Positions 1 through 47,960 of a DNA stretch of 47,960 nucleotides are shown here, piece by piece. The stretch's first letter is position 1, and each line of letters begins with the position of its first letter. The DNA is taken from NCBI GenBank assembly GCA_020720115.1, contig DYPD01000010.1, positions 7,400-55,359 on the forward strand, in the 5' to 3' direction. This stretch comes from Thiomargarita sp. Lineage in GTDB: Bacteria > Pseudomonadota > Gammaproteobacteria > Beggiatoales > Beggiatoaceae. The position numbers and the translations under genes are program-made. A model generated the notes under the pieces. The model made no database searches and was not told the DNA's origin. It saw only the letters and a list, made by a program, of their open reading frames with translations.

Positions 1-46
1 GCCTTCTTTTTCGCCTTCTTTTTCGCCTTCTTTTTCGCCTTCTTTT
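1..46. repeat. 12-bp tandem repeat encoding EGEK units
   Basis: Three exact copies of gccttctttttc are followed by a shortened fourth. On the minus strand they encode (E-G-E-K)n in the tail of the HvfA-like protein. The array may continue beyond the left edge. Such an array is prone to slippage and to assembly error. Confidence 0.9.
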
Positions 47-273
47 GCACCGCCGCATTTGCCTTCGCCGCATTTGCCTTCCATATTTTTAGCATCTGGG
101 GCTGCCGCTTCGGTGGTTTCTGCGGCTGCCAGGTTCATATAACCCGCTCTCAACTCATTCATGCCAAAAGGATTGGCATCTGCTTGAGCAATAGCCGGCA
201 GAGTCAGACCGCCAACGCTCAGTGCAGCACTCACAGCCAGAGCCAGAGGGTTCTTTACGCTTTGCTTAGACAT
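1..273 (-). CDS. HvfA/bufferin-type EGKCG-repeat secreted peptide, partial (3' end outside window)
   Basis: The reverse strand from 273 encodes 91 residues before the window ends, so the C-terminus is missing. Residues 1-31 look like a Sec signal peptide, basic at first, then hydrophobic, ending AQA. A short [10 protein letters not shown] segment follows at 36-45, then two tandem EGKCG units (Cys68 and Cys73) and a run of EGEK repeats. This layout matches HvfA/bufferin precursors, in which Cys residues of EGKCG motifs are modified by an MNIO (DUF692) enzyme with a DUF2063 partner to make copper-binding heterocycles; that role is family knowledge. The start is well supported: GGAGG lies 8 nt upstream of the ATG. 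The modifying enzymes would be expected further along the same strand, left of the window. The gene diverges from cysE. Confidence 0.75.
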
Positions 274-402
274 GATTATAGCCTCCAAAATAATAGGGTT
301 AAGGGATTTACTGCTGGAAAAATTCTGCCTCAGTTAGCCGTAAAACACAAGCGATTTAGTCAGCCTCTTGCTTTTCCTGATTTAGCCATTAACATGCAAG
401 CC

Positions 403-1206
403 ATGTTTAAACGACTCCAAGAAGACCTTGCCTGCGTTTTTGCACGCGATCCCGCTGCCCGCACCCGTTGGGAAGTGGCATTAAATTATCCGGGCGTACA
501 TGCTATCTGGCTGCATCGTGTGGCACATGCCCTGTGGCAGCGACACTGGAAAGGGCTGGCACGGTTTATTTCGACTGTTAGCCGTTTTATAACTGGCATT
601 GAAATTCACCCAGGTGCGACCATCGGGCGGCGTTTTTTCATTGATCATGGCATGGGCGTAGTGATCGGTGAAACCGCCGTGATTGGTAACGACTGCACCC
701 TGTATCACGGCGTCACGCTGGGCGGCACCACCTGGCAAAAAGGCAAGCGCCACCCCACACTTGGCGATAATGTGGTGGTCGGCGCTGGGGCTAAAGTGCT
801 GGGACCAATCCTTATCGGCGACAATGCGCGGATTGGCTCTAATGCAGTGGTGGTCAAACCAGTACCGCCGAATGCTACAGTCGTTGGCATTCCGGGGCGC
901 ATTATTGAAGCCAACGAAACCCAAGATACCAACGAACGCCGCCAAGCGATTGCGAAGAAAATCGGTTTTGATGCTTACGGCACCGCCAATGACATGCCCG
1001 ACCCCGTTGCACACGCCATCAACTGTATGCTGGATCACATTCAAGCAATGGATAAACGCATGGATGCTATGTGCTACAGCATTCGCCAACTGGGTGTATC
1101 CATTGAAGAAACCGAAATTTTGCCAACGCTGACAGATTGCGAAATCCACAGTGGCGATTCAGTAAAACCCGACAACAGCTTGATTTCTAAACAAGAAACC
1201 CAATAA
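403..1206 (+). CDS. cysE: Serine O-acetyltransferase
   Basis: It transfers acetyl from acetyl-CoA to L-serine, giving O-acetylserine for cysteine synthesis in the cytoplasm. The N-terminus ([20 protein letters not shown]) is typical of CysE. The middle shows left-handed beta-helix hexapeptide repeats: [20 protein letters not shown], then [15 protein letters not shown] and ADN-like [13 protein letters not shown] turns. The protein has 267 residues, with a C-terminal extension of about 80 residues beyond the core. The open frame runs upstream to 184, but that part overlaps the divergent gene and its leader; ATG 394 is an alternative start and no strong ribosome site separates the two. It lies just before iscR, a common arrangement that couples cysteine supply to IscS sulfur transfer. 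Confidence 0.93.
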
Positions 1207-1296
1207 AATACTAGGGATAAATTTTGGCAGACATTCTTATAAAAAGTATCAGTTCATGCCATTTGATAAAGATAAACGCCCCTTAATTTTAAGAAA

Positions 1297-1329
1297 ATAC
1301 TTGACTATTTTTGTCAGGTACAGCATATT
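1297..1329 (+). promoter_or_regulatory. iscR promoter with a type 1 IscR-binding site over the -35 box
   Basis: A 25-bp stretch at 1297-1321 has the halves ATACTTGACT and GTCAGGTAC separated by an A/T run, close to the type 1 site that [2Fe-2S]-IscR binds at its own promoter. TTGACT (1301-1306) can serve as -35, with CATATT (1324-1329) as -10 at a 17-bp spacing. IscR binding here would block polymerase, which gives Fe-S feedback. The rest of 1207-1476 shows no convincing gene; a 76-codon frame there has no family features and runs into iscR. Confidence 0.65.
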
Positions 1330-1476
1330 CAGAACTGCTTACATCAAAAAAGCACAAGCGTTGCAATTGAGGCATTCGAGCATTTTAGCCATTGAGTCGC
1401 TAAAAATTGCACGCCTGCCAAGCAGCATAAACAGTTTTAACAGTACATTCAGGGCTTTGCAGCCAAAGGGGATGTT

Positions 1477-1962
1477 ATGCGATTAACCACAAAGGGTCGG
1501 TACGCAGTGACCGCCATGCTGGATTTAGCCATTAATGATCAGCAAGGACCTATCACCCTTGCCGACATTTCCAAGCGCCAAGGTATTTCTTTATCTTATC
1601 TGGAACAACTCTTTTCCCGCTTGCGTAAGCAAGGTTTAGTAGATAGCGCACGCGGACCTGGCGGCGGCTATAAACTCAGCCGTCCGGCTAATCAAATTGC
1701 AGTGGCTGAAGTCATTACCGCAGTGGATGAAACAGTAGACGCTACCCGTTGCAAAGGCAAACAAAATTGCCATAATTCTCATGAATGCCTAACCCATGAA
1801 CTGTGGACTGATTTAAGCAATCAGATTCATGAGTTCTTAAGCAAAATTACCTTAGCCTATCTGGTTGAAAGACGTGGAACAGTCACTTGCAAACATACCA
1901 ATCAGCAAGATGCCGCACACAAGCAAATGTCCAAAGAAACTATCATCAGTATCTCTGCCTAA
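1477..1962 (+). CDS. iscR: Fe-S cluster-responsive Rrf2 regulator IscR
   Basis: This 161-residue Rrf2-family winged-helix repressor carries a [2Fe-2S] cluster and controls the isc operon. The N-terminal helix-turn-helix ([18 protein letters not shown], then [15 protein letters not shown] and RGPGGGYKL) is intact. The cluster ligands fall at Cys92, Cys98, Cys104 and His107, the same numbering as the E. coli protein. AAAGGGG sits just upstream of the ATG. The promoter in front carries an IscR-type site, so autoregulation is expected. It is the first gene of the isc operon, with iscS starting 22 nt after its stop. Confidence 0.97.
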
Positions 1963-1984
1963 ATGACTGCTAGGAGCATCGTCT

Positions 1985-3199
1985 ATGAATATCCCCATTT
2001 ACATGGACTATTCTGCAACCACACCCGTTGATCCAAGAGTTGCAGAAAAAATGATGCACTACTTGACCCAACAAGGTAAATTCGGCAACCCCGCCTCGCG
2101 CTCGCACAAATTTGGTTGGGAAGCCGAAGCAGCCGTGGAAGAAGCCCGTCAACAGGTCGCTGATTTAATCCACGCTGATCCCAAAGAAATCGTCTGGACT
2201 TCAGGTGCCACCGAATCCAACAACCTCGCCCTCAAAGGCGTAGCACATTTCTACGGCAAACAAGGCAAACACCTCATCACCTGTAAAACGGAACACAAAG
2301 CCGTACTAGACACCTGTCGCCAACTTGAACGCGAAGGCTTTGAAGTCACCTACCTCGATCCCGAACCCAACGGCTTAGTTGATTTAAACAAACTCCAAGC
2401 CGCGATGCGTGATGACACCATCCTCGTTAGCCTGATGCACGTCAACAACGAAATCGGTGTCATCACCGACCTACAAGCCGTAGGCGAAATCACCCGCCCG
2501 CGCAAAATCCTATTCCATGTGGACGCAGCCCAAAGTGCAGGCAAAGTCCCCATCAACATGGAAACCATGAATGTTGACCTCATGTCCTTTTCCGCCCACA
2601 AAGCCTACGGACCCAAAGGCATCGGCGCTTTATATGTGCGCCGCAAACCGCGAGTACGCATCGAAGCGCAAATGCACGGCGGCGGACACGAGCGCGGAAT
2701 GCGCTCAGGCACCCTGCCCGTCCACCAAATCGTCGGCATGGGCGAAGCCTTCCGCATCGCCAAAGCTGAAATGGCAAGCGAAAATGAACGCCTGCGCCTA
2801 TTACGCGACAAACTCTGGAACGCCCTCAAAGACATGGAAGAAGTTTACATCAACGGCGATTTAGAACTCCGCATTGCCGGCAACCTCAACATCAGCTTCA
2901 ACTACGTCGAAGGTGAATCCCTCATCATGGCACTCAAAGACCTCGCGGTATCATCAGGCTCCGCCTGCACCTCCGCCAGCCTCGAACCCTCCTATGTGCT
3001 ACGCGCCCTCGGACGCAACGACGAACTCGCCCACAGCTCGATACGCTTCACCCTCGGACGCTTCACCACCGAAGCAGACATCGAATACGCCATCCCACTG
3101 ATTCGCAGCAAAATCGAAAAACTGCGCGCCTTATCACCACTGTGGGACATGTACAAAGCGGGTATTGACTTACACAGCATCCACTGGGATGCCCACTAA
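1985..3199 (+). CDS. iscS: Cysteine desulfurase
   Basis: This pyridoxal-phosphate enzyme removes sulfur from cysteine as a persulfide and passes it to IscU. At 404 residues it equals the E. coli IscS length. His104 (KTEHKAV) stacks on PLP, Lys206 ([12 protein letters not shown]) forms the Schiff base, and Cys328 ([20 protein letters not shown]) is the mobile-loop sulfur acceptor. The C-terminus ([13 protein letters not shown]...WDAH) is the usual IscU-docking tail. A TAGGAG motif precedes the start. It is followed by iscU after 42 nt. Confidence 0.98.
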
Positions 3200-3241
3200 T
3201 TTTCTCGCATCACGCAAAAATCCAAAATTAGGAGGTTTATC

Positions 3242-3652
3242 ATGGCTTACAGCGACAAAGTTCTCGACCACTACGAAAATCCCCGCAACGTCGGCAGCTT
3301 CGACGACAGCGACGACAGCGTTGGCACCGGCATGGTCGGCGCACCCGCCTGCGGCGATGTCATGCGACTACAAATCAAAGTCAACGAACACGGCATCATT
3401 GAAGATGCCAAATTCAAAACCTACGGCTGCGGCTCAGCCATCGCATCCAGTTCCTTATTGACCGAATGGGTACAAGGCAAAAGCCTAGACGAAGCCGGCA
3501 AAATCAAAAACACCGACCTAGCCGAAGAACTGGCATTACCGCCCGTGAAAATCCACTGCTCAGTGTTGGCAGAAAGTGCCATTAAAGCCGCGATAAAAGA
3601 CTATCAAAGCAAACATGGGATCAAAACAGAAGAACACGCGGTATCTGCTTAA
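3242..3652 (+). CDS. iscU: Fe-S cluster assembly scaffold
   Basis: IscU is the scaffold on which [2Fe-2S] clusters are built from IscS sulfur and iron. The 136-residue protein has the three cluster cysteines Cys37, Cys63 and Cys106 and the exchange-promoting Asp39. Residues 99-103, LPPVK, are the recognition site for the chaperone HscA, which is encoded downstream. A strong AGGAGG ribosome site precedes the ATG. The C-terminus (HGIKTEEHAVSA) is slightly longer than in E. coli. Confidence 0.98.
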   Translation: MAYSDKVLDHYENPRNVGSFDDSDDSVGTGMVGAPACGDVMRLQIKVNEHGIIEDAKFKTYGCGSAIASSSLLTEWVQGKSLDEAGKIKNTDLAEELALPPVKIHCSVLAESAIKAAIKDYQSKHGIKTEEHAVSA

Positions 3653-3655
3653 GGC

Positions 3656-3692
3656 TAACACCTTCTAGGTTGCTCAAACATAGAAGGTGTTA
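3656..3692 (+). other. 12-bp perfect inverted repeat in the iscU-iscA gap
   Basis: TAACACCTTCTA at 3656-3667 pairs perfectly with TAGAAGGTGTTA at 3681-3692 around a 13-nt loop. It starts 3 nt after the iscU stop codon and is not followed by a T run, so it is a weak candidate for termination. It could stabilise or process the iscRSU message, or mark the edge of the material inserted before iscA. Confidence 0.7.
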
Positions 3693-3765
3693 ATAGGCAA
3701 GCAAGGCTGTAAAAAATGTAGATAACTTACTCGCTAAACATGATTATCACCAAGATTTCTACGCA

Positions 3766-3960
3766 ATGCTTATGGCTATTAAACCTGTGGTTCAAATTAT
3801 AAAAATGACAGAACAAAAAAGTGATTTTGCATATTGGCAAACCCAACCTTATGAAAAACGCTTAGAAGCACTAGAAACCATCAGACAAGAATACAATAGT
3901 TGGAAGTATGGTATTCAACAAAGACTTCAAAGAGTTTATGCCATTACTCAACTTAAATGA
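3766..3960 (+). CDS. Small hypothetical protein, orphan of a nucleotidyltransferase-linked family
   Basis: The 64-residue frame contains SDFAYWQTQPYEKRLEALE, then IRQEYNSWKYG and RLQRVYAI. From memory this pattern (SDxxYW...RLxALExxRxxY...RLQRV) belongs to a widespread small protein usually found beside a nucleotidyltransferase gene in toxin-antitoxin-like pairs. No partner is present here: iscU lies on one side and iscA on the other. The start is uncertain; ATG 3772 and ATG 3805 are alternatives and none has a clear ribosome site. It looks like a recent insertion or a leftover of a mobile pair, and its activity is unknown. Confidence 0.6.
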   Translation: MLMAIKPVVQIIKMTEQKSDFAYWQTQPYEKRLEALETIRQEYNSWKYGIQQRLQRVYAITQLK

Positions 3961-3997
3961 AATCAAAGATAAAAATCTACACTGAGAGGTAATCAAT

Positions 3998-4321
3998 ATG
4001 GCTGTTACATTAACCGAATCGGCTGCCAAACATGTACAAAAAGCCTTAAACAAACGCGGCAAAGGCGTAGGCTTACGTCTAGGTGTACGCACTAGCGGCT
4101 GCTCTGGCATGGCATATATACTGGAATATGCGGATGATGTAGAAGAACACGATCAAATCTTTGAAAGTCACGGCATCAAAGTCATTGTTGACGACAAAAG
4201 CATGTTCTATATTGACGGTACAGAACTGGATTTCACCCGCGAAGGCTTGAATGAAGGCTTCAAATTCAACAACCCCAATGTCAAAAATGAATGTGGTTGC
4301 GGAGAAAGCTTCAACGTCTAA
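3998..4321 (+). CDS. iscA: A-type Fe-S carrier protein
   Basis: IscA receives or stores iron or clusters and delivers them to apo-proteins, especially for [4Fe-4S] formation. The 107-residue protein carries the HesB-family ligands Cys35 (SGCSGMAY), Cys99 and Cys101 (NECGCGESF). GAGAGG lies upstream of the ATG. It is separated from iscU by 345 nt that hold a hairpin and an orphan small ORF, wider than usual for this pair. Confidence 0.97.
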
Positions 4322-4346
4322 TCTTTTAGCTTGAAGCGACTTGATC

Positions 4347-4523
4347 ATGCCCACACAGTCTATTTTTCAAGCAAATCGGCGTTATTCATTCAGCGATTAT
4401 TTTAACTTACCCAATCCGCCTGAAGAAATTATCGCCGAATGGGGTTATCGGTTAACGCTAGATAATTTAAGTCTGCCTTTAGCACACACCATAGAACCTC
4501 AATTTTCTGAAGTCTTCGGATAA
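4347..4523 (+). CDS. Short hypothetical protein, probably an N-terminal remnant of a PD-(D/E)XK-like family
   Basis: This frame of about 58 residues (ATG 4341 or 4347) contains RRYSFSDYFNLPNPPEEII, then AEWGYRLTLDNLSLPLA, and stops soon after. From memory, similar sequence forms the first 50 residues or so of cyanobacterial and gammaproteobacterial proteins of about 200 residues with a restriction-nuclease-like core. The core is absent here, so this is probably a truncated leftover between iscA and hscB. It has no visible ribosome site. It may still be translated, as it ends only 6 nt before hscB. Confidence 0.5.
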   Translation: MPTQSIFQANRRYSFSDYFNLPNPPEEIIAEWGYRLTLDNLSLPLAHTIEPQFSEVFG

Positions 4524-4529
4524 CCACTC

Positions 4530-5051
4530 ATGTCTTTAACGCTTAATCACTTCCAACTCTTCAATCTCCCTGAAACTTTTGCAGTTGACAGCCTGATGCT
4601 GGCAGAAACCTTTCGAGAACTGCAACGCACTGCCCACCCTGATAAATTTGCCAATCGCTCTGATCAAGAACGCCGCCTAGCTATGCAACATGCCACGCAG
4701 ATCAACGAGGCATTTCAAACCTTAAAGCATCCACTGAAACGTGGGCAATATTTGTTGATGCTTAAAGGCATTGAAATGGATAGCCAGCAAGCATCGGCGA
4801 TGGATCAATTATTCTTGTTTGAACAAATGGAATTGCGCGAGAAACTAGAAAGCATTGCAAAACAAGCTGACCCTATGATGGCTTTAGAACAATTCATGGA
4901 TAGTATTGCACAAGGCATTGAAAAGTTAATCAACACATTAAATCATCAATTTCAACAAGCTGATTATGCTGCCTGCCAAAACAGCATTCGCAAGTTACAA
5001 TTCTTTTATAAATTGCAAGAAGAAGCCTTAAATTTAGAAGAACAACTTTAG
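4530..5051 (+). CDS. hscB: Fe-S co-chaperone, J-domain protein
   Basis: HscB brings IscU to HscA and stimulates its ATPase. The 173-residue protein has an N-terminal J domain with the HPD motif at 36-38 ([19 protein letters not shown]), followed by an [23 protein letters not shown] helix pair typical of HscB. The C-terminal three-helix region ([10 protein letters not shown]...) would bind IscU. The ribosome site is weak, which suggests coupling to upstream translation. HscA starts 8 nt downstream. Confidence 0.96.
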
Positions 5052-5059
5052 GAAACCTC

Positions 5060-6961
5060 ATGGCTTTATTACAAATCAGCGAACCCGGACAAACCCAAGC
5101 ACCGCACGAACATCGCTTAGCCGTCGGTATTGATCTTGGCACGACCAACTCCTTAGTGGCGACGGTGCGTAGCGGCATGGCGGAAACCTTGCCCGACGCG
5201 CAAGGACGGCATTTGCTGCCTTCGGTGGTGCATTATCGGCAGGATGACGCGCCTTTGGTGGGGGTTGAAGCGCAAGAAAAAGCCAGCCAGGACCCGCTGA
5301 ACACGATAGCCTCGGTGAAACGCTTGATGGGACGCGGCTTGCACGATGTCAAATCGGTAGGCTCTCGCTTACCTTATGATTTTATTGAGGAAACAGAAAC
5401 AGCCAAAGGCATGGTAAAAATCCGCACCGCCGCTGGTGCGTTAAGCCCCGTGCAAATTTCGGCGGACATTTTGCATGCGTTGCGCGACCGCGCTAGAACC
5501 TCGCTCGGCGGCGATTTGACGGGCGTGGTCATCACCGTCCCCGCTTATTTTGACGACGCACAACGCCAAGCCACCAAAGACGCGGCGAAACTCGCGGGCT
5601 TACAGGTGTTGCGCCTGCTCAACGAACCCACCGCCGCCGCCGTCGCTTATGGTTTAGACAAAGCCGCCGAAGGCATTTTCGCCATTTACGACTTGGGCGG
5701 CGGCACTTTCGACATTTCCATTTTGCGCTTGCAACGCGGCGTGTTTGAAGTGATGGCAACGGCGGGCGACTCGGCTCTGGGCGGCGACGACATGGATCGC
5801 GTGATTGCACAATGGATTATGCAGCAAGCGGGCATTGCCGAGGACGCGGAACACAAGCACATTCGCCAACTGCTGTCCATCGCCCGCGCCGCCAAAGAGA
5901 CGCTGACGGATCACGACACCGCCGCGATGCAACTGCAATTTGACAACGGACAACACTGGCAAGGACAACTCAGCCGCGCCCAATTTGACGAACTGATTGA
6001 CCCGCTGGTGCAAAAAACCCTCATGCCCTGCCGCCGCGCCTTACGCGACGCGGGGCTTAGCATTGCCGACATCCGCGAAGTAGTGATGGTCGGCGGCTCC
6101 ACCCGTGTGCTGCGGGTGCGTGCAAAAGTTGCCGAATTTTTCCAACGAAAACCGCATGTTGACATTGATCCCGATAAAGTGGTCGCCATCGGCGCGGCGA
6201 TTCAAGCCGACATTTTGGCGGGCAACAAACCCGACAGCGACATGCTACTGCTCGATGTCACGCCGCTGTCGCTCGGTCTTGAAACGATGGGCGGCTTGGT
6301 GGAAAAAGTCATCCCGCGCAACACCACCATTCCCGTCGCCAAAGCGCAAGATTTCACCACCTTCAAAGACGGACAAACTGCGATGGCGATTCACGTCGTC
6401 CAAGGCGAGCGCGAACTCGTCACCGACTGCCGCTCGCTGGCGCGTTTTGAACTGCGCGGCATTCCGCCGATGGTCGCAGGTGCGGCGCGGATTCGCGTGA
6501 CTTTTCAAGTAGATGCCGACGGCTTGCTCAGCGTTTCTGCACAAGAACAAACCACCGGCGCGTACAGCGAAATCACCGTCAAACCCTCCTACGGCTTAGG
6601 CGACAAAGACATCGAAACCATGCTGCGCGAAGCGATGGAAAACGCCAGCAACGACGCAGCGCGGCGGACTTTACGCGAGCAACAAGTCGAAGCGGATCGC
6701 GTCGTCAACGCCCTCAAAGCCGCGCTCAAAGCCGACGGCAAACATTTATTAAAACGCCGCGAATTTGAAACCATCAACGCCCGTCTTGATAAATTGTTAC
6801 ACCTCATGCGGGGAACAAATCCGCAGGCGATAAAAGCCGCCGTAGAAGAACTCGAACAAACCACGCGAGATTTCGCCGCACGGCGCATGGACAAAGCCAT
6901 TCAAAAAGCCATGCAAGGAAAAACGGTAAAAGAATTAGATGCAGAAATTGAGCAAAACTGA
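5060..6961 (+). CDS. hscA: Fe-S cluster chaperone, Hsp70 family
   Basis: HscA is the specialised Hsp70 that binds the LPPVK site of IscU and drives cluster transfer with ATP. The 633-residue protein has the nucleotide-binding signatures [12 protein letters not shown] (near 23-34), [15 protein letters not shown] and [13 protein letters not shown], then the linker [17 protein letters not shown] and a substrate-binding domain with a helical lid. GGAAAC precedes the ATG. Its GC content is visibly higher than that of the AT-rich genes behind it. Its stop codon overlaps the next start by 1 nt (TGATG). Confidence 0.97.
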
Positions 6962-7551
6962 TGGCATTCACTGATTTTAAATCTATTCAACAGGTTCAAG
7001 AAACTTTCAACATCAAATATGCTGAAGAAAATTATATTGAATTTGATGAGCTAGAACCTTCTCCAGAGTTTCTCAGCGAGTTTAATTTTAGTCGTAAACA
7101 TATTGATATTTTTGCTTCAGAAGCCTCGCGTTGTGAAAACGTGATTTATCCGATTATTCGAGATGTTTTTAAGCATTATGTTGCTTGCTACGCTTTATGG
7201 AGTCATAAAACATTATCTTATGATGCAATCTTGACAGGTATTCCTGATTATTTAATTACCTCTAAATCTGAACTGGGTAAAACCATGCTTGGTTTGCCGA
7301 TTGTGGTTTTAGTGGAAGCTAAACAAAATAATTTTTCAGAAGGCTGGGGACAGTGTTTAGCAGAACTGCTTGCCGCACAAAAAATCAATAAGGATGAGAG
7401 AAAAGCTGTACATGGTGTTGTCACCGATGGCGAATTTTGGCAATTTGGTAAATTGACTGTAGATACCTTTACGAAAAATGAAATGGTTTTTTCAATCAGT
7501 GAACTCAAGAGAATCTTTGGGGCTTTGAGTTTTATTATAAAAGATCATTGA
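6961..7551 (+). CDS. PD-(D/E)XK-like nuclease family protein, function unknown
   Basis: The 196-residue protein carries a spaced motif set typical of the PD-(D/E)XK fold: Glu59 (ASRCENVIYPII), Asp96 (TGIPDYLIT), Glu119-x-Lys121 (VVLVEAKQNNF) and Gln131 (GWGQCLAEL). These would form the metal site of a DNA nuclease. From memory, close relatives are common, unnamed proteins of cyanobacteria and gammaproteobacteria. It is AT-rich, unlike hscA, whose stop overlaps its start. It is followed by an EVE-HNH protein after 24 nt, which suggests a restriction-type pair. Enzymatic activity is inferred from the motif only; some members could be inactive or structural. Confidence 0.75.
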   Translation: MAFTDFKSIQQVQETFNIKYAEENYIEFDELEPSPEFLSEFNFSRKHIDIFASEASRCENVIYPIIRDVFKHYVACYALWSHKTLSYDAILTGIPDYLITSKSELGKTMLGLPIVVLVEAKQNNFSEGWGQCLAELLAAQKINKDERKAVHGVVTDGEFWQFGKLTVDTFTKNEMVFSISELKRIFGALSFIIKDH

Positions 7552-7575
7552 CTGAAGCAGATTAAAAGGAACATC

Positions 7576-8418
7576 GTGCCTATGCCAGCATATTTATTGA
7601 TATGGAACCCCAAACATTATCCATGGAATGAACTAGCTGAAGATATTCAAAAACTAGAAAATTCTAAAACAGGCATTATTTCAGGGCGTTGGAGTACAGG
7701 GCGACGCAAAAATATACAAACAGGAGACCGTCTTTTTTTAATGCAATTAGGCAAAGAACCTCGTGGTATTGTAGCTTCTGGGGTAGCCACCTCGACTGTA
7801 TTTGAAGATTTAAGTTGGAATGAAGAAAACCCAGATAGAATTGATAGATACGTCAACTTAAATTTTGATGTGTTACTTGATGCGGATAAAGGTCATGTGT
7901 TGGCATTGGAAAAACTTAAATCTCATCCAATACTAGGTCAGCATCATTGGGAGCAGCAAATATCAGGAACACTGATTCCTGAATCTGTGCAAATAGAATT
8001 AGAACTGCTTTGGGAGCAGTATTTGATTCAAAAACGAAAAAAAGTTGATGCTGTAAATAGTCTAGCAGAAGAAATTGATAGTACGCAGCAGTATCGAGAG
8101 GGGGCAACACGACAAATTACCGTAAATGCATATGAACGAAATCCACATGCACGTCAGTTATGTATTGAAAAGAGAGGTTTAAACTGTATTATTTGCGGGT
8201 TTAACTTTCAAAAAATATATGGCGATATTGGTGAAGGTTTTATTCATGTTCATCATCTTAAACCATTATCAGAATTAAAAAACACTACGGCAGTTGATCC
8301 ACAAAATGATTTAGTACCAGTATGCCCTAATTGTCACGCGATGATTCATCGAAAAAAACCGCCATATACAATAGAAGAAATGCAAGGAAAATTTAACTTC
8401 ATACACACAAAATATTGA
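7576..8418 (+). CDS. EVE-HNH fusion, probable modification-dependent restriction endonuclease
   Basis: The 280-residue protein joins two domains. Residues 5 to about 150 form an EVE (PUA-like) domain (AYLLIWNPKHYPWNEL, GRWSTGRRKNIQTGDRLFLM, GIVASGVATS), a fold that reads modified bases. Residues 185 to 262 form a zinc-supported HNH nuclease with Cys204, Cys207, Cys250 and Cys253 and the HVHH (224-227), NDLVPV and CHAMIH elements. EVE-HNH fusions such as VcaM4I are reported from memory as Type IV-like enzymes cutting 5-methyl- or hydroxymethylcytosine DNA. GTG 7576 sits 5 nt after AAAGGA; ATG 7582 is the alternative. The gene interrupts the isc operon between hscA and fdx and is AT-rich. Confidence 0.85.
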   Translation: MPMPAYLLIWNPKHYPWNELAEDIQKLENSKTGIISGRWSTGRRKNIQTGDRLFLMQLGKEPRGIVASGVATSTVFEDLSWNEENPDRIDRYVNLNFDVLLDADKGHVLALEKLKSHPILGQHHWEQQISGTLIPESVQIELELLWEQYLIQKRKKVDAVNSLAEEIDSTQQYREGATRQITVNAYERNPHARQLCIEKRGLNCIICGFNFQKIYGDIGEGFIHVHHLKPLSELKNTTAVDPQNDLVPVCPNCHAMIHRKKPPYTIEEMQGKFNFIHTKY

Positions 8419-8480
8419 TTAACGTTTAATTATCCTAAATAACATAAAGATAAAAGCGCGTAACAGGGAGTTACAGGAAA

Positions 8481-8819
8481 ATGCCACAAATTACTTTTTT
8501 ACCCCACGCAGAGATTTGTCCTGAAGGCAAAATCATTCACGTTGCGGCGGGGATTAGTTTATGCGATGCGGCTTTAGAACATGAGATTGAATTGGAACAT
8601 GCGTGTGAAAAAGCCTGTGCTTGTACGACTTGCCACATTATTGTACGCGAAGGTTTTGATTCTTTAGCGGAAGCCAGCGAGAAAGAAGAGGATTTATTGG
8701 ATAAGGCTTGGGGCTTAGAACCTGAATCACGTTTAGCCTGTCAAGCGATGGTGGCGGATGAGGATTTGGTGGTGGAAATTCCTAAGTATACGATTAATCA
8801 TGCTAAAGAAAATCATTAG
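8481..8819 (+). CDS. fdx: [2Fe-2S] adrenodoxin-type ferredoxin of the Isc system
   Basis: This ferredoxin supplies electrons for cluster assembly on IscU. The 112-residue protein has the cluster ligands Cys42, Cys48, Cys51 and Cys87 (ACEKACACTTC and RLACQAM), the same spacing as E. coli Fdx, including the non-ligand Cys46. ACAGGAAA lies directly upstream. It is parted from hscA by about 1.5 kb of inserted nuclease-type genes, whereas the two are normally adjacent. Confidence 0.97.
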   Translation: MPQITFLPHAEICPEGKIIHVAAGISLCDAALEHEIELEHACEKACACTTCHIIVREGFDSLAEASEKEEDLLDKAWGLEPESRLACQAMVADEDLVVEIPKYTINHAKENH

Positions 8820-8828
8820 GAGGATGTG

Positions 8829-9029
8829 ATGAGTTTGAAATGGACGGATGTGCAAGAAATTGCCATTGAACTTAACGAAAAATATCCTGATGTTGATCCT
8901 CAATATGTGAATTTCCCTGATTTGCATCAGTGGATTTGTGCATTAGCAGGTTTTGAGGATGATCCTAATCGCTCCGGTGAGAAAATCTTGGAAGCGATTC
9001 AAATGGCTTGGATTGATGAGGCTGCTTAG
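8829..9029 (+). CDS. iscX: Fe-S assembly protein IscX
   Basis: IscX is a small acidic protein that binds IscS and iron and tunes the rate of sulfur transfer. At 66 residues it matches the E. coli length; the sequence [20 protein letters not shown], the [12 protein letters not shown] segment and the Asp/Glu clusters are characteristic. The ATG at 8829 is chosen over GTG 8826 because AGGAGG (8818-8823) gives a 5-nt spacer. The ribosome site overlaps the end of fdx. It is the last gene of the isc operon and converges on ntrX. Confidence 0.95.
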
Positions 9030-9077
9030 CATTTTGTGCGCTGTCAGAGGGTTAGGGGAAGTTTAACGCTGTATGGG

Positions 9078-9097
9078 CGCATGGCTGATGCGTTTTT
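9078..9097 (+). terminator. Weak candidate terminator after iscX
   Basis: CGCAT (9078-9082) and ATGCG (9088-9092) can pair around a 5-nt loop and are followed directly by five T. The stem is short, so this is tentative. It lies between the convergent iscX and ntrX. Confidence 0.35.
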
Positions 9098-9126
9098 GTA
9101 TGGATCTTAAGGCGTTGACAAAGCCG

Positions 9127-10479
9127 CTATTTCTTGGTCTGTTTGGGGTCTATGTCAAGCGCACGCAGTTTGCGGTACAAATGGGTGCGTTCGAGACCGA
9201 CGCGGCTGGCAACTTTGCTGACATTGCCGCTGGCTTCTTGTAGCTGGTGTTCTAGGTAGGCGCGTTCAAATTGTTCTCTGGCTTCGCGTAAGGGCAGGTC
9301 AAAAATCGGCAAGTTGCTGCTGGAGACCACGCGCTGTTGGGTATTGAGCGTGGGTTCGATTTCGCTGAGTTGAACATCGGTGGCGTTGCCCAGAATGAGC
9401 AAGCGTTGCACGAGGTTTTTGAGTTCGCGCACATTGCCAGGCCAATGATAGTTGCGGAGGCGATTTTGGCTGGCGACGGTGAAGCGGCGATAGGATAGGT
9501 TTTCTTGGCTTACGAATAAATTGACATAGTATTCAAGCAGTTCGGGTACGTCTTCGCAATGTTCGCGTAGCGGTGGAACATACAGCGGCACTACATTGAG
9601 GTAGTAGTAAAGGTCTTCGCGCAGGCGTCCGCTGTGGACGGCTTGTTCTAAGTCGTAGGCGGTGGCGGCGATAATGCGCACGTCAATGGGCACGGCTTGA
9701 GCGCCGCCGTTGCGTACGAACGCATGGTTTTCTAGGCTGCTGAGTAGGCGGGCTTGTACGGCGTTGTCTAAGTCGGCGATGTCTTTGATGAATAGAGTGC
9801 CGCTGTTGGCTTGTTGCAGGCGGGCGGTGCTGCTGCTGCCTTCGCTGCCAAAGAGTTCTATGGCTTGGTTTTCGGGACTCATGCCGGCAACGCGCACGTC
9901 TATGAAGGGTCCCTTGTGGCGCGGGCTGTGTTGGTGCAGATAATGGGCGAAGAGTGTGCGACCACTGCCAGGCTCGCCGATAATCAGCACTGAGGCGTCG
10001 TGATGTATCATGCGCTTGACTTGTTCGCGCAGGGCGGTGATCAGTTCGCTGTGTCCAAGGGGTTCGAGTACACTGATGTCGCGTCTTAAGCCGGTGTTTT
10101 CGCGTTTCAGTGAGATCATTTCCAGCGCACGGCGAATGGTGATCAGGAGTTTGGACAGCGCAATGGGTTTTTCGATGAAGTCGTAAGCGCCTAAGCGTGT
10201 GGCTTCCACGGCGGTTTCGACGGTGCCGTGTCCTGACATCATGATGACGGGCGTGTCAAACAAGCCGGTTTCCATCCATTCTTTGAGCAGGCTGATGCCG
10301 TCAATGTCGGGCATCCAGATGTCTAACAGCACTACGTCAGGGCGTTTTTCTTGACGCAAAACACGGGCTTGTGCGCCGTTGGCAGCGACAGTGACGGTGA
10401 AGTCTTCGTCTTCTAAAATTTCTTGTAATAGGCTGCAAATGCCGGGTTCATCATCAACAACAAGAATGTGTGCGCTCAT
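9127..10479 (-). CDS. ntrX: NtrX-type response regulator with degenerate AAA+ motifs
   Basis: This is the response regulator partner of NtrY. The 450-residue protein has an N-terminal receiver (VVDDEPGICS with phospho-Asp in VVLLDIWMPD), a sigma54-activator-like AAA+ domain and a C-terminal Fis-type helix-turn-helix (GNVSKVASRVGLERTHLYRK). The AAA+ motifs are eroded: Walker A reads GEPGSGRT with Arg in place of Lys, Walker B reads LFIKDI where LFLDEI is usual, and the GAFTGA loop that contacts sigma54 is not found. It therefore probably regulates as a DNA-binding dimer rather than as a sigma54 activator. ATG 10479 is chosen because it starts the receiver; a TTG start at 10500 is possible. It lies 33 nt after ntrY. 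Confidence 0.9.
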   Translation of the reverse strand: MSAHILVVDDEPGICSLLQEILEDEDFTVTVAANGAQARVLRQEKRPDVVLLDIWMPDIDGISLLKEWMETGLFDTPVIMMSGHGTVETAVEATRLGAYDFIEKPIALSKLLITIRRALEMISLKRENTGLRRDISVLEPLGHSELITALREQVKRMIHHDASVLIIGEPGSGRTLFAHYLHQHSPRHKGPFIDVRVAGMSPENQAIELFGSEGSSSTARLQQANSGTLFIKDIADLDNAVQARLLSSLENHAFVRNGGAQAVPIDVRIIAATAYDLEQAVHSGRLREDLYYYLNVVPLYVPPLREHCEDVPELLEYYVNLFVSQENLSYRRFTVASQNRLRNYHWPGNVRELKNLVQRLLILGNATDVQLSEIEPTLNTQQRVVSSSNLPIFDLPLREAREQFERAYLEHQLQEASGNVSKVASRVGLERTHLYRKLRALDIDPKQTKK

Positions 10480-10512
10480 GGCTGTGGCTATATAACTCAA
10501 GGCTAATGATTT

Positions 10513-12753
10513 TTAAGCGGTGTGCTCGGCCAAGGGCTGATCCGCTTCTGTTTGGCTGTTTTCGGCAGGCGGCTTGGGCAGACTGGGTAAGTGAATATAC
10601 ACAGTGCAGCCGGTGGTTTCTTGATTATTTTCTAAGGAAATCACACCGCTGTGTTCTTCAACGATTTTTTTCACTATTGCCAGCCCTAATCCGCTGCCTT
10701 TGACTTTGGTGGTGACATAAGGCTCGAACACCTGATCCAGTAATTCTGGCGCGATGCCAGGACCGTTGTCACGGATGCTGACTTCCACATATTGCAAATG
10801 CTCATCGCTTTGGTAGCAACTGGTGACCCAAACATGTGGCTCAGGTACGTTGGTTTCCAGCGCGTTTTTGATGAGATTAGTGAAAATTTGTCGCAAACGG
10901 TTGGCATCTGCGTTAATCATGGGCAACTCGGCGGCTAAATTCTGCTCAATTTCTGCACCTGATGAGTGGTATAAGTCTAACACTTCGCGCAGCACCTTGT
11001 TGAGTTGTAAAGGTTGCAGGTTGATTTCTGGCGTGCGGGCATAGTCGGAGAAATTATCCAGCATATCTTTCATGGTTTCGACTTGCTGGATAATGGTGTT
11101 GGTCATGCGATCCAGGGTTTGCGCTTCTTTGTCGGGAAACGAGGGCAAGTATTTGTGACGCAAACGTTCTGCTGATAAGCGAATGGGCGTTAAAGGATTT
11201 TTGATTTCGTGTGCCAAACGCCGCGCCACTTCGCTCCAGGCGGCTTCGCGTTGCACTTGCAGTAAGCGGGTGACATCATCAAACACTATGACATGTCCCT
11301 TGCCGGTGTCATCTAGCGCGGGCAGGCGCGTTCCTCTACAATTCAAGACCTTACGTCCGCTGGAACTGAACAGCACTACTTCTTCTTGCCAATCCCCTTC
11401 TTCTTTGTAGAGGTGCTGTTCTACTGCTTGACACAGGGCTTGCAGACTCGGATACCCTTGGCAGGTATTGAGCAGCGGTTGATTGACCAAAGGCATCAAA
11501 TCCACACCTAAAATGCGCCCAGCGGCGGCGTTGCTGGTGCGTAGGCGATGTTCGCCATCTAACGACAGTATGCCGGAAGACATGCGTTCTAAAACAATTT
11601 CTAAATACGCCAATTGCGCATCTGCTAAGTGTTGACTGCGTTCTGCCAGATTGCGGGCTTCGCGGATGTTGCGTGTCATTAAGTTAAAAGACTGCACCAA
11701 AAAACCCAATTCATCTAAATTGCTATAAGGCAGTTGCTTGTCATAATTGCCATCTGCTACAGCACGAGTACCTTCTGCAAGGTTGCGAATGGGTTTGACC
11801 AATAAACGGGCGGCAAAAAAAGCTGCCCAGGTGGTGCCAAATAAGCCTAACAGCATGACCAGCGACAGCACCAGAGTAAAGCTGATTTTTAAGGATTGAC
11901 GCAGATACGCTGATTGAGAAAAAGCATCTGAATGGATTTGTACTTCATTAATCAATAGATTCAGTTGTTCGGGAATGGGTTCTAAGGCGACAAGCCAGCG
12001 GGTTTCGGAAGCTTTGAGTTCGGTGCGGGTGGTGTATTTAACGATAGCTTGAATATGGAGATTATTCTCTCCTACGGGTTCAAGAGAAACATACTGCTCA
12101 TTCTGCTCATTTTGTTTTAATTCTAAGGGCAAAATATCCATTAATTTGCTTTTAGGTAGCAACTGCACTGTGTCATTGCTACTAAAAGCAATGATTTCGC
12201 CGTTGGGTTTGAGCAGCAGCACTTCATTAAGCTGTGCTTGTTCGCGCAGTTCATTGAGTTCTACAGAGATGCCGGTTTCGCTGACATCCTGTAATTTGTC
12301 GGCTAAAGCGCGGCTGTCTTGTAAGGTGCTACGCATATTGGCGCTTAAAGAAGCACGACTCAGTTCTAGCGCAGTTTCTAAGGTTTTATTGACTTGCGTG
12401 TCGAACCAATTGTCCAAGCGTTGATGCAAAAACTCCAGAGAAAAGTAATACATAATCAGCAGCGGCAGTATTGCTAACAAGACGAATAACAACACCAGAC
12501 GTACCGTGAGCCGTGCGCCAGCGCGTTGTTTGCGTACCTGCAAAAATAGATCGCTGATATTGATGAGAATGAGGATGATGAGTCCGCCCAGCCCCAAAGA
12601 ACTGATGATGAGCAGCGGCGAATAGAGGCTTTGATAACGGCTGGAATCAGACAGCACCTGCGTCATCATTAACAGCGATAACAGCAAGGTAGCCAGCAAC
12701 AATAAAATCAATATCAGGCGTATGTGGCGGCGTATCAGGGTTGCAAAAGACAT
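10513..12753 (-). CDS. ntrY: NtrY-type membrane sensor histidine kinase
   Basis: NtrY senses envelope or redox/nitrogen signals and phosphorylates NtrX. The protein of about 746 residues has several N-terminal membrane helices (LILILLLLATLLLSLLMM and LVLLFVLLAILPLLIMYYF among them), a periplasmic region, a further helix before a HAMP domain (LLVKPIRNLAEGTRAVADGN), a PAS segment, a HisKA domain with phospho-His near 515 (RRLAHEIKNPLTPIRLSAER) and an HATPase domain (NLIKNAL, DNGPGI, GSGLGLAIV). ATG 12753 is preferred to the longer frame because GAGGTG lies 6 nt upstream. It overlaps the end of the DUF4390 gene by 19 nt. Confidence 0.94.
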   Translation of the reverse strand: MSFATLIRRHIRLILILLLLATLLLSLLMMTQVLSDSSRYQSLYSPLLIISSLGLGGLIILILINISDLFLQVRKQRAGARLTVRLVLLFVLLAILPLLIMYYFSLEFLHQRLDNWFDTQVNKTLETALELSRASLSANMRSTLQDSRALADKLQDVSETGISVELNELREQAQLNEVLLLKPNGEIIAFSSNDTVQLLPKSKLMDILPLELKQNEQNEQYVSLEPVGENNLHIQAIVKYTTRTELKASETRWLVALEPIPEQLNLLINEVQIHSDAFSQSAYLRQSLKISFTLVLSLVMLLGLFGTTWAAFFAARLLVKPIRNLAEGTRAVADGNYDKQLPYSNLDELGFLVQSFNLMTRNIREARNLAERSQHLADAQLAYLEIVLERMSSGILSLDGEHRLRTSNAAAGRILGVDLMPLVNQPLLNTCQGYPSLQALCQAVEQHLYKEEGDWQEEVVLFSSSGRKVLNCRGTRLPALDDTGKGHVIVFDDVTRLLQVQREAAWSEVARRLAHEIKNPLTPIRLSAERLRHKYLPSFPDKEAQTLDRMTNTIIQQVETMKDMLDNFSDYARTPEINLQPLQLNKVLREVLDLYHSSGAEIEQNLAAELPMINADANRLRQIFTNLIKNALETNVPEPHVWVTSCYQSDEHLQYVEVSIRDNGPGIAPELLDQVFEPYVTTKVKGSGLGLAIVKKIVEEHSGVISLENNQETTGCTVYIHLPSLPKPPAENSQTEADQPLAEHTA

Positions 12754-13337
12754 GTATACACCTCGCTTTGCAAACGCCAATGCTCAGAAAAATAAGCCAT
12801 TGCCCGCATAGGCGCTGGCAGTGCTTCGATATCCAGATAAATTTGCAAATACATCTGATATTTCTTTTGCGGCACAACCAGGTGTTTATCTAAGAGCGGC
12901 CAATCACGCAAGGTATTCAATGCGTTTAATGCAGAATAGAGACTAGAAAAGTTTTCCCGAATACCCGTATTAAGAGAAGTCAGAATATAGCGATTACTCA
13001 GCGGATGATATTTAAGTTGATAACGCTGTTGCAAGCGGGCGATTTGCTCATCCCACAGATGCCAAGAGCGTTCGCGGTAAACATCAATATCGAGAACAAA
13101 GGTTAAAGCAACTGAGTTTTTCAGGGCTTCAATGTTCTCTTCGCTGAGTTGGTATTCTAAATCGGCATTCAGCACATACACCTGCGCTTGCAATTGGGTG
13201 TAGGCGTGGCGAATGGCGAGATATCCGCGTGATGGTGGCGCTGCCTGGCATAAAGAAATGCCCACTAATCCCAGGAGAAGGGCTTGGATAATGAGTTTAA
13301 GTATCTGTTTTCCTAAGTAATGCGTAATAAAAGCCAT
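12735..13337 (-). CDS. DUF4390-family secreted protein
   Basis: The 200-residue protein has an N-terminal hydrophobic signal (KQILKLIIQALLLGLVGISL) with likely cleavage after CQA. The rest is an alpha/beta domain with RERSWHLWDEQIARLQQRYQ and a YHPLSNRYILTSLNTG segment, typical of DUF4390 proteins between rsmB and ntrY in gammaproteobacteria. The function is unknown; gene order suggests a periplasmic role tied to NtrY sensing. The start overlaps the rsmB end by 41 nt and is supported by GAGGAA 8 nt upstream. Its own end overlaps ntrY. Confidence 0.82.
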   Translation of the reverse strand: MAFITHYLGKQILKLIIQALLLGLVGISLCQAAPPSRGYLAIRHAYTQLQAQVYVLNADLEYQLSEENIEALKNSVALTFVLDIDVYRERSWHLWDEQIARLQQRYQLKYHPLSNRYILTSLNTGIRENFSSLYSALNALNTLRDWPLLDKHLVVPQKKYQMYLQIYLDIEALPAPMRAMAYFSEHWRLQSEVYTCLLQP

Positions 13338-14607
13338 CCATTTCTTCCTCGCCCGGCAAAATTTGTCTTCCTACCGGCATAGCCTGTCCCCAACTGACTG
13401 CCAGTGGGATTGCCTGAGCATCGGAGTGCTTTTGTAAAAAAGCCGCTACTTGTTGGTGATTCTCTTGCGCAAACACTGAACAAGTGGCATACAACAAATA
13501 CCCTTGGGGCGCTAATAAAGACCAAACTGCCTCCAGCAGTTGGCTCTGGCGCTGTGTTAAAGCGTTAAGATCAGCTGCGCGGCGTAAATATTTAATATCT
13601 GGGTGGCGGCGAATAACGCCACTGGCAGAACAGGGGGCATCCAGCAGAATGCGTTCAAAGGCTTTACCATCCCACCATTTTGCCGTATTTGCAGCGTTTT
13701 CACAACAAACTGTTGCATTCAGGTCTAATCGTTGTAAATTTTCGACGAGTTGTTGCAGGCGCGGGGCACTTTCATCCACTGCCCAGAGATCAATGTCTGG
13801 CTGCATTTCCAGTAAGTGCGCAGTTTTCCCACCTGGCGCGGCGCAGGCATCCAGCACCCGCTGTCCGGCTTGTGGCTGCAAAAGCTCGGCGGCAAGCTGG
13901 GCTGCGCCGTCTTGCACCGACACCCAACCCTGCTCAAATCCAGGTAATTGTTGTACATCTATGGCTTGTTCAAGGCGTAAACCAGCACGGGTATGCGGCT
14001 GTGGCTGGCTCACAATTCCCTGCTGTATCAAATGGTTGGCGTATGCTTCGCGGCTATGGTGACGCACATTCACACGCAAACTTAAGGGCGCGGGCTGATT
14101 GTTTGCTTCAGCAATGGCTTGCCAGTGTTGCGCCCAATCGCGCTGCAAAGCCTGCAACCACCAATTAGGATGCGCGTAACGGGCGCTGTCTTGGGTGTGC
14201 GCCTGTGCTAATAAATCCGCGCTGTTACGCTGGAAATTGCGCAAAACGCCATTGACCAGGCGCGTTGCCCAATTTTTTTGCAGATCGCGGCAAACCTCAA
14301 CGCTGGCGCTAATCGCTGCATGATCGGGAATGCGCATTTCTAACTGCTGATAAATGCCCAGATATAACAGGCATTGCAGGTCTTGGTCTTTAGGCTTAAG
14401 TGATTGTTGCAAAAGCAATTGCAAAACTGCTTGCAACAGTGGCAGGTGGCGCAGACAGCCATAGCTCAAGGCTTGAATCAGGGCTTTATCGCGGCTGTCG
14501 TGGGCTTGTGCCAATAACGGCGGCAGGCTATCGGAGAGAGAACGCCCGTGTTGTAGTACCTGTTGTAACGCCAAAACAGCCAATAAACGCGGAGATTTTA
14601 CTGGCAT
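13297..14607 (-). CDS. rsmB: 16S rRNA (cytosine-967-C5)-methyltransferase
   Basis: RsmB methylates C967 of 16S rRNA using S-adenosylmethionine. The 436-residue protein has an N-terminal NusB-like RNA-binding domain (LAVLALQQVLQHGRSLSD...) and a C-terminal Rossmann methyltransferase with DACAAPGGKTAHLLE for SAM binding. The two catalytic cysteines lie in DAPCSASGVIRRHPDIK (near 326) and YATCSVFAQEN (near 376). Its start overlaps the end of the upstream lipoprotein gene by 10 nt, so the genes are co-transcribed. The usual def and fmt neighbours are absent. Confidence 0.96.
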   Translation of the reverse strand: MPVKSPRLLAVLALQQVLQHGRSLSDSLPPLLAQAHDSRDKALIQALSYGCLRHLPLLQAVLQLLLQQSLKPKDQDLQCLLYLGIYQQLEMRIPDHAAISASVEVCRDLQKNWATRLVNGVLRNFQRNSADLLAQAHTQDSARYAHPNWWLQALQRDWAQHWQAIAEANNQPAPLSLRVNVRHHSREAYANHLIQQGIVSQPQPHTRAGLRLEQAIDVQQLPGFEQGWVSVQDGAAQLAAELLQPQAGQRVLDACAAPGGKTAHLLEMQPDIDLWAVDESAPRLQQLVENLQRLDLNATVCCENAANTAKWWDGKAFERILLDAPCSASGVIRRHPDIKYLRRAADLNALTQRQSQLLEAVWSLLAPQGYLLYATCSVFAQENHQQVAAFLQKHSDAQAIPLAVSWGQAMPVGRQILPGEEEMDGFYYALLRKTDT

Positions 14608-15404
14608 CCAAAGGCTCGTTGCGGGTCTTCTTGGGCGATTTTCAGTTGCCCATTGAGGATGGAGACGCGCCGCCCGTCGGCGGCAATGTTGCTGCTACTG
14701 GTGGTAGGGTGCAAGCAATGTGGGTAATCAGTTGATAGAGGTGCTTGTTCAACATTGATTTTCCAGGCAGTTTTACCATCGTTTAAGGCTAATACCAAAT
14801 AACCCTGCGGATGCCAAGTGGCTTGCGCGGGTGCGGAAATGGCTAAGGTGTAGCCATCAACTGCCGATAAATCATGGGCTTGCAAAAACTCTATAACCAC
14901 TTGTCCGCAAGCGCGGTTATACAGATGCGCCAGCATCTTGCCATCAGGTGAGGGTAAAACACTGTGCGGCACCAGCGGCATGGCGCCCGATTGTTCGGTG
15001 CAGATTTGCGCTGGGCTTAAGCGATCTTCCATGATGGTGATTTCGTGTCCATCCAGCGTAATCTTGTCAAAACGCGAACGCTCACCTTCTAGGATGGATT
15101 CGGCAATGACATAATCTGGGTCTTTGACATAATAGAGTTGGCGAATTGGCTCGCTACGCACGTCTGTCACTTGGCGATTACTCGACCCATCAGGCTTGCG
15201 CACAAAAATCTGATATTGCAAGTGTTCAGCATTGGTGGGATCAGCGAGGGCTTGCACTACTGCGACTTCGCTGCCGTCGTTTGACCACACCGCTTGTTCG
15301 GAAGCTACTGTTTGTTCAGGCGTTTCAGTAGTTTGGGTTTGCAACCCCGCACAAGCAGATAAAAATCCAGTCGTCAAGGCAATCAGGGTGATGCGCCTAT
15401 TCAT
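14598..15404 (-). CDS. Lipoprotein with propeller-like repeats, function unknown
   Basis: The 268-residue protein begins with a lipoprotein signal ending LSAC, so Cys18 would be lipidated. The mature part has WSNDGSEVAVVQ, PSPDGKMLAHLYN, TWHPQGYLVLALNDG and IAADGRRVSIL segments, which resemble TolB/WD40-like beta-propeller blades, though too few for a full propeller. An AAGGAG site precedes the start. The ATGA overlap with plsY and the 10-nt overlap with rsmB place it in the same operon. I do not recognise a named family. Confidence 0.8.
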   Translation of the reverse strand: MNRRITLIALTTGFLSACAGLQTQTTETPEQTVASEQAVWSNDGSEVAVVQALADPTNAEHLQYQIFVRKPDGSSNRQVTDVRSEPIRQLYYVKDPDYVIAESILEGERSRFDKITLDGHEITIMEDRLSPAQICTEQSGAMPLVPHSVLPSPDGKMLAHLYNRACGQVVIEFLQAHDLSAVDGYTLAISAPAQATWHPQGYLVLALNDGKTAWKINVEQAPLSTDYPHCLHPTTSSSNIAADGRRVSILNGQLKIAQEDPQRAFGCQ

Positions 15405-16003
15405 GAACTACTCCTTAACTTAATTTTGTCTTCTAAGCCATTGCGCAGCTTATGAATATTGCTGCGATGTCGCCAAATCAACAAGGCGCTGATCAGAATC
15501 GCCCATAATACCCAGGGCAATTGCTGAGTGAGTAGCAGCAGGTAAAGGGGGGCAAGCACCGCTGCGGTCAGCGCCGCCAACGAGGAATAGCGGAAGACAA
15601 ATGCCATACCAAGCCAGGTCAACAACAGCAATAACCCCACTTGCCAAGCAACGGCAGTGAACACGCCAAAAGCGGTCGCTACTCCTTTGCCGCCTTTGAA
15701 TTGAAAAAATATCGGGTATAAATGCCCAAGAAAAGCCGCCAACGCGACAGCGCCGATAAGCCAAGGCTGCGGCAATAACCATTTTGCCAACAGCACCGGA
15801 ATCACACCTTTGAAAATATCCAACAACAAAGTAATGACAGCGGCTTTTTTGCTGCCATGCCGTAACACATTGGTCGCCCCCGGATTACCTGAGCCAGAAG
15901 CGCGAGGATCCGGCAAGTTGAACAGGCGACACACCAACACGGCTGAAGCAATAGACCCCAGCAAATAGGCACTTACAATGAATGATAAAGCCAGCAATAG
16001 CAT
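15401..16003 (-). CDS. plsY: Acyl-phosphate:glycerol-3-phosphate acyltransferase
   Basis: PlsY makes lysophosphatidic acid from acyl-phosphate and glycerol-3-phosphate at the inner membrane, the first step of phospholipid synthesis. The 200-residue protein is highly hydrophobic, with several membrane helices and the two PlsY loops: GSGNPGATNVLR (37-48) and FKGGKGVATAFGVF (about 100-113). Its stop shares an ATGA with the start of the lipoprotein gene. The PBP1A gene ends 10 nt upstream, so readthrough from it is possible. Confidence 0.96.
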   Translation of the reverse strand: MLLLALSFIVSAYLLGSIASAVLVCRLFNLPDPRASGSGNPGATNVLRHGSKKAAVITLLLDIFKGVIPVLLAKWLLPQPWLIGAVALAAFLGHLYPIFFQFKGGKGVATAFGVFTAVAWQVGLLLLLTWLGMAFVFRYSSLAALTAAVLAPLYLLLLTQQLPWVLWAILISALLIWRHRSNIHKLRNGLEDKIKLRSSS

Positions 16004-16012
16004 GTTCTATCC

Positions 16013-18787
16013 TTAGAAAAGTTGATCGGTTGCACCTGCTACCGCGTCTTGCTCAATGTTAATCAAATACTGCTCTTGGGTTTTTTCTTTATAACGCTTA
16101 GGTGTTGCATCTTTATAGAAATACTCAACCAGCGCGTTCCCTTGACCTCTACGCGCTAACAAGCCAGTGTCAGGATCAATACGAGTTTCTACAATATCAG
16201 CGGGCATAGGTAGGTTTTGTTCCGGCATGTCTTTTAAGGCTTCCTGCATATACATCATCCACATCGGCAACGCCGCACTGCCACCGGTTTCGCGCCCCAT
16301 GACTGTTTGCCCCAGGGAACGCGGCTGATCAAAGCCTACCCAAGCAGTAGTCGCAATGGCGCTATTAAAGCCCGTAAACCAAGCGTCCCGCTGTTCATTC
16401 GTAGTGCCGGTTTTACCCGCCAAATCGTTGCGCCCCAATTTTTTTGCCCGCTGCGCTGTGCCTTCAAGCACCACGCTTTTCAGCATAGAGGTCATAATCC
16501 AAGCATTTTGCGCGGTAATCACACGCGGCGCGTAACGGGGTATATTTTTTTCCAGCTCAAGGGGTTCGCTCGGATGCGGATGGAAAATCGGCGAATCCGG
16601 CGCCCCCTGCACTTGGGCGGCGGCTTGAGCCTCAGCTTTTTCCTTTTTTTCCTGAGCATCAGCCGCCAATAACGCCGCTAATCCGGCTAATTCTGGCTCT
16701 TCAATGGGTTTTAACGGCGGCGTGATCGGCAAATCACAGTCACGACACACCACAGTCGGGTTCGCTTGGTAGATCACCTTACCAGTATAATCTTCAATGC
16801 GTTCAATGAAATAGGGTTCAACTCGATAGCCACCATTAGCAAATACAGCAAAGCCAGTGACAATTTGCAAGGGTGTAAGTTCCGGTGTGCCCAGTGATAA
16901 GGTCAGATTATGCGGCAATTCGTTTGGGTTAAAACCAAAACGGCTGACATAATCTAAAACTGTGTCTAACCCTAATCCATCCATTAAACGCACCGAGACC
17001 AGATTTTTCGACAGCGCCAGCGCCTCACGCAAACGCGTAGGACCTTGGAATTTACGCCCATAGTTTTCTGGTTTCCACACCTTAGTGCCCGTCACAAACA
17101 CCATAGGCGCATCGTTGACTAGGCTGGCAGGCGTATAGCCATTTTCCAGCGCAGTGGAATAAATGAAAGGTTTGAAATTAGACCCCGGCTGACGCTTTGC
17201 CTGAATCACGCGATTAAAGGTGCTGAGATAATAGTTAAAGCCACCAGTCAAGGCGAGAATAGCGCCGTTATTGGCATCCAACGACACCAATGCCCCTGCT
17301 ACTTCAGGAATTTGCGTCAAGCGCCATTTTTGCGGCTTGGGTGGCGCAACTTCAGCCACTGGCGGTTGAACCTCTCCAGCTTGAGCCTCTGGCATAGGCG
17401 CTGCTGCGAGCTGATCTGCATTTTTGACTGGTTCAGGCGTAGCGGGGGTTTCTTCTGGTTGCTCTGGTTCTAGCGGCTGAATCATCACAATATCGCCAGG
17501 ATGAAGCACCTCCGAGGCGCGTGACGGTGGATTAGTTTGACGCATTTCATTGATATAACGACGCGCCCAAGACAAACCTTCCCATTCCAGCCGAATAGCG
17601 CCACCTTCTTTGCTAAACACCTGTGCCGCTCGATTGTCTACCGATAACACCAAAGCCGGCTGCAAATCCCCGTAGCTTGGATAATCCTCCAAAGCATCCG
17701 CCCACAATTCCTCTTGTGTCAGCGGGGCATCATCTTCCGCAACTTGGGCATGAACCACCGCTTCAGTCAAAGTAAACTTGGCTAAATCAACTTTCCCCAC
17801 CGCTCCTCGATAACCGTGACGATGATCATACTCTTGCACCGCCCGGCGCAAGGCGCTTTGTGCCGCATCCTGCGAGCGGGTGTTCACTGTGGTATAAACC
17901 TTATACCCCCCCGTATAGGTATCATTGGGATAATTTTCCTGCATATACATGCGCACCATTTCAGCAATATAGGGCGCATCAAAATCGTGTGAAAAACTAT
18001 AGCGTTTCGCCGTGTCCGGCGTAGCGCGTGCCGCCAAATAGGCAGTTTCATCAATGAAACCCAATTCATTCATGCGTTTCAAAATATAATTACGACGAAT
18101 TAGCGCACGCTTAGTATTGCTTAAAGGATTGTATTTAGAAGGCGCTTTAGGTAAACCAGCCAGCATGGCATATTGGGCTAAATTCAAATCTTTTAACTCC
18201 TGACCGTAATACACCTGCGCCGCCGCACCCATACCATAGGCGCGATGTCCCAAGAAAATTTTGTTTAAGTACAACTCCAAAATTTCATCTTTACTCAACT
18301 CCTGTTCAATTTGTAACGCGGTTAAGATTTCCTTAAATTTACGATCAAAGGTTTTTACCTTACCAATCTTTTCATCAAACACATTACGCGCCACCTGCAT
18401 GGTAATAGTGCTTGCCCCCTGCGCTTTCTCGCCAGTTTTCACCAAATGCAAGAGCGCCCGCATCATTCCCTTTAAATCCACCCCGATATGCTCATAAAAA
18501 CGCGCATCTTCAGCCGCCAGGACTGCTTTGACCAACAGCGGTGGCAAATCTTTATAAGCCACCGGCGTGCGCCGTTCATCGCCAAATTCTGCCAATGCCA
18601 TCTTATCTTGCGTATAAATACGCAAGGGCACCTGCATACGAATATCCCTGATGCTATTTGTATCAGGAAGTTGCGGCACAATCACGCTCTGCACATAGAC
18701 AAAACCAGCAATAAAGATCGTAATCAGCAACAGGCTGAAATAAAACAGCAAACGTAGGGTATAACCCAAAAAATCGCGGAAACTCAT
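16013..18787 (-). CDS. mrcA: Penicillin-binding protein 1A (bifunctional peptidoglycan synthase)
   Basis: It polymerises glycan strands and cross-links peptides in the periplasm. The protein of about 924 residues has one N-terminal membrane helix, then a glycosyltransferase domain with catalytic Glu93 (AAEDARFYEHIG), GASTITMQVARN and ILELYLNKIFLG. An OB-like PBP1A insert follows, then the transpeptidase with Ser536-x-x-Lys539 (PGSNFKPF), ALSKN and Lys792-Thr-Gly (GKTGTTNE). ATG 18787 is used because it starts the cytoplasmic tail; the open frame extends to 18904 without family support, and no strong ribosome site decides between them. Two Pro/Glu/Ala-rich low-complexity inserts are unusual. 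It diverges from pilM. Confidence 0.95.
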   Translation of the reverse strand: MSFRDFLGYTLRLLFYFSLLLITIFIAGFVYVQSVIVPQLPDTNSIRDIRMQVPLRIYTQDKMALAEFGDERRTPVAYKDLPPLLVKAVLAAEDARFYEHIGVDLKGMMRALLHLVKTGEKAQGASTITMQVARNVFDEKIGKVKTFDRKFKEILTALQIEQELSKDEILELYLNKIFLGHRAYGMGAAAQVYYGQELKDLNLAQYAMLAGLPKAPSKYNPLSNTKRALIRRNYILKRMNELGFIDETAYLAARATPDTAKRYSFSHDFDAPYIAEMVRMYMQENYPNDTYTGGYKVYTTVNTRSQDAAQSALRRAVQEYDHRHGYRGAVGKVDLAKFTLTEAVVHAQVAEDDAPLTQEELWADALEDYPSYGDLQPALVLSVDNRAAQVFSKEGGAIRLEWEGLSWARRYINEMRQTNPPSRASEVLHPGDIVMIQPLEPEQPEETPATPEPVKNADQLAAAPMPEAQAGEVQPPVAEVAPPKPQKWRLTQIPEVAGALVSLDANNGAILALTGGFNYYLSTFNRVIQAKRQPGSNFKPFIYSTALENGYTPASLVNDAPMVFVTGTKVWKPENYGRKFQGPTRLREALALSKNLVSVRLMDGLGLDTVLDYVSRFGFNPNELPHNLTLSLGTPELTPLQIVTGFAVFANGGYRVEPYFIERIEDYTGKVIYQANPTVVCRDCDLPITPPLKPIEEPELAGLAALLAADAQEKKEKAEAQAAAQVQGAPDSPIFHPHPSEPLELEKNIPRYAPRVITAQNAWIMTSMLKSVVLEGTAQRAKKLGRNDLAGKTGTTNEQRDAWFTGFNSAIATTAWVGFDQPRSLGQTVMGRETGGSAALPMWMMYMQEALKDMPEQNLPMPADIVETRIDPDTGLLARRGQGNALVEYFYKDATPKRYKEKTQEQYLINIEQDAVAGATDQLF

Positions 18788-19208
18788 AGCGTTGATATGC
18801 TTACTCGGAGAGGAAAACCTATGTTGGCTCACTGTGTCAGTGGGATGAAACCGATGCAAAGATACTCTATAAAACCCTTGCAAATCATGCTGTTTAAAAA
18901 ACAAGCAGAAAATCAGGTCAGGGCTTGATGCTTAAGTAACTAGGCGGGACTCTGAATTATACGCAAAATGTCTGAAAATTGCATTTTCAAAGGTTTGTTA
19001 AAGGCACAATGCAACAGATTAGAGTGAGTCTCTGCTCAGTTCCCAAAACCATAACAAATCCACGCAATTACCCAGCAAATCGTGGCGTCACAAAATTTTC
19101 ATGCAAAACTGTGGCACAAATTTTTATAATGATCTATAGTTGCGCTCGCAGCTTAATGTAAAACCGCATAAAAATCCAGCAACCTAATGTTTTCAAAGGA
19201 AAACCATA
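18788..19208. other. Divergent intergenic region between mrcA and pilM
   Basis: These 421 bases separate two divergent envelope genes and should hold both promoters. On the plus strand a TATAAT box lies near the pilM end. On the minus strand I see no convincing -35/-10 pair for mrcA. No RNA gene or repeat was recognised. Confidence 0.6.
19101..19130 (+). promoter_or_regulatory. Candidate sigma70 promoter for pilMNOPQ
   Basis: A perfect TATAAT (19125-19130) lies 78 nt before the pilM start. Only a weak -35 (3 of 6 matches near 19101-19107) is present at 17-18 bp, so an activator may be needed. The call rests mainly on the -10 box. Confidence 0.4.
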
Positions 19209-20300
19209 GTGGACTTACCCAGCCTTTTGGGCAGTAAGCAAATTCCCCTCGTCGGGGTGGATATTAGTTCCACTGCCATCAAACTATTAGAACTTAACCG
19301 CGTTGGTAAAGGCGGCAAAAGCTATCGTGTAGAAACCTATGCGGTAGAACCCTTACCAGCCAATGTAGTAGAAGATAAAAATATCAAAGACGTAGAAGCA
19401 GTAGGCGAAGCTATGTTACGGGCAGTCAAACGTAGCCGCATCAGAGCAGATCGCGCAGCAGTAGCAGTAGCAGGTGCGGCAGTGATTACCAAAGTCATTC
19501 AAATGCCCACCGGTTTATCTGATTCAGAATTAGAAGCCGCTATTGAAGTAGAAGCTGGACAATACATTCCTTATCCAATGGATGAAGTCAGCCTTGATTT
19601 TGAAGTCCTAGGACCTAGCGAAAATAATCCAGAAGATGAAGTAGATGTACTTTTAGCAGCTTCAAAGAATGACATTGTAGAAGATCGTGTCGCTGTAGTT
19701 GAAATGGCGGGCTTAAAAGCCAAAGTAGTTGACATTGAAATGTTTGCCCTAGAAAACGCCTTCACTTTGCTGGCACAAAATGACCCTGAAATAGATAGTA
19801 ATGACATCATAGCATTAGTTGATGTGGGTGCAACTATAACCAGCTTCAGCGTCTTAAATGAATTGAAAATTGTTTATACCCGAGAACAACCCTTTGGTGG
19901 TAATCAGTTGACAGAACAAATTCAACATCGCTATGGACTGAGTTACGAAGAAGCTTCTATGGCTAAACGCTTAGGACAACTGCCAGAAGATTATGAAACA
20001 GAATTGCTTGAACCTTTCAAAGAAGCAATGGCACAAGAAATCAGTAGAGCTATTCAATTTTATTATGCTTCCAGTACCTCTGGTAATATTGCGCATACCG
20101 TGATTGCTGGCGGCTGTGCTTCAATTCCTGGAATTGTAGAACAAATAACCAATAAAATTGGTGGTCATGTTACTTTAGCCAATCCTTTTGCCAGCATGTC
20201 AGTTTCTTCTAAAGTCAATAAAAAAGGTCTCATGAACGATGCACCGGCTTTAATGATTGCTTGCGGTTTAGCCTTGCGCAGTTTTGATCTGCCAAAATAA
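19209..20300 (+). CDS. pilM: Type IV pilus inner-membrane assembly protein PilM
   Basis: PilM is the actin-like cytoplasmic protein that binds the PilN N-terminus and links the pilus motor to the alignment complex. The 363-residue protein has the actin-fold motifs VGVDISSTAIKLLEL, IALVDVGATITSF and VIAGGCASIPGIVEQI. The start is GTG 19209, with AAGGA 8 nt upstream and no suitable ATG. It opens a pilMNOPQ operon, and pilN follows after 81 nt. Confidence 0.96.
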   Translation: MDLPSLLGSKQIPLVGVDISSTAIKLLELNRVGKGGKSYRVETYAVEPLPANVVEDKNIKDVEAVGEAMLRAVKRSRIRADRAAVAVAGAAVITKVIQMPTGLSDSELEAAIEVEAGQYIPYPMDEVSLDFEVLGPSENNPEDEVDVLLAASKNDIVEDRVAVVEMAGLKAKVVDIEMFALENAFTLLAQNDPEIDSNDIIALVDVGATITSFSVLNELKIVYTREQPFGGNQLTEQIQHRYGLSYEEASMAKRLGQLPEDYETELLEPFKEAMAQEISRAIQFYYASSTSGNIAHTVIAGGCASIPGIVEQITNKIGGHVTLANPFASMSVSSKVNKKGLMNDAPALMIACGLALRSFDLPK

Positions 20301-20381
20301 TTGAAGGTATGCCTAGTTTGATGTTTTTACACAGAACTTGTTTTATCTCTGTACCTATTTGAAGCCTACACTGGATGCAGC

Positions 20382-20972
20382 ATGGCACATATTAACCTTC
20401 TCCCTTGGCGTAATGCACTACGCAAAGAACGTGAAATACGTTTTTTTATGATGACAGGTATTGCACTTGCCTTCAGCGGGTTACTTTTCTTAGGTGTATA
20501 TCTCTACATTGATAGCCTGAGCAAATATCAACAAGCACGCAATGCTTTTATCGAAGAAGCAATTAAAGAAGCCAAAGCTAAAATCCAAGAAATTGAAGCT
20601 TTAGAAGCAGAAAAAGCCAATGTAGAAAAACGTATTAAAGTGATTGAAAAACTACAACTTAGCCGTCCTGAAGCAGTCTATTTACTGAATGAAGTCTGCA
20701 AAATTCCCGATGGCGTCTACTACCGCCAATTAATGCAGAAAGAATATGAAATTTCGTTAAATGGCGAGGCTCAATCGCCCGCCCGCGTTTCAAGCCTTAT
20801 GGATAATTTAAGTAACTCTGAATGGCTGCGTAATCCTGACTTAAAATTAGTACAGGAAATGACAGAACGAGATAAAAATCGAGAATTCAAGCTGACTGTA
20901 CAACAAATATCTTCTGAAGAAGTAGAAGAACAAAAGAAGCAAGCGCAGTTAAAGCAAAATTCTAAGAATTAG
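20382..20972 (+). CDS. pilN: Type IV pilus assembly protein PilN
   Basis: The PilN family bridges cytoplasmic PilM and periplasmic PilO. The 196-residue protein starts with the conserved INLLPWR motif (residues 4-10) that docks into PilM. One membrane helix (FFMMTGIALAFSGLLFLGVY), a long coiled coil (about 40-95) and a small periplasmic ferredoxin-like fold follow. The Glu/Lys/Gln-rich tail (EEVEEQKKQAQLKQ) is longer than in model proteins. Confidence 0.95.
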   Translation: MAHINLLPWRNALRKEREIRFFMMTGIALAFSGLLFLGVYLYIDSLSKYQQARNAFIEEAIKEAKAKIQEIEALEAEKANVEKRIKVIEKLQLSRPEAVYLLNEVCKIPDGVYYRQLMQKEYEISLNGEAQSPARVSSLMDNLSNSEWLRNPDLKLVQEMTERDKNREFKLTVQQISSEEVEEQKKQAQLKQNSKN

Positions 20973-21015
20973 GTTATTTTTTACTTATAGTGCATCATAG
21001 AGGCTAGATTTCAAT

Positions 21016-21612
21016 ATGGATATAAATGAATTTAAAAATCTGGATGCCCAGAATTTTGGCAATTGGCCTATCCCGGTTAAAGCTGTGGCGATTTTAGTGA
21101 TTTGTTTGATGGCGCTGGGTGCTGGTTACTGGTTTATTACACAGAAGCAGCTAGAAGAATTAGCTCAACTTGAAGCGCAAGAACTCAGTTTAATTGAAGA
21201 TTTTGATCGGCGGCAAAAGAAAGCCAATTCTTTAGAACAGTTAAAAGAACAGCTTGCTTCTATTCGAGAAATTTTTACCGAACTCTTAAGACGTTTGCCT
21301 ACTGAAGCAGAGGTGGCGGATTTACTACGCGATATTTCCCTAACCGCGCAGGCAAATGGTTTAGATGTTAAGCTTTTTCAATTGCAGCCTGAGCGATCCG
21401 GTAAACAGTTTTACAAAGAACTGCCGATTAACTTGAGATTAACTGGCACTTATGCTGCATTGGGTAACTTTGTTTCTGATGTATCCAAAATGGAACGTAT
21501 TGTCACCCAGCACGATATTCAAATTTCTGAAGAAAAAGAAGGCTCTATTCTAAAAATGGAAATGGTTGCCAAAATTTATCGTTTAGAAGAGGGGGGGAGC
21601 AAGGCTAAATGA
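21016..21612 (+). CDS. pilO: Type IV pilus assembly protein PilO
   Basis: PilO pairs with PilN in the periplasmic alignment complex. The 198-residue protein has a short cytoplasmic N-terminus with the NFGNWPIPVKAV segment, one membrane helix (AILVICLMALGAGYWFI), a coiled coil (EELAQLEAQELSLIEDF...) and a C-terminal ferredoxin-like domain (GLDVKLFQLQPE, LPINLRLTGTYAALGNFVSD). Its end overlaps the pilP start by 4 nt (ATGA), so translation is coupled. Confidence 0.95.
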   Translation: MDINEFKNLDAQNFGNWPIPVKAVAILVICLMALGAGYWFITQKQLEELAQLEAQELSLIEDFDRRQKKANSLEQLKEQLASIREIFTELLRRLPTEAEVADLLRDISLTAQANGLDVKLFQLQPERSGKQFYKELPINLRLTGTYAALGNFVSDVSKMERIVTQHDIQISEEKEGSILKMEMVAKIYRLEEGGSKAK

Positions 21613-22202
21613 ACTTATCTTCATCTTTTATACGCTTAATTCTGCTTAGCATCTCTTGTGCGGTACTAGCTGCTTGTGCGCAAAAAGATTTAAGTGATCT
21701 GGAAGCGCATGTAGAAAAAATCAAGAAAGAAGAGCCAATGCCCTTGACGCCTCTGCCACCATTTCCGCCTGAACCGGTGGTGCTGTTTCAATGCGAAAAA
21801 GACAATCCATTTGAAAATTTCAATAAAACCAGTGCCGAAGATTTTAATAAAAAGCTGGCTGAGCATCGGGATGATAAGCGGCGAGATGATTGTGGGCAGC
21901 CAGATATTTATAGAAACAAACAAGCATTGGAAAAATTTCCTTTAGATTCCCTCCTGATAGTGGGTACTATCACCATTAATGGAGAAATTTTTGGACTTGT
22001 TCAAGAACCTAAAGAAAAGCATATGATTCATAAGATCAGAGTAAATGACTGGCTGGGAGAAAACTATGGCAAAATTGTTGCTATCACTGAGCGTCAAATT
22101 GATGTGATAGAAATGGTGCCAGTTGAAGATGAAATGGGGATTTGTTACCAGCAACAAATGCGAAAACTTTTTATTGATGATGGCAACAAAAATCAATCTT
22201 AA
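21609..22202 (+). CDS. pilP: Type IV pilus assembly lipoprotein PilP
   Basis: PilP is an inner-membrane lipoprotein that connects PilNO with the secretin PilQ. The 197-residue protein has a lipobox ending LAAC, with Cys23 as the lipidated residue. It then has a Pro-rich linker (EEPMPLTPLPPFPPEP) and a C-terminal beta-domain (DSLLIVGTITINGEIFGLVQ, HKIRVNDWLGENYGKIVAIT) typical of PilP. It overlaps pilO by 4 nt. Confidence 0.94.
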   Translation: MNLSSSFIRLILLSISCAVLAACAQKDLSDLEAHVEKIKKEEPMPLTPLPPFPPEPVVLFQCEKDNPFENFNKTSAEDFNKKLAEHRDDKRRDDCGQPDIYRNKQALEKFPLDSLLIVGTITINGEIFGLVQEPKEKHMIHKIRVNDWLGENYGKIVAITERQIDVIEMVPVEDEMGICYQQQMRKLFIDDGNKNQS

Positions 22203-22251
22203 TATAGGTTTCACTAAGTGCATGAAATCATGAAATGCAGATACGGGGTGA

Positions 22252-24438
22252 ATGATGGAAATTCAAAAACATATCGAATGGAAATTTGATAAGTTCTCAA
22301 GTTTGATCTATGCCTATGCTTTTAGTGGATTTTTGCGTGGGTTTTTACTGCTAACTGCATGGTTAGCAAGCTCCTATAGTTTAGCCGCTGGTTCTCAGTT
22401 AACAGGTGTAAATTATTCTGTTTTACCCGGTAATTTAATTGAATTATCACTAGACTTTAATACCTCTGTCGCTATGCCGCAACACTTCCCAATTGATAAC
22501 CCAGCACGTATTGTACTGGATTTTCCTGGCGTGCAGCTTGCGACTGAAAAACACCATTCTATTGGTGTAGGTATTGTTAATGCGGTGGATGTTGTCGAAG
22601 CAAATCAACGCACTCGCGTGGTTTTAGATTTAATTCGTGCAGTGCCCTATGAAATTTTTACATTAGATCAACGGATTGTTGTTTCCATAGGTACTCAAGC
22701 AGAGCAAGCGGCTGTTCAACCCGTTGCAAGTATTCCCAATTTTGTTCCAGAAGATACTCTAACAGTAACGCCCGTCGTCATAAGCGATGCAAGCAGTTAT
22801 GCTGTTCCACGCATTGAAAACATTGATTTTCGTCGTACAGAGGATGGGGGCGGGCGCGTAGTTGTCACTTTATCCACTACCAATGCGGTGGTGAATATGG
22901 AACAAGAAGGTAATGACATCAAATTGTATTTTAGAAATGTGGATTTGCCTGAAACATTAGATCGAACCTTAGACGTAACAGACTTTGCAACTCCAGTTAC
23001 TAGCATTGATACCCGCCAGGGACACAATGCGCAAGATGTGCTTATAACAGTAAAGGCTTCAGGTGCTTTTGAGCATTTAAGTTATCAAACAGATAACAAA
23101 TATTTTTTGGAAATTAAACAAAAGGTGCAACAAGCAGATGACAAATTGGATATTACTAAAAAACAATATAAAGGACAAAAAATCTCCTTTAATTTTAGTA
23201 GTATCAATGTAGGTTCCGTGCTCTCTCTGCTGGCTGATTTACAGAATAAAAACATTGTAGTGCCTAATACCATAAAAGATAAGACCATTTCTTTGCGTTT
23301 GAAAAATGTGCCTATTGATCAAGCCTGGGATATTATTCTACATGCTAACAATCTTGGGTATGAAGAGATTGGCAATGTGAGAACCATTGATTTGAAAGAA
23401 AACATTGATGCGCGTCGGCAAAAAGAACTGGAAAGTCTTAAGCGTTTGCAGGATTTAGAACCCTTGGTCACTGAATTTATTCAGGTGAATTACTCCAAGG
23501 CAGAAGATTTCAAGACTTTATTGCGTTCTAAAACGGGCGATGCAGATAGCCATTCTTTCTTATCTGACCGAGGCACTATTTCTGTTGATCCCCGTACTAA
23601 TACTTTACTGATTCAAGATACAGCCGATCGGCTTGAAGAAATTCGCAGCGTGATTCAAGAGTTGGATAAACCTGTGCGTCAAGTGCTCATTGAAGCGCGT
23701 GTGGTGATTGCGAGCGATACTTTTGCAAAAGATTTGGGGGTTAGTTTTGGACAAACCACCAATGGGCGTTTTGGTGCAGATCGGGAATGGAGTATTATTA
23801 CCAGTGGCGATTCTACAAATACTAATGCCAGCACACCGGGGAATACTTTTATTGTTGATTTGCCTGCTCGTCCTTCAGATACAACAGCTTTACCGGCGAT
23901 TTTTGGTTTAGCGGTTGGAAAAGTGGGGACTTATTTGTTGCAACTTGAATTAAGTGCCCTGCAAAGTGAAGGACGAGGACAAATTGTTTCTAGTCCTAGA
24001 ATTATTACTGCAAATCAAACGGAAGCCATTGTAAGTCAGGGGGTTGAAGTGGCTGTACCAGGAACAGCAGCAGTGAATCAAGCTGCAGCACCGACTTTTA
24101 AAGAGGCTTTATTGAGTCTTAAAGTGAAACCGCAAATTACGCCTGATGATCGGGTATTGATGGAACTGGCAGTGACCAAGGATAATCCAACTCCAGGTGC
24201 AGCGGCGGGTAATTTTGAGAAACGTAAATTAGAGACTCAAGTGTTGGTGGATAATGGAGAAACCATTGTGCTTGGTGGTGTATATGAACAAACACAGAAT
24301 AATTCTGTGAAGCGTGTACCTTTCTTTGGTAATTTGCCATTAATTGGTGGTTTGTTTAGAACTAATAGCAATAGCAGTTCAAAACAAGAATTGTTAATTT
24401 TTGTAACTCCTAAAATCTTGCAGGATAATGATTCTTAA
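22252..24438 (+). CDS. pilQ: Type IV pilus secretin PilQ
   Basis: PilQ forms the outer-membrane ring through which the pilus passes. The 728-residue protein has a late signal sequence (hydrophobic 27-46, SLAAGS), two AMIN peptidoglycan-binding domains (GNLIELSLDFNTSVAMP, GGRVVVTLSTTN), an N0 domain (ISFNFSSINVGSVLSLLADL), an N1 domain (FIQVNYSKAEDFKTLLRSKT) and the secretin core (QVLIEARVVIASDTFAKDLGV, SSPRIITANQTEAIVSQGVE, GETIVLGGVYEQ, PLIGGLFRT). ATG 22252 or 22255 follows a GGGGTG site. It closes the pil block. Confidence 0.96.
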   Translation: MMEIQKHIEWKFDKFSSLIYAYAFSGFLRGFLLLTAWLASSYSLAAGSQLTGVNYSVLPGNLIELSLDFNTSVAMPQHFPIDNPARIVLDFPGVQLATEKHHSIGVGIVNAVDVVEANQRTRVVLDLIRAVPYEIFTLDQRIVVSIGTQAEQAAVQPVASIPNFVPEDTLTVTPVVISDASSYAVPRIENIDFRRTEDGGGRVVVTLSTTNAVVNMEQEGNDIKLYFRNVDLPETLDRTLDVTDFATPVTSIDTRQGHNAQDVLITVKASGAFEHLSYQTDNKYFLEIKQKVQQADDKLDITKKQYKGQKISFNFSSINVGSVLSLLADLQNKNIVVPNTIKDKTISLRLKNVPIDQAWDIILHANNLGYEEIGNVRTIDLKENIDARRQKELESLKRLQDLEPLVTEFIQVNYSKAEDFKTLLRSKTGDADSHSFLSDRGTISVDPRTNTLLIQDTADRLEEIRSVIQELDKPVRQVLIEARVVIASDTFAKDLGVSFGQTTNGRFGADREWSIITSGDSTNTNASTPGNTFIVDLPARPSDTTALPAIFGLAVGKVGTYLLQLELSALQSEGRGQIVSSPRIITANQTEAIVSQGVEVAVPGTAAVNQAAAPTFKEALLSLKVKPQITPDDRVLMELAVTKDNPTPGAAAGNFEKRKLETQVLVDNGETIVLGGVYEQTQNNSVKRVPFFGNLPLIGGLFRTNSNSSSKQELLIFVTPKILQDNDS

Positions 24439-24495
24439 AGAACATCAGCCTGCTAAACCCTTCTCAGTATTTTTTGTGCAAACGAGGAATCAGCT

Positions 24496-27400
24496 ATGTG
24501 GCAACAACATTTGTATAAATGGCTATGGCTTTTGGTATTTGTGACGGTCTCTGGTTGTAGTGGCGGCGGTGCATTTGAAACTACTACCACAGATTCGGGT
24601 TCTACTACAACGGGTGGCGGTACTGGTACTGTCATAGATACGACTAAAACCGGCACTATCACTATTGCTACGCCGAAGATTGTACCGGCGGGTATTGATC
24701 GTGCGACAATTAAAATCGCTGTGCATGATGGTGATAGCATTCCGCTATCTAATATTCCTTTGATTGTTTCTGCGGCTTCTGATATAGGAACTGCTTCTGT
24801 GAATAATGCTGCACCTGTAACTGACAGTTCTGGGGTTGCAACTGTGATTGTTTCTGCAACAAGCGGTGCTGTGTTGGTGACTGTAGGCGTGGATAATACT
24901 AAGGGAAATTACAGTATTAAGGGCGGCGGAAGTTTTACTATTAATTTTGGCGCGACTATTAGCCAAACAACGGTGATTAATAATCTGCAACCCGCCAATG
25001 GCTCAAGTGCTGTTACGGTGCAAGTGCGAGTACAAAACAGCCAAGGTTTTCCCATAGAAGGCATTCCGGCTTCCTTGTCTTTTGAATCAAATTCTTCTGC
25101 GATTCCTCTAACAATGCCGACAGCAACTGATGCTTCAGGTTTATTCAGTGTTAATGTGGTGAGTTCTATCGCAGGTAAAACTAAAGTCACGCCTTTGATT
25201 GATAATTATACGGGCACACCTGTGGAATTGGAATTTGCTGCCAGCGTTCCTCAAAGCCCGGCTTCATTGGATGTGATTGCAGTTAAAAGTGTTGCGCCGC
25301 CCGATGGTAATAGTGCAATTAATTTGATTGCTATTGCCCGTGATCAAGCGGGGGTGCCTATTCCTGATGTTGCCATTACCTTAAACAGTAGTTCAAAGAC
25401 AGCGGTGGTTGATCCTTTGTTGGGCAATACGGGCGCAGGTGCAAAATTTGAGTTTTCTGTCACTGACACGGTACAAGAGTCTGTTACCTTAACCGTTAAG
25501 GCGGGGCAGGGTGCGGGGCAGTTGCAGGTGACCAAAACCATCACTTTCCGTGCAGATAACGCCAATATCGCTGTTAGTTCAGTGATAACGCAGGTATCTG
25601 GCAATGCTAATACGCTGGCAAATGGTGTGGATGAAGCGGTAGTGACTGTTATAGTGCTCAATGCGGCAGGCTCGCCTATTGCGGGTGTAGATGTGGGCTT
25701 TGTCGTACCTGTTGCGTCTCTAAAACTCAATCCTGCCAGCGGTAAAACCGATCAATCTGGGCGTTTCACTACGCGAGTCAGCAGTAGCTTGGTGGGTGTT
25801 TTTACCTTAAAGCCTATCGTCAACAGCGTGTTGCGTGATGATCGTTTGGCGACTTTAACTTTCGGTGGTGCAACGGGTGCAAACAGCACGCCGACTTCTT
25901 TAGTGGTGCTGATTTCCAATGCACCTCAGCCAGCCGATGGCGTCAGTACCGTGAATTTATTTGCCGTGGTGAGGGACACCAACAAAACCCCCATTAGCGG
26001 TGTAAAAGTGGCTTTAAGTAGCGCTTCTCCCGCCGCGAAATTGCGCAAATATGGCGATGATCCGACGGTTATAGCGGGCACCAATTATTTGGTAGGTACG
26101 ACAGATGCTAGCGGCTCTTTTGCCTTCACCCTAACCAGCAATGCACAGGGTGCAGTAGAAGTGACTGCCTCCTTGCCTGATTACGCGGTACAAAGCGCAG
26201 TAGGGCAAATCACCTTCAGCGAAGCTGTTTCTCGTCCACCGGAAACCCCCATCGCTTCCGTTACTTTAGCGGCTGATGTTGCCAGCCAAGTGGCTGACAA
26301 CACGGCAGTGATTAACATTGCCGCTATTGTGCGCGACGCGAGTGGTGTGCCTATCAATGGATTAACAGTCAAACTTGCCACTTCACCAGTAGGTAGCCAG
26401 GCTATCTTTGGCGAAGCTTCTGGCGTAACCGGCACTAACGGCGTCTTTAACACCACCATCAAAAACACCAAAGCTGAACAGGTTCAAGTCATTGCTACAG
26501 CCTTTAATAAAGATGGCACTTCAGTTAAATCTGCTTCCACCTTGCTGACCTTTACCGTAGCCACCGGAGCGCCGGGTGGCGTTGTACCTGCTTCTTTGCG
26601 GCTGGAAATCTTTAACAACCCAGCCTTGCCAAATGGACAAGCAAAAATTACTTTGCGTGCCATTGCGCTGGATGCCAACAAAAATGCTTTGCCTGGCGTG
26701 ACGGTGCGCCTGACCGTCACCGCGATTGAAAAACCCGGACCCTTGTTTGTATTTGCCGGACAAGGCGAAGGCAAAACTGGCAGCAACGGCGCTTTTGACG
26801 AAACTATGACCAGCACTACGCCTGGCAGCCTGCAAGTCACAGCAACAGATGGCAACATCAACAGCAACACAGTCACTGTTATTTTCGTGACTGCTTCAAC
26901 CCAGCAGCCTGCGCAATTAACCCTGCTGACCAGCAGCCCAGAGCTGCCTTCTAACAATCCAGTGGATGGCGTCAGCATCACAGCACAGGTTAAAACCGCA
27001 GCAAACACCCCCTTTGCCAATGCAAAAATAAATTTCATTGCCGATTCTGGCTTGATTGAGCCCCTGGTTGCTACGGGTGCTCAAACAGCGGGCGTTACCA
27101 ATGCTTCAGGGATAGCCAGTGCCCGTTTAGGCACCGGCGGCGATCCGAGCAACCGCACTATTACGCTGATTGCCGGATTGGATGGGCAAGATTGCAGCAT
27201 TGCCACCGTTGGCACTAATCCCTTATGCGCTAAAGTGGTAGTGAATGTAACAGGCACAAAGCTTGGGGTTAATGGGGTTGCTAAAACCACCGTTTGTAAA
27301 GCTAATGCTTATGTGATTACGCTGACAGATGCAAATGACAAGCCTATTGCAAACAAAGAGTTGCAACTTAGTTTGACGGGCAATACGGGGGCTTCTTTCG

Positions 27401-28947
27401 TTGCTGCTGGTACTACCCAATGTGTTTCATCCAATAGCACTACGCTGAAACAAAATACTGATTCCCAAGGACGTGTTTCGGTGACAGTGCTTCCTACCAT
27501 TGCGGGGCAAGCCACTTTAACTGCTAGCGCATTGGGTGCTAATGTTGATTCCGTCATTGAAGTCGCTACTGCACAAAACGTTGCCACCATCAGACCATTT
27601 GATCAGCAAAACTTTACCGGCATCAAGCTACGCACACCAACCCAATTTGTCATCAATATCACGCCAGAAATTGCTGGAGACGTAACTGTTTCCACTACAC
27701 GCGGACATATCGCGACCACTGAAGCTATTGAAGCTTGTGATTCTGCGAACCCTCTCTTCTTCCCGACACAGGCCATTAGTATCAGTCCTACAGCACAGCA
27801 AACGCCTGATGGTTTTGATTATCATGGCTCTTTTTATCTGTGTGCGGATAACGTAGGCCCTGCTGTGGTCACAGTCGAAAAAAATGATAGCGGCATCAGC
27901 ATCAACCAGTCTATAAACGTGGGCTTTATTCCAGCACAAGCAGACGTTATGACCTTACAAGCAAACCCTGCCAGTATCGGTATTAATGCCCAAGGGTCTG
28001 ATACACAGCAAAGTGAAATCATCGCCGTACTGCGTGACAGTAACGACAACTTAGTACCGAAACAAAGTGTCAACTTCTCGTTAAGCGATGTAACAGCAGG
28101 ACGTTTAACCCAAGCCAGCACAGTATCCGATCAGTTTGGACGTGCCACTACTATCTTTATTGCGGGCAATTCTCCCACTGCGGCAGGTGGTGTGGTCATT
28201 AGTGCTCAATTAAGGGATAACCCCGCAGTCAAAGCGGTGGTAACAGTCACAGTCGCAAAACGTGAGGCTTTCATTATTCTGGGTACGGGCAATACCATTG
28301 AAGAATTGAATACCACAGTCTATGCTTATCCTTACACAGCACTTGTAACAGATGTAGAAGGTGTACCCATTGGCAATGCGCAATTAACCCTGTCTGCAAT
28401 TCCTATAAACTACTATACAGGTCTCAGAGTCTTGAGCATTGCTGGACAAAGCTGGGGTACTTTAGCAACCTACAGATGCTTAAATGAAGATATAGATAGG
28501 GATGCTTTGCTTGATCTAGGTGAAGACAATAATTCTAACGGTATTTTAGACCCTAGAAACATAGCAACTTTTGATCCTGCAACTGTAGTGACTAATGCCA
28601 GTGGCTTTGCTAACTTTAAAGTCTTGTATCCACAAGAATATGCGTATTATGCAGACATTGAAATTCGGGCGCGTACAGTAGTTTCGGGTTCAGAATCTAT
28701 TGCAACAGCGGATTTCACTTTACGAGGACTTGATTCTGACTTCAAAGGCGATGCAGCGCCTCCCGGTCCTATAAGCCCTTACGGTCTTGAACCCTTTTCC
28801 AGTTTGGTGGTTAATCAGCCTGCGCTTAATAATTCTACCGGGGGTATCAGCAATAGCGTTACTAAAAATAATCCGGCGGCAACAGTACCTAGCAACTGTA
28901 CATTACTCATTAAATCGACTGATGCTGCATACCGGATATTTGAATAA
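24496..28947 (+). CDS. Giant Ig-like (Big_1-type) repeat lipoprotein
   Basis: The 1483-residue surface lipoprotein has a lipobox ending VSGC, so Cys21 is lipidated. A Thr/Gly/Ser linker follows, then about 11-12 Ig-like units of roughly 100-130 residues. Each unit begins with a phrase such as ANGSSAVTVQVRVQNSQGFP or ADGVSTVNLFAVVRDTNKTP and ends with SSG-type and TVT strands, as in invasin/intimin Big_1 domains. Near the C-terminus an Asp/Asn-rich stretch (NEDIDRDALLDLGEDNNSNG) resembles a calcium-binding loop. It starts 57 nt after pilQ and ends at a strong terminator, so it belongs to the pilus transcript. An adhesive or pilus-tethering role is inferred. Confidence 0.85.
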   Translation: MWQQHLYKWLWLLVFVTVSGCSGGGAFETTTTDSGSTTTGGGTGTVIDTTKTGTITIATPKIVPAGIDRATIKIAVHDGDSIPLSNIPLIVSAASDIGTASVNNAAPVTDSSGVATVIVSATSGAVLVTVGVDNTKGNYSIKGGGSFTINFGATISQTTVINNLQPANGSSAVTVQVRVQNSQGFPIEGIPASLSFESNSSAIPLTMPTATDASGLFSVNVVSSIAGKTKVTPLIDNYTGTPVELEFAASVPQSPASLDVIAVKSVAPPDGNSAINLIAIARDQAGVPIPDVAITLNSSSKTAVVDPLLGNTGAGAKFEFSVTDTVQESVTLTVKAGQGAGQLQVTKTITFRADNANIAVSSVITQVSGNANTLANGVDEAVVTVIVLNAAGSPIAGVDVGFVVPVASLKLNPASGKTDQSGRFTTRVSSSLVGVFTLKPIVNSVLRDDRLATLTFGGATGANSTPTSLVVLISNAPQPADGVSTVNLFAVVRDTNKTPISGVKVALSSASPAAKLRKYGDDPTVIAGTNYLVGTTDASGSFAFTLTSNAQGAVEVTASLPDYAVQSAVGQITFSEAVSRPPETPIASVTLAADVASQVADNTAVINIAAIVRDASGVPINGLTVKLATSPVGSQAIFGEASGVTGTNGVFNTTIKNTKAEQVQVIATAFNKDGTSVKSASTLLTFTVATGAPGGVVPASLRLEIFNNPALPNGQAKITLRAIALDANKNALPGVTVRLTVTAIEKPGPLFVFAGQGEGKTGSNGAFDETMTSTTPGSLQVTATDGNINSNTVTVIFVTASTQQPAQLTLLTSSPELPSNNPVDGVSITAQVKTAANTPFANAKINFIADSGLIEPLVATGAQTAGVTNASGIASARLGTGGDPSNRTITLIAGLDGQDCSIATVGTNPLCAKVVVNVTGTKLGVNGVAKTTVCKANAYVITLTDANDKPIANKELQLSLTGNTGASFVAAGTTQCVSSNSTTLKQNTDSQGRVSVTVLPTIAGQATLTASALGANVDSVIEVATAQNVATIRPFDQQNFTGIKLRTPTQFVINITPEIAGDVTVSTTRGHIATTEAIEACDSANPLFFPTQAISISPTAQQTPDGFDYHGSFYLCADNVGPAVVTVEKNDSGISINQSINVGFIPAQADVMTLQANPASIGINAQGSDTQQSEIIAVLRDSNDNLVPKQSVNFSLSDVTAGRLTQASTVSDQFGRATTIFIAGNSPTAAGGVVISAQLRDNPAVKAVVTVTVAKREAFIILGTGNTIEELNTTVYAYPYTALVTDVEGVPIGNAQLTLSAIPINYYTGLRVLSIAGQSWGTLATYRCLNEDIDRDALLDLGEDNNSNGILDPRNIATFDPATVVTNASGFANFKVLYPQEYAYYADIEIRARTVVSGSESIATADFTLRGLDSDFKGDAAPPGPISPYGLEPFSSLVVNQPALNNSTGGISNSVTKNNPAATVPSNCTLLIKSTDAAYRIFE

Positions 28948-28971
28948 CAGTTCTGTAATAACTGAGTAAAC

Positions 28972-29009
28972 AAAAAAGGGGTAATGCCCGTTGGCATTAC
29001 CCCTTTTTT
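28972..29009 (+). terminator. Strong rho-independent terminator after the Ig lipoprotein gene
   Basis: A perfect 17-bp stem (AAAAAAGGGGTAATGCC with GGCATTACCCCTTTTTT) surrounds a 4-nt loop. It ends in six T and starts 24 nt after the stop codon. It is symmetrical enough to act in both directions. Confidence 0.95.
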
Positions 29010-29482
29010 ATGCCGCACCCTCCACCAACCCCAAACTCAACTGGAAAAAAGCAGGTACATGCAGCATTGCACGCAACTCAAGTATTCAACTCATTGATTT
29101 AACTAATTAAAACAATGAAAATGATGACTTTCTGCAAGAGCAAGTTTTTTTATTTGGTAAAAACGCATCTCACCCTTAATTCAGTTGGCGCCTATGGCAT
29201 TCAGCAGCCCTTCCAAATCTAACAAGCCACCCTTAAAAACCATTATTAATCAGTGCATTAGATTGCAATTATTGGATTTAACTAACGCCGCACGGGATGA
29301 CTCAATGATTAATTTTCTGTAAATACAAATTTTTACTTACAGCCTTAGAAAAATCGTATACAATGCACCCGCCTGTTATGCAGAAATTGCGTGATTAAAA
29401 GGTGTGGTTAACGTATTTGCTTTAAGCTTTATTCCAGCATCTGCAAATATGTGTGTTTTTTTAGTTTTTAGAGGTTATATTC
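29010..29482. other. AT-rich gap containing the cold-shock gene leader
   Basis: These 473 bases hold no supported gene. The phrase atttaactaa occurs twice (near 29097 and 29277) and may be chance in AT-rich DNA. The right-hand part carries a promoter and a long untranslated leader for the cold-shock gene. Confidence 0.6.
29336..29364 (+). promoter_or_regulatory. Candidate promoter of the cold-shock gene
   Basis: CTTACA (29336-29341) and TACAAT (29359-29364) are spaced by 17 bp. A start near 29371 would leave a 5' leader of about 110 nt before the ATG, a length typical of temperature-responsive cold-shock mRNAs. Confidence 0.55.
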
Positions 29483-29686
29483 ATGCAGAACGGAACCGTT
29501 AAATGGTTTAACGAAACCAAAGGGTTTGGCTTTATTGCTCCACAAGATGGCGGAGAAGATGTATTCGTACACTACTCTGTGATCAAAGGTTCAGGATTTA
29601 AAGTCTTAAAAGAAAATCAAAGTGTGCAGTTTGAGTTCACTAAAGGTCCAAAAGGACTGCAAGCAACGGTAGTTGAAGTGGTCTAA
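29483..29686 (+). CDS. Cold-shock domain protein, CspA family
   Basis: This 67-residue single-domain RNA/ssDNA chaperone melts mRNA structure. It shows both RNA-binding motifs, KGFGFIAP (RNP1, 13-20) and VFVHYSVI (RNP2, 27-34), and the starting [11 protein letters not shown] strand. The ATG follows an AGAGGT site. It is a monocistronic gene with a long leader and its own terminator. Which paralogue it is (CspA, C, D or E) cannot be decided from sequence alone. Confidence 0.96.
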
Positions 29687-29710
29687 GCTCCATTAGAACT
29701 TTTCTAAGCC

Positions 29711-29744
29711 ATTAAAAAAACCCGCGCCAGCGGGTTTTTTTAAT
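29711..29744 (+). terminator. Rho-independent terminator after the cold-shock gene
   Basis: ATTAAAAAAACCCGC pairs with GCGGGTTTTTTTAAT around a GCCA loop, a 15-bp symmetrical stem with seven T. It starts 24 nt after the stop codon. Confidence 0.95.
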
Positions 29745-29931
29745 GCTGTTGTGTGCATTTTTTAGGTAATCGCATTAGTTTGCAGTTTTTGTTCTTATCA
29801 CCGCTATTTCAGGCATCTAATGCCGCCCTCTCGCATCTGTCAAAATTGCCGTAGATTCACCCATTCTGCTTATTAACCCTTAGTATTCTTTCCTTCCAAA
29901 CCTGCGCATTGCGCGCCGTAACAAAGCATAG

Positions 29932-30981
29932 GTGTTACGCTTGATATTCCCTTCTCGTTTGATTTTGTTGAGCTTATTCGTGTTGCTGCTGTTGCTGTTA
30001 TGCGCTGTGGCGCTGGGAAGCTCGGCACTGTCTTTGGCTGACTTGTTGAGTGCTTTGCGCTATCTGCCTTGGCAGGCGCCAGCAGAGGCTGAGTTGCAAG
30101 TCACGCATTTGATTGTCTGGCACATCCGCTTGCCGCGTGTGCTGGCGGCGGCGCTGGTGGGCGCGGCGTTGGCTTTGGCGGGTGTACAAATGCAAAGCAT
30201 TTTGCACAATCCGCTGGCGTCGCCTGGCATTCTCGGAGTGAGTTCTGGTGCGGCGCTGGGTGCGGTGCTGCTGCTGGCATCTGGCTGGGCGTTACGGGGC
30301 GTGTGGGTGGTGCCATTTGGTGCATTTGCGGGAGCATTGCTGGCGCTGCTGGCAGTGGTATTGCTAACGCGCCAGCGCGCCCACCGCTTACATCAATCGC
30401 CGTTGCTGACGCTGTTGCTGACCGGTATCGCCCTGAATGCGCTGTTTAGCGCCTGCACTTCGCTGCTGATTAGCCTCAGTTGGGTGGAGCATGAGGTCAG
30501 CCGAGCGATGGTGTTTTGGCTCATGGGTGGGCTGGATGATCGCACTTGGACGCACGTCGGGCTGTTGTTGCCAGGGGTGTTGTTGGGCTTTTTCCTGGCG
30601 TTTTACGACCGGCGCGAGTTGGATTTGTTGCTGTCTGGTGAGGAAAATGCGGCGACACTGGGCGTATCCGTGTCTTGGGTGCGCTACCGATTGCTAACGG
30701 GTGTCGCTGTGCTCACGGCATCTGCGGTGGCGGTGGCGGGCGTGGTGGGTTTTGTTGGCTTAATAGTGCCGCACTTAGCACGTTTGCTGGTGGGTCCGCA
30801 ACATCAGCGCTTGTTGCCTGCCAGTGCGCTTTGTGGCGCCCTGTTGCTGGTGGCAGTAGACTTGCTGGCACGCCTTCTCAGTCCTGATGGCAGCGTGCGC
30901 TTGGGTATACTGACAGCCCTGTTGGGCGCACCTTTTTTTCTATATCTGTTGTTACGCCGTGAGCCGTCTGCTGACGACTAA
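29932..30981 (+). CDS. FecCD/BtuC-family ABC transporter permease
   Basis: The 349-residue membrane protein belongs to the permeases that import iron-siderophore, heme or cobalamin. It has about ten hydrophobic helices and family motifs: RLPRVLAAALVGAALALAGV, QSILHNPLASPGILGVSSGA, LGVSVSWVRYR, and GFVGLIVPHLARLLVG, the loop that contacts the ATPase. The start appears to be GTG 29932, with no ATG and no clear ribosome site. Neither a cognate binding protein nor an ATPase gene lies on either side, so the partners must be elsewhere. The substrate cannot be read from the sequence. Confidence 0.88.
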   Translation: MLRLIFPSRLILLSLFVLLLLLLCAVALGSSALSLADLLSALRYLPWQAPAEAELQVTHLIVWHIRLPRVLAAALVGAALALAGVQMQSILHNPLASPGILGVSSGAALGAVLLLASGWALRGVWVVPFGAFAGALLALLAVVLLTRQRAHRLHQSPLLTLLLTGIALNALFSACTSLLISLSWVEHEVSRAMVFWLMGGLDDRTWTHVGLLLPGVLLGFFLAFYDRRELDLLLSGEENAATLGVSVSWVRYRLLTGVAVLTASAVAVAGVVGFVGLIVPHLARLLVGPQHQRLLPASALCGALLLVAVDLLARLLSPDGSVRLGILTALLGAPFFLYLLLRREPSADD

Positions 30982-31066
30982 GGCTTTTCTGTTTCCCCTC
31001 CGCATATTTTGTTATACTCTTTTTATTCAATCACTTAAATACATAAAATCAGAGAGGCAGCTTGAT

Positions 31067-32146
31067 ATGAATAGTAATAATTTCAACAAGCTTCAAGTTC
31101 TATTCGGTCTTTTTTTAGCATTTATAGGGCTGTTGCCGCAGATGGTAGATGCGGCAGAATCCCATGAAGAATTAGTCCTGTTAAATTGGGCGGATTATAT
31201 AGCCCCCGATTTGCTCAAAACCTTTTCCGAACGCTATAAAATTTCGGTTAAAGAGGTATTTTTCGAGTCAGATCAGGCGCGTACCGAAATGCTGCTGCGC
31301 TCACAAGGGCGCGGCTATGATTTGGCGTTGACTGGCGCATCTGATATTGCCGCTTACCGCAAACGCGGTTGGGTTGCGCCCCTCACGGAAGTGCAAGTGC
31401 CCAACCTAAAACACGCGGATTCACGCTGGTTAAAAGCCTTTAACGCCATACCAGAAGGTTATGCCGCACCTTATTTGTGGGGCAGTTTGGGTATTTTGTA
31501 CCGTACTGATAAGGTGTCTTATCCGATTACCAGTTGGAAACAATTATTTGTTCCCGATCCTGCGCTGAAAGGGCGCATTCGCATGTTGCGTGATCCCCGT
31601 GATTTACTAGGTTTGGGGTTGAAATCTTTAGGCTATTCGTATAACAGCAGCAATGCAGATGAATTAAAACAACTGGAGAAACTTCTATTAGCGCAGCAAC
31701 CCTTTGTCAGTGGCTATGGAATGCCACAACTCAATGAAACTTCTGGATTTGTCACTGGCGAGCACTGGATAGGTATGGTGTTTAATGGTGATGCTTTAAT
31801 CTTAAAAGAACTAACCCCCCACTTGCACTTTGTCATTCCGCAAGAAGGCACTGGATTATGGTGCGATTATCTCATTGTGATGCAAGCCTCGGCACATAAA
31901 ACAGCCGCCTATCAATTGATTGACTTCCTTAATCAACCCGAAAACGCAGTGCGCTTAGCCCAGTATCTGCAATACGCTTCAACCAATCAAGCAGCAGAAA
32001 AACTTTTGCCGGCAGATTACCTGAAGAATCCGCTGATTTATCCCAGCAAACAGGTACTGGATTTAAGTGAAACTGCCGCCATAGATTTGCCCCCCAGAGG
32101 CAAAAAACAGCGTGCTGCCATTTATAATAAAATCATCCAAAACTAA
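31067..32146 (+). CDS. PotD/PotF-type periplasmic polyamine-binding-like protein
   Basis: The 359-residue protein has a signal peptide with likely cleavage after residue 29 (MVDA/AES). A type II periplasmic binding fold then starts ELVLLNWADYIAPDLLKTF, as in spermidine/putrescine binders; FESDQARTEMLLRSQGRGYD and YAAPYLWGSLGILYRTDKV also match the family. GAGAGG precedes the ATG; the longer frame starting at 30959 lies mostly in the upstream gene. No Pot permease or ATPase is nearby. The gene for a double hybrid kinase starts 3 nt after its stop, so this protein may present a ligand to the kinase rather than feed a transporter. The ligand is unknown. Confidence 0.85.
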   Translation: MNSNNFNKLQVLFGLFLAFIGLLPQMVDAAESHEELVLLNWADYIAPDLLKTFSERYKISVKEVFFESDQARTEMLLRSQGRGYDLALTGASDIAAYRKRGWVAPLTEVQVPNLKHADSRWLKAFNAIPEGYAAPYLWGSLGILYRTDKVSYPITSWKQLFVPDPALKGRIRMLRDPRDLLGLGLKSLGYSYNSSNADELKQLEKLLLAQQPFVSGYGMPQLNETSGFVTGEHWIGMVFNGDALILKELTPHLHFVIPQEGTGLWCDYLIVMQASAHKTAAYQLIDFLNQPENAVRLAQYLQYASTNQAAEKLLPADYLKNPLIYPSKQVLDLSETAAIDLPPRGKKQRAAIYNKIIQN

Positions 32147-32149
32147 CTG

Positions 32150-35100
32150 ATGAAACTACAAAGCAAAATTCTGTTGGCGGTAGTGCCGCTGATTGTCATT
32201 CCTTTGTTGACCTTGGGCGGCATTGCTTATCAACGTCTACAACAGACTGCTACAGATACTTTGACCGATCAAATGCGCAGCCTATTGCAACAAAGCACGC
32301 AACAGGTACAAGCTTTTGAACAAACTGTTATCGCTAATGTGCATTTGTTTTCCGCTTCAGAAATGTTGCATGGTTATTTATTAGCCAGCGAAGCAGAACG
32401 CTATGATTTATTACAACTGCCATTGCTTAAACTCTTTAGCAGTTATCAACAAGCCTATCCCGCCTATATTGAAATCCGCGTGATCTTGCCTGACGGCTAT
32501 GAAGAAACGCGCTTTGCAATTCCTGATTTACCTAATCTAAGCGATGATGAAAAAGAGACTGAGTATTTTAAGCATTGGCTAACAGAACCAAAAGAAACTC
32601 ACCTCAGTTATTTACGCAATCCAGATACGCAAGACTCTATTTTACAGGTTGCGCAGGAATTAAAATTTAGTGATCCCACTGCGCAAGAACGCGGCAACAT
32701 AGATTCAGTTCCATTGCAGGGATTTTTAGTGATTAGTGCCCGTCTGGATTACTTAGCGCAATTGGCAAAAAACAATAAAGTAGGTAAACAGGGAGAATTA
32801 CTTTTTGCTGATGCAAGTGGAATTATTTTGTTTCATCCACAGGCAGCAAAAGTTGGGCAAAAACTCCCAGCGGAAGTGCTGAATTTAATGCAGAATCAAC
32901 AGCCTGCACAGTTTTCAGTACAAGGAATCCAATATCAATGGCAAGCATTGAATCCAAATTTATGGGTATTTACCCTGTTATCGGAAACAGAATTGTTGGC
33001 AGAAAGTCGTCGTTTAGGTTTTACCGTTGCGGCTATTACGTTGGCGGCTATTTTAATCACCTTGTTACTGTTAATGATGTTGCTCAACAAATTGCTCTTA
33101 AAACCTATTCACGAGCTGACCACTGCAACTTTGCATCTTGAACACGGGCATTTAGAGGCTCAATTGATTGTGCGTAGCCATGATGAAATGGGGATTCTGG
33201 CGCAGCGTTTTAATAAAATGGCGCAACATTTGAAAACCGCGCAACAACAAAAAGACCAGGCACAAGCAGAGGCGCTGGAAAATAAAGAAAAAGCCATTGA
33301 AAATTTAAAGCAAGCGGATCGTTTGAAAGATGAATTTCTAGCCAATACTTCACATGAATTGCGCACCCCTTTGAATGGTATTATTGGCATTGGTCAGTCT
33401 TTGCTGGATGGCATTGGCGGCACGCCCAATCCGCTGCAAGCGCAAAATCTGCGCATGATTGTGCAAAGCGGCAAACGCTTGGCAACGCTGGTGAATGATA
33501 TTTTGGATTCACTGAAAATGCGCACCAAAGAATTGCAACTGCAATGCCGCCCGGTAGACATTTATGCCATGAGCAGCTTGGCGCTGGAATTATCGAATGC
33601 GTTGGTGTTGGGCAAACCGGTGGTATTAGAAAATGCCGTTGCCCGCGATTTGCCGCCGGTGTATGCCGACGAAAACCGTTTGCAGCAAATTTTGCTGAAT
33701 TTGATCGGTAATGCGATTAAGTTCACTCATGTCGGGCAGGTATCGGTCAGCGCCTTTGTGAACGCGCAAGGGCTGATGGAAATCTGTATTGCGGACACTG
33801 GCATTGGTATCCCGGCGAATAAATTGGAGGTGATTTTCCATGCTTTTGAGCAAGCTGATGGTTCAACAGCACGGGAATATGGCGGCACGGGCTTGGGCTT
33901 ATCGGTCACGCAGCAATTGGTGGAATTGCACGGCGGAGTGGTGCGCGTGGAAAGTCAAGAGGGTGTAGGTTCGCGCTTTTACTTTACCTTGCCATTATCG
34001 GCGCAGGCTTTGCCCAACAGCGCCACGACCGACTTGCCGACAATGACGGCAGAAGCGGTTGCGCGGGCGGCGGAGGCTGAAGCGGAGTCAGTTGCCGAGT
34101 ACGGTATTTTGAGTTGCGAAGCAGGTGCGGATGAGGGGCAATGTCGCGTCTTGATTGTAGATGACGAACCCGTGAATCTACAGGTGTTGGTCAATTATCT
34201 GTCTATGCACAATTATCAACTGACCCTCGCTTCTTCAGGACCTGAGGCGCTCGGCTTGTTAGAAAGCGGCTATGAGCCGGACATTATTATTCTCGATGTG
34301 ATGATGCCGCGCATGACCGGCTTTGAAGTCACGCATATCATTCGTAACACTTGGAAACTCAACGAATTACCGATTTTATTGCTGACCGCGAAAAATCAGG
34401 CGCAAGATATTGTGACGGGGCTGGAAGCGGGAGCGAATGATTATTTGGTGAAACCTATTGCCAGAGAAGAACTACTGGCGCGTATTCGCACGCATTTATC
34501 CATTAAACGTCTAAAAGCCTCGCGTGAAGCGGCGCTTGAAATGGCGCGTCTAAAATCAGAGTTTTTGGCAAACATGAGCCACGAAATTCGCACCCCTATG
34601 AACGCCATTATTGGCGTGAGCGAACTCTTAAGCGGCACGCAACTCACTGAAGAACAAATGGATTATACCAACACCATTCGCACGGGAAGCGAAACTTTAC
34701 TGGCGCTGATTAACGATATTTTAGATTTTTCCAAAATCGAAGCCGGCAAACTGGAATTAGAAACCCAGCCGTTTTGGGTGCGGGCGTGCGTTGAAGAGGC
34801 ACTTGATTTGGTGCGTGGTAGTGCCAGCAAAAAAGGTTTAAATCTAGTCTATTGGATAGACTGGTCAGTACCCATGCAGATGATTGGTGACATCACGCGC
34901 CTGCGTCAAACCCTGGTAAATCTATTGAGCAACGCCGTGAAATTTACCCAGGAAGGCGAAATCATGGTCAAGGTCATTGCGCAAGCGCAAAACCTCGAAA
35001 CAACGCCCGCACAATACGAATTCATTTTCTCTGTGCAAGACACCGGCATTGGTATTTCTAAAGAACAGCAGCAGAAACTGTTTCAATCCTTTAGTCAAAT

Positions 35101-36097
35101 TGACAGTTCTATTACCCGTCGCTATGGTGGGACGGGATTAGGGCTGGCGATTTCTAAACGCTTAATTGAATTCATGCACGGAAAAATTTGGGTGGAAAGC
35201 CTAGAACAACAGGGAACAACTTTTAGTTTTTCTGTGTGCCAGCCAGGTATTCTGCACACAGAACCCTTACCCGTATGGCAGCTACAACAACAGCCCTTTG
35301 TTGGTAAACAGATTTTATTGGTGGGAGAAAATACAAACAACCGAGAAGTTCTGCAACACTTTTTAAGCTATTGGGGCGCCACTTTAACCTGCATTGACAA
35401 ACAAAATTTTGTCGCAGACAAGCTCCAGAATTTGCCTATTGATTGCGTGTTCATTGAATTGCCACCCGTAGAACAAAAAACCACCAGTTTGCTAGAGCAT
35501 GTTCAAGCATTGCAACAACAATTGCGCTTTTCTCTCGTCTTGATTGCCCCTATTTGTCGCTCGTCTTTAGTCAGCGAACTCTTTGATCATTGCTTGGCAA
35601 AACCGATACGTCCACAACCCCTCTATGAACTCTTAGCAAAAGAATTTAGCAAACACAAAACTGCTGAGGTAAAGCCTATTGCAACGCCTAAACTGCCAGA
35701 ACACATACTGCCTAATGCAGACATGCGTATTTTGTTGACCGAAGATAATAGGGTTAATCAAAAAGTGGCAACACTTTTATTAAAACAACTGGGCTTTCAA
35801 GCCGATATTGCCAACAATGGCGTAGAAGCTCTGGAGGCTTTACAAGTCAAAGACTATGATTTGATCTTCATGGATATGCAAATGCCAGAAATGGATGGTT
35901 TAACCGCTACCAGAGAAATTCATAAGCAGTTTCCATCAGAGCGCATTCCTTGGATTGTGGCTATGACGGCTAATGCGATGAAAGAAGATCAACGGGCTTG
36001 CTTTGATGCTGGCATGAATGATTATGTGAGTAAACCGATTCGCCAACAGAAACTCAGTGCAGCGTTAGCGCGTTTTAATGAACAGCGAGTGATTTAA
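32150..36097 (+). CDS. Double hybrid sensor histidine kinase with three receiver-like domains
   Basis: The 1315-residue protein has, in order: a membrane helix (8-25), a periplasmic dCache-like sensor (about 30-285), a second helix (290-312), HAMP and a coiled coil (315-395), HisKA with phospho-His near 401 (ANTSHELRTPLNG), HATPase (to 630), receiver 1 (RVLIVDDEPVN; phospho-Asp in ILDVMMPRMTG), a second HisKA with His near 810 (ANMSHEIRTPMNA), a second HATPase (DTGIGISKEQ, GGTGLGLAI), a degenerate receiver (about 1050-1165) and receiver 3 (ILLTEDNRVNQ; FMDMQMPEMDG). There is no Hpt or output domain, so it must signal to separate proteins. It starts 3 nt after the binding-protein gene without a ribosome site, pointing to coupling. 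Confidence 0.92.
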   Translation: MKLQSKILLAVVPLIVIPLLTLGGIAYQRLQQTATDTLTDQMRSLLQQSTQQVQAFEQTVIANVHLFSASEMLHGYLLASEAERYDLLQLPLLKLFSSYQQAYPAYIEIRVILPDGYEETRFAIPDLPNLSDDEKETEYFKHWLTEPKETHLSYLRNPDTQDSILQVAQELKFSDPTAQERGNIDSVPLQGFLVISARLDYLAQLAKNNKVGKQGELLFADASGIILFHPQAAKVGQKLPAEVLNLMQNQQPAQFSVQGIQYQWQALNPNLWVFTLLSETELLAESRRLGFTVAAITLAAILITLLLLMMLLNKLLLKPIHELTTATLHLEHGHLEAQLIVRSHDEMGILAQRFNKMAQHLKTAQQQKDQAQAEALENKEKAIENLKQADRLKDEFLANTSHELRTPLNGIIGIGQSLLDGIGGTPNPLQAQNLRMIVQSGKRLATLVNDILDSLKMRTKELQLQCRPVDIYAMSSLALELSNALVLGKPVVLENAVARDLPPVYADENRLQQILLNLIGNAIKFTHVGQVSVSAFVNAQGLMEICIADTGIGIPANKLEVIFHAFEQADGSTAREYGGTGLGLSVTQQLVELHGGVVRVESQEGVGSRFYFTLPLSAQALPNSATTDLPTMTAEAVARAAEAEAESVAEYGILSCEAGADEGQCRVLIVDDEPVNLQVLVNYLSMHNYQLTLASSGPEALGLLESGYEPDIIILDVMMPRMTGFEVTHIIRNTWKLNELPILLLTAKNQAQDIVTGLEAGANDYLVKPIAREELLARIRTHLSIKRLKASREAALEMARLKSEFLANMSHEIRTPMNAIIGVSELLSGTQLTEEQMDYTNTIRTGSETLLALINDILDFSKIEAGKLELETQPFWVRACVEEALDLVRGSASKKGLNLVYWIDWSVPMQMIGDITRLRQTLVNLLSNAVKFTQEGEIMVKVIAQAQNLETTPAQYEFIFSVQDTGIGISKEQQQKLFQSFSQIDSSITRRYGGTGLGLAISKRLIEFMHGKIWVESLEQQGTTFSFSVCQPGILHTEPLPVWQLQQQPFVGKQILLVGENTNNREVLQHFLSYWGATLTCIDKQNFVADKLQNLPIDCVFIELPPVEQKTTSLLEHVQALQQQLRFSLVLIAPICRSSLVSELFDHCLAKPIRPQPLYELLAKEFSKHKTAEVKPIATPKLPEHILPNADMRILLTEDNRVNQKVATLLLKQLGFQADIANNGVEALEALQVKDYDLIFMDMQMPEMDGLTATREIHKQFPSERIPWIVAMTANAMKEDQRACFDAGMNDYVSKPIRQQKLSAALARFNEQRVI

Positions 36098-36103
36098 AAC
36101 GCG

Positions 36104-36141
36104 AAAAACCTGATAGCCGCACTGCTGGCTATCAGGTTTTT
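36104..36141 (+). terminator. Bidirectional terminator between the hybrid kinase and MerR-like genes
   Basis: AAAAACCTGATAGCC pairs with GGCTATCAGGTTTTT, a 15-bp stem around an 8-nt loop. It starts 6 nt after the kinase stop and lies 25 nt past the end of the convergent MerR-like gene, so it can serve both. Confidence 0.93.
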
Positions 36142-36165
36142 GTTTAAAAAATGGCGGCTATTTGT

Positions 36166-36528
36166 TTAAGCCTTTAAGAACATCAGCAACTCTTCTAGTT
36201 CTAAGCGCAATTCCTTGACTAAATCCAGTCCGTTGGTTTCTAACGTCTCTGGTATATCGCTGTCTTCGCTGAGTTGTTGCTTAGCGCCTCCAATAGTAAA
36301 GCCCTTTTCATACAGCAGGCTGCGTATTTGGCGAATGAGCAACACGTCATGGCGCTGGTAATAACGCCGATTGCCGCGCCGTTTGAGCGGTTTAAGCTGC
36401 GGAAATTCTTGTTCCCAATAGCGCAGCACATGGGGCTTAACTGCGCACAGTTCACTGACTTCTCCGATGGTAAAATAACGTTTGCTCGGAATAACCGGCA
36501 GTTCGTTATTGTTCGATAATTCCAGCAT
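36166..36528 (-). CDS. MerR-family transcriptional regulator downstream of ihfA
   Basis: The 120-residue protein has an N-terminal MerR helix-turn-helix with wing ([50 protein letters not shown]) and a C-terminal coiled-coil dimer helix ([20 protein letters not shown]). It lacks the metal-binding cysteines of metal sensors. It is the small regulator that often follows ihfA in gammaproteobacteria; its targets are unknown. Its start overlaps the end of ihfA by 23 nt. Confidence 0.92.
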
Positions 36529-36808
36529 AGGCTTCTACCCGCGCTCTGAGTTTTTGACCAGGGCGAAAAGTCACAACGCGCCGGGCGCAAATAGGAATTT
36601 CTTCCCCGGTTTTTGGATTGCGTCCGGGGCGTTGGTTTTTGCTGCGTAAGTCAAAATTCCCAAAACCGGAAAGTTTAACCTGTTCGCCTTCTTCTAAGGC
36701 TGAACGAATTTCTTCAAAAAACAGATCAACCACTTCTTTAGCTTCGCGTTTGTTTAAACCCAGTTCTTCAAACAAGCGTTCTGCCATAGCGGCTTTGGTT
36801 AATGCCAT
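36506..36808 (-). CDS. ihfA: Integration host factor subunit alpha
   Basis: IHF-alpha pairs with IHF-beta to bend DNA sharply at specific sites for transcription, replication and recombination. The 100-residue protein shows the HU/IHF fold: [20 protein letters not shown], then [17 protein letters not shown] and [20 protein letters not shown], with the intercalating Pro in RNPKTGE. ATG 36808 is chosen because GGAGGG lies upstream and the family starts here; the open frame extends to 36892 without support. It sits between pheT and the MerR-like gene. Confidence 0.97.
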
Positions 36809-36959
36809 TTTACTGTTCCCTCCAGGATACATAGACGAATGATTAGAATGCGTCCGAAAATAAGGTAGAACCTTAGTACATCTTGTATGCAAAAAAGCAA
36901 CAAGCAGTTATATTTTTTAGTTTATGCCAACTTAAAGAAAGTAAGTCTTTGCTTTATCC

Positions 36960-39341
36960 TTAAGTTCTTAAAGCGGCATTAAAATGCTGTTCTAAAGCGG
37001 CTAATACACGATCAATGACAGGATCAATTTCAGATTCTGTTAGATTGCGCGAAGACGCTCGGAAGGTCAAGCCCAAAGCGAGACTTTTTTTCTCAGGATC
37101 AATGCCTTCGCCTTGATATATGTCAAACAACTGGAGGTTTGTCAAGAATTCCCCCGCATTTTTGCGAATCTGTTCTAAGAGTGCGCTGGTTTGCAATCTG
37201 CGCTCGACAACGATGGCGATGTCGCGGCGAATTGCTGGAAATTTCGATAGGCTTTGGAAGCTGGGCAGGGCTTGCGTATCCCAGACTTTGAAAGCGATTT
37301 CAAATAGATACAAAGCGCCGTTTACATCCAGGCGGCTTTCTAACGCGGGGTGCAGTTTGCCAAGCCAGCCGAGGGTTTCGCCTTCATGGGTAATTTTGGC
37401 GGTTTGCCCTGGGTGTAAGGCGAGGTGGGTGCCGCTGTCAAAACGCAGTGTGAGGGCGGAGTGTTTGAACAAGGCTTCTAAGTCGCCTTTTAGATCAAAA
37501 AAGTCTAGTGCCCGTTTGTCGCTGCCCCATTGTTCTGGCAGGGCGCGTCCGCAGGCAACGCCTGCCAGCATTTTTTCTTGCTGTAACGTGCCGTCGCTGG
37601 CGTACACAAAGCGCAAACCGGTTTCAAACAGGCGTATATCGGGTTGCTGGCGTTTTTGGTTGTGCAACACGGCTTGTACGAGACCTGACCATAGGCTGGT
37701 ACGCATTGCCGCCATATCGCTTGCCAGCGGATTGGCTAAGGTGATGCCGCTGAGATTCGGGCTGAGTTGCGCTTGCAGTTGCGGGTCAACGAAGCTGTAG
37801 GTGATGGCTTCTTGGTAGCCACGTTCAAGCAAGGCGGATTGTACCGTGCGCAAGCTGTCAGCGGGACGGCGTTGAATATCCAAAGCGGCACTGGCGGCTT
37901 GGCTGGGTAGGCGATTGTAGCCGTAGACTCGTGCAACTTCCTCAATTAAATCAGCTTCCAAGCTGAGGTCAAAACGAAAACTGGGGGGCACCACATGCCA
38001 TTCGCTGGGTGCGTTGGGCGGGGAAGTTTTTTCTATTTCCATGTCCAGACGGTGCAGGCATTCTTCTACTTCGGCATCAGGCAGGGCTTGTCCTAATAAG
38101 AGCGCCAAGCGTGTGGCACGCAAGCTAATGCTGTGACGCTCGGGTAACGCATTGGAAAAAGTGACTTCGGTCAGGGGACCGGCTTGACCGCCGACTATGC
38201 TTAACAAGAGTTCTGTAGCGCGATCAATGGCTTGTACCTGTAATGCGGGATCAACGCCGCGTTCAAAACGGTGCGAGGAGTCGGTGTGCAATCCGTAGCG
38301 GCGGGCGCATCCTGCCAGTAAGGTGGGGGTAAAAAAGGCGCTTTCTAAGAAAACAGCTTGAGTTGCGCTGTTCACAGAGGCGGCTTGTCCACCCATGATG
38401 CCGGCTAAGGCTTGTGCTTGTTGCTGATCGGCAATCACCAGGGTGTTTTCATCTAAGCTCAGTTGTTGCCCATCTAGCAGGGTTAAGGCTTCGCCAGCGC
38501 GGGCTTTGCGCACCTGAATCCCACCGGATAATTTCGCCAAATCAAAGGCGTGCATGGGTTGTCCAAGTTCTAACAATACATAATTGGTCACATCCACCAC
38601 AGGGCTTAAGCTACGCAAACCGCTGCGGCGCAAGCGTTCGCGCAGCCACAAGGGAGTTGGCAAGTGGTTGTTGATGCCACGCACCACACGTCCCACATAA
38701 TGCGGGCAGGCGGCGCTATCGGACACCGCAACAGGCAAACAGTCGCTGAGCGTGACGGGGATTTGGGCGGGCGCAGGTAACGTCAGCGGGCTACCCGTGA
38801 GCGCACGGACTTCGCGGGCGATGCCTAGCACACCTAAACAATCGCTGCGATTGGGGGTTAAATCCACTTCAATGCTGACATCATTGAGTTGCAAATAGTG
38901 GCGCAAATCTTCCCCAATAGGTGCGTCTGACGGTAGGCTGAATAAGCCTTCAGAGGTTTCTGCCAAGCCTAATTCGCTGGCAGAACAGAGCATTCCGCTG
39001 GATTCCACGCCGCGCAGCTTGGCTTTTTTAATCTGTACCTTGGGCAACTGTGCGCCTACCAACGCCACTGGCGCACGCATTCCAACGCACACATTGGCTG
39101 CACCGCAAACGATTTGCAGGATTTCGCCAGTGCCCACATTGACTTGGCAAACATTTAATTTGTCGGCATCTGGATGCGGTGTAATGGACACGACTTCGCC
39201 CACCACTACGCGCGAAAATTCAGCGGCAACCGCTGCAATGCTGTCCACTTCTAATCCCGCCATAGTGAGTTGCGCAGCCAAAGCCTCAGTGCTTAACGGC
39301 GGATTCACCCATTCACGCAACCAATGTTCGCTGAATTTCAT
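36960..39341 (-). CDS. pheT: Phenylalanyl-tRNA synthetase beta subunit
   Basis: PheT forms the alpha2-beta2 enzyme with PheS and charges tRNA-Phe, also editing mischarged Tyr. The 793-residue protein starts MKFSEHWLREWVNPPLSTEA and has an EMAP-like tRNA-binding domain (VVGEVVSITPHPDADKLNVC), the B3/4 editing region (LGQPMHAFDL), the B5 domain (SLEADLIEEVARVYGYNRLP) and a C-terminal FDX-ACB anticodon-binding domain (SKFPAIRRDIAIVVERRLQT). AAGGG lies upstream. Normally pheS is directly in front; here the 319 bases upstream hold no pheS. Confidence 0.97.
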   Translation of the reverse strand: MKFSEHWLREWVNPPLSTEALAAQLTMAGLEVDSIAAVAAEFSRVVVGEVVSITPHPDADKLNVCQVNVGTGEILQIVCGAANVCVGMRAPVALVGAQLPKVQIKKAKLRGVESSGMLCSASELGLAETSEGLFSLPSDAPIGEDLRHYLQLNDVSIEVDLTPNRSDCLGVLGIAREVRALTGSPLTLPAPAQIPVTLSDCLPVAVSDSAACPHYVGRVVRGINNHLPTPLWLRERLRRSGLRSLSPVVDVTNYVLLELGQPMHAFDLAKLSGGIQVRKARAGEALTLLDGQQLSLDENTLVIADQQQAQALAGIMGGQAASVNSATQAVFLESAFFTPTLLAGCARRYGLHTDSSHRFERGVDPALQVQAIDRATELLLSIVGGQAGPLTEVTFSNALPERHSISLRATRLALLLGQALPDAEVEECLHRLDMEIEKTSPPNAPSEWHVVPPSFRFDLSLEADLIEEVARVYGYNRLPSQAASAALDIQRRPADSLRTVQSALLERGYQEAITYSFVDPQLQAQLSPNLSGITLANPLASDMAAMRTSLWSGLVQAVLHNQKRQQPDIRLFETGLRFVYASDGTLQQEKMLAGVACGRALPEQWGSDKRALDFFDLKGDLEALFKHSALTLRFDSGTHLALHPGQTAKITHEGETLGWLGKLHPALESRLDVNGALYLFEIAFKVWDTQALPSFQSLSKFPAIRRDIAIVVERRLQTSALLEQIRKNAGEFLTNLQLFDIYQGEGIDPEKKSLALGLTFRASSRNLTESEIDPVIDRVLAALEQHFNAALRT

Positions 39342-39660
39342 GCTTATCCCTTGTCCTCAAACTTTCGTAAGAAATGCCGGTTTCTTCTGCCAGCGCCTTA
39401 ACACAGGGCGAAGCATCATGCTTACTTAAAAAGTGGCAAAACCATGCCCTAATTAATTGTCTTGAAAATACCAAGAGCGCGCAAACCGAAAAACGCGCCA
39501 TTTTAGCGAAAACTTGAGTTTTCAACAAGATAGGTAGGGATTCTAAATGTAGATTTCCGCACAAAAGTTCGCAGACTGTCTATATTTTTCAAAATATCAA
39601 CAGGTTGCAGGCATTTTATGGATAAGTTCACAAAACCCTGCGAGCAATTTATGCAGCAAA
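39342..39660. other. Non-coding region upstream of pheT in place of pheS
   Basis: On the minus strand a candidate promoter lies in this stretch. An 83-codon minus-strand frame (39313-39564) overlaps the pheT start and shows no family features, so I do not call it a gene. No Phe-rich leader peptide or T-box was recognised. Confidence 0.55.
39500..39528 (-). promoter_or_regulatory. Candidate pheT promoter with a palindrome in the spacer
   Basis: Read on the minus strand, TTGTTG (39528-39523) and TAAAAT (39505-39500) are spaced by 17 bp. The spacer region is largely the perfect inverted repeat GAAAACT-2 nt-AGTTTTC (39508-39523), placed where an operator would block polymerase. Confidence 0.45.
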
Positions 39661-40437
39661 TTACAGACGGCGGCGCAATTCTAAAAACATTTTTTCACTT
39701 TCTTGCACCAAACTACGGGTCGCTTCTAGCACTGTATCCAGGTACAAATCCGTTTGCCGGCCACTAGCACCTACGCGGGTAGATAGCCCTTCTTGGGTGG
39801 CGATACCATCTGCCGTGCCGTAGGGATAACCGTTACGCACATCCAACAACAGCGCCTTGGCATAGCCTTCCGCTTTGAGCGACTGACCGGGCGACAAATA
39901 CGCGCCTATGATGGTTAAATCCAGTAAAGACAAAAGGTTGGAGTTGCGTTCTGATTTGCCATACACCTCATACAACAAAACCGCGTCTAAATGTTGACGT
40001 GCGGCGGTGAGGCGGATTTTACGGATAATTTCCGTTAAACTGTGAGACTGGTGCTGTTGTGCGCTCGGTGAGGGCAAAAGCATTGCAGCAATTAGGCGGC
40101 TGACTGGCACAAATTCGCCAAAATCCGCGCCTAGCCGCTCAACGGCAGCAAACCAGAGATCGGCTTCGGCTTGCGACAAAGGCGCTAAATCGCCGGCTTC
40201 GATTTTTGCCAAACCAATGCGGGCAGGAAATCGCAGCAGTGGTTCAACGGCAGCGACTTGCGTGACTTCTTGATCAATGTTACGCAATTCGGGCGATTTA
40301 TTCATTTCCCCTTGTGTGGGATAACGAGATAAATACTCGCGCCCCGAAGTCGTTTGTACACTCTGCATACAAGCGGTCAAACTGAGGAATAGCCCAGCCA
40401 GGCTACAGACGAACAGCCAAGATTTTACGCGATTCAT
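39661..40437 (-). CDS. Conserved lipoprotein of unknown function
   Basis: The protein of about 258 residues has a lipoprotein signal ending LTAC (Cys23 from ATG 40437). The mature region contains TTSGREYLSRYP, FPARIGLAKIEAGDLAPLS, LDAVLLYEVYGKSERNSN and LDVRNGYPYGTADG. Similar unnamed lipoproteins exist in other proteobacteria (from memory); no catalytic motif is visible. AAGGAG precedes the start by about 10 nt. It is divergent from a membrane-protein gene whose start lies only 15 bp away. Confidence 0.82.
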   Translation of the reverse strand: MNRVKSWLFVCSLAGLFLSLTACMQSVQTTSGREYLSRYPTQGEMNKSPELRNIDQEVTQVAAVEPLLRFPARIGLAKIEAGDLAPLSQAEADLWFAAVERLGADFGEFVPVSRLIAAMLLPSPSAQQHQSHSLTEIIRKIRLTAARQHLDAVLLYEVYGKSERNSNLLSLLDLTIIGAYLSPGQSLKAEGYAKALLLDVRNGYPYGTADGIATQEGLSTRVGASGRQTDLYLDTVLEATRSLVQESEKMFLELRRRL

Positions 40438-40452
40438 AGGTTTTAACTCCTT

Positions 40453-41196
40453 ATGCAAAAAACACTCGATTTCTTAACACCCACACAAGCTTTAATCATT
40501 ACCAGTTTAATGGCAATAGGTTTATATCTGGATGCTTGCATTCCGGTTTGGGGACAAATAGGCGTTAGCTTGTTTTTTTGGGCGCTATTGTGGTTTCTTT
40601 ATCAGCGTGCGGCAACCATAGAACGCTTTATGTTAATGAGTTGTTTAGTATTAGCCACGCTAGGCGAAATATTTTGTTCCCTGGTTTGGGGATTGTACGA
40701 TTACCGCTTTTTTAATATTCCGCATTATGTTCCTCCTGGGCATGTTTTGCTATTTTTAGTTGGCAGCGTCCTGGCGCTAAAATTGCCTCATTGGATCAGC
40801 TACTTAGTGCCGTTGCTGGCGCTGCCTTACATGATTGCCGGAGTTTGGTTAGGATTTGACCAATTTGGGCTGGTCTTATTTCTAATGTTCACCGCCTGTT
40901 GGTTCAGCGGCATTGAACGGCGATTGTTCAGCACCATGTTTTTGCTCTCTCTGTGCCTAGAAATTTACGGCACTTGGTTAGGTAACTGGACCTGGCGACC
41001 CATAGTACCCTACTGGGATTTAAGCAATACCAACCCGCCGCTGGCATCTGGGGCTTTTTATTGCATACTGGATTTTCTCGTGCTCTTGCTGTTACGCACG
41101 CAAAACCGCATTCCGCACGCATTGGCAAAAAACACCCGCCACAGCGTTCATGCTTCTTCGCCCTCTTTGGTATTAGTGACGGACAGTTGCTCATAA
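40453..41196 (+). CDS. Polytopic membrane protein, unknown function
   Basis: The 247-residue protein has about seven or eight hydrophobic helices (LIITSLMAIGLYLDACIPV, VLLFLVGSVLALKL and LDFLVLLLLRT among them). Conserved-looking polar loops include IPHYVPPGHVLLF and GNWTWRPIVPYW. No enzyme motif is recognised. The start has no plus-strand ribosome site; ATG 40510 is an alternative but would remove part of the first helix. It is divergent from the lipoprotein gene with nearly touching start codons. Confidence 0.78.
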   Translation: MQKTLDFLTPTQALIITSLMAIGLYLDACIPVWGQIGVSLFFWALLWFLYQRAATIERFMLMSCLVLATLGEIFCSLVWGLYDYRFFNIPHYVPPGHVLLFLVGSVLALKLPHWISYLVPLLALPYMIAGVWLGFDQFGLVLFLMFTACWFSGIERRLFSTMFLLSLCLEIYGTWLGNWTWRPIVPYWDLSNTNPPLASGAFYCILDFLVLLLLRTQNRIPHALAKNTRHSVHASSPSLVLVTDSCS

Positions 41197-41282
41197 AAAA
41201 TCTGCTGCGTAGGTGCTTTTGTAAACTTTGAAACTTAACATAAACAGATGAACAGATACAGAATAAAAAGGGGAAACCTCTA

Positions 41283-41753
41283 ATGGACATTAAACCACTG
41301 GTTGAATGGAATGATAAACTCAGTGTTGGCATTGAAGAAATTGATGAACAACACAAGGTTTTAGTCAAATTAGTAAATGATCTATATGGCGCGATCATTA
41401 AAAAGACTGATGATGAAGTAGTTGATGATATTCTGGCGGAGTTGATTCAATACACCATAGTGCATTTTGCGGTTGAAGAAAGTCTAATGCGGATTTTCGA
41501 TTACCCACAATACGAAGAACATAAAAAACACCACCAGGTTTTGGCAAGCCAGGTGTTGGATATTCAGCGCAAAGTCAAAACACGCGAAGAAGTGGTTAGC
41601 ATGGATATATTGAACTTTCTACGCGGTTGGCTTACCAATCACATCATGATTGAAGACAAGCACTATACGCCATTTTTCTTAGATCGCGGACTCAAAGGTT
41701 CTTGGTCAAAACGCGGCTGGGTTGGTAAAGTTTGGGATTTTGTACATCGCTAA
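41283..41753 (+). CDS. Bacteriohemerythrin
   Basis: This oxygen-binding four-helix protein holds a non-heme di-iron site. In 156 residues all seven ligands are present: His24 (DEQHKVL), His61 and Glu65 (HFAVEE), His80 and His84 (HKKHH), His120 and Asp125 (HIMIED). It starts WNDKLSVGIEEIDEQH after a short lead, as in stand-alone bacteriohemerythrins that store or deliver oxygen or sense it for aerotaxis. A GGGGAAA site lies upstream. The C-terminal 25 residues (LDRGLKGSWSKRGWVGKVWD) extend beyond the core. Confidence 0.96.
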   Translation: MDIKPLVEWNDKLSVGIEEIDEQHKVLVKLVNDLYGAIIKKTDDEVVDDILAELIQYTIVHFAVEESLMRIFDYPQYEEHKKHHQVLASQVLDIQRKVKTREEVVSMDILNFLRGWLTNHIMIEDKHYTPFFLDRGLKGSWSKRGWVGKVWDFVHR

Positions 41754-41800
41754 ACGGCAAAACCAATACCTGAACCTGCATTAGTTCAAACTGTGCGAAA

Positions 41801-41818
41801 ATCGGCGCAAGCGCCGAT
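41801..41818 (+). other. Hairpin downstream of the hemerythrin gene
   Basis: ATCGGCG (41801-41807) and CGCCGAT (41812-41818) form a 7-bp GC-rich stem with a 4-nt loop. No T run follows, so it is at best a weak terminator. The 175-base gap also leads into the GTPase gene. Confidence 0.5.
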
Positions 41819-41928
41819 CTAGCGCGGTGCATGGATCAATAAAACGTCTATAAAATCCCCCTAAAAGAGTTTATGCTATCCCTCACATAATCCCGTCTCA
41901 CCCCAAAGGAAATGCTAGAGAGGCCACT

Positions 41929-43386
41929 ATGATTGAAAGCTCAATACAGATTAATAAGCGTTTAGAAAACCTGCAAAAACATCTTGCTGACGAACACCCT
42001 GACAATCCCGTGATGGCAAACGCCGTGCAAAGTTTCCGCAAGCTCGACGAAGTTGCCTATAAACTGGGCTTGTTGGATAAGGATCAGTCCTATGCCACGC
42101 GAGTTTCTTGGTGGCCTATGATTGCCGTGTTAGGCACTTTTTCCGCCGGAAAATCCACTTTTATCAATTCTTACCTGGGACAAACCCTGCAACGTACTGG
42201 CACCCAGGCGGTAGACGATAAGTTTACCGTGCTCTGTTTCAGTCACCAGGCACAAGCCAAAACCTTACCTGGCGTGGCGTTGGATGCTGATCCGCGCTTT
42301 CCGTTTTTCCAAATCAGCCGCAGCATTGCCGAAATTTCTGAGGCGGGACAGCAGCGCATTGATGCCTATTTACAATTAAAAACCTGCCCCAGCGAAGCAC
42401 TGCGCGGCAAAATTATGATTGACTCCCCCGGCTTTGATGCGGACACGCAACGTACTTCTACTTTGCGTTTAACCCAACATATCATTGATTTAGCGGATTT
42501 AGTGCTGGTGTTTTTTGACGCCCGTCATCCTGAACCTGGGGCTATGCAAGATACCCTGGATCATCTGGTGACAGCCACCCTAGAACGCGCAGATTTCAAT
42601 AAATTTATCTATATTCTCAATCAGATAGATGTTACCGCCAAAGAAGATAACCCAGAAGAAGTGGTCGCCGCTTGGCAGCGTTCGCTGGCTCATGCCGGTC
42701 TAACCGCCGGACGTTTTTACCGCATTTATAACCCAGCAGTCGCTGTGCCGATTGAAAACGAAACCACCCGCGCCCGTTACGAGAAAAAACGTGCCGCGGA
42801 TATGGCGGACATTGAAGTGCGGATGCAGCAAGTGGAAGTCGAACGCTCCTACCGCATTGTCGGCACCCTGGAACAAACCGCCAAAGACATTGAGCACCGC
42901 ATCGTGCCTAAACTCAGCGACATGCTAAAACGCTGGCGCAAGCGTGTGTTTATCACCGAAGGCGTTATTCTCGGCACTGTAGCGGCAATTTTGCTCGTTG
43001 CCTTCAGCATAACCAGTAGTTGGGAATTGCTCAGCAGCTTTTTCAGCACTCTAATCCAAGGCGGTTTCCTGTCTTACCTCATGGGTGCTGTGCTTATTGG
43101 CGTGTTGGGTTACTTCCATTTTTCTATGCGCAAAGTCGCTGCTAACAGCATCTTACGCAGTTTGGTGCTAGAAATGGCGGGCGATGAAGATGCTATTGAG
43201 CAATATAGCCGCGCTTTCCGCAAAAGCACCGCGCCTTATCGCCCGATTTTCCTCAATAATCCCTGTGGTTGGGGCGGCTATGCACGGCAATTGCTGGATA
43301 AAGTGCGCAGCGATGCCAATGATTATGTGCAGGCATTAAATGATCGCTTTACCAATCCTTCTGGGCGTAATAAAGACTCTCTGTAA
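41929..43386 (+). CDS. Dynamin-like GTPase with C-terminal membrane helices
   Basis: The 485-residue protein has a dynamin-type GTPase domain: G1 GTFSAGKSTFINSYLG (near 67-82), G3 DSPGFDADTQRTS and G4 NQID. After a helical stalk (DIEVRMQQVEVERSYR...), two hydrophobic segments (VILGTVAAILLVAFSI and SYLMGAVLIGVLGYF) insert it in the membrane. Bacterial dynamin-like proteins reshape or repair membranes; the job here is unknown. AAAGGAAA and GAGAGG motifs lie upstream of the ATG. Most bacterial dynamins come in pairs, but only one gene is seen here. A terminator follows. Confidence 0.9.
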   Translation: MIESSIQINKRLENLQKHLADEHPDNPVMANAVQSFRKLDEVAYKLGLLDKDQSYATRVSWWPMIAVLGTFSAGKSTFINSYLGQTLQRTGTQAVDDKFTVLCFSHQAQAKTLPGVALDADPRFPFFQISRSIAEISEAGQQRIDAYLQLKTCPSEALRGKIMIDSPGFDADTQRTSTLRLTQHIIDLADLVLVFFDARHPEPGAMQDTLDHLVTATLERADFNKFIYILNQIDVTAKEDNPEEVVAAWQRSLAHAGLTAGRFYRIYNPAVAVPIENETTRARYEKKRAADMADIEVRMQQVEVERSYRIVGTLEQTAKDIEHRIVPKLSDMLKRWRKRVFITEGVILGTVAAILLVAFSITSSWELLSSFFSTLIQGGFLSYLMGAVLIGVLGYFHFSMRKVAANSILRSLVLEMAGDEDAIEQYSRAFRKSTAPYRPIFLNNPCGWGGYARQLLDKVRSDANDYVQALNDRFTNPSGRNKDSL

Positions 43387-43415
43387 ATTCAAATAGCCTG
43401 ATTTTTTAGCTAAAC

Positions 43416-43449
43416 AAAAAAGCCGAACCTGTTCAGGTTCGGCTTTTTT
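43416..43449 (+). terminator. Bidirectional terminator between the GTPase gene and hemL
   Basis: AAAAAAGCCGAACCT pairs with AGGTTCGGCTTTTTT, a 15-bp stem with a 4-nt loop. It lies between the convergent GTPase gene and hemL and ends 16 nt before the hemL stop. Confidence 0.95.
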
Positions 43450-43465
43450 ATTGGTTTTGCCTAAC

Positions 43466-44755
43466 TTACAACTGGGTTAAAACCCTTGCGGCTGCATCCA
43501 GCGTTGCTTGGATGTCCTGCTCGGTGTGAGCGGCTGAGACAAAACCCGCTTCATAGGCGGAAGGCGCAAGATACACACCTGCTTCTAACATGCCGTGAAA
43601 GAAGCGCTGGAAGGCGCTTAAGTCGCATTGAGTGGCTTGTGCAAAGCAGGTGACTTGCGCGTCAGTGAAGAATAAGCCAAACATGCCGCCCACTTGATTG
43701 GCGCTCATGGCAATGCCTGCGGCAGCGGCGCGTGCTAACAAGCCGCTGACCAGTTGAGTGGTTTTGGCGCTGAGGTCGGCGTAAAAACCGGGCTGGGTGA
43801 CTAGGTCTAAAGTGGCTAAACCCGCGGCCATTGCTATCGGGTTGCCGGATAGAGTGCCGGCTTGGTAGACAGGTCCGAGCGGGGCAATCTGCTGCATGAT
43901 TGCGGCTTTGCCGCCAAAAGCGCCAACCGGCATTCCGCCACCAATGATTTTGCCGAGCGTGGTTAAGTCGGGCGTGATGCCGTAATGCGCTTGTGCGCCG
44001 CCGAGTGCGACGCGAAAACCGGTCATGACTTCATCAAAAATCAGCACCGCGCCGTGCGCGTCGCAGATTGTGCGCAAGCCTTCGAGAAAACCGGGCACCG
44101 GGGGAATGCAGTTCATGTTGCCAGCGACAGGTTCAACAATAATGCAGGCGATTTCGCTGCCCAGGCTTTGGAATACTTGCTGAACTTGCGATAAGTCATT
44201 ATAAGTTAAGGTAATTGTGTGTTCTGCGAGGGCGGCGGGTATGCCAGGGGAATTGGGCACGCCAAGGGTAAGTGCGCCTGAACCGGCTTTGACCAGTAAG
44301 GAGTCGGAATGCCCGTGATAGCAGCCTTCAAATTTGACGATTTTATCGCGTCCAGTAAAACCGCGTGCTAGGCGTATGGCGCTCATGGTGGCTTCGGTGC
44401 CAGAATTGACCAGACGCACTAAGTCCATTGAGGGCACTAATTCGCACAAGCGTTGTGCAACTTGGGTTTCAATCGCAGTGGGAGCGCCATAGCTTAAACC
44501 GGCGGCGGCGGCGTTTTGTACCGCTTGGATGATGGCGGGGTGGGCGTGTCCGGCAACCATAGGTCCCCAAGAACCGACATAGTCAATGTAGGCGTTGCCG
44601 TCAACATCGTACAGGTGCGCACCTTGAGCGCGGGCGATGAAAATCGGTTCACCGCCAACGCCGCGAAAAGCGCGTACCGGCGAATTGACGCCGCCAGGGA
44701 TATAGTTTTGTGCCGCTTGGAATTGCGCGTGGGATTGGGTATGGGTTAAAGACAT
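43466..44755 (-). CDS. hemL: Glutamate-1-semialdehyde 2,1-aminomutase
   Basis: HemL converts glutamate-1-semialdehyde to 5-aminolevulinate, the first committed tetrapyrrole precursor in the C5 pathway. The 429-residue PLP enzyme shows [20 protein letters not shown] at the start, [20 protein letters not shown], the FDEVMTGFR cofactor motif, the Schiff-base Lys near 267 ([19 protein letters not shown]) and [19 protein letters not shown] precedes the ATG. It is transcribed alone and converges on the dynamin-like GTPase gene. Confidence 0.97.
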
Positions 44756-44844
44756 TGAGCACTCCGAAAGGAAAAAAACCTTGTGGGCTGCTCTTTGAGT
44801 TTTCCATTAGAGCCTACCGAACAAGGTCTTTGCTGAGAGAAAAA

Positions 44845-45363
44845 TTAACGTAGATAAAGGGTTACATCAACACGCCGGTTTAACTGCATACCTTGAGGGG
44901 ACATGTTGGGGGCAACCGGGCGCCGTTCGCCATTGCTTTGAATCACCAATAAATCCGCTGCGATACCGCGTTTGATTAAGCCCTGACGCACGGCTTTAGC
45001 ACGCTTTTGCGCTAAATTTTTGTTGTAACCGTCTTTACCTCGGCTATCGGCATTGCCTTCGATTACCACCGAGGTTGGGTTGTTAAAGCGGATGGCATTG
45101 GCAATGGCGTCCAGCCGGCTTTGTGCATCAGGGCGCAAGTTGGCTTTAGCGGTGTCGAAATACACCGCCTGCAAGTCCGTTTTAGGCTGTGCTACGCCCA
45201 GCGAAGAAAAACCACAATTGCAGTTGACATCCGATAGCAAGGGTTGAGGCGTCGCGCCCTCGATTCCGACATCGTCTACCGGAACGCTAGTGCAAGCGCC
45301 CAAGACGCTGGTTAAACTGAGCAATCCTAACAGCTTAAGGGGTGTGAAAGTCCGGCATGGCAT
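44845..45363 (-). CDS. OmpA-domain (Pal-like) lipoprotein
   Basis: The 172-residue protein has a lipobox ending LGAC (Cys24) and an OmpA-like peptidoglycan-binding domain from about residue 65. Motifs include VYFDTAKANLRPDAQSRLDA, GNADSRGKDGYNKNLAQKRA with the Asp and Arg that bind diaminopimelate, and NRRVDVTLYLR at the end. A CNC pair (Cys48, Cys50) in the linker is unusual. GGAGG lies upstream of the ATG. It should anchor the outer membrane to the wall; there is no tolB context, so it is unlikely to be the canonical Pal. Confidence 0.92.
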   Translation of the reverse strand: MPCRTFTPLKLLGLLSLTSVLGACTSVPVDDVGIEGATPQPLLSDVNCNCGFSSLGVAQPKTDLQAVYFDTAKANLRPDAQSRLDAIANAIRFNNPTSVVIEGNADSRGKDGYNKNLAQKRAKAVRQGLIKRGIAADLLVIQSNGERRPVAPNMSPQGMQLNRRVDVTLYLR

Positions 45364-45428
45364 GAGTAAACCTCCGTTTGAACAATTTTTAATAGCCGCT
45401 GTGATGCAGTGAATGGGAAGTGAATAGC

Positions 45429-46475
45429 TTAAGGGCTTTCAGCCATCAACTGAATCATTATCTGATGCAAATCTTGGGCGTTTTCGACATCAATGTTACC
45501 GGGTTCAAGCCGCATTGCAGCATTGGCAGCTTGCTGCGTTTCAGAGCCAGCCCTGACTTCAGGAATTTTGTCAGGTGCAAGAGATAGAGAGGCGTTGTCT
45601 GACGCAGCAGCCACGCCTTCTTTATCACTCGTTTCGCTTGTTTCTGTGGCTGTGCCAGCACCCAAATGCAGGGTTTCTGGCGCATCTTTACTTGTCTGTG
45701 GTGGGCTGTCAGAATTGCCTGACTCAACCAAATTCAACACCGACGCCTGCTGTTGCTGCTTGTAAGTAGATAAATCCACCTCGTTGGCTGGCGTTGTATC
45801 AGCCGCCACTGTGGGCAATTCCGCTTTACTGACAGGCGTTGTTATATCAGGTGTTGTTGTGTCAGCCGCCACTGTGGGCAATTCCGCTTTACTGACGGGC
45901 GTTGTTATATCAGGTGTTGTTGTATCAGCTGCCACTGTGGGCAATTCCGCTTTACTGACAGGCGTTGTTATATCAGGTGTTGTTGTGTCAGCCGCCACTG
46001 TGGGCAGTTCCGCTTTACTGACGGGCGTTGTTATATCAGGTGTTGTTGTGTCAGCCGCCACTGTGGGCAGTTCCGCTTTACTGACGGGCGTTGTTATATC
46101 AGGTGTTGTTGTGTCAGCCACTACTGGCGCATTGTTGCTTGCTGCTACGGAAGGCGTGTCCGTTGCTGTTTTCGGCAAAGCGATTTCTATTGGTTGCAAC
46201 TCAACTAAATCGCGTGCAGCTTGGTTGCCCACATTGCCCACATTGCCCACATTGCCCGCGTTGCCCGCGTTGCCCGCGTTGTCTGCATTGTTCACAGCTT
46301 GCTGCACCGCAGGCGCTACGGCTATCGCAGGCACATGACCAATGAACTGCCTCAACAAAGGCTGCGGCGGCTGTGGCAGTTCAGCCTTCAACACCGAGGG
46401 ATAACTACAGCCCGCCAGCAGGCTAACAGTCAAACTCAACAAAAATGCAACGCCAGATACCAATACGAACCTCAT
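45429..46475 (-). CDS. Lipoprotein built of tandem Thr/Pro-rich repeats
   Basis: The protein of about 348 residues starts with a lipoprotein signal ending LAGC. An Asn-Ala/Val-Gly tripeptide run follows, then five copies of a 21-residue unit (TTPDITTPVSKAELPTVAAD plus Thr) and an acidic, disordered-looking tail. The composition is rich in Thr, Pro, Ala and Asp and no folded domain is evident. ATG 46475 is chosen because GGGAGAGGG lies just upstream; the longer frame to 46535 lacks this. It may be a surface or periplasmic spacer; the function is unknown. Confidence 0.8.
   Translation of the reverse strand: MRFVLVSGVAFLLSLTVSLLAGCSYPSVLKAELPQPPQPLLRQFIGHVPAIAVAPAVQQAVNNADNAGNAGNAGNVGNVGNVGNQAARDLVELQPIEIALPKTATDTPSVAASNNAPVVADTTTPDITTPVSKAELPTVAADTTTPDITTPVSKAELPTVAADTTTPDITTPVSKAELPTVAADTTTPDITTPVSKAELPTVAADTTTPDITTPVSKAELPTVAADTTPANEVDLSTYKQQQQASVLNLVESGNSDSPPQTSKDAPETLHLGAGTATETSETSDKEGVAAASDNASLSLAPDKIPEVRAGSETQQAANAAMRLEPGNIDVENAQDLHQIMIQLMAESP
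45796..46110. repeat. Five tandem 63-bp repeats
   Basis: Five units begin at 45796, 45859, 45922, 45985 and 46048 with only scattered substitutions (such as gtatcagc/gtgtcagc and caattc/cagttc), followed by a partial sixth. They encode the 21-residue unit on the minus strand. The near identity suggests recent expansion or ongoing homogenisation. Confidence 0.95.
46225..46287. repeat. Seven tandem 9-bp repeats
   Basis: Units of ttgcccaca (three), ttgcccgcg (three) and one variant ttgtctgca encode Asn-Val-Gly, Asn-Ala-Gly and Asn-Ala-Asp on the minus strand in the same lipoprotein. In-frame copy-number change would only lengthen or shorten the linker. Confidence 0.95.
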
Positions 46476-46604
46476 AACCCCTCTCCCAACCGCTGGAATG
46501 CTGAGTGCAAAAAATTGAACACTTACAAAGCGCATAGTGCAAAAACTTTAAGCGATTGTTTAAGTGCTGTCTATAACTTTATAAACTTCCTGGAGACCCG
46601 TCGC

Positions 46605-47330
46605 GTGGCAAAGACCTTTTCTCTACCTCAAGCGCAAAGCCGCATGGCTTTTATCTGGTTAATAGTCGCCGCTTTACTGACCATCGTTTTATGGCAAGTG
46701 CCTTGGGGCAATTACATTTTGTACCCTTTTACCCTACTTGCCACCTGGTTTCACGAAATGGCACACGGCTTAGCCGCCATACTATTAGGCGGGCATTTCA
46801 ATGAACTCAAATTATTTCCCAATGGTTCTGGCGTGGCGCTTTACAGTTATTCGCGTTTATGGGGAGGCGATATGGGATTAGCGATAGTCGCTGCCAGTGG
46901 ACCCCTAGGACCAGCAATTGCCGGAGCCGTGTTTATTTTGGCGGGGCGCTATTACCAGAGCGCACATTGGTGCTTGGTATTACTGGGAATGATGCTATTT
47001 TTATCCGCTGCTATTTGGGTGCGTAGCGGTTTTGGTTGGACAGCAGTGAGCGTTTTAGGCGGGATGATTTTATTGATTGCGAGTTATACACCGCAGTGGG
47101 TGCAAAGCTTTGCTATCCAATTTTTAGGCGTACAAGCCTGCATAAGCGTCTATCGGCAACTGGATTATTTATTCACATACAAAGCCACCATTGATGGCAC
47201 ACCGATGCTTTCCGACACCGGACAAATGGCGGAATACTTGGCATTACCACACTGGTTTTGGGGCGGTTCGCTGGCGTTACTTTCGCTCGTGCTATTAGCC
47301 ACCAGCCTGCACTTAGCCTATCGCCGCTAA
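46605..47330 (+). CDS. M50B-like membrane metalloprotease family protein
   Basis: The 241-residue protein has about six membrane helices, with HEMAH in the second (LLATWFHEMAHGLAAILLGG), the zinc-binding HExxH of the M50B-like family. ASGPLGPAIAGAVFILAG and WLGGD-like loop elements (SRLWGGDMGLAIV) also fit the family. The second metal-ligand Asp of site-2 proteases is not obvious, so proteolytic activity is uncertain. GTG 46605 is preferred, with GGAG 9 nt upstream; ATG 46644 is an alternative. The open frame runs back to 46221, but that part lies over the repeat gene. It diverges from the repeat lipoprotein. Confidence 0.82.
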   Translation: MAKTFSLPQAQSRMAFIWLIVAALLTIVLWQVPWGNYILYPFTLLATWFHEMAHGLAAILLGGHFNELKLFPNGSGVALYSYSRLWGGDMGLAIVAASGPLGPAIAGAVFILAGRYYQSAHWCLVLLGMMLFLSAAIWVRSGFGWTAVSVLGGMILLIASYTPQWVQSFAIQFLGVQACISVYRQLDYLFTYKATIDGTPMLSDTGQMAEYLALPHWFWGGSLALLSLVLLATSLHLAYRR

Positions 47331-47340
47331 ACCGCCGGCT

Positions 47341-47541
47341 TCAAACCACGCCAAACAGCTTGTCAATGGCTTGCAAGCCCTGCTCAACCGCGTGATCCAC
47401 CTTTTCCGGCTTAGTTTGACGCGCACAAGCGCAGTTCAAATAAGCATGTGCTGCCAGAATTTTTAAGCCATGCGCAATTTTCGCTACTTCTTCAGCAGAC
47501 AATTGAGCATCGGATTTCAACATATAAGGCGCAGATTCCAT
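47341..47541 (-). CDS. Small hypothetical protein
   Basis: The 66-residue protein has the helical-looking segment SAEEVAKIAHGLKILAAHAY, then a CAC pair, and KVDHAVEQGLQAIDKLFGVV. TAGGAA lies about 9 nt before the ATG; ATG 47523 is an alternative. It converges on the M50B-like gene with a 10-nt gap. No family is recognised and it could be a small soluble helical protein. Confidence 0.55.
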   Translation of the reverse strand: MESAPYMLKSDAQLSAEEVAKIAHGLKILAAHAYLNCACARQTKPEKVDHAVEQGLQAIDKLFGVV

Positions 47542-47839
47542 TGCTGATTTTCCTAAAAATGAGTACGGATACAGCCCCTATATAGGCGACTGAGAAAACG
47601 GGATAAAACTTCTTGAATGTGCGCGAGCATCCGGCTCAACACTATCCCTGGTAAACGCACATCAAGAAGTAAAATTAGTATATTAAAAAACACTAATATA
47701 TGCAAATGCGTTTCTCGTGCCAGCGTTCCACGCGGCACGGGGTTTTCGCACTCTGCGCGTTCATTCTCATGCCAATATTGCGCGTTCCGCACAGCCAGGT
47801 AGGGTGCTGAGCCAGCCCTGTTAAGGTGGTTCAATTGCA
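47542..47839. other. Gap with a hairpin-forming intergenic repeat-like element
   Basis: No gene is supported in these 298 bases; a 95-codon minus-strand frame looks like chance coding across the element. At 47716-47739, CGTGCC and GGCACG pair with an inner GCG/CGC, resembling the palindromic cores of dispersed intergenic repeats. Only one copy is present here, so repeat status is unproven. Confidence 0.45.
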
Positions 47840-47960
47840 CTAAGAAAGTAATAGTGCTGTAGAAACATGAGGCTTGCCCTTGTATTTATTTTTTGGCGCT
47901 GGCGGTTTTTTAACACCGCGTTTATTTTTCTTGAATTTTTTAAGTTCTATTTTGTTAGCC
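47840..47960 (-). mobile_element. C-terminal end of a probable DDE transposase, partial
   Basis: The minus strand reads in from the window edge for 39 residues and stops at 47840. It is Lys-rich, with KRGVKKPPAPKNKYKGK followed by PHVSTALLLS. The RGxKKPPxP...HVSTA tail resembles the C-terminus of IS4-like transposases, from memory. The rest of the gene lies to the right of the window. Terminal inverted repeats could not be identified. Confidence 0.5.

Follow-up and report, generated by a model that had tools for sequence, protein, structure and literature searches.

The window analysed here comprises 47,960 nucleotides of a Thiomargarita sp. contig (C147:7400-55359, with window position 1 at contig base 7400). 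At its left edge it carries the 5' part of a minus-strand gene that almost certainly belongs to a complete hvfABC cluster, with an HvfA-type (EGKCG, oxazolin/captophorin) precursor, HvfB and HvfC, and with HvfX encoded elsewhere in the genome. The locus has the genes and gene order of this family, intact enzyme motifs and multiple Cys units, and the precursor cysteines very probably become copper-binding rings through the two enzymes encoded directly behind. The cluster is a new example of an already known and already surveyed family, an ordinary HvfABC(X) cluster: about 2,000 EGKCG precursors have been surveyed (PMC12452194), and to this family, surveyed at a scale of thousands, it adds one environmental member.

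The precursor gene and the enzymes behind it

The minus-strand ORF at window positions 1-273 is real, with its ATG at 273-271 and EGEK repeats running to base 1. Its main features and those of its neighbours are as follows.

Window 282..286, minus strand: Shine-Dalgarno-like GGAGG, 8 nt upstream of the ATG, read from the sequence
Window 1..273, minus strand: first 91 codons of the hvfA-like RiPP precursor gene, which a 100-N scaffold gap interrupts at the window edge
Window 181..273, minus strand: Sec-type signal peptide (MSKQ...AIAQA) with cleavage after AQA, judged by eye; relatives are similarly laid out
Window 139..174, minus strand: conserved post-signal block (NPF...L..GY) of 12 residues, from 72 precursors anchored on PF
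Window 52..81, minus strand: first EGKCG pair, predicted MNIO targets; at least one Cys pair five residues apart occurs in 71 of 76 precursors
Window 1..42, minus strand: EGEK spacer, a 12-bp DNA tandem unit in 3.8 copies to the edge, running past the gap into further EGKCG units
C147:7092-7299, outside the window, minus strand: 3' part of the precursor gene, followed by hvfB and hvfC
C147:7070-6222, outside the window, minus strand: hvfB (MNIO), PF05114 340 bits, full length
C147:6229-5480, outside the window, minus strand: hvfC, overlapping the end of hvfB by 8 bp; DUF2063 88 bits, NGO1945_C 112 bits
Window 394..1206, plus strand: cysE (serine acetyltransferase), divergent neighbour outside the cluster, hexapeptide-repeat Pfam match

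Two observations show that the ORF did not arise by chance. Precursors in 19 other genomes match its first 77 residues (best E 4e-16), and the post-signal block is nearly invariant, with N kept in 67, L in 63, G in 71 and Y in 67 of the 72 precursors; P and F served as the alignment anchor. This block is possibly the segment that HvfC recognises. The portion of the precursor inside the window has no Pfam match. Neither a copper-responsive regulator nor a promoter was identified for the gene, and the sole sigma-70-like site before it (window 302-275) is not credible, since its -10 element overlaps the ribosome-binding region.

The preliminary description, made from the window alone, had expected the modifying enzymes just outside it, with an MNIO gene within about 5 kb downstream. 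MNIO and DUF2063 genes are indeed next on the minus strand, and the MNIO gene starts only 21 bp after the precursor stop. Its product scored 427 bits against the NCBIfam HvfB cut-off of 360 and 261 bits against the BufB cut-off of 310; with the MbnB model it reached 43.7 bits, far below the cut-off of 325, and the partner gene encodes HvfC, so a methanobactin assignment does not hold. The MNIO could be aligned to 3BWW through HGLSL, DVNNIYVN, HIAGH, VDTHG and LLERDFN, with the family motifs kept. It also retains the RR at positions 13-14, close to the N-terminus, and ERDFN with D249/F250; in FonB, RR, D249 and F250 are named as substrate and catalytic determinants (PMC13097082), the two enzymes being compared here by motif and number rather than by alignment to FonB itself. 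The HvfC protein scored 304 bits with model NF050145 (cut-off 142) and matches 3DEE (E 1.7e-8). Compared with their same-genus copies, both genes are under purifying selection: hvfB shares 79% protein identity with its counterpart, at a pN of 0.12 and a saturated pS of 0.76, and hvfC has pN 0.22 with synonymous sites likewise saturated.

No DoxX gene is linked to the cluster. The genome's only PF07681 match lies unlinked on contig C10 and passes the HvfX-family model NF050144 (133 bits against 80). The known components of the pathway are thus encoded in this genome, and in the same-genus genome, too, hvfX is unlinked.

Past the gap, the precursor sequence scores 30.2 bits with the KCGExKCG domain model, above the cut-off of 19.5. 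With the HvfA equivalog model NF050188 (cut-off 95), the window part scored 17 bits and a reading joined across the gap, in which the protein is incomplete, scored 52; clear relatives standing before hvfB also fall below this cut-off (75 and 20 bits), and the model looks narrow. The precursor had been described beforehand as HvfA/bufferin-like. The first half of that label stands, and the second, taken narrowly as bufferin type 1 (BufA/DUF2282), does not: a search for PF10048 (DUF2282) across the genome gave no match, and the MNIO is under the BufB cut-off.

On the other side of the precursor gene, a divergent cysE-iscR-iscS-iscU-iscA-hscB-hscA-like run occupies window 394-6961 on the plus strand, its first start codon lying about 120 bp from that of hvfA; except for the hexapeptide-repeat Pfam match, these gene names were read from translations. 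A functional link between the hvf cluster and the cysE-isc genes was considered and rejected on weak evidence: none of 112 related loci, many short on that side and some of them duplicates, carries cysE, iscR or iscS. Downstream of hvfC, ORFs of 72 and 330 aa have no homologue beside related clusters.

Proposed chemistry and role

The chemistry, export and copper role proposed here are drawn from characterised relatives. The precursor would be synthesised in the cytoplasm and docked by HvfC (RRE/DUF2063), and HvfB would use an iron cluster and O2 to oxidise the Cys of each KCG unit to 5-thiooxazole (-4 H per unit). The modified peptide would then leave via its Sec signal, bind Cu(I) in the envelope and buffer excess copper. 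In the characterised systems, HvfC is a required RRE-bearing partner, and HvfB turns the cysteines of Lys-Cys units into 5-thiooxazoles, using O2 and a mixed-valent diiron cluster, to yield a product that binds copper (PMC13097082, PMC13419390). The published products of this cluster type are 5-thiooxazoles (PMC13097082).

The same cluster and chemistry could instead serve copper acquisition, or a response to another metal or to oxidative stress. The literature leaves the metal specificity and physiological role of EGKCG products partly open (PMC13097082), and the copper detoxification role of characterised relatives is supported but not settled (PMC13097082, PMC13419390). However, the 5-thiooxazole products characterised so far bind Cu, their pathways are often switched on by copper in excess, by gold or by oxidative stress (PMC13097082), and under copper stress bufferins improve growth (PMC12452194). 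We therefore consider a role other than copper detoxification unlikely.

Spacers, related precursors and the assembly gap

An MNIO scan of named genomes gave 80 loci, mostly gammaproteobacterial with some from Nitrosomonas, the nearest being from Thiomargarita and Thiotrichaceae. EGKCG-type precursors could be read from most of them, many with the same layout and placed ahead of hvfB. Those of two same-family genomes are identical to those of named records (L094 = L004, L086 = L005), which probably puts the organism in the Thiotrichaceae/Beggiatoaceae neighbourhood. The 76 distinct precursors have medians of 7 KCG units and 122 residues. Within the window's own family, the KCGExKCG domain scored over its cut-off in 9 of 43 genomes.

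Some of these loci depart from the common plan. Two HvfA-like precursors (L099:1153-1686 and L105:1270-1686, both minus strand) have two EF-hand motifs set within the EGKCG array and flanked on either side by Cys units; this arrangement differs slightly from the published EF-hand type, in which the EF-hands are fused C-terminally to a short EGKCG part (PMC12452194). In another genome of the same family, an 11-unit EGKCG precursor (G006:C146:77454-77858, minus strand; L095, L113) lacks any hvfB or hvfC match over about 4 kb around it; the sole MNIO of that genome lies on contig C88, pointing to modification by an unlinked maturase. Two further genomes have a second MNIO (G001:C16:6399-7184 and G010:C11:698813-699598) with a DoxX-like gene nearby that scores below the HvfX cut-off; these loci are perhaps a separate, bufferin-type cluster.

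Set against the other precursors, the window precursor has a single individual trait, its long E/K/G spacer. Its longest pure E/K/G run is 16 residues, compared with at most 10 in the 75 others; its largest Cys-to-Cys spacing, 25 residues, is not extreme, spacings of at least 25 occurring in 17 of the 76. The spacers of relatives vary freely in length and sequence, and in the same-genus relative an unrelated KEAAEKGKEAAKEAAEKG segment precedes the Cys units. In a same-family precursor (L090:1249-1692, minus strand), about 80 residues with a Met- and Lys-containing insert lie between EGKCG pairs. Most likely, the EGEK stretches act as flexible spacers that separate the Cys units, and fast turnover through slippage of the 12-bp unit would be their simplest account. 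That the long E/K/G spacers are an adaptation rather than the product of neutral slippage seems very unlikely; if they were, they might act, for example, as an alternating-charge linker that holds the Cys units apart, limits aggregation on copper loading or adds weak carboxylate metal sites.

The left edge of the window coincides with a scaffold gap of exactly 100 N (contig bases 7300-7399) that falls inside the precursor gene. Past the gap, the precursor frame continues for 68 residues, with four more EGKCG units and E/K/G-rich spacers, to a stop at C147:7092; the nominal gap does not keep the frame, and the automatic ORF call reads nonsense beyond it. The repeats making up the array are EGEK (12 bp), EGKCG (15 bp) and a compound unit of 66 bp. 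The 55 nt adjoining the gap are identical on its two sides, which looks like the k-mer overlap left where a de Bruijn assembly broke at a repeat. A join at this overlap yields a reading of 141 aa with six EGKCG units; since sequence is missing from the middle of the precursor, the real protein is possibly longer, the number of units between the edges is not fixed, and an interruption within this middle part is conceivable.

The two sides of the gap might also be different genes, or wrongly scaffolded, given that they share repeats only and that the gap is nominal and out of frame. We regard this as highly improbable: the 55-nt ends are identical, the repeat vocabulary is common to both sides, the precursor stands directly before hvfB as in relatives, and a single EGKCG locus and a single MNIO were found in the genome. 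A precursor variant with two Cys units only, ending in a long acidic/basic EGEK tail, is scarcely credible: within the window alone the ORF does run into EGEK repeats, but the window edge is an assembly gap and the frame goes on beyond it through the four EGKCG units to a stop 21 bp before hvfB.

The reading we prefer is thus one continuous multi-unit precursor. The preliminary description had taken the EGEK array to replace further Cys units and to form an unusual tail; it is a spacer, followed by at least four more EGKCG units, and the apparent tail is a truncation artefact, since the window begins at the gap and the EGKCG units continue past it. Short-read assemblies break at repeat-rich RiPP precursors, and odd tails at the ends of contigs or windows need to be checked across the gap.

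Likeness to known systems

One of the systems compared is bufferin 1 of Caulobacter vibrioides, with which the cluster has in common an MNIO and its DUF2063 partner, an exported Cys-containing precursor and, from the literature, 5-thiooxazole chemistry; in contrast to bufferin 1, the genome here has no DUF2282 precursor and its MNIO is below the BufB cut-off. With the Buf_EGKCG/oxazolin precursors (PMC12452194) it shares EGKCG repeated in variable number, MNIO-DUF2063 neighbours and an origin in Pseudomonadota. The 17-residue repeat described for that group is irregular here, with EGEK stretches bringing the spacing between neighbouring Cys units to up to 25 residues.

Fontiphorin (FonABC, Fontimonas thermophila; PMC13097082) likewise comes from a minimal ABC cluster without a linked DoxX gene, and has KCG units and the RR and DF enzyme residues. 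Its spacer sequence differs, and FonA is reported with seven modified Cys (PMC13097082). Oxazolin (HvfABCX of nontypeable Haemophilus influenzae; PMC13419390, PMC13097082) shares with the present cluster the signal peptide, the EGKCG pairs, the HvfB MNIO, HvfC and an HvfX-family gene in the genome. Compared with oxazolin, the cluster described here has E/K/G-rich spacers between its units and an unlinked hvfX, and it comes from an environmental Thiotrichaceae/Beggiatoaceae-type bacterium and is known from its genes alone. Oxazolin HvfA has six Cys units, the same number as the overlap-joined reading of the precursor here.
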